From NCBI GenBank assembly GCA_005800815.1, contig SYEK01000011.1, forward strand, positions 1 through 64,000: DNA of 64,000 nt, in the 5' to 3' direction. Within the stretch, counting starts at the first letter, position 1, and the number at the start of each line of letters is the position of its first letter. The position numbers and the translations under genes were made by a program. Below the pieces are notes generated by a model. That model searched no databases. It saw only the letters and a list, made by a program, of their open reading frames with translations, and was not told where the DNA came from. The DNA is from Actinomycetota bacterium. GTDB taxonomy: Bacteria; Actinomycetota; Actinomycetes; Nanopelagicales; Nanopelagicaceae. Below are positions 1 to 64,000 of the stretch, piece after piece.

Positions 1-2100
1 GTCTACGGCCTGCCTGTTGTAAATCCCATCGCACCCGATGGAGTCTTCCTTCCCGAACTACCAGTTGTTGGTGGTAGTTTCTTCAAAGATGCCGATAAGG
101 CTCTGGTAAAAGAGTTAGCCAAGAGTGGTGCTCTGTATAAGCACCAACCATATGAGCATTCATACCCACACTGCTGGCGCTGCCACACAGCGCTGATGTA
201 CTACGCCCAGCCCTCGTGGTACATCCGCACAACATCAATCAAGGATGCGCTGCTTCGTGAGAATGCAGCGACAGACTGGCACCCAGAGACGATTAGAGAC
301 GGTCGCTACGGTGACTGGCTCAACAACAATATTGATTGGGCGCTCTCGCGCAATCGATACTGGGGCACTCCCCTTCCGATTTGGCGCTGTGAAAATGAGC
401 ATGAGATTTGTGTTGACTCCCTCAAGGAGCTTGGTGATTTAGCCGGGACCGACTTATCTAATCTGGATCCACATCGACCCTTTGTCGATGACATTAAATT
501 TGCTTGTACCGAGTGCACATCTGTGATGAGGCGGGTTCCCGAAGTTATCGATTGTTGGTATGACTCAGGAGCTATGCCATTTGCCCAGTGGGGCTATCCG
601 CACAAGGAGGGCTCACTAAGAAACTTTGAGGCGGCCTACCCAGCTGATTTTATATGTGAGGCTATCGATCAAACCCGCGGCTGGTTCTATACATTGATGA
701 CCATCGGCACATTAGTCTTTGATAAATCCTCCTATAAGACCGTCCTGTGTTTGGGACATATCTTGGATAAAGATGGTCGCAAAATGAGCAAGCACCTTGG
801 AAATGTTCTAGAGCCGATGGCGCTCATGGATCAACATGGCGCAGATGCCGTTCGATGGTTCATGTTGGCAGCTGGCTCGCCCTGGGCTGCGCGCCGTGTA
901 GGTCATGATGCAATTAACGAGGTTGTGCGCAAGACGCTACTTACCTATTGGAACACGGTTTCATTTCACGCTCTCTATGCCAAGGCATCAAACTTTGAGT
1001 TGAGTCAAAGCCCACTCCTTGCCGATCGTCCGTTGATGGATCGGTGGATTATTGGAGAGCTCAATCTTCTGATCTCCCAGGTAGATCATGCTCTGACTGA
1101 ATTTGATTCTCAGGGCGCAGGTCGAGCACTTGCCGGCTTCATCGATGATCTATCGAATTGGTATGTGCGTCGCTCTCGTCGACGTTTTTGGGATGGTGAT
1201 CTTGCTGCGATGGCCACATTGCATGAGTGCCTGCTCACCCTGACCCAGTTGCTCGCCCCTATGGTTCCATTCATTACCGAACAGGTATGGCAGGAGCTGG
1301 TGCGACCAACCGATCCGGGGGCGCCGGCCTCGGTGCACTTGTCGAATTTTCCAACCACCAACTCATCTGCCATACACAACGATCTAAGTGAACAAGTCGC
1401 ACTCACCCGTCGTATCGTCGAACTTGGCCGGGCCGCTCGCGCCGAATCAGGAGTCAAGATCCGCCAACCGCTGGGGCGTGCACTCATCGCCGCCAGTGGG
1501 TGGGCTGGACTTCCCGAACAGATGCGCGAGCAGATAGCCGATGAGCTCAATGTGCTCGCCCTTCAAGATATCGCGAACGCCGATGGAGATTTGGTCGAGA
1601 TATCAATCAAGGCTAACTTCAAAACACTCGGTGCCAAGTTTGGTGGCGCAGTTCAGGAGATAGCAAAGGCGATCGCAGCCAGTGATGCGACAGCTCTGGT
1701 GAAAAGCCTTCGCGCATCCGGAAAAGCAACCTTAGCCACATGGGAGATCACCCTCGAGGATCTAGTGATCACAGAGGTACCAAAGAGTGGATGGATGGTC
1801 GCCTCTCATGATGGCCAAAGCGTTGCACTTGATCTGGAACTCACCCCCTCTCTTATCTTGGCCGGCCATGCCCGCGAGGTGATTCGATGTATACAGGAGC
1901 GTCGCAAAAGTGATGGCTTTGAAATATCAGATCGCATCACTGTGGTTTGGAATGCTAAGCCCGAGATCGCCGATGCGATTAACAGGCATCTGCAGCACAT
2001 TCAGGATGAGGTATTGGCTCTCTCGATGTCCCACGATAGCAAGATGAGCGTTGACGAGAATGATCTTGGTTTGGCACTCGTGCTTGCTAAATCCCTCTGA
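1..2100 (+). CDS. ileS: Isoleucyl-tRNA synthetase, 5'-truncated by window edge
   Basis: Charges tRNA-Ile with isoleucine in the cytoplasm. The frame is open from base 1, so 699 residues are visible; the family is usually about 1,040, and the N-terminal HIGH motif lies off-window. The class I KMSKH loop is at 781-795. Cysteine pairs (CENEHEIC near visible residue 130, then CTEC) and the WYDSG and DQTRGWFY motifs are typical of the long IleRS form. The anticodon-binding domain fills the rest. Its last 14 bases overlap the end of the convergent yggT gene, with no terminator between them. The first in-frame ATG (196) is internal and should not be taken as the start. Confidence 0.97.
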   Translation, partial: VYGLPVVNPIAPDGVFLPELPVVGGSFFKDADKALVKELAKSGALYKHQPYEHSYPHCWRCHTALMYYAQPSWYIRTTSIKDALLRENAATDWHPETIRDGRYGDWLNNNIDWALSRNRYWGTPLPIWRCENEHEICVDSLKELGDLAGTDLSNLDPHRPFVDDIKFACTECTSVMRRVPEVIDCWYDSGAMPFAQWGYPHKEGSLRNFEAAYPADFICEAIDQTRGWFYTLMTIGTLVFDKSSYKTVLCLGHILDKDGRKMSKHLGNVLEPMALMDQHGADAVRWFMLAAGSPWAARRVGHDAINEVVRKTLLTYWNTVSFHALYAKASNFELSQSPLLADRPLMDRWIIGELNLLISQVDHALTEFDSQGAGRALAGFIDDLSNWYVRRSRRRFWDGDLAAMATLHECLLTLTQLLAPMVPFITEQVWQELVRPTDPGAPASVHLSNFPTTNSSAIHNDLSEQVALTRRIVELGRAARAESGVKIRQPLGRALIAASGWAGLPEQMREQIADELNVLALQDIANADGDLVEISIKANFKTLGAKFGGAVQEIAKAIAASDATALVKSLRASGKATLATWEITLEDLVITEVPKSGWMVASHDGQSVALDLELTPSLILAGHAREVIRCIQERRKSDGFEISDRITVVWNAKPEIADAINRHLQHIQDEVLALSMSHDSKMSVDENDLGLALVLAKSL

Positions 2101-2368
2101 CAAATCCCATCAAAAGCTGAACCCCGAAGAAAAGAACTATAAAACTCATATCCAAACTGACTGCGCCGATTCGTAATGGTGGAATGAAGCGACCAACAAA
2201 CCGCATAGGCACATCTGTAATCGCATAGATAGCCTCTACAAAATAGAGTGCGATACCCCCAGGCCTCCAGTTACGAGCGAACATGCGGGCATAGTCAAGG
2301 ATGAGCCTTCCAAGTAGGGCGAATAAAAATAGTTGGAGAAAACCGGCGAGAATCGCACCTATGCGCAT
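2087..2368 (-). CDS. YggT family membrane protein
   Basis: A 93-residue hydrophobic protein with two YggT-type membrane segments, about residues 5-25 and 70-92, separated by a short polar loop carrying a PMRFVGRFIPP motif. YggT proteins sit beside sepF in actinobacterial and cyanobacterial division clusters; their biochemical role is unsettled. It starts 7 bases after sepF ends and is the last gene of the dcw run. Its 3' end overlaps ileS by 14 bases. In most actinobacteria divIVA/wag31 follows at this point, and it is not here. Confidence 0.85.
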   Translation of the reverse strand: MRIGAILAGFLQLFLFALLGRLILDYARMFARNWRPGGIALYFVEAIYAITDVPMRFVGRFIPPLRIGAVSLDMSFIVLFFGVQLLMGFVRGI

Positions 2369-2375
2369 GAAAAAC

Positions 2376-2849
2376 TTAGCTTTGGTTAAAGAAGCTTGCT
2401 TGTGCTGCAGCTGATTTATCCTCGCTGCTTACCTGAAAATTAGCTGGAGAGATGAGAAAGACTTTCTTATTAACACGCTTAATTGTGCCGTGCAGACCAA
2501 ATGCAAGGCCACTTGCAAAATCAACGATACGTTTCTGTTCGGATTCATCCATATCATTCAGGTCGATAATAACGGGATTGCCTTGGCGAAAGTGTTCACC
2601 GATTGTGCGAGCCTCGTTGTAGGACCGTGGATGCAAGGTGATGATTCGATCCACTACTGGAAGATCCAACTGCGCTAAGGCATCACCTCTGGGTGTAAGA
2701 GGTGATGAGATTGGGCGCGCTGCCCGGGCTTTGATGCGAACATCACCTGATGATGCAACCTCAGCAGACTTTGAGGTCTCTGGGGTATCGAACTGCGGGT
2801 CATCCATCAACCCCAAATAATTTGCGACGCGCTTGAGTGCATTAGCCAT
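2376..2849 (-). CDS. sepF: Cell division protein SepF
   Basis: SepF anchors FtsZ to the membrane in bacteria without FtsA. The 157-residue product starts with the MANALKRVANYLGLMDD amphipathic segment expected to bind membrane. A variable linker follows, then the SepF (DUF552) core from about residue 65, including the RSYNEARTIGEHFRQGNPVI and DFASGLAFGL stretches. No ftsA is present in the cluster, so SepF is the likely FtsZ tether. It lies 21 bases after yggS and is probably co-transcribed with ftsZ. Confidence 0.95.
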   Translation of the reverse strand: MANALKRVANYLGLMDDPQFDTPETSKSAEVASSGDVRIKARAARPISSPLTPRGDALAQLDLPVVDRIITLHPRSYNEARTIGEHFRQGNPVIIDLNDMDESEQKRIVDFASGLAFGLHGTIKRVNKKVFLISPANFQVSSEDKSAAAQASFFNQS

Positions 2850-2870
2850 GTGATAAAGGTACCTGCCGAA

Positions 2871-3533
2871 CTACCGAGAACCCATGATTTGGCTACCAAT
2901 ACGCAGATGTGTCGCACCATATGAGATAGCGATTTCAAAGTCACCGCTCATACCCGCTGAGAGGCCAGTGGCATCCGGAAAATCCTTCATAAAGGCCATA
3001 TGAATCCCCTGAAGTTCAGCGAAGGCTTTTTCAGGAGCAAGAGCAAGGGGGGCAACGGCCATCAACCCTGCCAATCGATGCACAGGATCGGCGCTAATCA
3101 TTTGGGCAAGTGGATAGAGGGAGTGAATTGATGCACCCCCACGATCTTCTCGCCCATCGAGATTACATTGAAGAAAGATTTCCAGCGGATGTCTGGCGAA
3201 TTGAGCAATCAATTTAAAATGTCGCAGATCATCGAGGGAGTGGATGACGTGGGCCCATGCGCAGATCGACTTGAGTTTATTGCTTTGAATCTGCCCCTGA
3301 AAGTGCCACGTGCCCGGAACAGCCCCTGCTTTGGGGGCGGCATCACCATCGCGATTTTCACCAAAGTCCTTCACGCCAAGCTCTTTGAGAATCTCTACAT
3401 CGCTTATGGGAAAGGTCTTGGTGACAACGACCAGAGTAATCTCATCGGGTTCTCGTCCAGCTTTGATAGCGGCTGTTTGAATGCGTGCCTTCACACTCTC
3501 TAAACCCCGCGCGATTTCAACCGATCGACTCAT
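2871..3533 (-). CDS. PLP homeostasis protein, YggS/PROSC family
   Basis: A 220-residue TIM-barrel protein of the YggS/PLPBP family, which binds pyridoxal 5'-phosphate without known catalysis and maintains B6 and amino-acid balance. The PLP lysine is in VVVTKTFP (about residue 38). The GENRDGDAAPK, WHFQGQIQSNK and SAGMSGDFEIAISYGATHLRIGS motifs are all recognisable. The start overlaps the pgeF stop by an ATGA junction, so translation is probably coupled. Confidence 0.93.
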   Translation of the reverse strand: MSRSVEIARGLESVKARIQTAAIKAGREPDEITLVVVTKTFPISDVEILKELGVKDFGENRDGDAAPKAGAVPGTWHFQGQIQSNKLKSICAWAHVIHSLDDLRHFKLIAQFARHPLEIFLQCNLDGREDRGGASIHSLYPLAQMISADPVHRLAGLMAVAPLALAPEKAFAELQGIHMAFMKDFPDATGLSAGMSGDFEIAISYGATHLRIGSQIMGSR

Positions 3534-4192
3534 AGCCAGATTACTCCCGCATTGCGCCCCGTTATATGGTTGCGCCGGTAAGAGAAGTACATCTCATCTT
3601 CTAAAGTGCAGGAGGTTGAGGCCTCATATGAGACATCCTGTGCAATTAAATCGGTGATTAAAGCCTGAGATAGATCGAGTGAAGAAGTACCGGTGCGGGT
3701 GAATGCAGAGGCGGCCGGTTTCAACTCCCCCACCTCTATGGCCATCGCCTCTGGAACTTCATAACACTTGCCGCAGATGGATGCCCCTAATTGAGCATGA
3801 ATCGCCGTAGCACCTAAGGCTCGCATCTGGCAGATAACTCTCAAGGCGATAGAACTGACCAAGCCTTTACGACCGACATGGACCGCTGCTACAACTGAGG
3901 CTGATGAGAGTAGAAGAGGAATGCAATCAGCGACCAAGACGGCCAGGGCCAAACCTGGAACTCTGGTTATCAAGGCATCACACGTTGGCTCTGAATCACT
4001 GATCTCATCGACAAGCACGATTGAATCTCCATGCACCTGATTCATAAATTGAACCGCCCCAACCATCTCTGAGAGCAGTGCACGATTGGCTGCCACCGCA
4101 ATGGGATCATCTCCCACATGCCCGGCTAAATTAAATGATGCGTAGGGCACCTGGCTTGCACCAGTGCGCCGATCGGTAAAGAGAGTTGGCAA
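3530..4192 (-). CDS. pgeF: Peptidoglycan editing factor / laccase-domain protein (YfiH, PgeF)
   Basis: A multicopper-oxidase-like laccase-domain protein of the YfiH/LACC1 family. Members have been described as purine nucleoside phosphorylase-like enzymes and as a peptidoglycan editing factor. The three metal-ligand positions appear kept: His in NQVHGDS, Cys in VADCIPLLL and His in VAAVHVGRKG. The usual HAGWRG motif reads HVGRKG here. The start is TTG at 4192, six bases after the ftsZ stop, with an AAGG ribosome site 4 bases before it. It is the usual actinobacterial neighbour between ftsZ and yggS. Confidence 0.9.
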   Translation of the reverse strand: MPTLFTDRRTGASQVPYASFNLAGHVGDDPIAVAANRALLSEMVGAVQFMNQVHGDSIVLVDEISDSEPTCDALITRVPGLALAVLVADCIPLLLSSASVVAAVHVGRKGLVSSIALRVICQMRALGATAIHAQLGASICGKCYEVPEAMAIEVGELKPAASAFTRTGTSSLDLSQALITDLIAQDVSYEASTSCTLEDEMYFSYRRNHITGRNAGVIWL

Positions 4193-4198
4193 AAGGCC

Positions 4199-5332
4199 TT
4201 ACTTCATAAAATCAGGGACGTCGATCTCATCCTCGGCGACCAACTCTTCAAATGTGACTCGGCGTCTTGGGATCGGATTATCACCGAGTTCAAGGGCGAC
4301 AGAGAGCGGATCATTTGATGCCACAGGATTGGCATTTCCGTTCAAAATGGAGGCATCGATAACGGGCGTCGACACTCGCTTGGGTTGGCCACCCTCAAAA
4401 CCTGCAGCCACAACCGTGATTCGAACTTCATCACCTAAGGCATCATCAATCGTAGTTCCAAAAATAAACTTAGCGTTGGGATGAACCGCTGATTGAACGA
4501 GCTCACACGCCTCATTGACCTCGAAGAGACCCAGATCTGAGCCACCCGATATTGAGAGCAGAACCCCCATAGCCCCATCGATTGATGCCTCGAGTAAAGG
4601 AGAGGAGATTGCAAGCTCAGCTGCACGTAAGGCACGATTTTCTCCACGAGCAGAGCCAATACCCATGAGGGCAGAGCCAGCACCGGACATCACCGCCTGA
4701 ACATCGGCGAAGTCAAGGTTGATCAAACCTGGCTGAGTGATGATCTCGGTAATGCCCTGCACGCCCGAGAGAAGGACTTGGTCTGCACTTTTGAAGGCAT
4801 CTGCCAAAGTGATTGTGCGATCTGAGATCGCTAGTAGTCGATCATTGGGAATCACTATGAGGGTATCGACTTCACTTCGCAGTGCTTCGATACCAACATC
4901 GGCCTGAGTCGAGCGCAGTTTTGCCTCGAAAGAAAATGGACGGGTAACGACTCCAATTGTTAAGGCACCGAGATCACGAGCGATCTTTGCAACAATTGGA
5001 GCTGCGCCGGTACCGGTGCCTCCGCCTTCACCAGCGGTTACAAAAACCATATCCGCACCACGTAAAATCTCCTCAATATCATCGGCGTGATCGAGTGCTG
5101 CAGCACGTCCCTTTTCAGGATCCATTCCCGCGCCAAGTCCGCGAGTTGTTTTGCGACCGATATCTAACTTCACATCTGCATCACTCATCAACAGATGTTG
5201 GGCATCGGTATTGATTGCAATGAATTCAACGCCCTTGAGACCAACATCGATCATTCGATTGATCGCATTTACTCCACCACCACCAATGCCGACAACTTTG
5301 ATGACTGCGAGATAATTCTGCGGTGACGCCAC
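4199..5332 (-). CDS. ftsZ: Cell division GTPase FtsZ
   Basis: Tubulin-like GTPase that forms the division ring. The 377-residue protein has the [14 protein letters not shown] nucleotide-binding start, the signature GGGTGTG at residues 103-109, the NTDAQ and NDRLL stretches, and a C-terminal tail ending IDVPDFMK that matches the conserved partner-binding peptide. The start is GTG at 5332 behind an AGAGGAG ribosome site. A 133-base gap separates it from ftsQ, the largest inside the dcw run after the mraZ-rsmH spacer, so a private ftsZ promoter there is likely. Confidence 0.98.
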
Positions 5333-5465
5333 TTTTCTCCTCTTTGTGAACTATAAACCTCAACTTGAGCCTTACAACTCATCGCATTTCAATACCAGGA
5401 ACGTAAGGTGACGGGCGCTCTTAATCAAACACCCACTCGATTTTTCTAACTTCGTGTCGGCTGAT

Positions 5466-6107
5466 CTATTTTACGATTGGAGCATTCGGGGCCGAGACAT
5501 CCATGCGCCTAATCTTTGTGTTCTCTGGCTGTGCCAGCAAAGCCTTATAAACCCTCACTTTAAGAGCCATCTCGACATCTTGTCCCCAAGTAACCTGCAG
5601 ACTCTTTCCATCTATTTGCATCTCAAGGAGATAGATATCACCACCTCGTACTTTGACTGAGCTCACATTTTTGCCGATATCAGCAGGCAGGGCTGCAAAA
5701 AATCTTGCACCAGCTATCGCTGCCTCTATCGTGCCCGCTTGAATCTGTGGAAGCTCCTCAATTCTTTGATTAGTAAGAGCAAAGTTCACTCCGAAAGCAT
5801 CGATGGCCTGATCCTTGTAGATCGCAATTGGGCGCCGCTCAGTCAAAGAGATGGTGACTTTTCCGGTCAACCAGTTTCTCGAGACATCGGCCCTCTCGAT
5901 CCAGGCGACTCTCTCGAATTGAGCACTGACTACCCGTGGTTGTACCCGAGCTAGCTTCTGACCAATGATGACCTCAGATGTCATGGGTTTGTCGGTGCCT
6001 GTGATCTGCACTGCACTCACAGTAAAGAGTGTGGACCAGCCCAGCACATAGGCCGCGCCAAAAAAGAGCACAATCGAGAGCCCAAGGATCAACCTGCGCT
6101 CTCTCAT
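5466..6107 (-). CDS. ftsQ: Cell division protein FtsQ/DivIB
   Basis: Bitopic division protein. A short cytoplasmic start (MRERR) is followed by one membrane segment (about residues 6-24), a POTRA domain opening VSAVQITGTD, and a beta domain containing LTGKVTISLTERRPIAIY. At 213 residues it has a shorter cytoplasmic tail than many actinobacterial FtsQ proteins. It follows murC with no gap, between the Mur ligase genes and ftsZ, as in the standard cluster. Confidence 0.93.
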   Translation of the reverse strand: MRERRLILGLSIVLFFGAAYVLGWSTLFTVSAVQITGTDKPMTSEVIIGQKLARVQPRVVSAQFERVAWIERADVSRNWLTGKVTISLTERRPIAIYKDQAIDAFGVNFALTNQRIEELPQIQAGTIEAAIAGARFFAALPADIGKNVSSVKVRGGDIYLLEMQIDGKSLQVTWGQDVEMALKVRVYKALLAQPENTKIRRMDVSAPNAPIVK

Positions 6108-7493
6108 CTAGGCAAATCGCCTTATCAAGCCCTCGAGAATTATCGGTGCTAAGGAGCTCACATCTCCAGCTCCCAGGGTAATAATCACATCACCAGGTTC
6201 GGCAGACTCAATAACGCTATCGCTTACCTCAATAAAATTTGGAATGTACTCACCGTTGCTCATCAAATCTGTGATCAACCCTGATGTGACTCCTGGGATA
6301 GCTCTCTCACTTGCGGAATACACCTCTAGAACGATCACGCGATCTGCCAAGGCTAAAGATCGGGCAAAGCCAGATGCAAATGCGGCAGTGCGTGAATAGC
6401 GGTGGGGTTGAAAGATAACGATGAGCCTGCCATCACCGGCAAATCTTCGAGCAGCGCGTAGCGTTGCTTCAATCTCAGTGGGATGGTGACCATAATCATC
6501 TACGACCCGCACTCCATGCACAGTTCCTTTTATCTCAAAGCGACGACCGGTCCCACGAAATAACCCCAGGCCATGCAGTAAATCTGGTGGGCTAAATCCA
6601 AGTTCAATTCCTGTAGCAAGAACTGCTGCGGCATTGAGAAGGTTATGGTGGCCCGGCACCTCGAGCTCTATAAACCCAAGGCTTCTGCCGCGCCAAATCG
6701 CCCGCGCACGCGAGCCCAGAGCCAAGAGTTCAATGGAGTCAAGAGTCAGATCACTGCCGCCGGCTACGCCATATGAGATAGCACGCAGCGCACCGGTCTG
6801 TGCGGCAAGTGCGAGTGCTCCAGCATCATCGGCGCAGTAGGTCAAGAATCCATCTGTGTCAATCGTTGCGGCAAAATCTCTAAAGGCCTCCGCGACTGCT
6901 TCGGGTGTGGGAAAGAAATCAACATGGTCATGCTCGATATTGGTGACTATGGCGGCGAAAGGGTGGTACTCGATGAAAGAGCCATCGGACTCATCGGCCT
7001 CTGCCACAAAGATTTCTCCCGTGCCGCGGTGGGCATTGGATCCTGATGCTGTAATCGTGCCACCGATAGAAAAGGATGGATCAGCGGCGCAGGCCTGTAA
7101 GGCAACGGCCAACATTGATGATGTTGTGGTTTTTCCATGAGTTCCGGCGACTGCGATGCTCTTGGACTCAGACATTAAAATTGCAAGTGCAGATGCCCGA
7201 GTCAGAACTTCGACTCCGATCTCACGAGCTCTTATAAGCTCAGGATTATTAGGCGAAATAGCCGCCGAGTACACGACCAAGTCCGCGCTATCAACGTTAC
7301 TTGCCATGTGTGTGGTCGTGACAGTGGCGCCCAAAGCACTGAGAGCCTTGAGAACTGAGGAGTCTTTTGAGTCCGAGCCACTCACATGTATTGAGTGTGA
7401 GAGAGCGATTCGGGCTAAGCCACTCATTCCTGCCCCACCTATACCAATGAAGTGAAGATGCTTTCCACGCAAGGATTTCAACTGTGGTCTCAT
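6108..7493 (-). CDS. murC: UDP-N-acetylmuramate--L-alanine ligase MurC
   Basis: Adds L-alanine to UDP-MurNAc in cytoplasmic peptidoglycan synthesis. The 461-residue Mur ligase has the N-terminal Rossmann motif HFIGIGGAGMSGLA, the ATP loop GTHGKTTT at residues 117-124, the central EADESDGSF metal/substrate motif and a C-terminal domain with VDDYGHHPTEI and FQPHRYSRT. It is coupled to murG by a 4-base overlap and directly abuts ftsQ. Confidence 0.98.
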   Translation of the reverse strand: MRPQLKSLRGKHLHFIGIGGAGMSGLARIALSHSIHVSGSDSKDSSVLKALSALGATVTTTHMASNVDSADLVVYSAAISPNNPELIRAREIGVEVLTRASALAILMSESKSIAVAGTHGKTTTSSMLAVALQACAADPSFSIGGTITASGSNAHRGTGEIFVAEADESDGSFIEYHPFAAIVTNIEHDHVDFFPTPEAVAEAFRDFAATIDTDGFLTYCADDAGALALAAQTGALRAISYGVAGGSDLTLDSIELLALGSRARAIWRGRSLGFIELEVPGHHNLLNAAAVLATGIELGFSPPDLLHGLGLFRGTGRRFEIKGTVHGVRVVDDYGHHPTEIEATLRAARRFAGDGRLIVIFQPHRYSRTAAFASGFARSLALADRVIVLEVYSASERAIPGVTSGLITDLMSNGEYIPNFIEVSDSVIESAEPGDVIITLGAGDVSSLAPIILEGLIRRFA

Positions 7494-8569
7494 CGCTTTG
7501 CGATCGCAAACTCACCTAAGGCTAGAATCTTTTTAGCCGCATTTAAATCAAGATCAGATCCATGGATAGGTGCCATATGTGCATGAGCCAAAAGCTCACT
7601 GATGTGTCTCATCAGATAATTGCCACTAAAATCTGATTGTTTGAGAATCTGTGCCCGCCCGGCCTCGACAAGGCTCTTGGCATTGTGAAACTGCTCTCCA
7701 TTGCCAACCGGTAAAGGCACAAAAAGAGCGTATCGCCCGAGAGCACGAAACTCACTGCATGTTATGGCCCCACTTCTAGCGATGATGAGATCACTGGCTA
7801 GATATGCATCGGCCATCGCATCGACATAGCCCACTGGCCGGTAGGAAGGCTGTGCTGGAGGCAAGGTATGTGCAGCCCCGACAGAGTGCAAAATTGAAAA
7901 TCCTTGAGAGAGCAGCTCGTTGAGCGCATCAGCGACGGCGCTATTGATCGCGACAGATCCTTGAGATCCACCCATGATAAAAATTAATGGGGCTTGTTCA
8001 TCAAAGCCAAGGCGTTTCTTAGCAGCTACACGCGCAGCCTTGAAATCTAGATGCGAGGCGCTAAATGCTGCACTCACATCTGATCGCAGAGGAACTCCTG
8101 TGATCAGAGCCTGAGCAAACCTGCCAGAATCAACAGGATGTGCAATGGCTAAGAATGGTGTCAGTAGAGCTCCGAGTCGATTCGCCCAACCAGGCTTTGC
8201 ATTTGCCTCATGGATAAGAATGGGGGTCTTGCCCAGGCGTGCGGCCAGATATGCAGGAGCACTGACATAACCACCGAAACCGATCAAGAGATCGGCGTTG
8301 CGAAGAATGATGCGGCAGGCCCGCACCGCTGCGAGGAGATCAAATGGCGTTCGCAGCCATGCTAGAGATGGCCTTCGTGGGATAGAGACCTTTGGGACGT
8401 GAGTGAGAGTAAATCCAGCAGATGGGATCAGCTTGTTCTCCAAGCCAGTCTTTGTCCCGATGAAAACGAGGGTATCGTGTGGATGTTCTTTCGCCCAAGC
8501 ACGTGCCACCGCTAGTGCGGGTTCGATATGCCCAGCAGTGCCACCGCCGGCAAAGGCTACCGTAGCCAT
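7490..8569 (-). CDS. murG: Lipid II synthase MurG
   Basis: Transfers GlcNAc to lipid I at the inner membrane face to make lipid II. The 359-residue GT-B enzyme has the glycine-rich AGGGTAGHIEPAL loop near the start, a middle GFGGYVSAPA motif, and the second Rossmann domain with IFIMGGSQGS and the UDP-GlcNAc-binding SGAITCSEFRALGR region. It overlaps ftsW by 13 bases and murC by 4, so expression is tightly coupled. Confidence 0.97.
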   Translation of the reverse strand: MATVAFAGGGTAGHIEPALAVARAWAKEHPHDTLVFIGTKTGLENKLIPSAGFTLTHVPKVSIPRRPSLAWLRTPFDLLAAVRACRIILRNADLLIGFGGYVSAPAYLAARLGKTPILIHEANAKPGWANRLGALLTPFLAIAHPVDSGRFAQALITGVPLRSDVSAAFSASHLDFKAARVAAKKRLGFDEQAPLIFIMGGSQGSVAINSAVADALNELLSQGFSILHSVGAAHTLPPAQPSYRPVGYVDAMADAYLASDLIIARSGAITCSEFRALGRYALFVPLPVGNGEQFHNAKSLVEAGRAQILKQSDFSGNYLMRHISELLAHAHMAPIHGSDLDLNAAKKILALGEFAIAKR

Positions 8570-9723
8570 TTATGCTCACTTTTTTTCAGCTCATCAAAGA
8601 TTGCAGGATCACGCCGTGCTGCGCCAATGACAAATCCGATCCCCATATAAGTAGCGATGAGGGCTGAACCACCGTAGGAGACAAAAGGTAGTGTCACTCC
8701 AACTACTGGAATCAAACTCAGGGTCGAACCAATATTGAGTATTGTCTGAATCGCAATCCAACAGCCAATACCCGCACAGGCGGCACGAACCATCGGATCC
8801 TTTGCTCGCAGAGCTATTTTGAAGATTGAAAACATTAAGACACTCAATAGTGCAATAGTCACCAATGTCCCAAAAAGACCTAACTCTTCCCCAATCACCG
8901 AGAAAATAAAATCAGTGTGCGCTTGGGATAGGTTGCCCCACTTTTGACGACTTGCTCCAAGCCCAACTCCAAATAATCCACCACTGGCAAGGCCCAGCAA
9001 ACTATGTGCCGGTTGCCATCCCACATTTTTATACTGCTCCTCGGCAAATGGATTGAGGAATACAGCAAAACGCGCCATTCGATATGGCGCAGCCAGGATG
9101 AGAGCGGCTATTCCTGCAAAGCCCAGGGTGGTGAACCAGGCAAAGACTCCTAATCGAACACCAGAGACCCATAAAAGCCCGGCCAAGATGAAGGCAAAGA
9201 CTGCTGCCGTACCTGCATCGCGGCCCATCAAGATTAAAGCGATACAAAGAGCAAAAGCTGGAGCAATAAGAGTGATGACGTTGGTCGTGATCGCACCAGC
9301 GCGCTCACGTTTGGCCAGTATGTAACCCGCCCAGAGAATCATCAAGAATTTCGCAATCTCACTGGGCTGAAAATCTATAATTCCCAAATCAATCCAGTTG
9401 CGATTACCGTTGACACTTTTACCTATCACCTGCACCAGAATGAGAAGTACAATAGAAATGATCACTCCACTTCGAGCGATAAATTTCCAGCGTGCAAGAG
9501 AAAATCTTGAGAGCACCCAAGCCAATGGAATTGAGATAATGAGAAAGAGAATCTGACGCAGCACTACCGCATATGTTGCCCCTTTAGATTCAAGTGAGTA
9601 GATTGATGAGGCCGAGAAGACCATGATGAGGCCAAGAAGACTCAAGCTTGCCGTGCTAATCAAGAGCATGTAGTAGAGATTGACAGGCTTAGTAAAGAAA
9701 GTGGATCGAGTATTACTTTGCAC
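8557..9723 (-). CDS. ftsW: SEDS peptidoglycan glycosyltransferase FtsW
   Basis: Polytopic SEDS-family polymerase that works with FtsI at the septum. The 388-residue protein has about ten hydrophobic segments, the NGNRNWIDLGIIDFQPSE loop and the C-terminal VGVTLPFVSYGGSA motif, both SEDS hallmarks. Its position between murD and murG assigns it as FtsW rather than RodA. It overlaps both neighbours (11 and 13 bases). Confidence 0.96.
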   Translation of the reverse strand: MQSNTRSTFFTKPVNLYYMLLISTASLSLLGLIMVFSASSIYSLESKGATYAVVLRQILFLIISIPLAWVLSRFSLARWKFIARSGVIISIVLLILVQVIGKSVNGNRNWIDLGIIDFQPSEIAKFLMILWAGYILAKRERAGAITTNVITLIAPAFALCIALILMGRDAGTAAVFAFILAGLLWVSGVRLGVFAWFTTLGFAGIAALILAAPYRMARFAVFLNPFAEEQYKNVGWQPAHSLLGLASGGLFGVGLGASRQKWGNLSQAHTDFIFSVIGEELGLFGTLVTIALLSVLMFSIFKIALRAKDPMVRAACAGIGCWIAIQTILNIGSTLSLIPVVGVTLPFVSYGGSALIATYMGIGFVIGAARRDPAIFDELKKSEHKWLR

Positions 9724-11122
9724 CTGACACCAGCGTCCTGACGGCTAAAGCAAAGCGATCCCCACGATCGGCGTAAGAGATGAATTGATCCATAGATGCG
9801 CATGCAGGTGCCATAAGGACCGTATCACCTGAAGTAGCTAAATCTTGAGCAGCGTTTACAACAGCCTCCATTAAATCGTTGGAGACTGATTCCTTGACAT
9901 GTTCGACATCGATTTTTACCAGAGGTGTATTCGGTGAGTGCTTGGCGAAGGCGCTCTCAATTAACTCCCGATCGGCCCCGATAAGAATGACTGCCTTAAT
10001 TCGCTCCTTTGTCCGCTTGACCAAGGGGTTCATATCGGCGCCCTTGGCGAGGCCACCTGCAATCCAAATGACGGACACGTGAGAGAGTATCGAGGCGGTT
10101 GCCGCATGTGGGTTTGTTGCCTTGGAGTCATCCACCCACGAGATGCCATCGCTAGTGGCGATAGTTTCAATGCGGTGGCGGCCCGGATTAAATCCAATCA
10201 AGGCAGATTGGATATCGCTATAGGAGGCTCCAACAGAGAGAGCAAGGCCGGCGGCGGCAAGGGCATTGGAGACACTATGCGGCAATGACGGCACGATATC
10301 GCTGATTGCAGCGATCATCGAGGCCTCTTGCGGATCACGTACAAAGGCGCGATCGATGAGAAGGTTCTCGACAACTCCGAGCTCCCCTGGTGCTGGTGTC
10401 TTGAGGGTGAAATGGAGGGTGCGCACCTGACTGGTCCGAGTGCGATTGGTGATTTCACTGTCATCACTATTGAGAATTGCAAGCTCACAGTGCTCAAGTA
10501 AGGAGAGCTTAGCATCACAATATGCCTCAAAACTTCCATGCCAATCTAGATGATCATGTGCCAGATTAAGGATCGCAGCGCTCACAAATCTGGCTTGGCG
10601 CATCCAGTGCAGTTGGAAGGATGAGAGCTCAAGGATGAGGTAATCAAAAGCTTGCTTGCCTGTGACGGCATCAATAACTGTATTCCCAACATTTCCACAT
10701 GCAAGAGCTTTCAATCCTGCGCGCTGAAGCATTGCCGCTGCCATCTCAACGGTAGTTGTCTTTCCGTTGGTCCCAGTCAGGGCTAACCATTTTTGCGTAG
10801 GAGCGATCTCCTGAGCGATATTCCAGGCCAGGTCAATCTCATTGAGAATCTCTACATCCGCCATTTCTGCAGCGCGCAGGAGTGGATGGCTCTGCTTCCA
10901 ACCGGGGGAGACAACAACTCCAGAGAAATCCTTGATAGAGATTGCATCTGGGCTTAGAACTGGAAATTTGCTCTGAATGTTGGGATTCTCATCGACGATA
11001 ACAATCCTGGCGCCATACGAACTCAGTGCCGTGGCCACTGAACTTCCTGTGACCCCTGCACCTGCGACTAGAATTTTCTTGCCCACAAAATTCAGGGACA
11101 TCTTGGTTACTTCACTACCCAC
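9713..11122 (-). CDS. murD: UDP-MurNAc-L-alanine--D-glutamate ligase MurD
   Basis: Adds D-glutamate to UDP-MurNAc-L-Ala. Mur-ligase features are the N-terminal Rossmann stretch [14 protein letters not shown], the ATP loop [22 protein letters not shown] in the central domain and [12 protein letters not shown] in the C-terminal domain. The listed start is GTG at 11122, 16 bases inside mraY. An ATG at 11101 (beginning MSLNFVGKK) lies just after the mraY stop and is equally plausible; neither has a strong ribosome site. Confidence 0.96.
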
Positions 11123-12165
11123 TGGGCATAAAACAGGCCTAACCCAGCTGCCACAGAGAGTCCTGCAATAATCCAGAAGCGAATCACGATTGTGACCTCT
11201 CCCCAGCCCAGTAGTTCAAAGTGATGTTGTAGGGGCGCCATCTTGAAGACACGTTTTCCCCCACTGAGTTTGAAGTAGAGCATTTGGATGAGCACCGACA
11301 TCGTAATGATCACAAAGAGACCACCAAGGGGAATCAGAAGAAGCTCAACACGCAGAGTTGCAGCCAAGCCCGCTAGCGCCCCGCCAAGTGCAAGTGATCC
11401 TGTGTCGCCCATGAATATCCGTGCAGGTGAGGCGTTCCACCAAAGGAAGCCAGTGCATGAACCGGCAAAGCAGGCGGCAAGGACTGCCAAATCCAGTGGA
11501 TCTCGAACTTGATAACAGCCAGCAGTTGCATTGATGTCACAACTCTGACCAAACTCCCACACCCCAATTAAAATGAATGCCAGAAAAACCATAACAGCAG
11601 TTCCTGTGGCAAGGCCATCCAAACCATCAGTGAGATTGACGCCATTGCTTGCCGACATAACCATCACAACAACCCATACGACTGCGACAACGGGTCCAAG
11701 GTAGATTGCAGTTTCACGAACACCGGATAGATAGTAAGAGATGGGTGTGAGCGAATTTGAGTCGGCAAAGCGAATTCCGAGAGAGCCAAAAATTGCAGCA
11801 ATAATTGCTTGTCCCAGGAGTTTTTGCCTCCCGGTAAGACCCAAGGATTTTTGCCGAGTTACTTTCAGCCAATCATCTACAAAGCCTAAAAGGCCAAGAG
11901 CCAGGACTAAACCCAAAACTAGGATTGCTGAGATAGTTACAGCGCTCTGGGTTAATACATGTGCAGCTAAATAACCTATGAGGGCTGCAGAGATGAGAAT
12001 GATGCCGCCCATCGTAGGAGTTCCACGCTTGGTATGGTGACTACTTGGTCCATCATCACGGATTATCTGTCCATAACCGCGAGTTGCAAGAATCTTGATC
12101 AGGCCTCGAGTTCCAAAGAGAGAGAATAGGAGCGCAACTGCCCCAGCGATGAGTATCTGTCTCAT
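11107..12165 (-). CDS. mraY: Phospho-MurNAc-pentapeptide translocase MraY
   Basis: Integral membrane enzyme that loads UDP-MurNAc-pentapeptide onto undecaprenyl phosphate to give lipid I. The 352-residue protein has about ten membrane segments. The family motifs are [18 protein letters not shown] (aspartate pair), [25 protein letters not shown] and [12 protein letters not shown]. It has a 4-base overlap with murF and lies in the canonical place between murF and murD. Confidence 0.98.
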
Positions 12166-13538
12166 CCAACCTCACCGCCTCGGTTTATCCAGCGAGTCTG
12201 AATCTCTTCAGCTAATATCTCAAATCTCTGGGCACGCGATGCCTTGATCAAAACGACATCTCCTGGCGATAAATGCTCGGCGAAGATGGCGGCATCGGCG
12301 ATAGTTGCAACATGATGGAACTGCATGGGGCCTACTCCAGATCCATACTCAGGTGCGTTAACAACCACACAGTGATCAACGCCAATCTCAGATGCAAGGG
12401 TGCCAATATCTGCACTGGCCATCGCCCCTGACTCGCCGAGTTCATGCATTTTTCCCAGAAAGGCCCAGGACTGACCTCCACGTTCCTGAGCGAAGAGACT
12501 GAGAGTACGAATGGCGGCGGCCATTGAGGCTGGGTTGGCGTTATAGGAGTCATTTATTATCAATAAATCTCCGACTTCATCGAGCTGCATGCGCCACTTG
12601 CTCGTGATTTCAGCCGTTGATAGAGAGCTGGCTATGAGCTCAATCGGCAAGGCCAAGGCCGTTGCCACGGCCGCTGCTGCCAGGGCGTTTGAGACCTGAT
12701 GGGCACCCACCAGGCGCATGCCCACTGCATCGCGGCCAGCACTTGTTACTAAATCAAAGTGGGGCCGCCCCTCACGCATCTCAACGTGGGCGGCGCGGAC
12801 ATCGACATTGCCCTTCTCACCGAATGTGAGAGTTCTCCCTGGGTGCAGGGCTGACATGCCCGGAGTGTATTCATCATATGTGCCAAGAATTGCGATGCCA
12901 CTGTGTCCGAGAGATTCAATGAGCTCACCTTTGGTCTGTGCAATCGCTAATTGCGATCCGAATTCGGCAAAGTGTGCGGTGCCGACAACGAGGACGACAC
13001 CGATATTTGGCTGTGCAATTTTGCATAAGCGCGCAATGTCATATCTATGGCGCGCACCCATCTCAAGAATACAGAAACGTGTGCGCTCATCACACTCAAG
13101 CAGCGTTATGGGCAGACCTAGTTCATTGTTGAATGAGTCCGTAGGAGCCACCGTTGGTCCGACCGCTCCCAACATATGGGACAGAAGATCCTTTGTGCTG
13201 GTCTTTCCCTGGGAGCCGGTAATCGCTATAACCATCAGATTATTTAGTCGGCTTCGCACAAAAGTTGCGATAATCGAAAGTGCCTCAATGACATCTTTTA
13301 CGACGATACATGGCCCATCAATAACACGTGTTGTGAGTGAGAACATCGAACCTAAGCGATAGGCCTCGGCGACGAAATCATGTCCATCGGAGGAGGATCC
13401 CTTGAGTGCCAAAAAAAATGATCCTGGGCAGGCTTGTCGAGAGTCAAAGACGGGGGCACGTGAGATGAGAAGATCCCGATCACAGTGGAGCTCTCCCCCA
13501 ACCAAGAGTGCAATCTCACCTGCAGTGAGCGTGATCAT
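12162..13538 (-). CDS. murF: UDP-MurNAc-tripeptide--D-Ala-D-Ala ligase MurF
   Basis: Adds the D-Ala-D-Ala dipeptide to complete the UDP-MurNAc-pentapeptide. The 458-residue Mur ligase has an N-terminal [17 protein letters not shown] domain, the ATP loop [12 protein letters not shown], the [11 protein letters not shown] motif and [13 protein letters not shown] in the C-terminal part. It overlaps murE and mraY by 4 bases each, forming an uninterrupted translational unit. Confidence 0.97.
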
Positions 13539-15022
13539 TTCTTATCTTCAATTGCGCGCGCAAGTTCGATTCGATCATCGAAGGGATAGATCGTCCCTGC
13601 TATCTCTTGGCCTTTTTCATGACCTTTACCCAACACGATCACCACATCGCCATCTTGAGCGTGATTGACCGCTTTTTTTATCGCACCAGCGCGATCCACA
13701 ATGACCTGGTTGGGTGCTACGACATCTATATCGAGGAGCATTTGCACCAGAATATCCTCTGGTTTTTCACTCCTGGGGTTATCACTGGTATAAATCGCGA
13801 TGTCTGCACCATCACGAAGTGCCCTTCCCATTAAGGAGCGCTTTGAAGCATCCCTATCACCTCCGCAGCCCAAGACGGCTATAACACTTCCCTGTGTAAT
13901 TTCATGGGCCATCTCCAACACGCGTGCAACGGCATCGGGCGAGTGAGCATAATCAACGAGTGCTGTGAATCTCTGACCCAGATGTACAGGCTCAAGACGG
14001 CCCACGGCCCCTGTGAGTTGAGGAAGTATCGCTGCGATCTCGAGTGGATCGACTCCACTCTCAGAGGCAATTGCAATAGCCATCAGCAAGTTATCGAGGT
14101 TAAAGCCACCCTGAAGAGTCGTCTTACCCTCGATGAGCCTGCCACCACTACCCCGGACTGCAATCGATGCACCGATGTAGTCACGTGTGATGGATTCAAA
14201 GTGCCAAGTGGCTTTTCTCTGATTGCGAGACAGAGTCAGGACTGGCAGCTCAGTCTCTTGGGCCAAACGCGCTCCATACGGGTCATCTATATTGATAACG
14301 GCCAAATCAGCGTATTCAAAGGTAAATAAACTGGATTTGGCGCGGAAATAATCCTCCATTGATTTATGGAAATCTAGGTGATCCTGAGAGAGATTGGTGA
14401 AGCCAACAACTGCAAAGTGACTGCCACGGATTCGCTCAAGAGTTATGGCATGGCTTGAGACCTCCATGACCAGATTGCGTAAATGTCGCTCACGCATCGC
14501 AGCACACAGAGCCTGCAAATCAGAGCTCTCGGGCGTTGTTCGTTTGCTTGCAAGCACATCAACTCCCAGACGAACCTCTACGGTTCCAATCAGCCCACTT
14601 TCGCGCCCTGCAGCTTGCATGATCTGATGTAACAAAGTTGTCACAGTGGTCTTTCCATTAGTGCCTGTCACACCAACGCTATAGAGATCGCGCATTGGCT
14701 CTTCATAAAACCAAGCACTGACGATTCCTGCTGCACGTCGAGGATTTTCACAGATGAGCACGGGGACACCGGTGATCATTTGGGCTCCGAGGGCATCTGT
14801 GAGGACAGCGATAGCGCCGGCTTTGATTGCATCTTTGGCAAAGGCTGCGCCGTGAACTCTCTGACCGGCACGGGCGATAAATAGGTCACCTTCAACGACA
14901 TCATCACTTGACTGGGCGATGCCAGAGATTTCTATTCCCTCAAGGTCCTCTTGGCTGTATGCACCGATGACGTTGGAGATAGCAGAGAGACTCTTATTGG
15001 GGTTAGCGAGTGGTCTTTGCAT
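13535..15022 (-). CDS. murE: UDP-MurNAc-dipeptide ligase MurE, meso-DAP type
   Basis: Adds the third amino acid of the peptidoglycan stem peptide. The 495-residue protein has the ATP loop [15 protein letters not shown] and NLSQDHLDFHKSMEDYF. The substrate-selecting motif reads DNPR (in YTSDNPRSEKPEDI), which in this family goes with meso-diaminopimelate rather than L-lysine. The wall is therefore inferred to be meso-DAP type, which argues against families with lysine- or ornithine-based walls. It overlaps ftsI by 20 bases. Confidence 0.97.
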   Translation of the reverse strand: MQRPLANPNKSLSAISNVIGAYSQEDLEGIEISGIAQSSDDVVEGDLFIARAGQRVHGAAFAKDAIKAGAIAVLTDALGAQMITGVPVLICENPRRAAGIVSAWFYEEPMRDLYSVGVTGTNGKTTVTTLLHQIMQAAGRESGLIGTVEVRLGVDVLASKRTTPESSDLQALCAAMRERHLRNLVMEVSSHAITLERIRGSHFAVVGFTNLSQDHLDFHKSMEDYFRAKSSLFTFEYADLAVINIDDPYGARLAQETELPVLTLSRNQRKATWHFESITRDYIGASIAVRGSGGRLIEGKTTLQGGFNLDNLLMAIAIASESGVDPLEIAAILPQLTGAVGRLEPVHLGQRFTALVDYAHSPDAVARVLEMAHEITQGSVIAVLGCGGDRDASKRSLMGRALRDGADIAIYTSDNPRSEKPEDILVQMLLDIDVVAPNQVIVDRAGAIKKAVNHAQDGDVVIVLGKGHEKGQEIAGTIYPFDDRIELARAIEDKK

Positions 15023-16802
15023 CTGCCACCCTCATAGCCAGTAAAGCCTTTTCATCCAGGGCGACTGGCAAAATCCTCGTGCCAGTCGGTGCAATCTGTC
15101 TGCTCTGCAAAACAAATGACATGGTTTTTTTGAAGACTGGTCCCCCAAGGAAGCCACCCCAGTGCATCCCCTTTGGATCTTGAATGGTCACACTGATGAC
15201 ATATGCCGGTTTATCAGCGGGTGCAAAGCCGATAAAAGAGGCGGTGTATCCGCGATAGCAGCCGCAGGTATCGTCGATTCGTTGGGCAGTACCGGTCTTA
15301 CCAGCAACGCGGTATCCAGCGATTGCAGCAGATGGCGCAGTGCCTTGGGATGAGACTACGCCCTCCATCATGATTCGCATGGCCGCAGCGGTTTGTTCAC
15401 TAATGACACGTTGGCTCGTACGTCCTGGTGCCGGTGTGTAGTTTCCGCTGGAGTCACTCGTTCCTGCAATGACCGTTGGAGATACACGGAGGCCATCATT
15501 TGCAATTGTTGCAAAGACACTCGTTGCTTGCATGGCAGTCAAGGAGTAACCCTGACCAAAAGCGACTGTTGGCGGAGTCGTACCGGACCAGTCTGCCACT
15601 TTTGGCAAGATTCCCCGTGACTCACCTGGCAACCCTGAACCAGTTTTGGTCCCGATACCGAACTTTGTTAGATAGTTATAAAGAGTCTGATTAGATAAAA
15701 GCTCACCAATTTGAATCGAACCAGTATTACTTGAGACCGCTAGAATCCCAGATGTGGTGAGGCGCTGAGTTGGATGTTTCTCATGATCATGAAACACCTT
15801 GGTGGAGCGCTTGAGTGCATATGGAATCGTGAAGACAGTCTCTGGAGTTACTTTCTTCTCTTCAATCGCAGCTGCCAGAGTCATCACCTTGCCAGTTGAA
15901 CCAGGTTCATACACATCTTGGACGGATGGATTGCGCATTGAAACGAGTGAGACCTTGGAGGTGTTGTTGGGATTAAAGGTTGGTGCAGTGGCATGGGCCA
16001 AAATCTCACCAGTCTTTGGATCCATGACGATTACGGTGCCGCTTATCGCCCGAGAGGATTTGACAACATCGGAGATCGCCTTTGATGCGACCCATTGGAT
16101 ATCACGATCAATTGTCAATCGCACAGTCGTACCAGCTTGTGCAGGAATAATTTCAGATTGAGAGCCGGGTATCTCAGCCCCATAACCATTGGCGAAGGAG
16201 TACTTTCCTGCGACTCCTGTGATAGTTGAGTTCATACTGGACTCAAGTCCCGTTGCACCCCTGCCGTCACGATTGACGAATCCTATGAGTGATGCCACTA
16301 GAGAGCCTGAGGGATATTCACGAATGTAGCCACGCTCGGGAAGAAAGCCATAAATGCGGTCCGGGCTCATAGGCCGAAACTGCGCGTTATATGTTGTAAT
16401 CGCAGCATTGAGTCTTTCCCAAATGGCTGGCTTTGCATTTGGATACACCATGCTCCATTTGCGTGTTCCGGTGATACTCGTGGTGACCTCTGAGACGCTC
16501 AACCCTAGAATTGGGGCGACGAAATTTGCAACCTTGGCATGATTGAGGACCTGAGTTTGATCCACAACGATACTTATTGCGGCCACACTACGGGCAAATG
16601 CGATGCCATTTCTATCTGTGATAGCCCCTCGTGGGGCCGGCAGTGTGTGAGTATTTTCCATCTCATTGATGGCGCGCAGGCGATAGTCACCGGCTTGAAC
16701 AGCCTGGACTTGTACAAGACGCACGCCAAATAACAACATCGCAACTGCCACTACAAGAACTAAAAATCTGATTCGATTGTGTGCAAGAGCGAAATTACCC
16801 AT
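15003..16802 (-). CDS. ftsI: Septal penicillin-binding protein FtsI (PBP3, class B transpeptidase)
   Basis: Class B transpeptidase that cross-links septal peptidoglycan. The 599-residue protein has one N-terminal membrane anchor (about residues 13-32), a pedestal domain with APRGAITDRNG, and the transpeptidase domain with S302-T-G-K305, SSN (in AVSSNTGSIQIG) and KTG (in VAGKTGTAQR). No PASTA repeats follow. It overlaps both ftsL (8 bases) and murE (20 bases). Confidence 0.97.
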   Translation of the reverse strand: MGNFALAHNRIRFLVLVVAVAMLLFGVRLVQVQAVQAGDYRLRAINEMENTHTLPAPRGAITDRNGIAFARSVAAISIVVDQTQVLNHAKVANFVAPILGLSVSEVTTSITGTRKWSMVYPNAKPAIWERLNAAITTYNAQFRPMSPDRIYGFLPERGYIREYPSGSLVASLIGFVNRDGRGATGLESSMNSTITGVAGKYSFANGYGAEIPGSQSEIIPAQAGTTVRLTIDRDIQWVASKAISDVVKSSRAISGTVIVMDPKTGEILAHATAPTFNPNNTSKVSLVSMRNPSVQDVYEPGSTGKVMTLAAAIEEKKVTPETVFTIPYALKRSTKVFHDHEKHPTQRLTTSGILAVSSNTGSIQIGELLSNQTLYNYLTKFGIGTKTGSGLPGESRGILPKVADWSGTTPPTVAFGQGYSLTAMQATSVFATIANDGLRVSPTVIAGTSDSSGNYTPAPGRTSQRVISEQTAAAMRIMMEGVVSSQGTAPSAAIAGYRVAGKTGTAQRIDDTCGCYRGYTASFIGFAPADKPAYVISVTIQDPKGMHWGGFLGGPVFKKTMSFVLQSRQIAPTGTRILPVALDEKALLAMRVADAKTTR

Positions 16803-17202
16803 TACTTGGGCTCCCTTGTGGACTCACTATTACATTCACATCGAGAAAAGTGGGGCTCTCTGATGGCCTCATTCCTAGGGCTGTAGCGCTTCGTGCCAGG
16901 GCCTCAGGAGAGGCTTGCCTATCGATTTCGCGTGCAATCGCCTCGCGTTGATCACTGACCATTTTTGCCTCGGTTTTGAGGTTGTTAATCTTAAAGGCAT
17001 CCTGCACATTCAAGGTGTTGATAAAGAGGAGAAACATCAAACCAGCAACCCCAATACCTGAGACAAATATGGCGAAGAATTTGCGATCAGCTTGTTTTCC
17101 AGCTGACATATCAGGAACAAGCTTGAGGACGACTTGAGATGACTTTTCTACCAGGATTTTCTTTGATCGAGTGATCGCTGGAGCCAGAGCAGTCATAGCC
17201 AT
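16795..17202 (-). CDS. Small bitopic division protein in the ftsL position
   Basis: A 135-residue protein with a basic cytoplasmic start, one membrane segment (about residues 45-63, FVSGIGVAGLMFLLFINTL) and a following helical stretch (NNLKTEAKMVSDQREAIAREID) suited to a coiled coil. This is the plan of FtsL/DivIC proteins, which bridge FtsQ and FtsWI. Sequence conservation in this family is low, so the assignment as FtsL rests mainly on topology and on its place between rsmH and ftsI. Confidence 0.8.
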   Translation of the reverse strand: MAMTALAPAITRSKKILVEKSSQVVLKLVPDMSAGKQADRKFFAIFVSGIGVAGLMFLLFINTLNVQDAFKINNLKTEAKMVSDQREAIAREIDRQASPEALARSATALGMRPSESPTFLDVNVIVSPQGSPSNG

Positions 17203-18155
17203 TATGCAGCCACTCTCTCAATCGCACGCAGACGCACGGATGCAGAGCGCGAGTTTTCCCTTATCTCCGTAGCTTGTGGAGTTTGACTACCGCGAAAAAC
17301 TAGAGAGAACTTTGCCGCTAACTCTGGAAGCTCGAATGGGAGATTTCGTGGGGTACCCGATGTTGTGGATGCGACAAAGAGATCTTTGACAATGCGATCT
17401 TCAAGAGACTGAAAAGACATCACGACTAAGCGGCCCCCAACACAGATGAGCTCGAGCGCCGTTGGAAGGGCTCGGGCAAGGGCGCCGAGCTCATCATTAG
17501 TCTCGATACGAAGGGCCTGAAAACTGCGCTTGGCAGGGTTACCACCAGTGCGTCGCGTCGCTGCTGGTATCGCATTTTTGACCAGGGCGGCTAATTGAGT
17601 CGTTGAGTTCAGTGGCGCGACTGCTCGTGCCTTCACGATTGATTCGACGATACGAGTTGCAAATTTTTCCTCACCATATGTGCGCAGGATTCGGACCAAC
17701 TCACCTGGTTCGTATGTATTTACAATGTGCCCTGCAGTTAGAGATTGTGTGCGATCCATACGCATATCTAGAGGGGCTTCATGGGCGTATGAGAAGCCTC
17801 GCTCAGATTGATCCAGCTGCATTGAGGAGACACCTAAATCAAAGAGCGCTCCAGTGATTTGGTCGTAGCCGAATGAGCTGACGATTTCGGTCATCGTATC
17901 GAAGGTGGCATGTCGAGTAAATATTCGATTCTTAAAGGCGGATAAGCGGATTACTGCCCGCTCTAATGCGTCGGCATCGCGATCAATTCCAATTACTCTA
18001 AGAGTCGGAAATCTCTCGAGTAGAGCCTGAGTATGTCCACCTAGACCAAGGGTTGCATCAACAATAATCGGGTTTGCAGTGAGTGCGATTGCGGGGGCAA
18101 AAAGTTCAATGCACTCATCTCGCATCACCGATATGTGCTCACTGCTATTAATCAT
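17202..18155 (-). CDS. rsmH: 16S rRNA (cytosine-1402-N4)-methyltransferase RsmH (MraW)
   Basis: SAM-dependent methyltransferase for C1402 of 16S rRNA. The 317-residue protein begins HISVMRDECIELFAP, has the SAM-binding stretch PIIVDATLGLGGHT, and then the MraW-specific motifs GALFDLGVSSMQLDQSERGF, PAKRSFQALRIETNDEL and VMSFQSLEDRIVK. The ATG at 18155 has a GGGGGAG ribosome site. A long structured leader RNA lies upstream (18197-18299). Confidence 0.97.
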   Translation of the reverse strand: MINSSEHISVMRDECIELFAPAIALTANPIIVDATLGLGGHTQALLERFPTLRVIGIDRDADALERAVIRLSAFKNRIFTRHATFDTMTEIVSSFGYDQITGALFDLGVSSMQLDQSERGFSYAHEAPLDMRMDRTQSLTAGHIVNTYEPGELVRILRTYGEEKFATRIVESIVKARAVAPLNSTTQLAALVKNAIPAATRRTGGNPAKRSFQALRIETNDELGALARALPTALELICVGGRLVVMSFQSLEDRIVKDLFVASTTSGTPRNLPFELPELAAKFSLVFRGSQTPQATEIRENSRSASVRLRAIERVAA

Positions 18156-18196
18156 CGCTCCCCCTTTAATTCGAATTTATAAGGTTTTCCTCCTTA

Positions 18197-18299
18197 GCTC
18201 TCATCTCTGGTCACCGCCGGCCGACGGATCTGATTAGCAGCGGCGCCGGGGAAGGGGCGCCGATACGCTCGAAGGGTCGGCGGTGGCCACAGATGAGAG
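18197..18299 (-). ncRNA. Structured leader RNA between mraZ and rsmH, mraW motif candidate
   Basis: Two 25-base arms (18197-18221 and 18275-18299) pair at 22 of 25 positions, enclosing a second perfect 7-bp hairpin (18241-18247 with 18256-18262). Read on the minus strand, the element lies just after the mraZ stop and ends about 40 bases before the rsmH ATG. An actinobacterial 'mraW' RNA motif with this genomic position has been described. The match here is judged by location and architecture, not by alignment. It may tune expression of rsmH and the downstream wall genes. Confidence 0.7.
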
Positions 18300-18303
18300 T
18301 TAT

Positions 18304-18735
18304 TTAAAACAGGCCAGGAAATACCTCCTCGGAGACATCAGCAAAGCTCTCTTCTCGATCTGCTAAATACTTATTCCAAGAAGTTGCATCCCAAATTTCA
18401 ACGCGAGTATTTGCGCCAATAACAACGCACTCTTTCTCTAGGCCTGCATATGTGCGAAGACCTTGTGGAATTGTTATGCGACCTTGGCGATCTGGGATCT
18501 CATCATGTGCTCCTGCAAACATCACACGGCTGTAATCGCGTGCTGATTTCGCAGTGACTGGCGCTTGCTTTAGCGTCTCTGTGATAACGGTGAACTCATT
18601 GCTCGGAAAGACATATAGACAGCGCTCTTGTCCTTTAGTAATCACCAGACCCGATGCCAGCTCTTCGCGAAACTTCGCCGGAAGAATGAGACGGCCCTTT
18701 TCATCAAGGCGTGGTTCGTGGGTGCCAAGGAACAT
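18304..18735 (-). CDS. mraZ: Transcriptional regulator MraZ
   Basis: First gene of the dcw cluster, an AbrB-like DNA-binding protein that in studied bacteria represses its own operon by binding repeated TGGG boxes. The 143-residue protein holds two SpoVT/AbrB-type halves; the first has [23 protein letters not shown] and the second [25 protein letters not shown] array with exact 10-base spacing lies 57-123 bases upstream of its ATG, which fits autoregulation. Confidence 0.96.
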
Positions 18736-18791
18736 TTTTAGCGCCCCCCTTCCCCGGAAGTTCGCTCACCACTTGATCCCGTGGCTCGGTT

Positions 18792-18858
18792 CCCCACTTT
18801 ACTCCATTTTACTCCTTTTTACACCACTTCTTTCCATGTATTCCCACTATTTTCCACA
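18792..18858 (-). promoter_or_regulatory. MraZ-box array, seven units at 10-bp spacing
   Basis: On the plus strand CCA occurs at 18794, 18804, 18824, 18834, 18844 and 18854, with CCT at 18814: seven positions in one 10-base register. On the transcribed strand this reads as TGG boxes separated by AT-rich spacers. Known MraZ operators are direct TGGGN repeats with the same 10-base period, usually three or four of them. The array sits in the mraZ promoter region, so MraZ autoregulation is inferred. Confidence 0.75.
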
Positions 18859-18890
18859 TGCCACCCACCCTGGCTATGAGGAAATGAAAG

Positions 18891-18912
18891 TAGGCCCCCA
18901 TTTGGGGGCCTA
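18891..18912 (-). terminator. Hairpin terminator after the DUF3040 gene
   Basis: A perfect 10-bp inverted repeat (18891-18900 with 18903-18912, six consecutive G-C pairs) lies 23 bases past the DUF3040 stop. On the minus strand it is followed by a moderately T-rich tract. It separates DUF3040 from the mraZ promoter. Confidence 0.7.
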
Positions 18913-18935
18913 CAGGAGGTGGATTGATCTAACTT

Positions 18936-19289
18936 CTACTGATTATTACGCTCATCCCAGCGCTCTTGAAGGCGCGGACCAAGGCCACGCGCCCTGCGAG
19001 CGCCTTTGATCCGTGGGCGTCGGGCCCCGAGCTTTGAGATAAGGGTGATGACCCCGGCTAGGGCCAGGATGAATCCCAGAAGGCCGACGGGGGTTATTTG
19101 GGCGATCAGACCGGTGAAGAGGGAGATGAGTCCAAGCAGAATCAGGCCCAGCCCAACGCAGGTAGAGCGGGCTCGGCTAGGTCGCACATTCCCAGACAGG
19201 GCTGAAAATAGCCGTGGGTCCTCGGTTAAAAGGGCGGCCTCCATCTCCTGAAGCATGCGCTTTTCATGATCGGAGAGAGCCATAGCCAC
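18936..19289 (-). CDS. DUF3040 family membrane protein
   Basis: An actinobacterial family protein of unknown function. The ALSDHEKRMLQEMEAAL start is diagnostic of DUF3040; two close hydrophobic segments follow (about residues 44-62 and 66-84), then a basic tail rich in arginine. The family commonly lies next to mraZ. GTG at 19289 and ATG at 19283 are both possible starts. A TATTGT -10 box ends 6 bases before the ATG, which favours a leaderless ATG start at 19283. Confidence 0.85.
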   Translation of the reverse strand: MAMALSDHEKRMLQEMEAALLTEDPRLFSALSGNVRPSRARSTCVGLGLILLGLISLFTGLIAQITPVGLLGFILALAGVITLISKLGARRPRIKGARRARGLGPRLQERWDERNNQ

Positions 19290-19295
19290 ACAATA
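19290..19295 (-). promoter_or_regulatory. Leaderless -10 box for the DUF3040 gene
   Basis: TATTGT on the minus strand, 6 bases before the ATG at 19283. The spacing places the transcription start at about the start codon. No clear -35 element is visible. Confidence 0.45.
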
Positions 19296-19356
19296 GAAGG
19301 TTTCTCTCCTGCATGCTACTTATCCAGGCCTCTTATCTGCTGCACTGATCGCCATC

Positions 19357-20532
19357 TCAATCATCGCCCTTATCACTTGGCTCGATCAATCGGGCTGGAC
19401 GCACACTGCCTGCACCAAAGCGTGCCCTGGCACGATCTATCGCGCCATCGGCCTGTCGCCAGCCACTTTCACGAGCACCCAGGACCATCTGTTCGGGGGC
19501 GCCACTACTTAAATTCTCAAGTGAGACTCCCACTAGACGCAGGCGGGCCCGCTCAATATGAAGAGCCCCATAGAGAGATCTCACAACTTCGTATATCTCT
19601 TGGGTTCCATCCAAGGCCAGGGGCAGGGTCTTAGATCTATTGATCGTAGAAAAATCGGCAAAGCGCACTTTAATGGAAATGGTTTTTGCAAATAGATCTA
19701 AGTCACGAAGTCGCGCAGATGCACGTTCACTTAGTCGCAAGAACTCGGTCAGAATCTGTGCTGGATCATCTAAATCTTGGGAAAATGTCTCGGCGGCGCT
19801 GATGCTCTTTGTTGGATCGTGCGCTGTCACATCTCGATAATCACGTCCCCAGGCAAGTTCATACAGGGATGCTCCACTGGCCTCTCCTAATGCGCGAATT
19901 AATGTTGTGCGTGGCAAGTTTGCTATATCTCCAATCGTACGAAGTCCTAAGCGCTCAAGTGTCTGAGCCGTCTTTGGCCCAACTCCCCACATTGCACGTA
20001 TGGGAAGAGGATGGAGAAAACACAGTATGTCTTGGGCCTCAATCTCTAGCATCCCATCGGGTTTGCAATGTTCGGATGCGAGTTTTGCAATGAACTTTGA
20101 TGGTGCAATCCCAACTGAACATGTGATTCCCTCCTGCGCAAAGACCTTAGCGCGGATAGCTATTGCGATCTCTCGGGGTGAGCCAAGCAGGCGCCCTACA
20201 CCGCTCACATCGAGAAATGCCTCATCAAGTGAGATGGGCTCAATCCAGGGAGTAAAGCTCTCAAAGATCTCCATCACATGCGATGAGACCTCTTGATAGC
20301 GCGGCATATCAACAGGTAAAAAAATTGCATGTGGTGCTAATCGCCTGGCTCTACTGACTGGCATCGCAGAATGAATTCCAAATTTGCGCGCCTCATAGTT
20401 AGCCGCAGATACAACTCCCCGTGCGCCCATGCCAATCACAATGGCCTTGCCTCTGAGCTCAGGGTTATCGCGCTCGGCAACGGAGGCAAAGAATGCATCC
20501 ATATCGACGTGCAGAATCGAGGCCGAGCTCAT
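19357..20532 (-). CDS. dinB: DNA polymerase IV (DinB, Y family)
   Basis: Error-prone Y-family translesion polymerase. The 391-residue protein keeps the catalytic carboxylates: D10 in VDMDAFFASVA and D103-E104 in SLDEAFLDVSG. These residues are lost in ImuB, so this is a DinB rather than an ImuB. The SYELAWGRDYRDV linker and little-finger domain follow. Its ATG overlaps the dnaE2 stop by 4 bases, making it the third gene of the LexA-controlled operon. Confidence 0.95.
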   Translation of the reverse strand: MSSASILHVDMDAFFASVAERDNPELRGKAIVIGMGARGVVSAANYEARKFGIHSAMPVSRARRLAPHAIFLPVDMPRYQEVSSHVMEIFESFTPWIEPISLDEAFLDVSGVGRLLGSPREIAIAIRAKVFAQEGITCSVGIAPSKFIAKLASEHCKPDGMLEIEAQDILCFLHPLPIRAMWGVGPKTAQTLERLGLRTIGDIANLPRTTLIRALGEASGASLYELAWGRDYRDVTAHDPTKSISAAETFSQDLDDPAQILTEFLRLSERASARLRDLDLFAKTISIKVRFADFSTINRSKTLPLALDGTQEIYEVVRSLYGALHIERARLRLVGVSLENLSSGAPEQMVLGARESGWRQADGAIDRARARFGAGSVRPARLIEPSDKGDD

Positions 20533-23500
20533 ATTGCCAGCGTACTTTCTTTACTCCGCCATCTTTCGTATGCCGCGCGTAAATCCCAGGCACCTGTGGC
20601 GCTAATTGAAATCCCACGCGCACCTGTACGCCGAGTAGTACCCCGAACCAGGAGCAGGGATGATGAATATAGGGTCCTGGCATATTCTGCTTGCACATCA
20701 GTGAAAAAAGCTGAATCGCTACAGCCATAACCATCATCGAGGGTGAGGAAAATAACGCGCTTGCCTGAGCGCACCGGCGGGGTCTGCATCGCAACTTTGA
20801 TACCTGCAACAAGAACACTAGAACGAGAGCGTGCCTCTAGTAACTGTGATGATCGCACAGCACCGATAGCATTGAGAAAATCACTATAGAAATCGATTAA
20901 ATGCCGTGACATGTCGATGCCTAAACGCTCGACCTCATGACGCACGCTCTCAGAAGAACTCATATCAGGCAGAGCGCTAGTGATTAAGGTGGGGGGCGTA
21001 AAAGCTAAGTTCATCTGCGCGCCTGATACAGCGATATTTGGTGAGCGCTGTAGATCAGATAGATACAACAGAAGATCGCGGCGCTTGACATCACTGTGCA
21101 GACGATCAAAGGCACCGGTCAGAATCGCACTTTCCGTAACAGGTGTGCTACTCCCAGAGCGATGCACAAAATCAGCTAAATCTATATATGGACGACCAGC
21201 GATAATCGAGGTGATTTCGGCATCACTGATCTTCGAGATAGTCGAGAGTGCGATACGGATTGCACCCCCATTTTCCTCAACGCGATACACAGCATCGGAT
21301 TCATTGACATCTAGCGGAGCAATTACAATCGACATCTGGCGTGCTTCATCGATGATGAGACGCTTGGGATACATGCCTGGTTCATGCGTAAGTACACCCG
21401 CTAAAAAAGCCGCTGGATAGTGCGTCTTGAGCCAGGCCGATTGATATGTAGGCATGGCAAAGGCTGCAGCATGGGCCTTGCAGAAACCAAAGGAGGCAAA
21501 GGCTCGCAAAAGATCCCAGATCTGAGTGATGATTGGTAACTCGTATCCGCGCGCTATCGCTGCAGGAAAAAACCAATCACAGACCTCTTGTGCACCTGCC
21601 TTGTCCCCCAATGCGCGACGTTTTTCATCGGCACTGGCCAAAGAAGCACCTGTCATGACTGTAATAATCTCAATGACTTGCTCGTGAAAGACGACAACAC
21701 CTTCGGTATCACGCAGGATCTCATAGAGGCTGGGGTGGATGATCTGTGCTGGACTCCAGCCATGTCGCGCCTTCAGAAAGGGTGTAATCATGTCGCCTCT
21801 GACTGGGCCAGGACGAAAGAGGGAGATATCGATAATCAAATCAGTAAATGTCTTAGGCTCAAGTTTGCCAACTAACTCACGCTGGCCTGGACTCTCGACT
21901 TGGAAAATCCCAAGGGTACGCGTTGATTGAATCAGCTCATACGTCCGTACATCATCCAGCGGCACTGCATCGATATCAATCTTCATATCCTGTGTACGTT
22001 CGATTTCGGTAAGGGCATATGAAATAGCTGATTGCATGCGTACTCCGAGCACATCGAGTTTTAAAAGGCCGATTGCTTCTACATCATCTTTATCAAAGAC
22101 CACCATGGGATAGTTACTTGCATTGGCAACTAGTGGCACACGATCCAATAAAGCACCATCGGATAAAACTATGGCACATGGATGCATCGCTAAATGTCGA
22201 GGTAGGCCATCTAAGCGCTCAGCAAGGGTGATTGTCATCGCGGTTAGAGGTGCCTCGATGTTTAATGATCTGAGCTCGGGTAGATTTTTAAGGACACTCG
22301 AAATATTGCGAGCACGGACATGGGGCATTGATTTGGCCAAAAGATCAATCTCCATGGCAGGAAGGCCCAGGGCTGCACCTGCATCGCGTATAGCGTGACG
22401 AGCACGATATGTATCTACCATCGCAACAGTTGCACAACGCGACTGGTTGTTGGGCCTATCCCAGTTGATATCGCCATAGCGTTTAAAGACCATGTCATAG
22501 ATTTCAAGGCGACGGTGGGATTCGACATCGATGTCGATATCGGGCAGTGCACGGCGAAGTGGTGAACAAAAACGCTCCATGAGTAGGCCGTGGGTCATAG
22601 GTTCAACACCAGAGATTCCAAGTAAATGGCAGATCAGTGAACCTGCACCGCTACCACGTGCAGCAACACGAATGCCTGCACTACGTGCCATATCGCAGAT
22701 ATCGGCAACGGTTAAAAAATAGGATTCAAAGCCCAACGTTGCAACCGTTGATAGTTCATCATCTAGACGTATACGTGCATTTTTGATTGCATTGTTATCG
22801 CTATAGCGCCAATTGATTGCCGCTTCGCTACGTGTGCGCAAAAGTATGCGCATCTGATGTGCAGACTGGGCACCAACAACATGGGGTTCGGGCAAGTGTG
22901 CACCCCCCAAACCAATATCGCGTGCCGGCGATAGCAGAGCGCGTTCGGCCCATGCCCTGGTTGTGGCAAGCAGTTGTCGTGGTGTGCGCTCTCCAGCGGC
23001 GCGTGCGATCTCTCCAGCTAGTGCAGTCATCTCCTCACCAGATTTCAAAAAGCCTTCGGCATTGTGACGCTCAACATGGCGTGGATGTAGTGGGACTAAC
23101 TGGCGTGCACAATCTAAGACATCAGCAACTGGTCCATCAGAGCGATCTCGCATGCGTACAGCATTTGTTATAACCGCATCAATATCGTGGTCACGGGCAA
23201 AAATTAGTGACTTAGCAGCCTGTGATGTGGATCGAGGACCTTTACCTGCGACTAGATGTGAGACACACTCGATAGCGTTACCAGCAAATAAATCACGTGT
23301 TGCATTAAATGCAGTGAAAGCAGCGTCAATACGGTTCTCGGTAAGTAGTGAACCAACTGGTGACTCAGGGCCATGTAGTGCATAGAGATTTGAGCTGTAA
23401 TGGCTAAAACGCTGCAAAAACTCAAGAGTAAGAGATGGACTACGGCTGTCCGAGACCATAGCTAGTGAAGTCAACAAACGGCACAGCGAGCCCCACCCTC

Positions 23501-23756
23501 CATCGCTATGGGCAAGTAAGGTGATTCGCCTCTTTACCCCATCTATATCGATACCTAGATTGACTCCGATGATTGGTGCGATTCCATAGTCGAGACAGTT
23601 TTGCGCAAAGCGGACTGCGCCAGCTAGACCATCTCGATCGGTAAGTGCCAGAGCTGGCATCTCATACTGTGCTGCCCGTGCGACTAAATCAGCAGGTTGG
23701 GTTGTGCCATATTTGAGTGAGTATGCACTTGCAACATTGAGGTGAATAAAACTCAT
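20529..23756 (-). CDS. dnaE2: Error-prone DNA polymerase III alpha subunit DnaE2
   Basis: C-family replicative-type polymerase used in SOS translesion synthesis. From the preferred start (MSFIHL, 23756) it has 1,075 residues. It has an N-terminal PHP domain, the catalytic PDIDIDVES motif, the HLAMHPCAIVL and FRPGPVRGDMI motifs, a helix-hairpin-helix region and a C-terminal OB fold. The PHP metal-site histidines look lost (N7, A9 and R41 at the usual His positions). The 23756 ATG overlaps the DUF6504 stop as ATGA; an ATG 18 bases upstream is possible but less natural. Confidence 0.94.
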   Translation of the reverse strand: MSFIHLNVASAYSLKYGTTQPADLVARAAQYEMPALALTDRDGLAGAVRFAQNCLDYGIAPIIGVNLGIDIDGVKRRITLLAHSDGGWGSLCRLLTSLAMVSDSRSPSLTLEFLQRFSHYSSNLYALHGPESPVGSLLTENRIDAAFTAFNATRDLFAGNAIECVSHLVAGKGPRSTSQAAKSLIFARDHDIDAVITNAVRMRDRSDGPVADVLDCARQLVPLHPRHVERHNAEGFLKSGEEMTALAGEIARAAGERTPRQLLATTRAWAERALLSPARDIGLGGAHLPEPHVVGAQSAHQMRILLRTRSEAAINWRYSDNNAIKNARIRLDDELSTVATLGFESYFLTVADICDMARSAGIRVAARGSGAGSLICHLLGISGVEPMTHGLLMERFCSPLRRALPDIDIDVESHRRLEIYDMVFKRYGDINWDRPNNQSRCATVAMVDTYRARHAIRDAGAALGLPAMEIDLLAKSMPHVRARNISSVLKNLPELRSLNIEAPLTAMTITLAERLDGLPRHLAMHPCAIVLSDGALLDRVPLVANASNYPMVVFDKDDVEAIGLLKLDVLGVRMQSAISYALTEIERTQDMKIDIDAVPLDDVRTYELIQSTRTLGIFQVESPGQRELVGKLEPKTFTDLIIDISLFRPGPVRGDMITPFLKARHGWSPAQIIHPSLYEILRDTEGVVVFHEQVIEIITVMTGASLASADEKRRALGDKAGAQEVCDWFFPAAIARGYELPIITQIWDLLRAFASFGFCKAHAAAFAMPTYQSAWLKTHYPAAFLAGVLTHEPGMYPKRLIIDEARQMSIVIAPLDVNESDAVYRVEENGGAIRIALSTISKISDAEITSIIAGRPYIDLADFVHRSGSSTPVTESAILTGAFDRLHSDVKRRDLLLYLSDLQRSPNIAVSGAQMNLAFTPPTLITSALPDMSSSESVRHEVERLGIDMSRHLIDFYSDFLNAIGAVRSSQLLEARSRSSVLVAGIKVAMQTPPVRSGKRVIFLTLDDGYGCSDSAFFTDVQAEYARTLYSSSLLLVRGTTRRTGARGISISATGAWDLRAAYERWRSKESTLAI

Positions 23757-24034
23757 ATCGATCTGATAATCCACTGACCGCTGAGCTCATCACGCTCGAG
23801 TTCAAAGGTTGTAAGTGCACCGATGGGTGCGGCTTCAACGCGCCACACTGCCCGGGCCGCATCATCGGGGCGATAGGTGCCATCACTAATGCGGTTCCAC
23901 CATCCCCCAGCCTCACACCACCTCGATAAGACTGCATGGATGCGAAAGCGCCGGCCTTTAAAGCTAAATTCAATCGGCGTTGTCGACCCATCGATCATCA
24001 CATCGTGAGCGGGGTTAATCTGTGGCACTGACAT
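23753..24034 (-). CDS. DUF6504 family protein
   Basis: A 93-residue protein with no predicted membrane segment, resembling the DUF6504 proteins that accompany dnaE2 in actinobacteria. Visible features are a beta-rich FSFKGRRFRIHAVLSRW stretch, a GGWWNRISDGT turn and a VWRVEA strand. Function is unknown. It is first in an operon with dnaE2 and dinB and its start lies 31 bases past a LexA operator, so a role in DNA damage tolerance is inferred from context. A possible AAGGGAG ribosome site lies about 14 bases before the ATG. Confidence 0.8.
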   Translation of the reverse strand: MSVPQINPAHDVMIDGSTTPIEFSFKGRRFRIHAVLSRWCEAGGWWNRISDGTYRPDDAARAVWRVEAAPIGALTTFELERDELSGQWIIRSI

Positions 24035-24065
24035 CGCTGGCTATGGCTCCCTTAGGCTGTGGATA

Positions 24066-24083
24066 TTCGAACAGATGTTCGAA
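24066..24083 (-). promoter_or_regulatory. LexA operator (SOS box)
   Basis: A perfect 18-bp palindrome, TTCGAAC-AGAT-GTTCGAA, matching the TCGAAC-N4-GTTCGA LexA consensus of actinobacteria. It lies 31 bases before the DUF6504 start, where it would cover the promoter -10 region of the DUF6504-dnaE2-dinB operon. It also lies 123 bases upstream of the divergent TSUP gene and could affect that promoter. Confidence 0.93.
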
Positions 24084-24105
24084 AAATAGCCCCTAGGACT
24101 GACAG

Positions 24106-24197
24106 ATGGCAAGCGGGCCTGGCGTGTCGGGGCAAGGCCCACCGGCTCTGGCCACCCTGCCGGGAGGGCTCAGAGCGATCTGAGAGATCGATGCCAT
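24106..24197 (+). ncRNA. Putative four-way-junction leader RNA of the TSUP gene
   Basis: Four helices can be drawn by eye. A closing stem pairs 24106-24111 with 24192-24197. Inside it are three hairpins: 24115-24120 with 24135-24140, 24142-24146 with 24159-24163, and 24169-24174 with 24179-24184 closed by a GCGA (GNRA-type) tetraloop. The element ends 9 bases before the GTG start of the TSUP transporter. It resembles no riboswitch class I could match with confidence (SAM-I/IV, cobalamin and Mn cores are absent). A leader regulatory role is inferred. Confidence 0.4.
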
Positions 24198-24206
24198 TAT
24201 GCAGGG

Positions 24207-24953
24207 GTGTACGTCATCGAAGCGCTTCTTGCCGGAGCGGCCATCGGGGCTGTCCTGGGATTTGTAGGTGCAGGCGGTGCGCTGCTGGCCGTTCCACTTC
24301 TTATCTACATCTTCGGCTTTAGCGCCAATGCCGCTACAACGGCTGCTCTTGCCGTTGTCATGAGCGCTGCAACTGCCGGGTTAATTCCCAAGCTAAAAAG
24401 TAAAGATGTGCTCATCCGCGAGGCTCTGATCATCAGTTCGATTGGCTTCATTACCAATGTGGGATTATCACTTGTTGCCTATCGAATCCCGGATGAGAGT
24501 ATTAAGACGGGCTTTGTCTTTGTGCTTGTTCTTGCTGCAAGCTCAATGCTCATCAAACCAATCACAGGGCTTGAAAAACGAGTTCCCATTCTCTGGCTCA
24601 TTGTGATCTCGCTGATCATCGGAGCAATGACCGGGCTCTTTGGTGTTGGTGGCGGTTTTCTGGCAATACCGATCTTGGTCCTTTTCTTTAAAAATCCACA
24701 GGCCAAAGCCGCTGGGACATCACTGCTGATCATCGCTCTGAATTCACTCATTGCCTTCTTTGCGCACTATAAATCCTGGGCAGATGTGAACTGGAGGATT
24801 CCTCTCATCATGGCGCTCTCAGCCATACTTATGTCACGAATCGCATCGATGCGAGGCTCAAAAGTTGATCCGAAACTCTTACGAATAGCATTTGCCTATC
24901 TTTTATTCTCTATAGCAATTTTTACTTTTATACAGACCTGGTTTATCTCTTGA
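24207..24953 (+). CDS. TSUP family (TauE/SafE) membrane transporter
   Basis: A 248-residue polytopic protein with about eight hydrophobic segments. It has the glycine-rich GFVGAGGALLAVPLLIY motif in the first half and the repeated GLFGVGGGFLAIPILVL motif in the second, the hallmark of the TauE/SafE/YfcA family. Members move sulfite, sulfoacetate or other organic anions; the substrate here cannot be told from sequence. GTG at 24207 is the only in-frame start near the N-terminus. The gene is preceded by a structured leader and overlaps the end of the convergent MFS gene by 11 bases. Confidence 0.88.
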   Translation: MYVIEALLAGAAIGAVLGFVGAGGALLAVPLLIYIFGFSANAATTAALAVVMSAATAGLIPKLKSKDVLIREALIISSIGFITNVGLSLVAYRIPDESIKTGFVFVLVLAASSMLIKPITGLEKRVPILWLIVISLIIGAMTGLFGVGGGFLAIPILVLFFKNPQAKAAGTSLLIIALNSLIAFFAHYKSWADVNWRIPLIMALSAILMSRIASMRGSKVDPKLLRIAFAYLLFSIAIFTFIQTWFIS

Positions 24954-26139
24954 TGATGTGTGATTGATAGCCAGCAAGGAGCAACATTAAGATTGGATAA
25001 GTCATTGCTATGGGTAGTGAGGTCACTTGAGCGATAGCACCAGTAATTGATGGTCCGATGAAATATCCTGCGATTCCAATGACGCCCACTCGGGCGATTG
25101 CAACGGAGGAGGCGATTCCCGGTATCTGTGATGCCGCCAGGATATAGGCTGGAAACATAGGGCCAATCCCCAGCCCTGCACATGCAAAACCGATGTTGAT
25201 AATGATAAGTGCAAGGATTGGGTGTGTGTCAGAGATCGGAACGCTAACTGCGATACTGGCGCCTAAACCTATCCCTCCAACATAGCCACCGATGAGAACC
25301 GTCTTTCTTAGTCCAAAGTAGTCCAGCGCTTTGTCTCCAAGAAAGCGCGAAGTGATCATTGCAAGTGAAAAACTTGCAAATGCAGATGCGTTAACACCTT
25401 TTCCAAAACCCATGTCATCGCGCAACAAGATCGCTCCCCAATCACTTGCCGCCCCTTCTGCAATCAACCCACCTAACAAACCGATTCCCATCCCCCATAA
25501 GGGCATCACACTCTTACCAAAAAAAGGGATCTTGGCCGATGTCTCTTCCTCTCCCCCATCATGATCATCAAGGTCAGCGGGCAGCAACGGCATTACCGAT
25601 GGGATGAAGAGACAGAGGCAGGCAATACCCACTCCTACAAGATTGGTTCGGGGTGAGACATGTGCTGCGATAGCCCCACCAAGAACCGTTGTCGCAAATG
25701 CACCACAACTCCATAAGGCGTGAAAGGAGGACATCACCCGTTTTTGTAGAAGTTTTTCAATTGCAACGGCCTGCGTATTACATGAGATATCCATAATCGA
25801 ATAACCCAAGCCCATAATAAAAAGACCGATTATCAAGGTGATAGGGGTTCTCGATAAACCCATTAAAATCAGGCCACTGGGCATGATAAGGATAGATAGG
25901 GAAATCAAGGGCTTAGTGCCGAAAGTGTGAATCAACCTTCCCGATAACTGCGCGCCAGAGACAGCCCCTACGGTACTTGAGAGCAGTATCAGCCCGAGCT
26001 GTCCATTGTTGAGTCCATTGGCATCGCGAATCTCAGGTATACGCGCTACCCAGGCCATTGAGACAACACCCATGAGGAAAAATGTCGCCCATAGGCTATT
26101 ACGTGCTGCCATCGCCTTTGTTACCAACTCACTATGCAC
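24943..26139 (-). CDS. MFS transporter
   Basis: Major facilitator superfamily permease with about twelve hydrophobic segments and a cytoplasmic loop rich in acidic residues (DLDDHDGGEEE) between the two halves. The GLGYSIMDISCNTQA stretch resembles the YbjJ-like/fucose-permease-like branch; substrate unknown. The GTG at 26139 is preferred because TATGGT lies 6 bases before it, the leaderless pattern seen elsewhere in this window. ATG at 26112 is the alternative. Further upstream codons in the frame look non-coding. Confidence 0.85.
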   Translation of the reverse strand: MHSELVTKAMAARNSLWATFFLMGVVSMAWVARIPEIRDANGLNNGQLGLILLSSTVGAVSGAQLSGRLIHTFGTKPLISLSILIMPSGLILMGLSRTPITLIIGLFIMGLGYSIMDISCNTQAVAIEKLLQKRVMSSFHALWSCGAFATTVLGGAIAAHVSPRTNLVGVGIACLCLFIPSVMPLLPADLDDHDGGEEETSAKIPFFGKSVMPLWGMGIGLLGGLIAEGAASDWGAILLRDDMGFGKGVNASAFASFSLAMITSRFLGDKALDYFGLRKTVLIGGYVGGIGLGASIAVSVPISDTHPILALIIINIGFACAGLGIGPMFPAYILAASQIPGIASSVAIARVGVIGIAGYFIGPSITGAIAQVTSLPIAMTYPILMLLLAGYQSHIIKR

Positions 26140-26145
26140 GGGCTC

Positions 26146-26151
26146 ACCATA
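26146..26151 (-). promoter_or_regulatory. Leaderless -10 box for the MFS gene
   Basis: TATGGT on the minus strand, 6 bases before the GTG at 26139; used to choose that start. No convincing -35 box is visible. Confidence 0.4.
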
Positions 26152-26181
26152 GCCTTCAAACAGGGGGAAAGTTGGTGCCCG

Positions 26182-26189
26182 TATAGAAT
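26182..26189 (+). promoter_or_regulatory. -10 promoter element upstream of the alcohol dehydrogenase gene
   Basis: TATAGAAT, a near-consensus -10, lies 35 bases before the ATG at 26224. Unlike the leaderless promoters nearby, this transcript would carry a short leader with an AAGGAG ribosome site. It probably drives the run from the dehydrogenase through ybaK to the first carotenoid genes. Confidence 0.5.
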
Positions 26190-26223
26190 CCGACCATCGT
26201 TTAAATGTGCCAAGGAGTCGTAT

Positions 26224-27402
26224 ATGAAAAAAATAACCGCTTTTAACAACCATCTGCCGGTAAAGGTCCGCTTTGGTGAGGGTGTAGCCAAAACTCTTCC
26301 GGCAGTATTGAGCGAACTCGGTGCAAATAATCTCTTTTTGATGGTCGATAAAGATATTGAAAAGTTCAATCCAGCAGCGGCAGAGATCATCGATTTGGTG
26401 AAGTCATCCTCAGGGATTTCTCTGACAATTTTTGAAAAACCAGCCGGTGAGCCGACGATTGCAATGGTAGATGATGCGATTGCATCCTTAAAGGGCGCAG
26501 GCTCGGAGGTAGTTATAGCCCTTGGAGGTGGCTCAGTGATTGATACTGCCAAAGCCGCGCGATTATGTGCTCAACTGAACTGCACATTCGGAGAGTTTCA
26601 GTCTCAAGCGGCAGTTTATCCAGCACCAACCATCGCACTTATCGCCCTTCCAACATCTGCCGGAACAGGCTCTGAAGTCTCTGGTGGCTCCGTGATCTCA
26701 GATCCAGAGGCCGGACGTAAGGCAGGGATTGCACATGCAAATCTGCGGGCCCAAGTTGCCTTGGTAGACCCCGTCCTTACATATTCAATGCCTCCTTCAA
26801 TGACTGCTAACACAGGTATAGATGCACTTGCACAGGCCATCGCTGGAATTATTGCAAAGTGCAGCACCCCTATTGGAGATGCGATTGGATATGAAGCGGT
26901 GCGCATCATGACTCCTGCCTTAGTAGCCGCATTCAAAGATGGCAATGACACAGTAGCGCGCGCCGCAATGGCCTCGGGCAGCATGATGGCTGGTCTGACA
27001 ATGAACATCTCGGACTGCACCGCTGAGCACTCATTAGGTCAGGCGATCGGTGGCCTCAAGCATGTTCCCCACGGGCTGACAATCGGCCTCGTCCTTGTCG
27101 AGACCCTCACACGTGAGGCAAAGGTAGTGCCAGAGAAGATGGAGCGCGTGGGCGATGCAATGGGTGTGCCTGTAGATGGAACCAAAGACGGCTCTCGCTG
27201 CATCAACGCCGTACGAAAGATCTTGGCCCAATTACAGTTCCCGGTTCTTTCATCTCTTGGCTTTGTTGAGTCCGACATCGATGAGCTTGCAGAGATCGCC
27301 TTGAAGGACTACTTCATTACGCAGGCACCTGCGCCATGGAGCAAGCAAGAGGTCGTGGATGCCTTTATGGCAGCCCTTAGGCTTGAAACCCGTGTCGCCT
27401 GA
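26224..27402 (+). CDS. Iron-containing alcohol dehydrogenase family protein
   Basis: NAD(P)-linked group III alcohol dehydrogenase, 392 residues from the ATG at 26224, which has AAGGAG 6 bases before it. It shows the GGGSVIDTAKA dinucleotide loop, PTSAGTGSEV and VDPVLTYSMP. Of the usual metal ligands (Asp, His, His, His) the Asp in GIDALAQ, the His in AEHSLGQ and the His in VPHGL are present, but the second ligand is Gln (26833-26835). Metal use or substrate may therefore differ. The substrate is unknown. It is only 3 bases from ybaK and heads the run into the carotenoid genes. Confidence 0.88.
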   Translation: MKKITAFNNHLPVKVRFGEGVAKTLPAVLSELGANNLFLMVDKDIEKFNPAAAEIIDLVKSSSGISLTIFEKPAGEPTIAMVDDAIASLKGAGSEVVIALGGGSVIDTAKAARLCAQLNCTFGEFQSQAAVYPAPTIALIALPTSAGTGSEVSGGSVISDPEAGRKAGIAHANLRAQVALVDPVLTYSMPPSMTANTGIDALAQAIAGIIAKCSTPIGDAIGYEAVRIMTPALVAAFKDGNDTVARAAMASGSMMAGLTMNISDCTAEHSLGQAIGGLKHVPHGLTIGLVLVETLTREAKVVPEKMERVGDAMGVPVDGTKDGSRCINAVRKILAQLQFPVLSSLGFVESDIDELAEIALKDYFITQAPAPWSKQEVVDAFMAALRLETRVA

Positions 27403-27405
27403 AAA

Positions 27406-27894
27406 GTGGAGAAAATTCTTGCAAACTCCTCAGTTGTGCGTGTGAGCGAGCTTCTTAAAAAACTCGGCTGCTCGGGTCAAGTAAGTATCCTTACTGAATC
27501 TGCACGCACAGCCCTTGATGCCGCGACTGCGCTGAATATTGAAGTCGGACAGATCGCATCCTCCATCGTCTTTAAACTTCCTAATGGCAATCCTCTTTTA
27601 GTTATTACTAGCGGTCGTCATCGTGTTGATATTAATTTAGTGGCAAAGCATTTAGCCGTCGAAAGACTCGATCGCGCTGATGCTGATTATGTTAAAGAGG
27701 TCTCAGGTTTTTCCATTGGAGGAGTGGCACCAATTGGCTGGTTACTAAATCCAGAAATAACAGTGATAGACCAAGCACTCGATGAATACGAGATCATATG
27801 GGCAGCATCAGGTCATCCTCATGCCGTCTATCCCACGACCTTTGCAGAGCTCATTCGCTGCTCGAGTGCTACGCCTATGGTTGTGGGCGATTAA
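27406..27894 (+). CDS. YbaK/EbsC family aminoacyl-tRNA deacylase-like protein
   Basis: A 162-residue single-domain protein of the YbaK/ProX type, which hydrolyses mischarged tRNAs such as Cys-tRNA-Pro. The VGQIASSIVFKLPNG stretch, the SGRHRVDINLV segment with the usual catalytic-lysine position altered, the GFSIGGVAPIGW motif and the WAASGHPHAVYPT end are characteristic. The start is GTG at 27406, three bases after the upstream stop, with no clear ribosome site. It ends directly at the ATG of the next gene, so it appears to be part of the same transcript. Confidence 0.87.
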   Translation: MEKILANSSVVRVSELLKKLGCSGQVSILTESARTALDAATALNIEVGQIASSIVFKLPNGNPLLVITSGRHRVDINLVAKHLAVERLDRADADYVKEVSGFSIGGVAPIGWLLNPEITVIDQALDEYEIIWAASGHPHAVYPTTFAELIRCSSATPMVVGD

Positions 27895-28551
27895 ATGTTT
27901 GTTGCCTACTTTTGGAGAATCAAAGCTAGCGCAGTCCCATTTGCTCTTTGTGCAATGACCTTAGATCGAGTTGTATTACATCGATCAAGCAACGTTGGAT
28001 TCTTTAAATCCCTCGGTACCGGTAAAGGCGAGACATTTACGCCCAGGGATGCAAATCCACTTCAATGGGGTCTCATTGCCGAGGTCAAGGACGCTGATAC
28101 CTTTGATGATTCACTTGTCATCAAACGATGGCGTAAGTACTGTACCGAGGAGTTTCGGGCGATCATCGAACCGATCTCTGCTCACGGCAAATGGTCCAAA
28201 CAAGAGCCTTTTGTATCATCAATCAAAGATTGGGATGGGCAGGTAATTGCGATAACTCGTGCCCGAATCGCCTGGCTACACACCTTAAGGTTCTGGCGAG
28301 CAGTCCCTCCGGTTACTGCATCACTCAAATCTGCTCCGGGCCTCATCGCTGCGATAGGAATCGGAGAGGCTCCTATCGGACTTCAGGGGACATTTTCTAT
28401 CTGGGAGTCCCCCGCTGCATTGCGCGATTTCGCCTATCGTGGGGCTGCGCATCAGGCCGCTATTGCCGCTACCGAAAAGTACAACTGGTACTCAGAGGAG
28501 CTTTTCTCTAGATTCGCCGTGCGAGAAATACGTGGCTCGATTAATAATTAG
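27895..28551 (+). CDS. crtA: Spheroidene monooxygenase-like protein (CrtA family)
   Basis: A 218-residue protein similar to CrtA, the enzyme that adds a C-2 keto group to acyclic carotenoids in purple bacteria. Recognised stretches are FFKSLGTGKGETFTPRDANPLQWG, read in parts as GTGKGETFTP and NPLQWGLIAE, then ISAHGKWSKQEPF, TRARIAW and IGIGEAPIGLQGTFSIWES. It abuts ybaK with no gap and precedes cruF by 27 bases. The carotenoid context supports the family call; the exact substrate here, probably a hydroxylated lycopene derivative, is an inference. Confidence 0.8.
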   Translation: MFVAYFWRIKASAVPFALCAMTLDRVVLHRSSNVGFFKSLGTGKGETFTPRDANPLQWGLIAEVKDADTFDDSLVIKRWRKYCTEEFRAIIEPISAHGKWSKQEPFVSSIKDWDGQVIAITRARIAWLHTLRFWRAVPPVTASLKSAPGLIAAIGIGEAPIGLQGTFSIWESPAALRDFAYRGAAHQAAIAATEKYNWYSEELFSRFAVREIRGSINN

Positions 28552-28578
28552 GCTGGCAGATAGGGCAGACTTATAACT

Positions 28579-29382
28579 ATGCCAATCCGTCATTACTCAC
28601 CGCGTAGAAACCGCCATAGAGCGATCTCTCGAAGGCTCAGTGGGATACTGATTGCCGTTCTCGCAATTGCAATCACTCTCCAGATTATCTACCCGTTGAT
28701 CGAGGGTGAGACTTTACGTTTGGTCACAATCGCAGTGGTCTATTGGGGTGCAGGTGCGATGCTCCTGCATGCCCTGCTTGCCTATGGGCCACGCTATGCC
28801 TTCACTTATTTAGGTATCACATTTCTCTTCGCATTAATGATCGAGCACATAGGTGTGACTACGACATGGCCCTTTGGTGAGTATTCCTACTCACCCGATC
28901 TGGGCATTCAACTATTCTCTGTTCCATTGGTCGTTCCCTTTGCTTGGGTAATGATCGCCCACCCAGCTCTCGTGATTTCTAGGCGAGTTGCAGGTCACTG
29001 GGTCTTTCTCTACGGCGGTATTGTGATGGCGGCATGGGATTTGTTTCTTGATCCATTGATGGTCTCTTCAGGTCGCTGGACTTGGGTGGTAAGTGGGCCT
29101 CATGTCCCATTCCAACCTGAAATTCCTCTCTCGAATACATTCGGCTGGCTGCTATCTGGCATGGTTTTGATTGCCATTCTTCACCTCGTACTCACTCGAG
29201 AAAGAAGAAAAATCGGTGCATCCTTATTAGCCGTTGATATCTTCCTGGCCTGGACTTTATTTTCAGGAGTTGTGGGTAATCTCTTCTTTTTCAGCCGTCC
29301 CGGTATCGCTTTCTTTGCAGGAGCTATCTTTAGCGCCGTCTTAACCCCATATCTGCTCACTCGCTGGTTAGGGCGCCCATAA
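28579..29382 (+). CDS. cruF: Carotenoid 1,2-hydratase CruF family membrane protein
   Basis: A 267-residue polytopic membrane protein with about seven hydrophobic segments, of the family formerly called DUF422. Members hydrate the psi end of lycopene, gamma-carotene or bisanhydrobacterioruberin to give 1-hydroxy carotenoids. Diagnostic stretches are MIEHIGVTTTWPFGEYSYS, MAAWDLFLDPLM and IPLSNTFGWLLSG. It is followed after 5 bases by a CruG-type glycosyltransferase, the pairing known from cyanobacteria and Deinococcus. Confidence 0.87.
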   Translation: MPIRHYSPRRNRHRAISRRLSGILIAVLAIAITLQIIYPLIEGETLRLVTIAVVYWGAGAMLLHALLAYGPRYAFTYLGITFLFALMIEHIGVTTTWPFGEYSYSPDLGIQLFSVPLVVPFAWVMIAHPALVISRRVAGHWVFLYGGIVMAAWDLFLDPLMVSSGRWTWVVSGPHVPFQPEIPLSNTFGWLLSGMVLIAILHLVLTRERRKIGASLLAVDIFLAWTLFSGVVGNLFFFSRPGIAFFAGAIFSAVLTPYLLTRWLGRP

Positions 29383-29387
29383 TCCCT

Positions 29388-30458
29388 ATGCTCTGGCTTA
29401 CTGCATTACCCATCTTTTTGCTTCTGATATCAATCATCAATTTTTTTGGTATCAGAAAGCCCAATAAGGACAGTCAGATCACTGAGAGCGTCAGTGTGAT
29501 TGTTGCGTTGCGCAATGAGGCCGAGAATGTTGTAGATCTAGTTCGCTCTCTCCTTGCACAGAAATGCTTAAATAACGTGGAGTTCGTCTTTTTAGATGAT
29601 AATTCTCAGGATCAGACCCTCGAACTGCTCCTATCGAGTACCGCTGAATCGGCCAATGTTCGGGTGTTACAAGGTGCTCCACTACCTCCGGGTTGGATCG
29701 GAAAGGTTTGGGCGCTACATCAGCTCATGGAGTGCACTCATGGTGAGATCATCGTCTCAATCGATGCCGATGTCCGGCTAGCCCCTGATGCGATTAGTCG
29801 CTCAATTGCTCTCATGAAATCAGCCTCTCTGGAGTTTGTCTCCCCCTATCCCCGACAGATTGCCCACTCTGTGAGTGAACGTCTTGTGCAACCTCTTTTA
29901 CAGTGGTCCTGGATGACAACCCTTCCTCTTCGTGTTGCAGAACGAGCACCGTTTTCATCGATGGCAGTTGCAAATGGTCAATTTTTCATTGTCCGCAGAA
30001 CCGCACTTGTTGCATGTGGTGGATACGAGTCGGTCAAGGCTGCCGTGTTGGATGACGTATTCCTGGCTAGAGCACTTGCAAAGACTGGTTCGCGTGGCGT
30101 TGTGATAGGTGGTGCCGAAATCGCCGAGTGCCGCATGTACTCATCGTGGAGTCAGATTCAATCTGGCTACGGTAAATCCCTGCGTCATGCATTCGGATCT
30201 GATTTTGGTTCAATTCTGGCGATAGTTTTTCTCCTCATGACAGGGGTCTTGCCTCTTGTCTCTGCCCTTTTGGGCTCACCTTGGGGGGTTATAACATTTA
30301 CTTTGGTCACATGTACCCGCATCATCAGCGCATTGCGTTTTCATGGCAGGATTATTGATTCACTCTTTCATCCAATCTCAAGTATCTTGTTGATCTACCT
30401 CATTATTTACTCCTATCTCAAACGTGGAGAAATCTCATGGAAGGGCCGCTCATTATGA
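29388..30458 (+). CDS. cruG: Family 2 glycosyltransferase, CruG-like
   Basis: A 356-residue membrane-associated GT2 enzyme. There is an N-terminal membrane segment, then the GT-A core with VSVIVALRNEAENV, FLDDNSQDQT and the DxD motif in SIDADVRL. Three or so membrane segments near the C-terminus follow (about residues 275-340). Directly after cruF, it is assigned as CruG-like, which puts a sugar on the hydroxyl of the hydrated carotenoid end. It overlaps the next gene by an ATGA junction. Confidence 0.8.
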   Translation: MLWLTALPIFLLLISIINFFGIRKPNKDSQITESVSVIVALRNEAENVVDLVRSLLAQKCLNNVEFVFLDDNSQDQTLELLLSSTAESANVRVLQGAPLPPGWIGKVWALHQLMECTHGEIIVSIDADVRLAPDAISRSIALMKSASLEFVSPYPRQIAHSVSERLVQPLLQWSWMTTLPLRVAERAPFSSMAVANGQFFIVRRTALVACGGYESVKAAVLDDVFLARALAKTGSRGVVIGGAEIAECRMYSSWSQIQSGYGKSLRHAFGSDFGSILAIVFLLMTGVLPLVSALLGSPWGVITFTLVTCTRIISALRFHGRIIDSLFHPISSILLIYLIIYSYLKRGEISWKGRSL

Positions 30459-31960
30459 AGATTGTTGTCATCGGTGCTGGCATGGGAGCCATGACAGCAG
30501 CCGGGCGACTAGCACGTAGGGGACATTCGGTGAGCGTCTATGAAGCCTCAGACACTTTTGGTGGAAAGCTACGCACTGAGTGGATTGGCAAATTTGCCTT
30601 CGATACCGGCCCTTCGCTCTTGACCCTACCAGCGGTCTACAAGGATTTCTTTATCAGGACTGGCAAACCGCTTGGACTGATGTGTGAAATCCTGGCTGTC
30701 GACCCATCCTTTGACTATCGGTTCACTGATGGCACACAAGTGAGCTTTTCAAACCTATCGCGCTTTCATACTCTCAATTCGATCCGAGCTGAGTACGGAG
30801 ATGATGCCGCCCAGCAGTGGGATCAGATGATGCGTCGTGCCTCAAAAATGTGGGATGTCTCGCGTGAACCATTTGTCGAATCAGAACTACGCTCCCCTCT
30901 TTCTCTGTTGAAGCGAAGGAATTTGATTCGCGACATATTCCTAATCTCGCCTTGGAAATCACTGCGTAACTTTGCAGATGAATATTTATCCGACAAGCAT
31001 CTTCGATATATTCTTGATCGCTATGCGACATACAGTGGCTCAGATCCTCGTAAAGCCCCCGCTGTCCTTGCCACGATAGCCTACGTTGAAGAGGCCTTTG
31101 GAGCCTGGCATATCAAAGGTGGTCTTGGAACCCTTGCAACTTTGGTCTATCAGCGCTGTATCGACGTTGGAGTTACATTTCACTTCAATTCTCAAGTAGC
31201 ACAAATCATCGTAGAAGAGGGGGTGGCTTCTGGCCTTCGATTACTCAATGGGACGGTTATCGCCGCTGATGTTGTTATAGCAAATGCCGATGCGGCCCTT
31301 ATCTACAACGAGCTGATTCAGGGTGAGAATAAAAGGCTGCGCAAGGTGCGCAGGAACCTGATGAAGGCCGATGCATCTATCGCTGGCTTTACACTCCTTC
31401 TTGGCCTGCGAAAAAATGGGACCCAATCCCTCAAACACCACACAGTTTTATTTCCCACGGATTATGATGCTGAATTTGATTCGATATTTAGCGCTAAGAA
31501 ACCAGCCCTGAAACCAACGATCTATATCTGCGCACCCCAGGATGAGCAGATGGTCAAAGACCCCTCTCTTGAGAGTTGGTCTGTGCTGGTGAATGCTCCA
31601 CATCACGGTGCTGATGGATTTGATTGGAGTGATGAGAACTTCTCTCGCAACTATGCCAATCTCATTATCGATCAGATCGAAGCAAGGGGTATCTCTGTGC
31701 GCGACAGATTAGAGTCACTGACAATACGAACACCAGCAGATCTAGAGCGCAGCGTCCTGGCACCTGGAGGTTCGATCTATGGCACATCTAGTAACGGTGC
31801 TCGGGCCGCTTTCATGCGTGCAAAGAATCGTTCACCGATAGAGAACCTTTACTGTGTGGGAGGCTCCTCCCACCCTGGTGGTGGATTACCTCTCGTTGGA
31901 TTAAGTGGAGAGATTGTTGCTAACGCAGTTGGGAGCGCGCAAAGCGCACAACAAGCGTGA
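30455..31960 (+). CDS. crtD: Carotenoid desaturase, CrtI/CrtD family
   Basis: FAD-dependent desaturase of the phytoene-dehydrogenase family, 501 residues. The N-terminal nucleotide fold reads VVIGAGMGAMTAAGRLARRG, followed by YEASDTFGGKLRT and FDTGPSLLTLP; the C-terminal FAD motif is GGSSHPGGGLPLVGLSGE. A separate CrtI lies in the neighbouring crtEIB operon, so this copy is likely a 3,4-desaturase acting on hydroxylated ends (CrtD role, by context only). ATG at 30455 overlaps the cruG stop; a further ATG 18 bases upstream is possible. Its end overlaps the convergent gene by 41 bases. Confidence 0.82.
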   Translation: MKIVVIGAGMGAMTAAGRLARRGHSVSVYEASDTFGGKLRTEWIGKFAFDTGPSLLTLPAVYKDFFIRTGKPLGLMCEILAVDPSFDYRFTDGTQVSFSNLSRFHTLNSIRAEYGDDAAQQWDQMMRRASKMWDVSREPFVESELRSPLSLLKRRNLIRDIFLISPWKSLRNFADEYLSDKHLRYILDRYATYSGSDPRKAPAVLATIAYVEEAFGAWHIKGGLGTLATLVYQRCIDVGVTFHFNSQVAQIIVEEGVASGLRLLNGTVIAADVVIANADAALIYNELIQGENKRLRKVRRNLMKADASIAGFTLLLGLRKNGTQSLKHHTVLFPTDYDAEFDSIFSAKKPALKPTIYICAPQDEQMVKDPSLESWSVLVNAPHHGADGFDWSDENFSRNYANLIIDQIEARGISVRDRLESLTIRTPADLERSVLAPGGSIYGTSSNGARAAFMRAKNRSPIENLYCVGGSSHPGGGLPLVGLSGEIVANAVGSAQSAQQA

Positions 31961-32540
31961 GACTGAGTATTTGAAGCGCTAAAAACCCATAGGCAAGAAA
32001 CTCGACTCCTGGTACTGAAAGTTGATACATGAGCAGAGTCACAAAGAGAAAGCTTGCACGCACCGGCCGTTCGGTTGGAGTAACAACCCCAATCTCATGG
32101 ACTCCCAGTGAGGCCAACTTTGCGCGTGCATACTCTTGAAAGGCTGCAACGCTCCATAATGTGATTACAAGCCAAGCCGGGATACCTATGACATAGAGGG
32201 CGTATAACCAGAAAGCCTCACTGATTCGATCAACAACTGAGTCGAGAGTCGCACCCCAAGCGCTCTCTCGCTTTTGAAAGATTGCAACACTGCCATCAAC
32301 TCCATCACAAAAAAGTGAGAGAACAAGAAAGAAAATCGCCCACCATGATGTGGCGTTCAATGCCGTCATCACTGCGCTGGCCAGTCCAAGAAGGGTCAGC
32401 GAATTAGGAGAGATTCGTAGCAACGTTGCGATTAAGCCAAAGCGGTAAGAGATTGTCAGCCAAGCGGCCACAATACCTTTGATGGGTGCTCCATTATGTA
32501 AGGAACTCCATCTAGCAGTAAATTCCTCTTTAGTGAGCAT
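31920..32540 (-). CDS. CDP-alcohol phosphatidyltransferase family protein
   Basis: A 206-residue membrane protein with about five hydrophobic segments. The CDP-alcohol motif is present in variant form: DG-SV-AI, eight residues, G, three residues, D, three residues, D (in VDGSVAIF then WGATLDSVVDR). The usual Arg after Ala is Ile. These enzymes join a CDP-lipid to an alcohol such as inositol phosphate or glycerol phosphate; the partner alcohol cannot be told. It overlaps metF by 11 bases and the 3' end of the crtD-like gene by 41 bases. Confidence 0.8.
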   Translation of the reverse strand: MLTKEEFTARWSSLHNGAPIKGIVAAWLTISYRFGLIATLLRISPNSLTLLGLASAVMTALNATSWWAIFFLVLSLFCDGVDGSVAIFQKRESAWGATLDSVVDRISEAFWLYALYVIGIPAWLVITLWSVAAFQEYARAKLASLGVHEIGVVTPTERPVRASFLFVTLLMYQLSVPGVEFLAYGFLALQILSLTLVVRFARSQLR

Positions 32541-33384
32541 TATTCAAATTCCTATAGATTGCAGTAGTAGCGGTTGCACTATTCATAGTATAGAAGTGCA
32601 GACTCGGTGCCCCAGCATGCAGTAGCTGCTCACACAACTGGCTTGCTAGTTCGATCCCTAAATTTTGAACGGCATCGGCATCATCCTCTATCGCGGCGAA
32701 GGCCCTTGAAACTGCCGGGGGAATCGGTGTACCACCAAGCTCAGCCATACGCTGTAACTGTTTGACGTTCGTAATCGGCAGGATCCCTGGAATTATCGGG
32801 ATTTCTGAGCCACGAGCCTGCAATGCATATACAAGCTGCTCCCATTTTGAAACTTCAAAAAAAAACTGTGTGGTTGCAAAAGTTGCACCTAGCCGTTCTT
32901 TGCGAAGTAAAACGTCAATATCTTTTTTTGCATCACCCTGTGATGAAGGATGACCGTCCGGGAAAGCTGCAACACCAATATCAAAACCTCCAAACTCACG
33001 AATCAGTTGCACGAGTTGGTCAGCGTGGGTAAAACCATCTGAGACAGGTGTCCAGGGAGCGCGAGGTCCACCCACTGGATCTCCTCGTAGCGCTAGGACA
33101 CCGCGAATTCCAGCGTCACGGTACAAATGCAGAATTGAGATCAATTCTGGGCGGCTTGAACCAACACAGGTCAAATGTGCCACCGTTGGAACCTTGGTTC
33201 GCTGCGTAACCTCTTTCGTGAGGCCGATCGTTCTATTGCGTGTTGACCCACCTGCGCCGTAGGTCACAGATACAAACTTTGGTGCCATAGGTGCAAGTGC
33301 CTCAAGGGCCTGCCACAATCGAATCTCACCCTCGCTATCTTTAGGGGGGAAAAATTCCAATGAATACGAAGTGCGCATTATCAC
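32530..33384 (-). CDS. metF: 5,10-methylenetetrahydrofolate reductase
   Basis: FAD enzyme that makes 5-methyl-THF for methionine synthesis. The 284-residue TIM barrel has YSLEFFPPKDSEGE at the start, VSVTYGAGGSTRN, VAHLTCVGSS, ALRGDP and the FATTQFFFE motif. GTG at 33384 and ATG at 33378 are both possible starts. It is divergent from the GGPP synthase gene with only about 22 bases between them, so each promoter must lie partly in the other gene. The metF/prenyl synthase pairing is also seen in mycobacteria. Confidence 0.95.
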   Translation of the reverse strand: MIMRTSYSLEFFPPKDSEGEIRLWQALEALAPMAPKFVSVTYGAGGSTRNRTIGLTKEVTQRTKVPTVAHLTCVGSSRPELISILHLYRDAGIRGVLALRGDPVGGPRAPWTPVSDGFTHADQLVQLIREFGGFDIGVAAFPDGHPSSQGDAKKDIDVLLRKERLGATFATTQFFFEVSKWEQLVYALQARGSEIPIIPGILPITNVKQLQRMAELGGTPIPPAVSRAFAAIEDDADAVQNLGIELASQLCEQLLHAGAPSLHFYTMNSATATTAIYRNLNNAH

Positions 33385-33406
33385 GCTCTGAGGGTACCTT
33401 TAAGGA

Positions 33407-34483
33407 GTGAGTTTAGAGGCCAAGGCAGCGTTGCAAGAGTTTCGTGATGCCGTTGAGATCGAATTATCGAAATTTGTTGTGCAGCAGTCCTCTTTTTTGA
33501 ACTCCATCTCAACTGATCTTGCTCCGGTTGCGCATGCTCTCTCATCTTTCCTACTCGATAGTGGCAAGCGCCTGCGACCTCTCTTTGCATATAGTGGTTT
33601 CCTCAGCACTGATGCTAAATTCACTGCCTCCATAACCAGGGCCGTTGCAAGTCTTGAACTCTTACAGGCATGTGCACTTATCCATGATGATCTTATGGAC
33701 GGCTCAGATACACGCAGGGGCCGGCCCTCAATTCATCGTCATTTTGAATCCATACACGTTCAATCTGAACTAGAAGGCTTTGCCCCGGCTTATGGCCTGG
33801 CCGCCGCGGTCTTATTAGGCGACTTGGCCTTGGTCTGGTCCAACCAAATGCTCAACGAGGCTGGCCTCACACCTGGGCAGCTCGGCCATATATCTGGAAT
33901 TTATGACGACATGCGCACCGAGTTGATGGCCGGACAATTTTTAGATATTCATGAACAGACTCGAAAGAGCACTGACCTGGAGCGCTCTGTAACAATCGCA
34001 CGATATAAATCTGGAAAATATACTGTTGAAAGGCCGTTGCATATAGGTGCTGCACTATCGGGTCAGCACTCCTCTGTGCTCCTAGATGCACTCTCTTCAT
34101 TTGGTTTGCCTCTTGGAGAGGCATTCCAATATCGAGATGATCTATTAGGGGTCTTCGGGGATCCTCTGATTACCGGTAAGCCTGTGGGTGATGACTTACG
34201 AGAAGGCAAAAGGACGGTTCTCGTTGCCCTCACAGATGCTGCATGCACTGACTCCATGCGTATTGAGAGCAAAAAGTACTTTGGAATGCCAGATTTGGAT
34301 GCAAACGGGATATCTATTTTGCAGGAAATAATTATGGCAACTGGAGCAAAGCAAAAGCTTGAAACAATGATTGAACAGCTCACGCAAGAGGCATTGAAGG
34401 CTGCAGAGTCTGAGGTCATTGGAGAGCGGGCTCATCCCCTGCTATTGGAGTTAGTCAAAATCACAACCAAGAGGAGTACCTAG
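33407..34483 (+). CDS. crtE: Geranylgeranyl diphosphate synthase (polyprenyl synthase)
   Basis: Trans-prenyl transferase supplying C20 diphosphate for carotenoids. The 358-residue protein has the first aspartate-rich motif DDLMD within ALIHDDLMDGSDTRRGRPS, the second in FQYRDDLLGVFGD, and GKPVGDDLREGKRTVL. It is directly followed with no gap by crtI and crtB. The start is uncertain: the GTG at 33407 sits on top of an AAGGAG sequence rather than behind it, and a TTG at 33431 is an alternative. Chain length (C20) is inferred from operon context. Confidence 0.92.
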   Translation: MSLEAKAALQEFRDAVEIELSKFVVQQSSFLNSISTDLAPVAHALSSFLLDSGKRLRPLFAYSGFLSTDAKFTASITRAVASLELLQACALIHDDLMDGSDTRRGRPSIHRHFESIHVQSELEGFAPAYGLAAAVLLGDLALVWSNQMLNEAGLTPGQLGHISGIYDDMRTELMAGQFLDIHEQTRKSTDLERSVTIARYKSGKYTVERPLHIGAALSGQHSSVLLDALSSFGLPLGEAFQYRDDLLGVFGDPLITGKPVGDDLREGKRTVLVALTDAACTDSMRIESKKYFGMPDLDANGISILQEIIMATGAKQKLETMIEQLTQEALKAAESEVIGERAHPLLLELVKITTKRST

Positions 34484-35968
34484 ATGGTTGCACGTGTTAA
34501 AGGCCCGACCGATCATATCGTTGTTGTAGGGGCGGGTCTTGCTGGACTCAGTGCAGCACTGCGTTTGGCTGGCGCCGGTCGTAGAGTCACTGTCATCGAG
34601 CGAGAGTCGGTTCCTGGTGGGAGAAATGGCCTGCTCCAAAAGCAGGGATACTCATTCGATACCGGCCCATCTGTATTGACTATGCCCTCATTGATTCAAG
34701 ATGCATTCAACTGTGTGGGTGAAGATATGAAGGACTGGCTCGAACTCACCCCGTTAACCCCTTTGTACCGCGCGTTTTATGCCGATGGGACATCCTTGGA
34801 TGTTCATGCAAATACACAGGAGATGGAGGCAGAGATTGAAAAGAACATCAGTTCAACCGAGGCAGCTGGGTATCGTCGCTATGTAGAGTTTGTCACCAAG
34901 TTATATAAGTATGAGATGCATGACTTTATCGATCGCAATATTGATACTCCTTTTAACTTATTGACACCAAATCTGGCACGACTAATTGCGCTAGGAGGAT
35001 TTCGTAAACTCTCACCCAAGGTCAACCAATTTCTCAAAGATCCTCGTCTCCAGAAGGTTTACTCTTTTCAGGCGATGTATGCAGGTGTCAGTCCCCAGCA
35101 GGCGTTGGCAATCTATGCGGTCATCGCATATATGGACTCGGTAAACGGTGTTTTTTTCCCAAAGGGAGGGATGCATGCAATCCCGCGTGGACTCGCAGCC
35201 GCTGCCCAAAAACACGGTGTCGAGTTTAAATACAATACGACGGTCTCCAAGGTTGAGCTCTCTCATGGCCGGGCCAAAGCAGTCCTGACCCAGGATGGCC
35301 AGCGCATTGAGTGTGATGCCCTCATCCTCAATCCCGATCTTCCGGTGGCCTGGCGAGAGTTACTAGGAAAGACACCACTATCTGTCAAGCGACTGAAGTA
35401 CTCGCCCTCATGTACAACCTTGCTCGTTGGCTCATCAAAGAAATACTCGCATACCGCCCATCACAATATTCATTTTGGGCAATCTTGGGACGGGGTATTT
35501 GATGAGCTCATCAAGAAGAAGGTCTTGATGAGTGATCCCAGTATCTTGGTCACAGTTCCTACACATGATGATCCAGATTTAGCACCGCCTGGTAAAAATA
35601 TCTACTACATCCTCTTTCCCACACCTAACCTGAGCGCAGATATTGATTGGCTCAAGCAGGCTGGACCATATCGAGATGAGATGGTGAGAGCCTTGGAGAG
35701 CCGGGGCTATGAGGGTTTTGGTGATTCAATAGAGACGCAGACTTTGACGACCCCCTTAGATTGGAAAAATCAAGGAATGGAACAGGGTGCTCCATTTGCA
35801 AGTGCTCACACATTCTTTCAAACTGGTCCCTTTAGACCTCGTAATATCGCCGCTGGGATCGAAAACGTAGTCTTTGCCGGCTCAGGTACCCAACCTGGAG
35901 TTGGCATGCCAATGGTGTTGATCTCAGGCCGACTTGCAGCAGAGCGAATCGTAGGACCAGTCAAGTAG
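34484..35968 (+). CDS. crtI: Phytoene desaturase CrtI
   Basis: FAD-dependent desaturase converting phytoene to lycopene. The 494-residue protein has the dinucleotide fold VVVGAGLAGLSAALRL, ERESVPGGRNG, SFDTGPSVLTMPS, the YAVIAYMDSVNGVFFPKGGM stretch and the C-terminal FAD motif FAGSGTQPGVGMPMVLISG. The ATG at 34484 follows the crtE stop with no gap, and the stop is followed directly by the crtB ATG, so the three genes form a compact unit. Confidence 0.94.
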   Translation: MVARVKGPTDHIVVVGAGLAGLSAALRLAGAGRRVTVIERESVPGGRNGLLQKQGYSFDTGPSVLTMPSLIQDAFNCVGEDMKDWLELTPLTPLYRAFYADGTSLDVHANTQEMEAEIEKNISSTEAAGYRRYVEFVTKLYKYEMHDFIDRNIDTPFNLLTPNLARLIALGGFRKLSPKVNQFLKDPRLQKVYSFQAMYAGVSPQQALAIYAVIAYMDSVNGVFFPKGGMHAIPRGLAAAAQKHGVEFKYNTTVSKVELSHGRAKAVLTQDGQRIECDALILNPDLPVAWRELLGKTPLSVKRLKYSPSCTTLLVGSSKKYSHTAHHNIHFGQSWDGVFDELIKKKVLMSDPSILVTVPTHDDPDLAPPGKNIYYILFPTPNLSADIDWLKQAGPYRDEMVRALESRGYEGFGDSIETQTLTTPLDWKNQGMEQGAPFASAHTFFQTGPFRPRNIAAGIENVVFAGSGTQPGVGMPMVLISGRLAAERIVGPVK

Positions 35969-36841
35969 ATGGATGAGCTTGCGGCATCCTATGCGGAGTG
36001 CAAGAGATTAAATGCTCTGCATGGTAAGACATACTATTTAGCGACTCTACTGCTTCCCAAATCTAAACGTCCTTATGTCCACGCGCTCTATGGCTTTGCT
36101 CGATATGCCGATGAGATCGTCGATGATCTGGCCTCTACGCTCACAGTTGAAGAAAAGGCACAAGCATTAGGCACATGGGGCAGGAAAATCCTGGGCGATT
36201 TAAAGAGTGGGGAGAGTGATGATGCGATAGGTCGTGCCTTGATTGATACCGTCAATCGCTTCGATATCCCACATGCCCACTTTGAGGCCTTTCTTCACTC
36301 AATGACCATGGATCTGACCGTGCAGGAGTACCAGACATACGAGGATTTGATGGAGTATGTCTATGGCTCTGCCGCCGTGATTGGACTTGAAATGGTCCCA
36401 GTCCTAGGTGTACTCGACGAGGGTGCATATGAGTGCGCAAAAAACTTGGGCATTGCCTTTCAATTAGCGAATTTCATTCGAGATGTCGGTGAGGATCTAG
36501 ATCGTGGCCGTATCTATCTTCCGCTCTCGGAGTTGGCTCAATGTGGTGTCACACGCCAGATGCTTGAAGAGAGAGTTCTGACCTCACAAATCGTGGAGGC
36601 TCTCAAGTTTCAGATTGCCCGCGTGCGCGCTCTCCAGGCCCAGGCCGCCCCTGGAATTTTGATGTTGGAGGCAAAGAGTCGACCATGCATAGAAGCAGCG
36701 AGCACACTCTACTGTGGGATCGTCGATGAGGTAGAAAAGATTGGTTATGACATCTTCAATCATCGAGCCACAACCTCCACATCGCGCAGAGCACGTGTTG
36801 CAGGTGTAGCTCTCCTGAAGCGTTTAGTTTCATCTCACTAA
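35969..36841 (+). CDS. crtB: Phytoene synthase CrtB
   Basis: Condenses two GGPP molecules to phytoene. The 290-residue squalene/phytoene synthase shows the first aspartate motif in ARYADEIVDD, the YVYGSAAVIGLEM stretch, and the second motif in NFIRDVGEDLDRGRIYLP. The ATG abuts the crtI stop. A short hairpin at 36861-36875 probably ends the crtE-crtI-crtB transcript. Confidence 0.95.
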   Translation: MDELAASYAECKRLNALHGKTYYLATLLLPKSKRPYVHALYGFARYADEIVDDLASTLTVEEKAQALGTWGRKILGDLKSGESDDAIGRALIDTVNRFDIPHAHFEAFLHSMTMDLTVQEYQTYEDLMEYVYGSAAVIGLEMVPVLGVLDEGAYECAKNLGIAFQLANFIRDVGEDLDRGRIYLPLSELAQCGVTRQMLEERVLTSQIVEALKFQIARVRALQAQAAPGILMLEAKSRPCIEAASTLYCGIVDEVEKIGYDIFNHRATTSTSRRARVAGVALLKRLVSSH

Positions 36842-36860
36842 GACTCACACACTGCCAGCT

Positions 36861-36875
36861 CCTGCAGATTGCAGG
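36861..36875 (+). terminator. Weak hairpin terminator after crtB
   Basis: A 6-bp perfect stem (36861-36866 with 36870-36875) with a GAT loop lies 20 bases past the crtB stop and is followed by a T-rich GTTGTGTTAT. It lies just before the TPP riboswitch. Confidence 0.45.
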
Positions 36876-36891
36876 GTTGTGTTATAGGCTC

Positions 36892-36978
36892 AGACTACGG
36901 GAGCCCCAAAAGGCTGAGAGGGTCTGAAGTTCAGATCGACCGTTAGACCAGTCCGGTAATGCGGATGTGGAAGGAAAA
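36892..36978 (+). promoter_or_regulatory. TPP riboswitch (thi box)
   Basis: The thiamine pyrophosphate aptamer core is visible: the CTGAGA thi-box motif at 36914-36919 within GGCTGAGAGGGTC, then GACC and TCCGGTAATGCGGATG (about 36950-36967), matching the conserved P4/P5 part of the aptamer. The element lies directly upstream of a PnuC-family transporter and its 3' end contains the GGAAGG likely to be the ribosome site, so control by masking of translation initiation is inferred. Confidence 0.88.
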
Positions 36979-36983
36979 ATCTC

Positions 36984-37559
36984 ATCTCAACAACTCTTTT
37001 TACTGCCTGGGGCTACGAGGTATCAATCCTTGAATCAGTCGCGGCCTTCGTCTCCTTCATCGGTGTCTGGCTCGGGACAACTGGTCGGCGAATCACATGG
37101 CCATGGTGGGCTGCAAGCAGTGCGCTCTACATGGTCTTTTTCTACCAAGCCGATCTCTTTGCAAGTGCTGCTCTGCAGATTGTCTTTATCATGGCCGCAG
37201 TATGGGGCTGGTTTGGCTGGGCACCTACCGGAGCCGAACCTGGTGCTCTTTCAAATCGTAATAGAGTCATTTGGGCGATGGCTACGATCATCTCGGTCTC
37301 ACTTCTCACACCAATTCTCTCTAACCTTGGCGCTGCAGCGACCTGGTCTGATGCATTTCTACTCGTTGCAAGTTTGATTGCACAGATACTCATGGTCTAT
37401 GAAAAGATAGAGACCTGGATTCTATGGATCATCGTTGATGCAATCGGAACTATTCAATATGCAGTACTGGGTTATTGGTTCACAGCCGTTTTGTATCTTG
37501 CCTTTACAGTTATTGCTGTGATCGGCTGGAAGCGTTGGAATGTCTCTTATAGCCATTGA
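36984..37559 (+). CDS. pnuT: PnuT-type thiamine transporter (PnuC family), no canonical start codon
   Basis: PnuC-fold vitamin transporter with about seven membrane segments; the TPP riboswitch in front identifies thiamine as the likely substrate. The conserved N-terminal region (TAWGYEVSILESVAAF, then LGTTGRRITWPWW) is encoded upstream of the first in-frame ATG (37131). No ATG, GTG or TTG exists in frame before it. A start at the ATC at 36984, 9 bases after GGAAGG, would give 191 residues. The alternative is an A5 tract (36975-36979): with one A fewer, an ATG at 36965 comes into frame. It overlaps the next gene by 20 bases. Confidence 0.75.
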   Translation: MSTTLFTAWGYEVSILESVAAFVSFIGVWLGTTGRRITWPWWAASSALYMVFFYQADLFASAALQIVFIMAAVWGWFGWAPTGAEPGALSNRNRVIWAMATIISVSLLTPILSNLGAAATWSDAFLLVASLIAQILMVYEKIETWILWIIVDAIGTIQYAVLGYWFTAVLYLAFTVIAVIGWKRWNVSYSH

Positions 37560-38037
37560 TGGTCCCGCTGGAGCAGGAAAAACTACTCTAGCAACACAGA
37601 TGTATAAGGAACTTTCTCACAATGAGTCTGTCGTAATCATCCATATGGATGATTTATACAATGGTTGGCACAACGCACTCAATGATGATTTAACTTGGAA
37701 GTTAAAGGCTATCGTCAATGCATTCTTGACAAAGAACGAGCTCTTGATTCCCATTTTTAATTGGGCGACTATGTCCTTTGAATCATCCCAACTGCTTGTT
37801 CCAAGTGATATCCTAATTATTGAGGGTGTTGGCGCCGGCCAAAAAGTAGTGCGTGATGGTGGAGCGATCCTGTACTGGCTCGATATCGAACCCGAAGAGG
37901 GCTTAGCCCGTGTTATAGCCCGAGATGGCATTGGGATAGAGATCCATATGCGCCAATGGCAGGTGGATCAGGAGGCGCATTTTCAACGTGATGCAACGCG
38001 CGAGCATGCAACCCACGTACTTACTTCACATCCCTGA
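37540..38037 (+). CDS. P-loop kinase, uridine kinase-like, in the TPP-riboswitch operon
   Basis: A 165-residue P-loop protein with Walker A GPAGAGKTT near the start, the HMDDLYNGW substrate-loop motif and a SDILIIEGVGAG Walker B-like strand, resembling uridine/phosphoribulokinase-type small-molecule kinases. It overlaps the pnuT gene by 20 bases and should be under the same riboswitch. This suggests it phosphorylates the imported vitamin, as NadR and NrtR-linked kinases do for PnuC. A thiamine kinase role is an inference; no thiamine-specific domain is recognised. Confidence 0.75.
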   Translation: MSLIAIDGPAGAGKTTLATQMYKELSHNESVVIIHMDDLYNGWHNALNDDLTWKLKAIVNAFLTKNELLIPIFNWATMSFESSQLLVPSDILIIEGVGAGQKVVRDGGAILYWLDIEPEEGLARVIARDGIGIEIHMRQWQVDQEAHFQRDATREHATHVLTSHP

Positions 38038-38058
38038 TGGGCGCGCCCCGCGCCCATC
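38036..38058 (+). terminator. Strong hairpin after the kinase gene
   Basis: A perfect 10-bp stem (38036-38045 with 38049-38058, mostly G-C) with a CCC loop starts within the kinase stop codon. No T-run follows, so it may stop transcription inefficiently or protect the 3' end. Confidence 0.55.
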
Positions 38059-38074
38059 TCTCAGGCGCAATCCA

Positions 38075-38080
38075 TAAAAT
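38075..38080 (+). promoter_or_regulatory. Leaderless -10 box for the PASTA kinase gene
   Basis: TAAAAT lies 6 bases before the ATG at 38087, placing the transcript start at about the start codon. Confidence 0.5.
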
Positions 38081-38086
38081 TCACAC

Positions 38087-39982
38087 ATGTCGGATCTATC
38101 GGGTGAGCTCATTGATAGTCGCTATCAGCTGATTCAACAGGTCGCTCATGGTGGGATGGCCTCGATCTATGAGGCGATTGATACTCGTCTGGACCGTAAA
38201 GTCGCAGTCAAAATCATGCATCCGCATTTGGCCCAAGATGAGGCCTTCGTTAATCGATTCATACGTGAAGCAAAGGCGGCAGCAGCCCTGACTCATCCAA
38301 ATATTGTCGCAGTACAGGATCAAGGCTGGAATCAAGGTGGCATACCCGCAGTCTTTTTGGTGATGGAGTTTATCGAGGGCAGCACCCTGCGTGAGTATCT
38401 CAATGAGCGTGGACGATTCGAATTCAATGATGCGATCAATTATCTGACCCCCATCCTTAGCGCCCTTTCGGCGGCTCACGCAATTGGGATTGTTCATCGG
38501 GATATCAAGCCTGAGAATATTTTGATCTCGAAGGAGGGGAGGATTAAGATCGCCGACTTTGGTCTGGCTCGCGGGGAGATTATTGGCTCTACGATGACGG
38601 CAGAATCAAGTGTAATTCTCGGCTCAGTTTCATATCTAGCCCCCGAGCAAGTACAACGGGGTGTTTCCGATGCACGAAGCGATGTTTACGCCCTTGCCAT
38701 CCTCGCATTCGAGATGCTCACTGGTGAAAGGCCATTTCTCGGTGAGACCCCTATTCAAATTGCATTCATGCATGTCAATCAAGACATTCCATCGCTTCGC
38801 TCCAAGCGCAAAGAACTCCCTCAAGCACTCGATGAATTAATTTGTCGGGCAGCTCATAGAGACCCTGATTTACGCCCACGCAATGCGGGTGAGTTCCTCG
38901 CGCAGCTGCAGAGGATTGCGGCAGAGATAGATCCGAAGAAGAATCAGATGAGATTGGATCTTGATCTACCAGTCGATCCGATTCGAGAAAAACCGCGCTC
39001 TAAGCCAAAACGGGAGATTCTTACTCAAGCCATTACTGAGTTGAAAGAGAGCACACAAGAGGTTCGTCGAAGTGCCGATAAAAAGCAGCGAGCCAGTAGG
39101 CGTGTGCGACGTAACCGAAAAGTTGCTCTGGTCCTTGCCGTCATCCTGGGCATCGGTGGCTGGTACACACTCATAGGACCTGGCTCTCGGATAGTTGTTC
39201 CATCAACAATCGGGGGCTCATACGATGAGGCGCTCTCACTGCTGACACCTTTGGGAATAACCAATGTCATCGCTAAAAAACGATTTGATGAGGAGGTCGC
39301 AGCAGGCACTGTTATCGAATCAGATCCGCAGGCAGGAGGGCGAATAGACTCTGGTGACTCAGTGACTTTGATAGTCTCCAAAGGTGCTGAGCGTTTTACG
39401 ATTGCATCTCTCGTCGGCTTAACAACAGCGGCAGCAACGGCTCTCATCACAAAGAACCCTTTAATGTTGGGGACAACTACCGAAATATTTAGTAACAAGA
39501 TACCAAAGGGCTTTATCATCTCCTCAGATCCACAAGCAGGTGCCCAAGTAAAGAGAGGCTCTGCAGTCAATCTCGTGGTGAGCAAAGGTGTTGAGTTGGT
39601 CTCTCTTGCATCATATGTGGGTAAGAGCGGGGAGCAGGGCCTCAATGAGCTAACAGAGGCAGGATTTGAGGTCGAAAGTTCATATGCATTTGATGAAAGA
39701 ATTCTGACCGGTGCAGTCATTTCACAGACACCTACAGGAAATATTGACGTCCCAAAGAATTCAAAGGTCAGACTGATTGTCTCAAAAGGCTCTCAATATG
39801 TTTACATTCCGAATGTGCTCTCACTTGAGGAGAGTAAGGCGGTAGCAGCGCTTAAAAACCTTGATCTTAAAGTCATCGTCAAGAAATTGGGAGTCAAAAA
39901 AATCAAAAAGACCACAAATATCTCCCCCAAGGTCGGAAGTAAAGTCAAACGTGGCAGTACGGTCACGATTACCGTAGGGTGA
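38087..39982 (+). CDS. Serine/threonine protein kinase with PASTA domains
   Basis: Transmembrane Hanks-type kinase of the PknB/PknL/StkP kind, 631 residues. The kinase domain spans about residues 13-275, with the glycine loop (VAHGGMASIYEA), lysine K42 in VAVKIMHP, HRDIKPEN with H137-R138-D139, and DFG at 157-159. A basic juxtamembrane region leads to one membrane segment near residues 346-366. About four extracellular PASTA repeats follow, each ending in a VSKG-type turn. These sense wall fragments and control growth. Near aroG, it matches the mycobacterial pknL neighbourhood. Confidence 0.95.
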   Translation: MSDLSGELIDSRYQLIQQVAHGGMASIYEAIDTRLDRKVAVKIMHPHLAQDEAFVNRFIREAKAAAALTHPNIVAVQDQGWNQGGIPAVFLVMEFIEGSTLREYLNERGRFEFNDAINYLTPILSALSAAHAIGIVHRDIKPENILISKEGRIKIADFGLARGEIIGSTMTAESSVILGSVSYLAPEQVQRGVSDARSDVYALAILAFEMLTGERPFLGETPIQIAFMHVNQDIPSLRSKRKELPQALDELICRAAHRDPDLRPRNAGEFLAQLQRIAAEIDPKKNQMRLDLDLPVDPIREKPRSKPKREILTQAITELKESTQEVRRSADKKQRASRRVRRNRKVALVLAVILGIGGWYTLIGPGSRIVVPSTIGGSYDEALSLLTPLGITNVIAKKRFDEEVAAGTVIESDPQAGGRIDSGDSVTLIVSKGAERFTIASLVGLTTAAATALITKNPLMLGTTTEIFSNKIPKGFIISSDPQAGAQVKRGSAVNLVVSKGVELVSLASYVGKSGEQGLNELTEAGFEVESSYAFDERILTGAVISQTPTGNIDVPKNSKVRLIVSKGSQYVYIPNVLSLEESKAVAALKNLDLKVIVKKLGVKKIKKTTNISPKVGSKVKRGSTVTITVG

Positions 39983-39986
39983 CTGG

Positions 39987-40850
39987 ATGTCTCAGGCGCG
40001 TTCGCGTATCGGTGCTCATACTCCAACAACTGGAGGAATGGCCAAGCGTTCGATTGAGTATGCGCAGACTACTGGAGCAGAGGTAATCCAAGTCTTCGCT
40101 TCGAGTCCACGTATGTGGGCAATGCCGGCATCAAAGCCAGATTTGGACGAGGCATTTAAGCTCAAAGCTGCAGCCCTTGATATCCAGACTTACGTACATG
40201 CCCCCTTCCTGATCAACTTAGGCTCTCCTACGCCGGCAACATATGAGAACTCATTGGCCTCAACTGCTTACTCATTACAGCGAGCCAGTGATATCGGCGC
40301 ATTGGGTGCTGTCATTCACACTGGATCTGCAGTTGATGTGAACTATCTCGAGAGAGCTTGGAGGCAGATACATGAGGGCATGATGCCGATTCTCAATGCT
40401 CTTAAAGAAGACTCACCTTTTCTCTTACTCGAGCCAACCGCAGGACAGGGACAGTCGTTAGTAAAGAAGATAGATGATCTTGAGAATTATCTCAAGGCAC
40501 TTGAGTACCATCCAAAGGTCGGTATCTGTCTTGATACCTGCCATGTCTTTGCCGCCGGCCATGACATAGCCATCAAGGGTGGTATGACTAAGGTTTTGGA
40601 TCTTCTCGTAGAAGTCGCAGGTAGGGAGCGTTTCAAATTGGTGCACGCCAATGATTCGATGGATGTCTGTGGAGCCCTCAAGGATCGCCACCAAAATATC
40701 GGAGATGGCCATATAGGGGTTGCACCCTTTGCCGAATTACTCGCTCATCCAGCAACGGCGGGTGTGCCCTTGGTATTAGAGACACCTGGCATGGAGGACA
40801 AGCACACAAGTGAAGTAGCCTTGTTGAAGTCTCTGCGAGATGAGAAGTGA
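39987..40850 (+). CDS. nfo: Deoxyribonuclease IV (AP endonuclease)
   Basis: Endonuclease IV family enzyme that cleaves at abasic sites in base excision repair. The 287-residue TIM barrel has the start RIGAHTPTTGGM, the ICLDTCHVFAAGHDI motif with zinc ligands, HANDSMDVCGALKDRHQNIGDGHIG (seen in parts) and a late VLETPGMEDK glutamate motif. It starts 4 bases after the kinase gene and couples to the next gene by a GTGA overlap. Confidence 0.93.
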   Translation: MSQARSRIGAHTPTTGGMAKRSIEYAQTTGAEVIQVFASSPRMWAMPASKPDLDEAFKLKAAALDIQTYVHAPFLINLGSPTPATYENSLASTAYSLQRASDIGALGAVIHTGSAVDVNYLERAWRQIHEGMMPILNALKEDSPFLLLEPTAGQGQSLVKKIDDLENYLKALEYHPKVGICLDTCHVFAAGHDIAIKGGMTKVLDLLVEVAGRERFKLVHANDSMDVCGALKDRHQNIGDGHIGVAPFAELLAHPATAGVPLVLETPGMEDKHTSEVALLKSLRDEK

Positions 40851-41713
40851 GCAACTCTCAACAACACCTCAAAATGAGGTTGGCACCTTGGGCACTGCTC
40901 TGTGTTTCAATGGCCTGGGGTTGGGCATTTGTGATCATGAAGGATGCCATTCAAAGACAGAGTGTCAATAACTTTCTCTTTACCCGCTTTAGTCTTGCCG
41001 TCATCGTGATGATCCTGATCCGACCAAGGGTCATCAAATTAATTGATCGGGACTTGCTCCTACGTGCAGGGGCAACTGGAGTGCTCCTTGGAGGTGGATA
41101 TATCTTTCAGACTCTGGGTCTAGCGCGCACAGGTGCTGCAATCACAGGCTTTGTCACAGGTCTCTACATTGTTTTGACCCCCCTTTTCGCCTCTCTCATC
41201 CTTGGCCAACGTGTCAGTCGTTTTACCTGGAGCTGTATCGCACTAGGCACCGCTGGGCTTGGTCTCTTATCGATTCGTGGCTGGTCGGTTGGTCTAGGAG
41301 AGCTATTGACCTTCATCAGCGCAATCCTGTTTGCACTTCATATCATCGCTCTGAGCAGATGGAGTCCGGGTCGTGACACCTATGCAATGACCGTCGTGCA
41401 ACTTGCTATGTGTGCGATTTTGGCAGGTATCGCATCTATTCCTGGTGGTTATGCACCACCTCCTGATGCCGATGTCTGGGGTGTTGTGATCTTCACTGCT
41501 GTCTTTGCTACTGCGATCGCCTTTATTATCCAGACCTGGTCACAGGCCCACATGAGTCCGATCAAAGTCGCTGTGATTCTAACGATGGAGGTTGTATTCG
41601 CGGCAATCTTCGCAGTTATCTTTGGAGGTGAAACTCTGAGTTTGCAGAGCTCGATAGGTGGAGTCATGGTTGTTGGCGCCATGTATTTGATTGTCATACG
41701 AGAAGAGAAGTAG
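40847..41713 (+). CDS. EamA/DMT family transporter
   Basis: A 288-residue drug/metabolite-type permease with ten hydrophobic segments in two EamA repeats. The first repeat begins ALLCVSMAWGWAFVIMKDAI and includes GLARTGAAITGFVTGLY; the second has SAILFALHIIALS and TMEVVFAAIFAVIFGGE. Substrate is unknown. The GTG at 40847 overlaps the nfo stop; an ATG at 40874 is a possible shorter start. Confidence 0.85.
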   Translation: MSNSQQHLKMRLAPWALLCVSMAWGWAFVIMKDAIQRQSVNNFLFTRFSLAVIVMILIRPRVIKLIDRDLLLRAGATGVLLGGGYIFQTLGLARTGAAITGFVTGLYIVLTPLFASLILGQRVSRFTWSCIALGTAGLGLLSIRGWSVGLGELLTFISAILFALHIIALSRWSPGRDTYAMTVVQLAMCAILAGIASIPGGYAPPPDADVWGVVIFTAVFATAIAFIIQTWSQAHMSPIKVAVILTMEVVFAAIFAVIFGGETLSLQSSIGGVMVVGAMYLIVIREEK

Positions 41714-41723
41714 GCTCACACAC

Positions 41724-42758
41724 ATGGCAATAGATCTTCGCTCAGATACTGTGACTCAACCATCTGCCGGTATGCGAGATGCAATTGCACATGCCCTCGT
41801 CGGTGATGATGTTTACGGTGATGATCCGACAGTCAATTCACTTGAAGAGCGCCTTGCCAAGATGTTTGGAAAAGAGGCGGGACTTTTTTCTCCCACAGGC
41901 TCTCTAGCCAATCAGTTGGCGATTCGATTGTTAGTTGCCCCGGGGGAAGAGCTAATCGCCGAGACTAACTCTCACATCGTTCGAGCCGAACTAGGTGCAG
42001 CCGCAGCCTTTAGTGGAGTGACGACCCGAACCTGGCCAGCCAAGCGCGGACTGCTAAAGGCCTCCGATGCCCTTGAGATTGCCCGCCCAGATTCTGGCCC
42101 ATATCTGGTCTCCACGACCGCCATCGCCGTTGAAAATACCCATAACTTTGGTGGTGGAACAGTCCAACCTTTACTTGAGATGCAGGAGCTGCGCAAAGGT
42201 GCAGATGAGATGGGTCTATCTCTTCATTTAGATGCCGCACGAATCTGGAATGCCCATATTGCAAGCGGTGTCTCATTTTTCGATTATGGAAAGTATTTCG
42301 ACACTATCAGTGTCTGCTTGTCCAAGGGCTTGGGTGCACCAGTCGGCTCGCTCATGCTCTCCACGAAAGAGCGGGTAGCTAAGGCTCGAGTATGGCGCAA
42401 GCGCTATGGAGCGGGCATGCGCCAAGTTGGGCTTCTGGCAGCGGCTGGCCATTACGCCCTCGATCACAATATCGCGCGTCTAGCCGATGATCACCGCCGA
42501 GCAAAGGAGTTGGCTACCACAATCGCAGCGATAGATTCATCACTTATCGATGTCTCAGGTGTGGAGACAAATATCGTTGGTTTAGATTTAACTTCACTAC
42601 CGTTTTCTGCCTCTGAACTATCTGTGCGCTGTCGTGAAAATGGTCTATGGATTAGCGCCTTGGGGCCAAAGTATGCGCGTTTAGTCACTCACATGGATTT
42701 TGATGATTCGCAGCTGCTGCAGGCGAAAGAGATTTTAAAGAAAGCCCTCGTGGCTTAG
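41724..42758 (+). CDS. Low-specificity L-threonine aldolase family protein
   Basis: PLP enzyme cleaving threonine or related beta-hydroxy amino acids to glycine and an aldehyde. From the ATG at 41724 it has 344 residues, beginning IDLRSDTVTQPSAGM with the family's VGDDVYGDDPTVN motif. The PLP lysine is in SVCLSKGLGAPVGS, and HLDAARIWNA contains the cofactor-binding Asp. Upstream codons in the frame overlap the DMT gene and are unlikely to be translated. Its end overlaps the convergent methyltransferase gene by 24 bases. Confidence 0.9.
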   Translation: MAIDLRSDTVTQPSAGMRDAIAHALVGDDVYGDDPTVNSLEERLAKMFGKEAGLFSPTGSLANQLAIRLLVAPGEELIAETNSHIVRAELGAAAAFSGVTTRTWPAKRGLLKASDALEIARPDSGPYLVSTTAIAVENTHNFGGGTVQPLLEMQELRKGADEMGLSLHLDAARIWNAHIASGVSFFDYGKYFDTISVCLSKGLGAPVGSLMLSTKERVAKARVWRKRYGAGMRQVGLLAAAGHYALDHNIARLADDHRRAKELATTIAAIDSSLIDVSGVETNIVGLDLTSLPFSASELSVRCRENGLWISALGPKYARLVTHMDFDDSQLLQAKEILKKALVA

Positions 42759-43214
42759 GAGCCACTCTTTCTTATCCACACCATAAGCGTAATTGCCCAG
42801 CGCTCCCCCTGTTTTCACGACTCGGTGACATGGTACGACTAACATGATTGCATTTGTGGCACAGGCTGTTCCTGCTGCACGCACCGCTGAAGGTGATCCC
42901 GCCTTATCTGCCAACTCTGCGTAAGAAAGAGCCTTGCCAGCAGTGATCTTACGCATCGCCCTCCAAGCCGCCTGGGAGAAGGTTGCACCCTTTTGGCGGA
43001 CTTTTATGGCATTAATTGCATCTAGATTTCCATCGAAATAATCATTGATCAGATCACAGATCACGGGTATTGATGTGACACTCTTGACGTCTCTGCCAGC
43101 TTTGAAGGCAGAGATTGTTGAGAGATTTGAAGCTATGAGGATTTGATCATCGGCTAAGAGATTCAAAGTGCCAATGGGAGTTTTAAGGGATGAGACAAGT
43201 AAAGTCACTGACAC
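42735..43214 (-). CDS. ogt: Methylated-DNA--protein-cysteine S-methyltransferase
   Basis: Suicide repair protein that removes alkyl groups from O6-alkylguanine. The 159-residue protein has a short N-terminal domain and the DNA-binding/active-site domain with FSQAAWRAMRKI, LSYAELADKAGSPSAVRAAG and the active-site VPCHRVV followed by GNYAYGVDKKEWLL. No Ada regulatory domain is present. It lies 3 bases after the DAHP synthase gene on the same strand. Confidence 0.94.
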   Translation of the reverse strand: MSVTLLVSSLKTPIGTLNLLADDQILIASNLSTISAFKAGRDVKSVTSIPVICDLINDYFDGNLDAINAIKVRQKGATFSQAAWRAMRKITAGKALSYAELADKAGSPSAVRAAGTACATNAIMLVVPCHRVVKTGGALGNYAYGVDKKEWLLSHEGFL

Positions 43215-43217
43215 AAA

Positions 43218-44564
43218 TTAGCGTTCTCGCAACATCTCTGCAACTAAAAATGCCAGTTCAAGTGCTTGTGCGTGGTTCAGACGTGGATCACATGCGCTCT
43301 CGTATTTAGTGGCTAGATCTTCGTGCGAGATTTTCTCCCCACCCCCAACACACTCGGTCACATCATCGCCAGTAAGCTCGATGTGTATCCCACCTGGGTG
43401 AGTACCAAGGGCTTTATGGACTTCAAAGAAGCCTTTGACCTCATCCATGACATCATCAAAGCTACGTGTCTTATAGCCACTTGGGGCCTCGTAGGTATTG
43501 CCATGCATTGGATCGCAGACCCACAGTACTTTTGCCCCAGATTTGGTGACTCCATCTATCAATGAGGGTAGAACTTCACGAATCTTGCCAGCACCCATAC
43601 GCGTGATAAAAGTTAGACGCCCTGGTTCGCGATCTGGATCTAAGGCTTCGATCAATGCCAATGCATCACCGACAGTTGACTTAGGGCCAAGTTTCACCCC
43701 AATCGGATTACGGACTTTGGAGGCAAAATCTATGTGAGCACCATCTAAGGCACGAGTGCGCTCTCCGATCCATATGAAGTGACCTGAAACATCATATGGA
43801 TCTCCTGTACGTGAATCGATACGGGTCAGCGCTTTTTCATACTCCAAAATAAGTGCCTCATGACTTGCAAATAAGTCTACTGATTTGAATGACTCTGGGT
43901 TAACTCCTGCTGAGTTCATAAATGCCAGGGCTCGACCAATCTCATTTGCCATTTGTTCGTATCTGACACCGACCGATGAGTCACGGATGAAGCCCTTGTT
44001 CCATTCATGGACCTGGCGAAGATCGGCGAATCCACCTTGGGTGAATGCACGCACAAGGTTGAGAGTCGCAGCCGATGTGTTGTACACACGAACTAAGCGG
44101 TTGGGATCAGGAGTCCGAGCACTTTGCGTGAATTCAAGATCGTTTACGGCATCACCTCGGTAGGCTGGCAGAGTTACATCTCCACGCGTCTCGGTATCAT
44201 TTGAGCGAGGCTTTGCAAACTGCCCAGCCATACGTCCAACCTTGATAACGGGAAGACTCGAGTGATACTGCAAGACAGCTGCCATCTGTAAGATCGTCTT
44301 GATGCGATTTCGTATCGAATCGGCAGTTGCAGCTACAAATGTCTCAGCACAATCTCCACCTTGAAGCCAGAAGGCGTTTCCATCAGCGGCTAGTGCGATA
44401 CGGGCTTTGAGATCATCGCACTCCCCAGCAAAGACAAGCGGTGGAAAGGATTTCAACTCTGCAACGGCCGCCTTAATCTGGGCGCCATCTGGGCCACCTG
44501 GCCAATTAGGTTGCTGGGCGGCGATTAAGCCGGGTGTAAAGAGAGAGTCAAGTAAGGTGCTCAT
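43218..44564 (-). CDS. aroG: 3-deoxy-7-phosphoheptulonate synthase, class II (plant type)
   Basis: First enzyme of the shikimate pathway, condensing PEP and erythrose 4-phosphate. The 448-residue protein is of the class II type typical of actinobacteria. Visible motifs are QGGDCAETF, VGRMAGQFAKPRS, ANPRG-region equivalents, KLGPKS, WVCDPMHGNT and GIHIELTGDDVTECVGG with metal and substrate residues. A TACTCT box 7 bases before the ATG suggests a leaderless mRNA. Confidence 0.96.
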   Translation of the reverse strand: MSTLLDSLFTPGLIAAQQPNWPGGPDGAQIKAAVAELKSFPPLVFAGECDDLKARIALAADGNAFWLQGGDCAETFVAATADSIRNRIKTILQMAAVLQYHSSLPVIKVGRMAGQFAKPRSNDTETRGDVTLPAYRGDAVNDLEFTQSARTPDPNRLVRVYNTSAATLNLVRAFTQGGFADLRQVHEWNKGFIRDSSVGVRYEQMANEIGRALAFMNSAGVNPESFKSVDLFASHEALILEYEKALTRIDSRTGDPYDVSGHFIWIGERTRALDGAHIDFASKVRNPIGVKLGPKSTVGDALALIEALDPDREPGRLTFITRMGAGKIREVLPSLIDGVTKSGAKVLWVCDPMHGNTYEAPSGYKTRSFDDVMDEVKGFFEVHKALGTHPGGIHIELTGDDVTECVGGGEKISHEDLATKYESACDPRLNHAQALELAFLVAEMLRER

Positions 44565-44571
44565 GGGGATA

Positions 44572-44577
44572 AGAGTA
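44572..44577 (-). promoter_or_regulatory. Leaderless -10 box for the DAHP synthase gene
   Basis: TACTCT on the minus strand ends 7 bases before the ATG at 44564, giving a transcript start near the start codon. Confidence 0.4.
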
Positions 44578-44606
44578 GAGAGTCAGATGCTATTCGCGAG
44601 ATGCGA

Positions 44607-45632
44607 TTAGCCGAAGAAAATCTCAGCCTCCTTGTAGCGCTCAATTGGAACTAATTTGAGTTTTTCAGTCGCAGATGCCAACGGGACACGGACGATATCT
44701 GTGCCGTGAAGTGCAACCATCGTGCCCCAGTCGCCTTCATGAGCGGCCGTTATCGCATGTAGGCCAAAGCGGGTGGCTAGAACTCGATCAAAGGCCGTTG
44801 GAGAACCACCACGTTGGATATGGCCCAGAACAGATGTGCGTGCCTCTGTGCCGGTCTTTGCCTCGATCTCTTGCGCGAGCCAATCACCGATCCCAGCCAG
44901 TTTGACGTGACCAAAAGAGTCCACACTCTGATCCTTCACCGCCATGTCACCATCTTGTGGGATTGCACCCTCGGCTACGACGATGATCGGGGCGTAATGG
45001 GATTTAAAGCGAGACTCCACCCATTGACAGACCTTGTCCACTGAGAACTTATGCTCGGGAATCAAAATGCACGTGGCACCTCCTGCAAGGCCTGCATGTA
45101 GTGCGATCCAGCCAGCGTGACGGCCCATAACTTCGACAATCAAGGCACGATGATGTGACTCTGCAGTTGTATGCAAGCGGTCGATGGCTTCGACGGCAAT
45201 ATTGACTGCAGTATCAAAACCAAATGTGTAATCAGTGTTATTCAAGTCATTATCAATCGTCTTTGGGACACCGATTACTTTGACACCCAGTGAGTCAAGT
45301 TTTGTCGCGACACCGAGTGTGTCTTCTCCTCCTATTGCGATCAAGGCATCAATTCCAGCCTTTGCTAAATTATCTTTGATCTTCTCAACGCCACCCTCTA
45401 TCTTGAATGGGTTTGTGCGTGATGATCCCAGGATCGTTCCGCCTCGTGGCAAGATGCCGCGAGTTGTCTCAATGGACAGCGGCATTGTGAGTCCCTCGAG
45501 TGGACCCTTCCAGCCATCACGGAAGCCAAGGAACTCGTGGCCATACTCCTTGATCCCTTTACGGACGCTGGCCCGGATAACGGCATTGAGACCAGGGCAA
45601 TCTCCCCCACCAGTGAGCACACCAATACGCAT
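44607..45632 (-). CDS. pfkA: 6-phosphofructokinase, pyrophosphate-type signature
   Basis: Glycolytic phosphofructokinase, 341 residues from the ATG at 45632 (GGAG 6 bases upstream); in-frame codons further upstream do not resemble the family. Typical motifs are GVLTGGGDCPGLNAVIR, SSRTNP, the substrate loop and EVMGRHAGW. The two residues that separate phosphoryl donors are Asp at 104 (GGEDT) and Lys at 124 (PKTIDND), the combination seen in pyrophosphate-dependent enzymes; ATP enzymes have Gly at 104. PPi dependence is therefore predicted. Confidence 0.93.
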   Translation of the reverse strand: MRIGVLTGGGDCPGLNAVIRASVRKGIKEYGHEFLGFRDGWKGPLEGLTMPLSIETTRGILPRGGTILGSSRTNPFKIEGGVEKIKDNLAKAGIDALIAIGGEDTLGVATKLDSLGVKVIGVPKTIDNDLNNTDYTFGFDTAVNIAVEAIDRLHTTAESHHRALIVEVMGRHAGWIALHAGLAGGATCILIPEHKFSVDKVCQWVESRFKSHYAPIIVVAEGAIPQDGDMAVKDQSVDSFGHVKLAGIGDWLAQEIEAKTGTEARTSVLGHIQRGGSPTAFDRVLATRFGLHAITAAHEGDWGTMVALHGTDIVRVPLASATEKLKLVPIERYKEAEIFFG

Positions 45633-45731
45633 TCTTGACTCCATAACAAAGAATTCATTGATCAAGGGCTTCATCACTGCAGTTCGCCCTACTTGTGGTC
45701 TCCTTTGACGAGCACAGTCTAGCCGTGCGAC

Positions 45732-45952
45732 ATGGCTAATCGACAATTCATCGCTGGTCTGGACTCATCAACGCAGGTAGTCAAGTGGGCTGCATCCCTG
45801 AGGTAGTGGCCTATAAACAGAGTTGAGAGCTCATTGAAGGTTGGGGCGATCGCACAGGCTATGAAGGCTATCTCGCACAATATGATTACGCCTTTGATAT
45901 CACAACCAAGGCTACTAAAAAATACGTCGATGCTGGCAGACTATGGGGATGA
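45732..45952 (+). pseudogene. Remnant of an FGGY (xylulokinase-like) sugar kinase gene
   Basis: The stretch between pfkA and the next gene holds an ATG at 45732 that opens a 24-residue frame whose start (RQFIAGLDSSTQ) matches the N-terminus of actinobacterial xylulokinases, then hits TAG at 45804-45806. A second overlapping frame runs 45788-45952 with one internal TGA and protein-like composition (for example YEGYLAQYDYAFDI) that I cannot assign. The best reading is a gene or sugar-use locus lost by deletion. The remainder to 46017 shows no gene. Confidence 0.5.
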
Positions 45953-46017
45953 TTCACTTCGGCTGGGGAAAAACGATGAGAGCAACAGGTGACTTATCTC
46001 GAGTAACGATTAGATAG

Positions 46018-46899
46018 ATGTCGCGTAAATCTTGGATTCAATTTGCAGTCGTAGGTTTTCTCTGGGGCATCCCTTACTTGCTCATGAAGGTCGCAGTGGC
46101 CGATATTCCACCTCCACTCATCGTGGCTGGGCGGACGTTGATTGGTGCAGCGATCTTAATTCCAATCGCTCTCTATAGAGGGAGCCTCATAGACGCTGTC
46201 CGGGGAATCAAATATGTACTGCCTTACGCCTTTCTTGAGATGGTGGGACCTTGGATTCTTATTACCACCGCCGAGAAGGAGATCTCATCAGGCCTTGCTG
46301 GATTGCTAGTTGCCACAGTTCCGATCTTTGCGACGATATTTGCCTCCCTGCGTGGAGATCATTCGGTTTGGGAACCAAAACGCATATTTGGAATCATGAT
46401 CGGGTTTATCGGAATTATCGCCCTAGTTGGGATCGAATCGATTATTGGAACGAGTAATCCAAAGGCTATCGCAATGGTCATATTAGCCTCTCTCCTTTAC
46501 GCCTATGCCGTCTTGATGGTCATCTCCAATCTGCCAGGTGTTGACGGTATTGCAATCAACGGCCTAGCTATGGCGATTACTTGTATCTTCTACCTCCCGC
46601 TTTCGATAATGACCTGGCCCCAAAATCCAGTTTCTTTCAATGCTGTCGCTGCGCTCATAATACTTGGCATTTTTTCAACGGCGATCGCGTTTATGCTCTT
46701 TTTTACAGTCATCGTTGAGATTGGTGCGGCACGAGGGTCTCTCATCACTTACGTCAATACTGCCGTCGCCGTTATTCTTGGAATCATCATTTTGAATGAG
46801 CCAATTACTCTTGGAATAATCGTTGGCCTACCGCTTGTGTTTATTGGCTCTTATTTAGCTAGCCGTAAATCAAAGTCAGTGGTTATTGCCGAAGCCTAG
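46018..46899 (+). CDS. EamA/DMT family transporter
   Basis: A 293-residue ten-segment drug/metabolite-type permease with two EamA repeats. The start is FAVVGFLWGIPYLLMKVAV, the middle helix LAGLLVATVPIFATIFAS, and the second repeat includes ITYVNTAVAVILGIIILNEP. It differs clearly from the DMT gene at 40847 and is not a recent duplicate. Substrate is unknown. Its end overlaps the convergent era gene by 24 bases. Confidence 0.86.
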   Translation: MSRKSWIQFAVVGFLWGIPYLLMKVAVADIPPPLIVAGRTLIGAAILIPIALYRGSLIDAVRGIKYVLPYAFLEMVGPWILITTAEKEISSGLAGLLVATVPIFATIFASLRGDHSVWEPKRIFGIMIGFIGIIALVGIESIIGTSNPKAIAMVILASLLYAYAVLMVISNLPGVDGIAINGLAMAITCIFYLPLSIMTWPQNPVSFNAVAALIILGIFSTAIAFMLFFTVIVEIGAARGSLITYVNTAVAVILGIIILNEPITLGIIVGLPLVFIGSYLASRKSKSVVIAEA

Positions 46900-47796
46900 A
46901 CGCTCGAGAAGTTTTGGATCCTGCTGCCACTCCTTTGAGACTTTGACGTGTAATCCAAGGAAAATCTTTGCCGCCAAAGAGCGCTCGATATCGGCCCTTG
47001 CACGAATACCAATCTCTTTCAGACGTGTGCCTTGATGACCCAGCAAAATCGCCCGCTGTGAATCCCGCTCCACATGAATTGTGGCATGGACATCAAAGAA
47101 TGGTCGTGAACCCTTCTCTGGCCGCTCCCCAAACTCCTCGATCGTGACCATGATGGAGTGTGGAAGCTCTTCTCGGACATCGTGCAAAGCCGCCTCGCGG
47201 ATGAATTCACAGATCAACTGTTCGATTGCTTGATCACTGGTCGTGCCCTCTGGATAGTAGGCCGGCCCAACGGGTAGATGAGCACCGATGAGTTTGTTGA
47301 GCAAATCAATCTGATCATGAATCGTGGCTGAAACGGGAATAATCTCATCCCACTCAAAGCCTTGGGCTATTTTCATGATGCCCGCTAAGCGCAGAGCCAA
47401 CTTCTCCTTGGAGATCAAATCAGTTTTAGTAATAACAGCAAATTTTTTTGCTCGTGGATGTTTGGCAATCTCAGCAGCGATGAACAGATCCCCTGCTCCA
47501 GAGCTCTCATCGGCAGGTATGCACATGATCACGATATCGACCGAATCAAGGCTTTGATCAACTACCGCGTTGAGGCGCTGGCCCAAAAGCGTCTTGGGTT
47601 TATGTAGTCCTGGAGTATCCAGGAGAACGGCTTGGAAATCGACACCATGGACGATGCCTCTAATTGCAGTGCGTGTCGTATTTGGATGGTGCGATGTGAT
47701 TGCGATCTTGCTACCTACTAAAGCGTTGATGAGAGTGGATTTACCGACGTTTGGGCGGCCAACAATGGCAACGAAGCCCGAACGGTGCTCACTCAT
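46876..47796 (-). CDS. era: GTPase Era
   Basis: Ribosome-assembly GTPase that binds 16S rRNA. The 306-residue protein has the G1 loop GRPNVGKST, the effector region NTTRTAIRGI, G3 DTPGLH and G4 TKTD, followed by a KH RNA-binding domain (about residues 205-290) with HVERDSQRAILLGHQGTRLKEIG. It follows dprA on the same strand after 12 bases. Confidence 0.95.
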   Translation of the reverse strand: MSEHRSGFVAIVGRPNVGKSTLINALVGSKIAITSHHPNTTRTAIRGIVHGVDFQAVLLDTPGLHKPKTLLGQRLNAVVDQSLDSVDIVIMCIPADESSGAGDLFIAAEIAKHPRAKKFAVITKTDLISKEKLALRLAGIMKIAQGFEWDEIIPVSATIHDQIDLLNKLIGAHLPVGPAYYPEGTTSDQAIEQLICEFIREAALHDVREELPHSIMVTIEEFGERPEKGSRPFFDVHATIHVERDSQRAILLGHQGTRLKEIGIRARADIERSLAAKIFLGLHVKVSKEWQQDPKLLERLGFGNNH

Positions 47797-47808
47797 ATCC
47801 CTAGTCTC

Positions 47809-48669
47809 TCATCTATTGGCACCAACAAACTCCACCGCATCTGCAACCGATGTCACGATCTCTGCAGCACGCTCGCCTATCAATCGATGACAGCCCTCAC
47901 TTGTTGGTGAATTTATGGGACCTGGAATGGCCATGACAGGTCGAAATAGCTCTGCAGCATCGCGTGCAGTGCGCAGTGAACCACTTCGAAATGCAGCTTC
48001 AACGACCAGGGTTGCGCCAGAGATTGCAGCGATCAGTCGATTGCGTGTGAGAAAGCGTGCCGGTAGCGCCGGATGCCCAGGCATTACCTCAGTGATTATC
48101 GCCCCTGCCTCACAGATCTCTGCGAATAATCGAGTATTGCCCGCTGGATAATTAACATCGATTCCGGATGCGATGACGGCGATTGTCACACCTTCGGCGA
48201 TGAGAGCTCCTCGGTGTGCAGCTGTGTCGATTCCATAGGCACCTCCACTGACTATCCCCCATTCACGGTCGACGAATCCGGCTGCAAATTCCCCGGCGAT
48301 TCGCACACCATAGTTTGTTGGGTTACGAGTCCCTACTATCGCCAGCGATTGCATTGTGAGGACCTCTGGATTTCCTTTCGCAATCAGGGCAATCGGCGGT
48401 GCCATAAGATCCTCAACTGCTTGTGGCCAGAGTGCATCACCTGGAACCAAGAGTTGTGCCTGCACACGATCAATTGCGCTCAATACCCGATCTGGAGTCG
48501 TTGTGGAGAGTGTGAATATCAACTTGTGGAATTTGATACCGTCATAGCCTCCTGATTGGAGCTTCTCAATAGTTGCAAGGGCGCCATGTGAGCAGATCTC
48601 AGATGACCAGAATCGATGTCCACCCTCAATTGCACTGAAGAGGACTGAGCGTGCCTCCCGCTCATTCAT
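47809..48669 (-). CDS. dprA: DNA-processing protein DprA/Smf, short form
   Basis: Single-stranded-DNA-binding protein that loads RecA during DNA uptake or recombination. The 286-residue product has the Rossmann-like core with AIVGTRNPTNYGVRIAGEF, IVSGGAYGIDTAAHRGAL, GIDVNYPAGNTRLF and FLTRNRLIAAISGATLVVEA. It ends soon after AIPGPINSPTSEGCHRLI, so the C-terminal winged-helix domain found in longer homologues is missing. The usual partners yraN and comM are absent between it and rnhB. Confidence 0.92.
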   Translation of the reverse strand: MNEREARSVLFSAIEGGHRFWSSEICSHGALATIEKLQSGGYDGIKFHKLIFTLSTTTPDRVLSAIDRVQAQLLVPGDALWPQAVEDLMAPPIALIAKGNPEVLTMQSLAIVGTRNPTNYGVRIAGEFAAGFVDREWGIVSGGAYGIDTAAHRGALIAEGVTIAVIASGIDVNYPAGNTRLFAEICEAGAIITEVMPGHPALPARFLTRNRLIAAISGATLVVEAAFRSGSLRTARDAAELFRPVMAIPGPINSPTSEGCHRLIGERAAEIVTSVADAVEFVGANR

Positions 48670-48774
48670 AGTTCAACTCCTGCACACATCAGATACGCCC
48701 CGACGTTGATTACTCTGTACTTGCATAGGAGGTGAGGATAAATAACCGCCCTGACATAGGCGAACCTGTGAGAG
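48670..48774. other. Spacer where yraN and comM would be expected
   Basis: About 105 bases between dprA and rnhB with no supported gene. In most actinobacteria yraN and comM occupy this site. An 85-codon minus-strand frame (48666-48923) crosses it but lies mainly inside rnhB in another frame and looks like nothing known. Confidence 0.5.
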
Positions 48775-49383
48775 TTACTTGTGGATGAGCGCTGCGATAT
48801 TTGCAAATGAACGGCGATGTTCCACACAGACTCCATGAGCATTGAGAGCTCTTGTGTGTTCAGCAGTGATATATCCCTTATGCCCGGCAAAGCCATAGCC
48901 CGGAAATTGCAGCGCCATCTCACGCATGATGCGATCTCTGGTTACTTTTGCGACAATCGATGCGGCGCTTATCGATACAACGACCTGATCACCTTTCCAC
49001 ACCGCTAAATTGGGAATACCCAATCCTTCAATGGCATATCCATCCGTCAAGACATATGCAGGTGTCTGTTCAAGTCCATGGACGGCCCGACGCATTCCAT
49101 CGAGATTTGCCGCATGCACCCCACGTGCATCAATATCACGTGCCGGCACGATTATGACACTGATTGAAGTGGCCGCTGATTGGATGAGCTCATAAATCTC
49201 CTCACGCTTTGTCTGAGAAATCTCTTTTGAGTCACGAACGAGAGATAGCTCGGGTGCAAAAGGATCATGCAAGATCACAGCTGCTATTACCAATGGGCCA
49301 GCACATGCGCCACGACCTGCCTCATCAACACCTGCGATCGGCGTGATACCGGCCTTGACGAGCATGCGCTCGATCACCTTCAT
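48775..49383 (-). CDS. rnhB: Ribonuclease HII
   Basis: Removes RNA from RNA-DNA hybrids and misincorporated ribonucleotides. The 202-residue protein has the catalytic IAGVDEAGRGACAGPLV motif, VRDSKEIS, the VLTDGYAI aspartate strand and KVTRDRIMREM followed by YGFAGHKGY. It lies between lepB and dprA, the normal order for the rplS-lepB-rnhB block. Confidence 0.95.
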   Translation of the reverse strand: MKVIERMLVKAGITPIAGVDEAGRGACAGPLVIAAVILHDPFAPELSLVRDSKEISQTKREEIYELIQSAATSISVIIVPARDIDARGVHAANLDGMRRAVHGLEQTPAYVLTDGYAIEGLGIPNLAVWKGDQVVVSISAASIVAKVTRDRIMREMALQFPGYGFAGHKGYITAEHTRALNAHGVCVEHRRSFANIAALIHK

Positions 49384-49389
49384 TTGAGA

Positions 49390-50043
49390 CTACTGAGTAA
49401 CATCAATCGGAGAGATATACAAGAAATTTTTAAGCGGCCAAATAACTGCAAAGACCCGGCCAGTCACACGTGAAATCGGGACCATCCCCTTGTTTATGTC
49501 ATCCTGGTGATATCGAGAATCGGCACTTGCCCCGCGATGATCACCCATGACCCAGATCTTATTTTTAGGAACAGTGATATCAAACTTCATCTCACTAGGT
49601 TTGTCTCCAGCAAAGATATATGGCTCATCAATGGCTTTATCGTTGAGAGTCAACTTTCCATCCTTTGTGCAACAAACGATACGATCACCAGCTACGCCTA
49701 TAGTGCGCTTGACCAAATACTGCTTGGCCGGATTGGGCAGAACTCCAACGGCAACTAGACCTGATTTCAACAATGCGATGAATCTATTGGCCGAGGAGTC
49801 CGATACCTCTGATAGCCAGTTATCAGGGTCCCTAAAAACAACGACATCACCACGTGAGATTGTGCGCGAGAGAACTGGCACCTTATTCACAGCGACCCGA
49901 TCTTGAATCTGAAGGGTATTTTCCATGGACCCGGAGGGGATATAGAAGAACTGCACAAGGAAACTCTTGATGAATAGAGAGACCACCAGCGCTACAACAA
50001 CAAGAATCGGGAGCTCTTTGAGGAGAGATCCTCTACGGCGCAT
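49390..50043 (-). CDS. lepB: Signal peptidase I
   Basis: Membrane-bound serine protease that removes signal peptides of exported proteins. The 217-residue protein has one N-terminal membrane segment (about residues 10-30), the catalytic serine in IPSGSMENTL, the catalytic lysine in VKRTIGVAGDRI, and the GDHRGASADSRYH motif. It follows rplS after 8 bases. Confidence 0.95.
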   Translation of the reverse strand: MRRRGSLLKELPILVVVALVVSLFIKSFLVQFFYIPSGSMENTLQIQDRVAVNKVPVLSRTISRGDVVVFRDPDNWLSEVSDSSANRFIALLKSGLVAVGVLPNPAKQYLVKRTIGVAGDRIVCCTKDGKLTLNDKAIDEPYIFAGDKPSEMKFDITVPKNKIWVMGDHRGASADSRYHQDDINKGMVPISRVTGRVFAVIWPLKNFLYISPIDVTQ

Positions 50044-50051
50044 TGAAAAGA

Positions 50052-50579
50052 TTATTCAGCTTTTGGATCTTGCGTTTCGGGAACAATCTCTGTCGCTACA
50101 TCTTGGGCCACAACCTCTGTTGTCACCTCTGCTACTGCAGCCTCTACCACTTCACTCACCGGCTCAGATACAGCAACCTCTGCGACTGGTTCGGAGGTCG
50201 GTGTCGAGAGAATCCCATCACCGTAGCCCTCGACCCCATTACGCTTCTCACGGATCTTGGCAGCCTTACCGCGAAGATCGCGTAGGTAATAGAGCTTGGC
50301 GCGACGTACATCACCCTTCTTAACTAATTCGATCTTTTCAATGACAGGTGTATGAACCGGGAATGTGCGCTCTACTCCAACACCGTAAGAGACTTTACGT
50401 ACTGTGAAGCTCTCACGAACGCCATCTCCTTGACGACGCATCACGATTCCTTGGAAGATCTGAAGACGGCTCTTGCTGCCCTCGATAACACGTACGTGGA
50501 CCTTGAGCTCATCACCTGCACGAAATTGAGGGATGTCATGGCGCAGGGACTGCGCATCTAAGGCGTCAAGGATGTTCAT
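50052..50579 (-). CDS. rplS: 50S ribosomal protein L19 with long acidic tail
   Basis: Large-subunit ribosomal protein at the 30S/50S interface. Residues 1-115 are a normal L19 ([53 protein letters not shown]). About 60 extra residues follow, rich in Val, Ala and Glu with repeated SEPV/AEV units. E. coli L19 is 115 residues; tails of this sort occur in some actinobacteria. trmD and rimM, the usual upstream neighbours, are not here. Confidence 0.95.
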
Positions 50580-50681
50580 CTTTCCTACCTGATTTCCTAT
50601 TATCGATTAAAAGCACTCGCTGTGGCGGTGCAGATGTCGTATCTTGCCATAGATGGGGCCCTGAGCCTAAATCGAGCTGAA

Positions 50682-51446
50682 TCAGGCTGGAATCTCACGG
50701 CTTAATCGCTCATGTAGGACAGGCCCGGCACAGATCGTAAGCTCCAAATCTCGCCATATCTGTGTGGTGACGATAGCTCCGGCCTCACGTGCAATGAGCC
50801 CACCGGCGGCAAGATCCCACTCCTTCAAACCAGTCTCTATGTATCCATCGACCATACCTGTGGCAACACAACAAAGGTCAGTTGCCGCCGCACCTATGCG
50901 TCTGATATCGCGAATCATCGGAATCAATCGATCGACTATCTCAATCTGATGCGCTCTGTCCTTAATTTCATAGGCGAAACCCGTTGCAATCAAGGATTGA
51001 CCTAGTTCAACGGGATTATTACATTCAAGCCGAATTTCATTGAGGTATGCACCCTGACCTCGTACTGCATGCCAAGTACTCATAATGGAGGGTGCATGCA
51101 CTACTCCTACCAAGACCCCTGTCTCATCTTTTACTGCGATGCTGATATTCCAGCCTGGTAGAGCATAAAAATAGTTAACGGTGCCATCAATGGGATCGAT
51201 AATCCAAGTCAGACCACTTGTGCCTTCACGACTTGCCCCCTCCTCACCGATTATTCCATCGTGGGGGCGAGCGGCCAAGATTGATTCCACAATAAGTCTC
51301 TCACTTGCAGTATCCATTTGCGTTGCAAAATCGATGGATGTCGATTTTTCAGTCAAGTTCCATGATGCGGGCCGGTCCATCAAAAGCTTGCCTGCTTGAT
51401 GGGCAATTCCAAGGGCTAACTCGAGAATTGTTTTCGCATCGAACAT
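50682..51446 (-). CDS. Inositol monophosphatase family protein
   Basis: Metal-dependent sugar- or inositol-phosphate phosphatase, 254 residues. Motifs are DFATQMDTASE, IIGEEGAS, the metal-binding DPIDGTVNYFYALP and the late KEWDLAAGGLIAREAG. Substrate could be inositol phosphate, histidinol phosphate or a related ester; the sequence does not settle it. The ATG at 51446 lies 6 bases after a TAGACT -10 box, as does the divergent MFS gene. Confidence 0.88.
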   Translation of the reverse strand: MFDAKTILELALGIAHQAGKLLMDRPASWNLTEKSTSIDFATQMDTASERLIVESILAARPHDGIIGEEGASREGTSGLTWIIDPIDGTVNYFYALPGWNISIAVKDETGVLVGVVHAPSIMSTWHAVRGQGAYLNEIRLECNNPVELGQSLIATGFAYEIKDRAHQIEIVDRLIPMIRDIRRIGAAATDLCCVATGMVDGYIETGLKEWDLAAGGLIAREAGAIVTTQIWRDLELTICAGPVLHERLSREIPA

Positions 51447-51452
51447 GCTTGC

Positions 51453-51458
51453 AGTCTA
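51453..51458 (-). promoter_or_regulatory. Leaderless -10 box for the inositol phosphatase gene
   Basis: TAGACT on the minus strand, 6 bases before the ATG at 51446. It forms a mirror-image pair with the box at 51467 for the divergent gene. Confidence 0.55.
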
Positions 51459-51466
51459 GCCTGACA

Positions 51467-51472
51467 TAGACT
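51467..51472 (+). promoter_or_regulatory. Leaderless -10 box for the MFS-sepH pair
   Basis: TAGACT, 6 bases before the ATG at 51479. The same hexamer and spacing occur on the other strand for the divergent gene, within a 32-base spacer. Confidence 0.55.
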
Positions 51473-51478
51473 CACGCC

Positions 51479-52720
51479 ATGTTTTCTGCGTATATGACCC
51501 TGTTCCGGACCCCTGGTGCAATTAGGTTCTCTCTTCCAGGAATCATCGGCCGGATGCCTGTGTCAATGGATTCACTAGCGTTGATCTTTATTGTCGTTGC
51601 AGCAAATGGATCATATGCACTAGCGGGGGCAATAGGTGCTACGGCATCGATTGTTGTCGCTCTCTCCATGCCAATTTGGGCACGGATCGCTGATCAAATT
51701 GGACAGCGAGCGATTTTGATCCGTGTAGTCCCTCTCAAGCTCCTTGGATTGAGTATTTTTCTTCTCCTGGTTCTCAATGATGCACCTATCTGGACATGGT
51801 TCCTCTCAATTATCCTCGCTGAGGCGGTATCGATAAATCTAGGGGGCATGGTTCGTCGTCGCTGGCTCCATATTCTGAGCACTGATGAAATCACCACATC
51901 GGAGGATAAAAATGGGCGACACCTCATTAATACTGCCTACTCTCTTGAGGCCCTCAATGATGAGTTCGTCTTCATCGTTGGGCCGATTATCGCGACGGCA
52001 TGTGCAACATCGATTACACCTGCTGCTGGCCTCATCGTAGGAATGTTGTTTCTTGCGATTGGGGCCCCGCTATTTGCCATTCAAAGAGCCTCTGAACCCC
52101 CCGCCTCTCCCAAGCCAAAGGTAGATCCACACCCTGCGGTCATAAAAAATAGAAAACTTCAGGCGATTGTGGCCCCCACCATATTTCTCGGGGGATTTTT
52201 TGGCGCAATTGCACTCGCTACCGTCGCATTTACCGATCTCTATGGGTCACAATCACAATCAGGGTTACTTCTTGCTATCTGGGCCAGTGGAAGTGCGATT
52301 GCAGCCATTATCAATGGAGTCATCAAGTGGAGAACCTCGCACGTAGTACGTTTCCTATTTTTTTTGATATCTCTCACGCTACTGAGCATTCCTTTTATCT
52401 TCGTACGATCTATCCCGGCTCTTGGAATCGCCCTCTTTTTGAATGGCTTTGCGATCTCTCCTCTTATCGTCAACGCCTATGGCGTGGCCGAGTCGGCTGT
52501 GCCAGCCGGACAAATCACCGAGACATTCAGCTGGGTCGTGGCAGGTATGCCACTCGGCGGGGCACTCTCGAGTGCGATTACAGGGTGGGTCATCGACATT
52601 TACGGGGCCAAAACTGCATTTTGGGTTCCATTAGCCTTCATGATTTTTGCAATCGTAGCCACACTGCCCTACTTCAAGACTTATAAGGCGCTCATCAGAT
52701 ATTCTTCCAAACATGTCTGA
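51479..52720 (+). CDS. MFS transporter
   Basis: A 413-residue twelve-segment permease. The N-terminal half has an IWARIADQIGQRAIL stretch matching the conserved loop 2-3 motif of the superfamily. A central cytoplasmic loop (about residues 200-225, rich in Pro and Lys) separates the two halves. Substrate is unknown. It overlaps sepH by 8 bases, and this MFS-sepH arrangement suggests co-transcription. Confidence 0.85.
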   Translation: MFSAYMTLFRTPGAIRFSLPGIIGRMPVSMDSLALIFIVVAANGSYALAGAIGATASIVVALSMPIWARIADQIGQRAILIRVVPLKLLGLSIFLLLVLNDAPIWTWFLSIILAEAVSINLGGMVRRRWLHILSTDEITTSEDKNGRHLINTAYSLEALNDEFVFIVGPIIATACATSITPAAGLIVGMLFLAIGAPLFAIQRASEPPASPKPKVDPHPAVIKNRKLQAIVAPTIFLGGFFGAIALATVAFTDLYGSQSQSGLLLAIWASGSAIAAIINGVIKWRTSHVVRFLFFLISLTLLSIPFIFVRSIPALGIALFLNGFAISPLIVNAYGVAESAVPAGQITETFSWVVAGMPLGGALSSAITGWVIDIYGAKTAFWVPLAFMIFAIVATLPYFKTYKALIRYSSKHV

Positions 52721-53495
52721 GCTTCGTTTTATCCAAAAAAACGATGAGGGAACCCATCTCCTGCTTCATGATAGTCAAGGAGCTGAATTCTCCCTACGTA
52801 TCAGCGATACTTTGCGGGCTATGGTCAACCAACCTCGGCTTGCATCTGTACCAGTGCAAGAGAGTGAGACAATCTCAGTAAAGGAGATTCAGCGCCGCTT
52901 ACGTGCCGGGGAACTACCTGATCAACTCGCTCGTGAAAATAATATTTCACTCGATAAGATAGAGCGTTTCTCTGGTCCCATTATGCAGGAGCGCATTTAT
53001 ATCATCGATCAGGCTCAACAGATTCCTGTCCGCAAAGAGGGTGCACGCGAGGCGGTCACTCTCCTGGGAGTTGTTATCTCCCGTCTTGCACCTCGCAACG
53101 TTGACTCATCCGATCTTTCATGGACCACATGGCGCCATGAAGATGGCACATGGACACTGGAGCTTCACTATCCCAATAGCAGTGGCTACGGCATCGCCCA
53201 ATGGAGCTTTGATCCAACACGGCGTCTTCTCTTCTCTCTTGATGAGAATGCACGATGGATGATGGGAGATGAGCCAGCATCTCGCCCGACACCACTACCA
53301 ACGCCAGGTCTTGTCTACTCTGAGTCGAATCACCCATCTCTTCGCGAGCAACTCAGTGATGAGCCAGAGGTACCGCGACTTGCCGTTATCCGTGAACTGC
53401 CAGATGATGAGGCCAAGCGCGATGGCATTGTTGCGCGGGCAAAGGTCCCCAGCTGGGATGAGATCATGTTCGGCATCAAACCTTCCGAGGATTAA
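52713..53495 (+). CDS. sepH: Septation protein SepH (DUF3071 family)
   Basis: Actinobacterial division protein that binds FtsZ and promotes Z-ring assembly in Streptomyces. The 260-residue protein has the conserved DUF3071 N-terminus (ELRFIQKNDEGTHLLL), the helix-turn-helix region VKEIQRRLRAGELPDQLAR followed by NNISLDKIERFSGPIMQER, and WTTWRHEDGTWTLELHY. The C-terminus is variable and acidic. The start lies inside the end of the MFS gene. Confidence 0.9.
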   Translation: MSELRFIQKNDEGTHLLLHDSQGAEFSLRISDTLRAMVNQPRLASVPVQESETISVKEIQRRLRAGELPDQLARENNISLDKIERFSGPIMQERIYIIDQAQQIPVRKEGAREAVTLLGVVISRLAPRNVDSSDLSWTTWRHEDGTWTLELHYPNSSGYGIAQWSFDPTRRLLFSLDENARWMMGDEPASRPTPLPTPGLVYSESNHPSLREQLSDEPEVPRLAVIRELPDDEAKRDGIVARAKVPSWDEIMFGIKPSED

Positions 53496-53503
53496 ACCTG
53501 CCT

Positions 53504-54616
53504 CTAACTCAACGTTGTTGTAAGAAGAGCTACCTGGCTCTCAATCTCACTATCTGAGCCGTGGTGTCCGACCATCGCACTCTCTTTCTCGACACGGGCT
53601 GGGTCAATTAAGACAACCGTATCTTTAGTAATCGCAATCACATCACCCATGCGATCACAAGCATCAATGCTGGCAATATCACCAAAGAGGTTATTCGCAA
53701 TTGCCTGCTCACGAGTGAGAATATGGGCGCGATCGCCTAAAAACTCCTGCCAAACACCTGCGACCTCAATTCGGGCAGAGGGACTATCGTGATCAAGGTT
53801 TAGATATAAGTGTCTGGCTCTGGGCTCTCCCCCGATCACCGCGATATTGTCCTGCAAGGAATTATCTTTACCTATAACAATCTTCTCTCCAACATTGATC
53901 ATTCCATGGTCTGATGTGAGCCAGATACGAACACCTTGTGGCATCTCTTTCATTAGCTCGGCCAGCATCTGATCAATCATCCTAAGAGCCAACAGCCATT
54001 TTTCACTCCCAACCCCATCGCTATGGCCAGCTGAGTCGAGATCATTGACATAGAGGTAGACAAAAGCCGGTGTCTTTCTCAACGCATCTTTTGTCTGTGC
54101 AATCAGATCACTGACATGATTTGCACCCTTATAATTGGCTCCTCGAAAGACTGCGCGTGTAAAACCAGAGTTCTCATAACGTTTTGCAGCGACATGCGAG
54201 ACTTGAATACCTTCGGCCATCGCACGCTCGAAGAGGGTTGGTACTGGCTGCCAATGTAACGGGTCAACTCGTTCATCCCACCTGAGAGCATTCAATATAC
54301 GTCCACCTGAGCGTGGAACTTGAACCGTGTAGCCCAACATCCCATGTACCCCGGGCAGGGCTCCAGTGATTAATGTTGCAAGATTTGTTGCCGTTGTCGA
54401 TGGAAAAGAAACCTTGACTATTCCATAATGCGTAAGTCGTGAAATAGTCGGGATGTGAGAGGCGTAAATATCTAATACTTCGGCGCCAAAGCCATCAATC
54501 AGAAAAAGTATCTCTCGCCCCATAGGGCTCTGGCCAACGTTGATCGAGTCTTCAGCGGTACTAAGTCCAAGGGCAGAAAAAATTGATGGGGTCACCTGCG
54601 ATAAATGCACGTGCAT
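53504..54616 (-). CDS. Alkaline-phosphatase-superfamily phosphodiesterase
   Basis: A 370-residue protein of the type I phosphodiesterase/nucleotide pyrophosphatase family. The metal Asp is in LFLIDGFGAEVLD, the nucleophile Thr in VSFPSTTATNLATLITG, and the later metal ligands in YVNDLDSAGHSDG, TSDHGMINVG and VGHHGSD. No signal peptide is apparent, so it is likely cytoplasmic. The natural substrate is not known. It is convergent with sepH and divergent from psuG. Confidence 0.88.
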   Translation of the reverse strand: MHVHLSQVTPSIFSALGLSTAEDSINVGQSPMGREILFLIDGFGAEVLDIYASHIPTISRLTHYGIVKVSFPSTTATNLATLITGALPGVHGMLGYTVQVPRSGGRILNALRWDERVDPLHWQPVPTLFERAMAEGIQVSHVAAKRYENSGFTRAVFRGANYKGANHVSDLIAQTKDALRKTPAFVYLYVNDLDSAGHSDGVGSEKWLLALRMIDQMLAELMKEMPQGVRIWLTSDHGMINVGEKIVIGKDNSLQDNIAVIGGEPRARHLYLNLDHDSPSARIEVAGVWQEFLGDRAHILTREQAIANNLFGDIASIDACDRMGDVIAITKDTVVLIDPARVEKESAMVGHHGSDSEIESQVALLTTTLS

Positions 54617-54635
54617 ATCTTCTCATCACATCCGC

Positions 54636-54641
54636 TAAGGT
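54636..54641 (+). promoter_or_regulatory. Leaderless -10 box for psuG
   Basis: TAAGGT ends 7 bases before the ATG at 54649, placing the transcript start at or next to the start codon. It also supports 54649 over the upstream in-frame ATG at 54583. Confidence 0.5.
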
Positions 54642-54648
54642 TGCACAT

Positions 54649-55551
54649 ATGAAGCAGACGATAAAATACTCCGCTGAAGTCTCGGCTGCACTTGCCTCAA
54701 AAAAACCCATCGTTGCTCTCGAATCGACGATTATCAGCCATGGTCTACCGCGGCCAAGTAACTTGAGCGTTGCCATGGAGTGTGAACAGATAATCCGCGA
54801 TCAGGGAGTTGTACCTGCCACAATCGCAGTACTAGATGGCTCCATCTGTGTTGGGGTAGAGGCACATGAACTTGAAGCTATTGCCAATCGTGGTGACATC
54901 TCCAAGGCATCAATCAGGGATTTAGCTGTTATTGTCGCAGCAGGTAAGAGTGCGGCCACGACAGTTGCTGCAACTTCACACATCGCCGCGATAGCCGGGA
55001 TAAAGCTCTTTGCAACAGGTGGCCTGGGTGGTGTGCATCGTGGTGCTAACGAGTCATTTGATGAGTCGGCCGATCTCACGGCACTTTCCCAGCTGGACAT
55101 GACAGTCATCTGTGCTGGCGTAAAATCAATCCTAGATGTTCATGCAACCCTTGAGCGCCTAGAGACCCTTGCTATCGCTGTCGTGGGATATCAAACCAAT
55201 CGATTCCCCGGCTTCTATCTGACTGATTCAGGCTTTGACCTTGAGCACCGAGTGGATAGCGCAGATGAGATCGCCACAATCATAAGGGCTCGTACTCTAA
55301 TTGGTACTCAGTTCAAGGCGTTGATAGTTGCAAATCCAGTAAAAAGAGAGATGGAAAAATCCCGTCATGATCAAATACTGGCAACTGGACTCGCAAAGGC
55401 TGCCCATGATGGAATCAGGGGGAAAGAGGTGACTCCCTATCTGCTTGAGCATTTTCACAAGGCATCTGATGGTGAGTCTCTTGCAATCAATACCGAGATT
55501 ATCAAAGCTAACTGCGCCCTAGCCGCTGAGATAGCCTTGGCCATGAAATGA
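54649..55551 (+). CDS. psuG: Pseudouridine-5'-phosphate glycosidase
   Basis: Reversibly splits pseudouridine 5'-phosphate into uracil and ribose 5-phosphate. From ATG 54649 it has 300 residues, with PIVALESTIISHGLPRP, ATIAVLDG, AAGKSAATTVAAT (metal and lysine region), ATGGLGGVHRGA and the GYQTNRFPGFY motif. It overlaps the downstream kinase by an ATGA junction; the two enzymes form a pseudouridine salvage route. Confidence 0.95.
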   Translation: MKQTIKYSAEVSAALASKKPIVALESTIISHGLPRPSNLSVAMECEQIIRDQGVVPATIAVLDGSICVGVEAHELEAIANRGDISKASIRDLAVIVAAGKSAATTVAATSHIAAIAGIKLFATGGLGGVHRGANESFDESADLTALSQLDMTVICAGVKSILDVHATLERLETLAIAVVGYQTNRFPGFYLTDSGFDLEHRVDSADEIATIIRARTLIGTQFKALIVANPVKREMEKSRHDQILATGLAKAAHDGIRGKEVTPYLLEHFHKASDGESLAINTEIIKANCALAAEIALAMK

Positions 55552-56429
55552 AGAAAATCCTCTGTATAGGTGACTTGGCACTAGATGTCATTGCTCAATT
55601 AAAAGAGAGCATCAACTATGGAAACGACACATCGAGTCGGATCTCCACGCATCCAGGTGGGCAGGCAGCAAATGTCTCGACCTGGATAACTCGCACAAAC
55701 ACCGAGGCTCAGCTCGTCGCTCGGGTTGGTAACGATCCCGTTGGCTTTGCATTGATCTCAGATTTGGACAAGTACGGCGTAGATCATATGAATCTCATGC
55801 GTTCGGGGCGCCCTACCGGTGTCGTAGTCATCTTGGTCGATGCCAACGGTGAGCGCACGATGTTTCCTGATAATGGCGCTAACGCAGACCTTGAGATAGG
55901 TGACCTACCCCCACTTGATGGCTTTGATGGTGTGTATCTGAGTGGCTATGCACTCCTGGATTTTCGCAGCCGCGATGTCGTCCTTGCCATGATAAAAAAG
56001 ATTAAAGCCGCAGGCATTCCTATCTTCTTCGATCCCACCACCACGGGAGCCATGAAGATCGTCTCTCGTGAAGAGGTCTTGTCGTGGGTATCACTCATGG
56101 ATGGCATCTTGCTTAATGCAGAAGAGGCGATCTATCTTGGTGGTGATTTACAGATTGAGCTCGCCGAAGAGAATCTGAAGGCTTACACACCACTTGTCGT
56201 GATCAAACTCGGCTCACGTGGTGCAATGGCCATCTTCAAGGATGAATCGGTCAAAGTCGCGGCAGTGACAACTAACGTTGTCGATACCACTGGGGCCGGA
56301 GATTCATTTGCAGCAGGTTTTATTCCCATGTGGCTACAAACACATGACCTGGATCAGGCTTTGACCGCTGGAACATCATTGGCGGCAAAGTGTGTTGCAA
56401 CAGTTGGGGCGCGCCCTCCCCTGAATTAA
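55548..56429 (+). CDS. psuK: PfkB family kinase, probable pseudouridine kinase
   Basis: A 293-residue ribokinase-fold (PfkB) kinase. It shows the N-terminal GDLALDVI strand, the STHPGGQAANVSTW motif, and the C-terminal signature VDTTGAGDSFAAGF with catalytic Asp. PfkB members phosphorylate many sugars and nucleosides; the coupled overlap with psuG supports pseudouridine as the substrate. Two-enzyme salvage would yield uracil and ribose 5-phosphate from RNA turnover. Confidence 0.85.
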   Translation: MKKILCIGDLALDVIAQLKESINYGNDTSSRISTHPGGQAANVSTWITRTNTEAQLVARVGNDPVGFALISDLDKYGVDHMNLMRSGRPTGVVVILVDANGERTMFPDNGANADLEIGDLPPLDGFDGVYLSGYALLDFRSRDVVLAMIKKIKAAGIPIFFDPTTTGAMKIVSREEVLSWVSLMDGILLNAEEAIYLGGDLQIELAEENLKAYTPLVVIKLGSRGAMAIFKDESVKVAAVTTNVVDTTGAGDSFAAGFIPMWLQTHDLDQALTAGTSLAAKCVATVGARPPLN

Positions 56430-56442
56430 CCCATGCAGTTGG

Positions 56443-56448
56443 CACAAT
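56443..56448 (+). promoter_or_regulatory. Leaderless -10 box for the ParC-like gene
   Basis: CACAAT lies 6 bases before the ATG at 56455, an imperfect version of the leaderless pattern in this window. Confidence 0.3.
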
Positions 56449-56454
56449 TCCCTC

Positions 56455-57975
56455 ATGGCAACGACACCAACGAAGAGCAAGGCTAAGAAGGCAACTGGTC
56501 CAAAACCCGGTGAATATCCAGGCAGGATCGTTGATATCGATGTCTCCAAAGAGGTCTCTGAATCATTTCTGGAGTATGCCTACTCTGTCATCTACTCACG
56601 TGCCCTACCCGATGCACGCGATGGTCTCAAGCCCGTTCATCGTCGCATCCTTCATCAGATGGCTGATATGGGGTTGCGTCCTGAGCGGGGACATGTAAAG
56701 AGTGCACGCGTTGTCGGAGAGGTGATGGGTAAGTTGCACCCGCATGGTGATGGTGCAATATATGACGCACTTGTGCGCATGGCGCAGTCCTTTTCAATGC
56801 GTCTACCGCTCATTGATGGTCATGGAAACTTCGGCTCACTCGATGCGGGTCCGGCGGCGATGCGCTACACCGAGGCGCGTCTTGCAACGGCGGCAATGGC
56901 GATGGTTGCAGAGGCCGATGAGGACACAGTCGATTTTGGCCCCAACTACGATGGGCAACTCTCAGAGCCATTGGTCCTACCCGCTGCATATCCCAATCTG
57001 CTCGTTAACGGAGGCTCTGGAATCGCAGTAGGTATGGCCACAAATATGGCCCCACATAATCTCGGAGAGGTAATCGCTGCCACTAAGTTTTTGATCGAAA
57101 ATCCATCTGCCAGCCTCAAGCAGTTGATGAAATATATCCCAGGCCCAGATTTTCCAACGGGAGGTGAGCTCGTTGGTCTTGAGGGAGTACGTGAGGCATA
57201 TGCCACGGGCAAGGGGACATTTAAGCTCCGTGCCAGTGTGGAGGTCGAGAGGGTCTCCTCACGCAAAATAGGAATCATCATCAAAGAGTTGCCATTTACG
57301 ATCGGCCCTGAAAAGGTAGTGGAGCGGATCGCAGCCCTGGTAAAATCAAAAAAGATCCAAGGTATCAGCGACATCATTGACCTCACCGATGGACAGACCG
57401 GTACTAACGTTGTCATCGAGCTCAAAAATGGCTTTGAGGCCGTCAAGGTCCTCGAACAGCTCTATGCATTGACCCCGATGGAGGATGGCTTCTCTATCAA
57501 CGCTGTTGCACTAGTGAAAGGTCGCCCACAGACATTAGGGTTGAAAGAGTTGCTCAAAGTCTTTATCGAGCACCGCATAGAGGTCGTGCGCCGACGTAGC
57601 GAATTCCGAAAAGGCAAGGCGCAGTCCCGCTTGATTCTAGTCGATGGACTTTTGAAGGCGATTATCGATATTGATAAGGTCATCAAAGTCATTCGATCAA
57701 GTGATGATGCGGCAACAGCGAAGGAAAAACTCATCAAGGAGTTTAAATTAAATGATGAACAGGTCACATATATCTTAGATATGCCCCTTCGTCGATTGAC
57801 CAAGATGAGCAAGTTAGAGCTTGAAACCGAGCAGAAGGAACTCACATCTCTGATCGCCGAACTCACAAAACTACTCAAGAGTGAAGATGCGATCAAACTC
57901 CAAGTCTCTGATGAGTTAACTGCAGTCTCTAAGTCATTTGCTACGCCCCGTAAGACGAGAATTGGTAATGCTTAA
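56455..57975 (+). CDS. parC: Topoisomerase IV/gyrase A subunit without C-terminal domain
   Basis: Type IIA topoisomerase cleavage subunit. The 506-residue protein holds the winged-helix and tower domains: SRALPDARDGLKPVHRRI, KLHPHGDGAIYDALVRM, the catalytic Tyr in MRYTEARLA, and the coiled-coil gate region. It then stops at TPRKTRIGNA. The beta-propeller C-terminal domain of GyrA/ParC (250-350 more residues) is entirely absent, as is a GyrA box. The next gene begins 18 bases on, so this is not a simple frameshift. Proximity to parE and the principal sigma gene matches the actinobacterial ParC/ParE pair. Confidence 0.9.
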   Translation: MATTPTKSKAKKATGPKPGEYPGRIVDIDVSKEVSESFLEYAYSVIYSRALPDARDGLKPVHRRILHQMADMGLRPERGHVKSARVVGEVMGKLHPHGDGAIYDALVRMAQSFSMRLPLIDGHGNFGSLDAGPAAMRYTEARLATAAMAMVAEADEDTVDFGPNYDGQLSEPLVLPAAYPNLLVNGGSGIAVGMATNMAPHNLGEVIAATKFLIENPSASLKQLMKYIPGPDFPTGGELVGLEGVREAYATGKGTFKLRASVEVERVSSRKIGIIIKELPFTIGPEKVVERIAALVKSKKIQGISDIIDLTDGQTGTNVVIELKNGFEAVKVLEQLYALTPMEDGFSINAVALVKGRPQTLGLKELLKVFIEHRIEVVRRRSEFRKGKAQSRLILVDGLLKAIIDIDKVIKVIRSSDDAATAKEKLIKEFKLNDEQVTYILDMPLRRLTKMSKLELETEQKELTSLIAELTKLLKSEDAIKLQVSDELTAVSKSFATPRKTRIGNA

Positions 57976-57982
57976 ACTCGGC

Positions 57983-57988
57983 TAGAAT
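57983..57988 (+). promoter_or_regulatory. Leaderless -10 box for the ABC-F gene
   Basis: TAGAAT ends 5 bases before the GTG at 57994 in an 18-base spacer, so a separate leaderless transcript for this gene is likely. Confidence 0.45.
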
Positions 57989-57993
57989 ACGGT

Positions 57994-59592
57994 GTGATTT
58001 CAACTCAGGCCCTAGAACTACGTGCAGGTGCTCGCCTGCTCGTTAAAGGCGTGACCATTCGTATCAATAGTGGTGATCGCATCGGTTTTGTAGGTAGAAA
58101 TGGTGCCGGCAAATCAACTCTGGCCAAAGTATTAGCCGGTGAGACTATGCCTGCAGGAGGCGCAGTTAACCGCACAGGCAAGATCGGTTATCTGCCTCAG
58201 GATCCACGCACGGGCGATGAGCCAGGCTCGGTAATCGAGCGCATCTTGTCGGCCCGTAACTTGGATCAAATCTCTCATCGCATGCGCCAGGTGGAGGAAG
58301 AGATGTCGAGCACCGAGGGTGAGGCACTTGAAAAAGCGATGGAGCGATACACCCGGGTTGAGCACGAGTTCAGTGCTGCCGGAGGATATGCAGCAACTGC
58401 TGAGGCTGAGGCGATAGCCACATCGCTAGGTGTGAGCGAGGCCGTCTTTGCCCACGAACTTTCAACCCTATCTGGCGGCCAGCGCAGACGTATCGAGCTT
58501 GCACGGATCTTATTTAGTGGAGCAGAGACACTTTTGCTAGATGAGCCGACTAACCACTTAGACGCCGATTCGATTATCTGGCTGCGCGAGTTCCTCTCTA
58601 AGTATTCAGGTGGGTTGGTGATTATCTCTCACGATGTGCACTTGATAGAAACAGTCGTAAACAAGGTCTTCTATCTGGATGCTAATCGCAACGTCATTGA
58701 TGTTTACAACTTGAGCTGGAAAGCCTACTTACTCCAGCGCGAACAGGATGAACACCGCCGAAAGAAAGAGCGGGCTAACGCTGAGAAGCGAGCAGAGATT
58801 TTGCAGAAGCAGGGCGAAAAGATGCGTGCCAAGGCATCAAAGGCGACTGCTGCTCAAGGGATGTTACGTCGCGCCGAGAAACTTCGCTCAAATCTGGAGG
58901 ATGTACGCGTAAGTGACAAGGTGGCACGTCTTCGCTTCCCAACCCCTGCACCGTGTGGCAAGACTCCCCTATCGGGTGAGGAGCTCTCAAAATCTTACGG
59001 CTCACTTGAGATCTTTACCGATGTCTCTTGTGTCATTGATAAGGGCTCGCGAGTTGTGATCCTTGGACTCAACGGTGCTGGCAAGACAACTCTGCTGCGT
59101 ATCTTGGCCGGTGAACTCGAATCAGATACCGGAATCGTCGAACATGGTCATGGTCTAAAGATTGGTTACTATGCCCAAGAGCATGAATCCTTGGATTTTG
59201 AGCGCACCGTGCTCGAGAACATGATGTCGGCAACGCCTGATCTGCGTGAGCCCGAGGCCCGTAACACTTTAGGTTCATTTTTATTCATTGGTGATGATGT
59301 TCATAAACCTGTGAAGGTCCTATCAGGTGGAGAGCGCACACGCTTAGCCCTTGCCGTCCTAGTCGTCTCAGCGGCCAATGTCTTATTACTCGATGAGCCG
59401 ACAAATAACTTAGATCCAGCATCAAGGGCAGAGATCCTGGGGGCCTTGAGTGAGTATCAAGGCGCGGTCATCATGGTCAGCCACGATGAAGGGGCGGTCC
59501 AATCCTTAAAACCAGAGCGCGTCATCTTGTTGCCCGATGGCGATGAGGATCTGTGGAAAGAGGAGTACTTCGACTTAGTTGCTATCGACTAG
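57994..59592 (+). CDS. ABC-F family ATPase
   Basis: A soluble protein with two ABC domains and no membrane part, 532 residues, of the type that acts on ribosomes (translation factor or antibiotic protection). Walker A motifs are GRNGAGKST and GLNGAGKTT; signatures are LSGGQRRRIELA and LSGGERTRLAL; Walker B regions end LLLDEPTNHLD and LLLDEPTNNLD. A charged interdomain linker (about residues 240-310, rich in Lys, Arg, Glu) matches the P-site tRNA-interaction motif region. The start is GTG at 57994. It converges with parE, 7 bases apart. Confidence 0.92.
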   Translation: MISTQALELRAGARLLVKGVTIRINSGDRIGFVGRNGAGKSTLAKVLAGETMPAGGAVNRTGKIGYLPQDPRTGDEPGSVIERILSARNLDQISHRMRQVEEEMSSTEGEALEKAMERYTRVEHEFSAAGGYAATAEAEAIATSLGVSEAVFAHELSTLSGGQRRRIELARILFSGAETLLLDEPTNHLDADSIIWLREFLSKYSGGLVIISHDVHLIETVVNKVFYLDANRNVIDVYNLSWKAYLLQREQDEHRRKKERANAEKRAEILQKQGEKMRAKASKATAAQGMLRRAEKLRSNLEDVRVSDKVARLRFPTPAPCGKTPLSGEELSKSYGSLEIFTDVSCVIDKGSRVVILGLNGAGKTTLLRILAGELESDTGIVEHGHGLKIGYYAQEHESLDFERTVLENMMSATPDLREPEARNTLGSFLFIGDDVHKPVKVLSGGERTRLALAVLVVSAANVLLLDEPTNNLDPASRAEILGALSEYQGAVIMVSHDEGAVQSLKPERVILLPDGDEDLWKEEYFDLVAID

Positions 59593-59599
59593 TGATTAC

Positions 59600-61708
59600 T
59601 CAAGCGTCGATATGTTCGCGATCCACTTCGGCGTTGGCGATGAACTCTTTGCGTGGTGCTACATCACTTCCCATAAGGAGTTCAAACATCGCCTCGGCCG
59701 CCGTGGCATCTGAGACGGTAATCCGGCGCAGAGTACGCCCATCTGGCTCCATCGTTGTCTCGCGCAGTTGGTCGGCATCCATCTCTCCAAGACCTTTATA
59801 GCGCTGAATCGGCTCTTTCCATCTCTTGCCGCCCTTTTTGAGTTCTCCTGTGATCTTTTTCATCTCATCATCGCTATAGGTATAGATGTATTCGCCCTTT
59901 TTCCCCGCCCCACCCATGACCTCAATACGATGTAAAGGTGGAATAGCGGCAAATACTCGGCCTGAGTCGATGAGTGGGCGCATATAGCGATACATCAGAG
60001 TCAGCAGCAGACAACGGATATGGGCGCCATCGACGTCGGCATCAGACATCAGTATCACTCGACCATAACGCGCCTCATCAAGCTCAAATGACTTGCCAGA
60101 GCCGGCGCCAATCACCTGAATGATCGAACCGCACTCTTTATCTTCGAGCATCTGTGATAGCGATGCTTTCTGCACATTCAGGATCTTTCCACGAATCGGC
60201 AAGATCGCCTGAAACTCACTATTACGGGCGGCCTTTGTCGTACCAAGGGCCGAGTCTCCCTCTACGATAAATAACTCAGTACGCGTGACATCTTCTGAGC
60301 GACAGTCTGAGAGCTTTGTCGGAAGCGATGAGGACTCAAGGGCGTTCTTGCGCCGCTGCAGATCTTTGTGGGCGCGTGCAGATATGCGCGTGCGAGATGC
60401 GGCTGCGATTTTCTCAAGGACCAAACGCCCGTTTGCCTTGTCGATGCGCTTGGTGGTGTTGAAATACTCTTTCATCCTCTCTGCAACAACGGCCGAGACA
60501 ATGCGCGTTGCAGCTGCCGTCCCCAAAACCTCCTTCGTCTGACCTTCAAACTGTGGCTCTGACATTCGCACCGTGATGACGGCCGTCATTCCCTCAAGAA
60601 TGTCATCTTTGATGACATCGGCCTCTTTGCTGGCCAGTGTCTTACTCGAGCGCAGGGCCTCATTGACGACCTTGAGCAGGGAGCGCTCAAAGCCCAACAC
60701 ATGCGTACCACCCTTGGGTGTTGCGATGATGTTAACAAAGGAGCGGGCAGTGGTCTCAAAGCCATCGCCCCACTTCATCGCGATATCGACCTCCATATCG
60801 CGCTCAACCTCGGTTGAGACCATATGGCCCTTGTCATCTAAGACAGGCACCGTCTCCTGGTAATGCCCGGTGCCATAAATGCGAATGACATCACCGATTC
60901 CCTGATCGGGCTGTAGGAAATTACAGTATTCAGTGATACCGCTCTTGTGAAAAAAACTCTCACTCGTTCTAACCTTGGTGCGATTATTGTTGACTATGAG
61001 CGTCAAACCCGGAACTAAGTATGAAGTCTGGCGGGCGCGGGCGTAAATCTCTTCTAGATCATGCTCTGCTTCTTTGAGGAAAATCTGGCGGTCACTCCAC
61101 CATTTGATTCGTGTGCCAGTGACTTTGCTGGAGATTTTGCCGATGATGCGCAGACCTGACTTTGCCTCAAAAGCTGCCTTCGGTCCATCTCCATCAAAGA
61201 TTCCTGCAACGCCACGTTGAAAGGACATCCAGTAGATCTTGCCATCACGATCGACTTCGGCATCAAGACGTGATGCAAGAGCGTTCACAACCGATGCACC
61301 AACCCCATGCAGACCACCAGATGCCGCATATGATCCACCACCAAATTTTCCACCAGCATGGAGTTTTGTTAAGACAACTTCAACACCGGTCAGACCAGTC
61401 TTTGGCTCTTTATCAACTGGGATGCCTCGACCATCATCATGAACCTCAACTGATCCATCGGACTCGAGGTTGATCTCAATCTTCTTACAATGCCCCGCCA
61501 ATGATTCATCCACCGAATTGTCAATGATCTCCCACAAGCAGTGCATGAGTCCACGTGAATCCGTGGAGCCGATATACATTCCGGGACGTTTGCGTACGGC
61601 ATCGAGGCCCTCAAGAACGGCTAGATCCTTGGCCGTATAACTATCTTGCACATTTGATGCTACATCTTTACCGGCCACGGGGCGAAAGGTTATCCCTGGG
61701 TGTGCCAA
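59600..61708 (-). CDS. parE: Topoisomerase IV/gyrase B subunit
   Basis: ATPase subunit partner for the ParC-like protein. The 702-residue protein has the GHKL ATPase motifs WEIIDNSVDESLAG, DDGRGIPVD and GGLHGVGASVVNAL; a transducer domain; and the Toprim motifs EGDSALGTTKAARN, FQAILPIRGKILNV and MSDADVDGAHIR. EGDSALGT (rather than EGDSAGGS) is the form seen in the actinobacterial second gyrase/ParE. The start is TTG at 61708; GTG at residue 11 is an alternative. Confidence 0.94.
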   Translation of the reverse strand: MAHPGITFRPVAGKDVASNVQDSYTAKDLAVLEGLDAVRKRPGMYIGSTDSRGLMHCLWEIIDNSVDESLAGHCKKIEINLESDGSVEVHDDGRGIPVDKEPKTGLTGVEVVLTKLHAGGKFGGGSYAASGGLHGVGASVVNALASRLDAEVDRDGKIYWMSFQRGVAGIFDGDGPKAAFEAKSGLRIIGKISSKVTGTRIKWWSDRQIFLKEAEHDLEEIYARARQTSYLVPGLTLIVNNNRTKVRTSESFFHKSGITEYCNFLQPDQGIGDVIRIYGTGHYQETVPVLDDKGHMVSTEVERDMEVDIAMKWGDGFETTARSFVNIIATPKGGTHVLGFERSLLKVVNEALRSSKTLASKEADVIKDDILEGMTAVITVRMSEPQFEGQTKEVLGTAAATRIVSAVVAERMKEYFNTTKRIDKANGRLVLEKIAAASRTRISARAHKDLQRRKNALESSSLPTKLSDCRSEDVTRTELFIVEGDSALGTTKAARNSEFQAILPIRGKILNVQKASLSQMLEDKECGSIIQVIGAGSGKSFELDEARYGRVILMSDADVDGAHIRCLLLTLMYRYMRPLIDSGRVFAAIPPLHRIEVMGGAGKKGEYIYTYSDDEMKKITGELKKGGKRWKEPIQRYKGLGEMDADQLRETTMEPDGRTLRRITVSDATAAEAMFELLMGSDVAPRKEFIANAEVDREHIDA

Positions 61709-61757
61709 ATCACCTGTAAGCGCGCCGACGCCCCCCGTAGATGGGGAGAAATGGGGC

Positions 61758-61795
61758 TTTATTTCTGAATTTTCAGTAAATTACTTTGAAATAAA
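61758..61795. promoter_or_regulatory. Inverted repeat in the parE/DUF7455 divergent promoter region
   Basis: Arms TTTATTTC (61758-61765) and GAAATAAA (61788-61795) pair perfectly across 22 AT-rich bases. The 157-base spacer (61709-61865) must hold the promoters of both divergent genes. A regulatory protein site or a symmetric promoter pair is possible; nothing further could be assigned. Confidence 0.35.
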
Positions 61796-61865
61796 CGAGC
61801 GGGGAATAAAAAAATGTGGTTTCCTGTTCCATAGCAAGTAGGCATCTAGGGAAATGGGGAGAGTC

Positions 61866-62081
61866 ATGTCAGATCAAGTGATGTTCGATTCAGTCCCTCT
61901 TAACGCCCTTGACCGCTGTGATCGGTGTGGGGCGCAGGCTTATGTGCGTGCAGTACTTCTTAACGGTGGCGAGCTGATGTTCTGTGCCCACCATGGCAAG
62001 GAGTATGCCCAGAAGTTAAAGACAGTATCTGCAAAGATTATCGATGAGAGCCAAAAACTTGTCGAATCACCTGCTCTTTAA
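61866..62081 (+). CDS. DUF7455-type small zinc-ribbon-like protein
   Basis: A 71-residue actinobacterial protein of unknown function. It has two potential metal-binding pairs, CDRCGAQ near residue 20 and FCAHHGKEY near residue 42, and a helical C-terminal half. The family commonly lies beside parE and the principal sigma factor gene, as here. ATG at 61866 has a GGGGAGAG ribosome site upstream; the ATG at 61854 lacks one. Confidence 0.85.
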   Translation: MSDQVMFDSVPLNALDRCDRCGAQAYVRAVLLNGGELMFCAHHGKEYAQKLKTVSAKIIDESQKLVESPAL

Positions 62082-62122
62082 TCCTCTATTACCCTAACTC
62101 TCCTTTTGCACCTCTGATTGTC

Positions 62123-64000
62123 TTAATCCAAGTAGTCGCGCAAAACCTGACTTCGTGATGGATGGCGAAGCTTGGACATCGTCTTTGATTCGATCTGACG
62201 GATACGCTCACGTGTAACTCCATAGACCTTTCCGATCTCATCAAGTGTCTTTGGCTGGCCATCAGTTAGGCCAAAGCGCATCGCAACTACACCGGCTTCA
62301 CGCTCAGATAATGTATCCAATACCGAGTGCAACTGCTCCTGGAGCAGTGTAAAAGAGACTGCATCGGCAGGGACGACGGCCTCTGAGTCTTCAATGAGAT
62401 CTCCAAACTCTGAGTCTCCCTCCTCCCCCAACGGTGTGTGAAGTGAGATCGGTTCGCGACCATACTTTTGCACTTCCACAACTTTTTCAGGTGTCATATC
62501 AAGCTCTTTGGCTAGCTCTTCAGGGGTGGGTTCGCGGCCCAGATCCTGAAGCATTTGACGCTGAACACGTGCCAACTTATTAATGACTTCGACCATGTGT
62601 ACTGGGATACGAATCGTACGAGCTTGATCGGCCATCGCACGAGTAATTGCCTGACGAATCCACCAAGTGGCATATGTTGAGAACTTGTAACCCTTTGTGT
62701 AATCAAACTTTTCAACGGCCCGGATCAGACCTAGATTTCCCTCTTGAATAAGATCAAGGAAGAGCATTCCTCGCCCGGTATAGCGCTTGGCAAGGGAGAC
62801 GACCAGGCGCAAGTTCGCCTCCAGCAAATGGTTCTTGGCCCTCTTTCCATCTTCAACGAGCCAGTCCAACTCGCGCTTGAGCTTCTTCTCTAACTTCTTC
62901 TCGTGCTTGAGCTTTGATTCGGCAAAAAGTCCAACTTCAACACGAGTTGCAAGCTCCACTTCCAGCTCGGCGTTAAGAAGTGGCACACGACCGATCTGCT
63001 TCAAATAATCCTTGACTGGATCTGCTGTAGCACCTGCAGTCATGACCGTCTGCTCAGGTGGAAGATATTTGATCTCACGTTGGATGGCCTTCATCTTCTC
63101 GATGAAGTAGTTCATAAGATCCTCAAGGTTTTTCAACGAGCCCACAGAGATGGCCTCTGCAGCGGTTTTGGCTGACTTTTCGTTGAAAGTCTTCATCTCG
63201 AACTGCTGTTGAATCTGCTTGTAAGTCAGTGCACGTGACTCAGCCTCGGCGATACCGTAACGGGTAGGGGCCGCTGCATTATTAATCTTTGAGTTAAGGG
63301 CCTCAATAACGATATTGACGTTGCGAAGATCCTTCTTTAACTTCTCACGCTCGTTCTTATCTTCCTCCTCATCATCGGCATCAAAATCGGCCAATGTGAA
63401 GGAGCCTTCGGCTTTACTTGATTCATCAGAGAGTGTGACGACACGGACCTTGTCCTCAGCATCTACTAATTCGACCGCTTCGGCGATAAGGGTCTCAACA
63501 TCCTCTAACTCAACCTCTTCAAGTTCAACCTCTTCACCATCAATGGTTACTACCGAGGCCTTGCCGGTCTTTGTCCTCTCGGGTGCTACCTTCGTCTCAA
63601 TCAAGGCATACTCGGCCTTTCTCAGCATGCGCGCAGGTGTTCCAAGTCCAGCTTTACGCAGTTTCTCGGTGATTAATGGGATCTCGATAGCTAGTGCACG
63701 GGCCTCATCTACTAAATCTTTATCGATCTTCTTTGGGATGCGGTTGATTGATGTGACCCCACGCCGCGTGAGCTCGAGCAAAATCTCATGGTTGCGACTT
63801 ACGGCATGTTTGGCATCAACGATCGCCTGCACATCCTTTGCAGTCAAATTCTTTTTTAGCGCTATCTTGGCCGGCTTTTTTTCTGGAGCCTTCTTTTTCA
63901 CAGCCGCTTTCTTTGGGGCTGTTTTCTTCCCCACTGATTTCTTTGGGGCTGCGATTTTTTTCTTCGCGTCTTTCTTCTTTGCCCTGTTTTTGAGCGCACT
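62123..64000 (-). CDS. sigA: Principal RNA polymerase sigma factor (RpoD/HrdB type), 5'-truncated by window edge
   Basis: Housekeeping sigma-70. The frame stays open to base 64000, so about 625 residues are visible; an internal GTG at 63934 should not be taken as the start. The N-terminal part is lysine/alanine-rich (KK, PKKA repeats), followed by an acidic region, then region 1.2-2 with [46 protein letters not shown], and region 4 with [15 protein letters not shown] and [18 protein letters not shown]. The long N-terminal extension and parE neighbourhood match HrdB-type sigma factors. Confidence 0.96.

Follow-up and report, generated by a model that had tools for sequence, protein, structure and literature searches.

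A candidate thiamine kinase of the uridine-kinase fold encoded behind a TPP aptamer and PnuT in Nanopelagicales

Introduction

How is thiamine phosphorylated in bacteria that import the vitamin and keep ThiL but carry none of the known enzymes for the preceding step? To our knowledge, surveys score such ThiL-only genomes as auxotrophs and leave the enzyme that phosphorylates imported thiamine unnamed. The question is raised by a locus of an actinobacterium (order Nanopelagicales, family Nanopelagicaceae) in which a small P-loop kinase follows a PnuC-family carrier. The available portion of the work of Kang et al. (PMC5301498) describes cultured freshwater relatives as thiamine auxotrophs with nearly all thiamine enzymes missing, and a THI element ahead of “PnuC,” interpreted there as PnuT, and makes no mention of the kinase. 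The PnuT/riboswitch pair of the lineage is already published, and the new part is the kinase: an enzyme family proposed to fill the thiamine-to-TMP step, with evidence from several importers across Actinomycetota. We propose, with a probability of roughly 0.84, that the product of the gene at 37540-38037 is a thiamine kinase, catalysing thiamine + ATP → TMP + ADP in a PnuT-kinase-ThiL route under the control of the aptamer.

Organization of the Locus and Its Aptamer

The window, i.e., the whole stretch of DNA that was analysed, covers positions 1-64000 of a contig in a 1.285-Mb genome that is 99.4% complete. The + strand carries, in this order, genes for GGPP synthase, crtI and crtB (35969-36841), the TPP aptamer, pnuT, the kinase gene, a gene at 38087-39982 whose product is a Ser/Thr protein kinase bearing PASTA-like repeats, and a gene resembling that of endonuclease IV; the names crt, PASTA, and nfo were read off the translations. 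A weak terminator-like hairpin with a 7-pair stem lies 3′ of crtB (36860-36876, + strand) and is uncertain, since 1.1 such stems are expected by chance in the region. The aptamer (36887-36989), pnuT (36984-37559), and the 165-aa candidate thiamine kinase of the uridine-kinase/PRK fold (37540-38037), all on the + strand, form one unit. The original prediction that the kinase gene overlaps the end of pnuT and shares its TPP riboswitch is confirmed: the overlap is 20 nt (kinase start 37540, pnuT end 37559) and the aptamer stands ahead of both genes.

The default Rfam scan of the window gave no match, because the aptamer, found with RF00059 in a permissive scan (31.2 bits, E 2.7e-4), does not reach the gathering score of 54.3. 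It was detected at the same place, with 28.7-46 bits, in 31/31 scanned pnuT-bearing loci of the order; default Rfam thresholds miss every one of these aptamers. In the alignment of 30 orthologous aptamers, P2, P2b, P3, and P5 are paired in 99.8% of cells, and double-sided changes occupy 29 cells in six pairs, as against 8.0 +/- 2.0 in shuffles. In slid-alignment controls, pairing drops to 14-44%. The core motifs GCTGAGA and ACC..GGTAATGC are conserved, the core columns being invariant or nearly so. The sub-threshold TPP aptamer is real and under selection.

The low score results mainly from the absence of the P1 helix, whose pairs are poor in the covariance-model alignment and whose 5′ strand is not conserved among orthologues. 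The place of this strand is occupied in aptamers of the order by a conserved TAnnnT box, which lies at -14 to -9 relative to CGGGAG and upstream of an invariant CGGGAGC; its bases are conserved at T 83%, A 83%, and T 93% across about 46 orthologous leaders. In the window, the box reads TAGGCT (36885-36890, + strand) and is presumed to be a -10 box. From its position, the RNA start is expected at the first base of P2, about 36896-36898, and RNAs of the order’s aptamers probably start at P2. The ribosome binding site of pnuT, GGAAGGA (36969-36975, + strand; conserved as GGAAAGGA in orthologues), lies within the 3′ end of the aptamer, the core of which spans 36898-36983. We infer a P1-less aptamer placed at the extreme 5′ end of the RNA, with the pnuT ribosome binding site in its 3′ end.

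The PnuT Carrier

The product of pnuT, a predicted thiamine carrier, matches PF04973 (NMN_transporter) with 126.9 bits (cut-off 27.3). Its conserved start, ATG or GTG in nearly all relatives and 8 nt after GGAAGGA, reads ATC here at 36984, and the frame contains no ATG, GTG, or TTG ahead of 37131. The ATC at 36984-36986 reflects either an error in the assembly or initiation at AUC, which is rare. Thiamine is the predicted cargo in view of the aptamer and auxotrophy, in agreement with Kang et al. (PMC5301498). The PnuC family is present in 142/151 genomes of the order. Many of them, including those with loci L033 and L034, encode a second carrier of the PnuC family, which is longer and has no TPP aptamer; for one such carrier, that study proposes PnuX (riboflavin).

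The Missing Step Between Import and ThiL

The original prediction pointed to the genome’s content of thiN, thiL, and thiamine pyrophosphokinase genes as its test. ThiL (TMP to TPP) is present in the genome under study and in 149/151 genomes of the order, whereas TPK, ThiN, and ThiE are absent from the former. Within the order, ThiE exceeds the cut-off in 6/151 genomes, the TPK catalytic domain (PF04263) was found in 0/151, with controls matching as expected, and ThiN in 0/13 genomes tested. A ThiK-like kinase of the APH type was considered as a general thiamine kinase and rejected. It is present in some genomes, including the one under study, but in the closed genomes of two auxotrophic sisters (G001 and G003) no APH-type kinase was found save for protein-kinase cross-matches, so that APH is not the general answer. 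The APH-family protein of the genome under study (357 aa; G000:C11:21967-22695) is shared by some relatives only. The candidate kinase, which on sequence comparison is unrelated to TPK, ThiN, and ThiK, is present in 145/151 genomes. Since thiamine is imported and ThiL is kept, a thiamine-to-TMP step is needed, and none of the known enzymes for it was found. The retention of ThiL makes TMP, not TPP, the expected product of the kinase.

This bears on the first alternative, namely that the kinase is a thiamine pyrophosphokinase which transfers pyrophosphate and yields TPP directly, like the TPK beside PnuT in Bacteroidetes. Operons of the type TPP riboswitch-pnuT-tnr3, known in that group, end in such an enzyme and have the same genomic place and the same regulation (PMC5613172). 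However, a kinase making TPP directly would leave ThiL without a substrate, and ThiL is kept although ThiE, the usual source of TMP, is mostly gone. The uridine-kinase/PRK fold, moreover, is known for the transfer of a single phosphoryl group. We therefore regard a TPK-like role as improbable, and the formation of TMP by the kinase as the preferred reading.

Kinase and Thiamine Importers Within the Order

In all 43 pnuT-bearing loci read in the order, pnuT lies directly upstream of the kinase gene. In kinase-positive genomes without the PnuC family, the kinase gene stays at the crt locus (L038-L042). Among kinase-positive genomes lacking pnuT, a TPP riboswitch is found on a ThiB-ThiP cluster in five (G007, G058, G075, G080, and G129) and on ykoE in one (G043); in G135 (80% complete), which is kinase-positive and without PnuC, no importer-linked TPP riboswitch was found. 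The kinase is thus kept where ThiBPQ or YkoEDC replaced PnuT, which argues that it follows thiamine import generally and not PnuT alone. Four well-assembled genomes without the kinase (G035, G059, G110, and G134) make their own thiamine and have ThiE. The riboswitches of these four were located on thi biosynthesis genes, and in G035, G059, and G110 also on a cytX-like gene; a thiamine importer under riboswitch control was not seen in any of them. The other two absences are assembly gaps: in G132, pnuT runs off the contig end (L069), and G141 has a completeness of 79%. All these counts come from a single order of related genomes and carry limited weight, the adjacency being one inherited arrangement and not 145 independent ones.

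Kinase Homologues Across the Class

Homologues of the kinase were found by profile search in 207/297 genomes of the class. Outside the order, 79 loci were read; a thiamine-type importer lies directly beside the kinase gene on the same strand in 7 of them, compared with a chance adjacency of about 0.1%, roughly estimated from few importer loci and some 3000 genes per genome, and in 72 no thiamine importer adjoins it. The importers differ: pnuT precedes the kinase gene at a different chromosomal place in L110; thiY precedes it in L128 and L141, and in L146 also with a riboswitch (49.6 bits) ahead; the order thiY-kinase-thiX-thiZ is seen in L133 and, by thiX/ATPase matches, in L173; and in L135 a riboswitch above the gathering score (57.8 bits) stands ahead of ykoE in a ykoEDC-kinase arrangement. 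A scan of named genomes, additional to the 79 survey loci, gave ykoE-ykoD-ykoC-kinase in Propionibacterium cyclohexanicum DSM 16859 (L230; 4-nt overlap), ykoEDC-kinase in Curtobacterium (L228 and L236), thiB-thiP-kinase with an 8-nt overlap and a riboswitch (53.1 bits) ahead of thiB in a Cellulomonadaceae MAG (L231), pnuT-kinase at a different locus with a weak riboswitch (26.5 bits) ahead of pnuT (L218), and a further importer-linked kinase in a Micrococcales MAG (L221). Importer-kinase operons occur in at least five families other than that of the genome under study. In the survey of the pair that the original prediction had proposed, pnuT and the kinase gene are conserved together in the order, and three other, unrelated thiamine-type importers are added by the class.

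In the tree of 136 kinases, the importer-linked ones are scattered; outside the order, their distribution requires a minimum of 9 changes, which indicates that the association arose or survived repeatedly. The motif YxGW is present in all importer-linked kinases; of the roughly 21 kinases that lack it, such as those from Streptomyces-sized genomes, none is importer-linked, a sample too small to be significant. YkoE and the kinase co-occur in the class (74/87 vs 120/210, Fisher p 2e-6); this figure carries little weight, since it includes no correction for kinship and since Streptomyces-like genomes have a YxGW-less relative of the kinase and no YkoE.

Beyond thiamine importers, no common theme (his genes or others) was found around the class homologues. 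A fusion occurs in one genus (g17), where a protein of 702-703 aa (L129:4926-7037 and L139:3051-5159) has the kinase as its N-terminal domain and a PabB-like chorismate-binding enzyme as the remainder. In another family (L110, L213, and L218), the kinase gene, with or without pnuT, is near a gene for a kgd-like alpha-ketoglutarate decarboxylase/dehydrogenase, a TPP enzyme. A hidden TPK in the class was also considered and rejected: PF04263 matches occur in 102 genomes, and all are fragments of 32-40 residues in frames of mostly 400-500 aa, so that no real TPK was seen in the class sample. These fragments are consistent with SteA-like proteins rather than TPK, and they may be the source of some “thiamine pyrophosphokinase” labels.

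The nature of the importers leads to the second alternative, in which the kinase acts on another compound of the thiamine pathway, most likely HMP or degraded thiamine delivered by the neighboring importer. ThiYXZ- and YkoEDC-type importers, adjacent to the kinase in L133, L173, and L135, can carry HMP in addition to thiamine or in its place (transporter table, PMC6593275). On the other hand, in the 145/151 genomes of the order without ThiE, HMP cannot be joined into thiamine, and ThiB-ThiP and PnuT are thiamine importers. In standard pathways, HMP is already phosphorylated by ThiD. A role in HMP metabolism is accordingly a shade less probable even than that of a pyrophosphokinase, and thiamine remains the preferred substrate.

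Fold and Substrate-Side Residues of the Kinase

The kinase matches PF00485 (25.7 bits, above the cut-off of 22), and the TPK catalytic domain (PF04263) is not among the Pfam matches listed for it. The nearest NCBIfam model, PRK06547 (NF005115, “hypothetical protein”), is matched over its full length with 82.5 bits, below the cut-off of 173, and udk (TIGR00235) with 37.5 bits, below the equivalog cut-off of 220.3; the weak sequence matches include NRK1. A literature search, with subscription journals outside its reach, found no paper on PRK06547 or on an actinobacterial thiamine kinase. The AlphaFold2 model (pLDDT 96, pTM 0.90) was compared with solved folds using Foldseek, and the best were uridine-cytidine kinases (prob 1.00, TM by query 0.75-0.82) and also phosphoribulokinases.

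In the P-loop GPAGAGKT (residues 8-15; 37561-37584), G8, G11, G13, and K14 do not vary across 26 sequences. D37, the presumed catalytic Asp, occupies the alignment column of the Asp in uridine kinases and PRK and is followed by the subfamily motif YxGW (D37..Y40xGW43; 37648-37668), with D37, Y40, and W43 invariant. The DDLY motif is also present. An invariant W75 (37762-37764) lies in (F/Y)(N/D)W, which the alignment places where uridine kinases have YDF..H/Y; the motif EGVG (residues 95-98; 37822-37833) is invariant as well, as are R124, R128, and D129 within the order. All these features are on the + strand. The His/Tyr of YDF..H/Y, which we take to be the reader of the pyrimidine base in uridine kinases, corresponds to Met78, a position variable among orthologues. 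The two invariant tryptophans could stack on the rings of thiamine.

That the closest solved folds are uridine-cytidine kinases and PRK, together with the weak udk matches, might suggest an ordinary nucleoside kinase, for uridine/cytidine or nicotinamide riboside, located behind pnuT by chance, or that PnuT itself carries nicotinamide riboside. Yet the base-recognising residue is not conserved, the transcript starts with a TPP aptamer under selection, the kinase recurs beside four thiamine-type importers, and the carrier is likewise interpreted as PnuT by Kang et al. (PMC5301498); we consider this explanation very unlikely. Least likely of all is that the kinase is a neighbor by descent, belonging with an unrelated function to the conserved crt/PASTA-kinase region, as its persistence there in pnuT-less genomes (L038-L042), the unrelated surroundings of most class homologues, and the PabB fusion in one genus might suggest, because at least five other families have independent operons with thiamine importers and the kinase is absent from prototrophs in which no thiamine importer was seen.

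Proposed Function and Mechanism

The proposal of a thiamine kinase is based on gene order, the conserved aptamer, missing alternatives, the retained ThiL, importer operons, and the fold. This context makes the protein a candidate for thiamine kinase activity (EC 2.7.1.89), converting thiamine to TMP. The idea of a non-orthologous thiamine kinase, put forward in the original prediction, is therefore supported by the retention of ThiL, the absence of TPK, ThiN, and ThiE, and the recurrent importer operons, with the substrate being predicted. Against it speak the 72/79 loci outside the order without an importer, the fusion to PabB, which is not a thiamine enzyme, the possible HMP cargo of YkoEDC and ThiYXZ, and the APH-family protein in the same genome.

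In the proposed mechanism, PnuT would let thiamine equilibrate across the membrane, and the kinase would trap it as TMP, which ThiL, encoded elsewhere in the genome, would turn into TPP. Binding of TPP by the P1-less aptamer with which the mRNA begins would hide or release the ribosome binding site of pnuT. In the presumed direction of the switch, the aptamer is closed by TPP, and less carrier and kinase are translated. When TPP is short, the carrier would be made, and the kinase as well, probably through translational coupling across the 20-nt overlap.

A broader version of this reading is, on balance, somewhat favored. It assumes that YxGW kinases are an additional, unnamed thiamine-phosphorylating family derived from the uridine-kinase/PRK fold, which would act as general thiamine kinase throughout Actinomycetota, a group lacking TPK, and pair with any thiamine importer (PnuT, YkoEDC, ThiBPQ, or ThiYXZ). 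In this lineage, it would be placed behind a P1-less aptamer, P1 having been lost because the RNA starts at P2. A defined candidate would fill the thiamine-phosphorylation gap for a lineage that is very abundant in lakes and for the class as a whole, and would let genome surveys score thiamine salvage correctly. A YxGW kinase beside an importer could also be used as a sequence marker for the cargo of unassigned carriers.

Comparison With Known Systems

The locus resembles the pnuT-tnr3 operons of Bacteroidetes (PMC5613172) in its TPP riboswitch, PnuT, a thiamine-phosphorylating enzyme directly downstream, and trapping by phosphorylation; it differs in that the kinase has the uridine kinase/PRK fold, not that of TPK, and that TMP is the expected product, with ThiL needed. 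PnuC with nicotinamide riboside kinase (NadR/NRK) is likewise a combination of a PnuC-fold facilitator and a vitamin-trapping P-loop kinase, whereas the riboswitch and pathway context here are those of thiamine and the substrate-side residues differ. The reaction proposed here, thiamine to TMP ahead of ThiL, is the same as that of E. coli ThiK/YcfN; however, ThiK has the APH fold, to which the fold of the kinase is unrelated, and some closed genomes of the order are without an APH member. UCK2 and T. thermophilus Udk (PF00485) have in common with the kinase the fold, the P-loop, and the position of the catalytic Asp. Compared to them, the kinase is shorter, shares 17-21% identity, and does not conserve the base-reading His/Tyr; YxGW and (F/Y)(N/D)W are motifs of its own.
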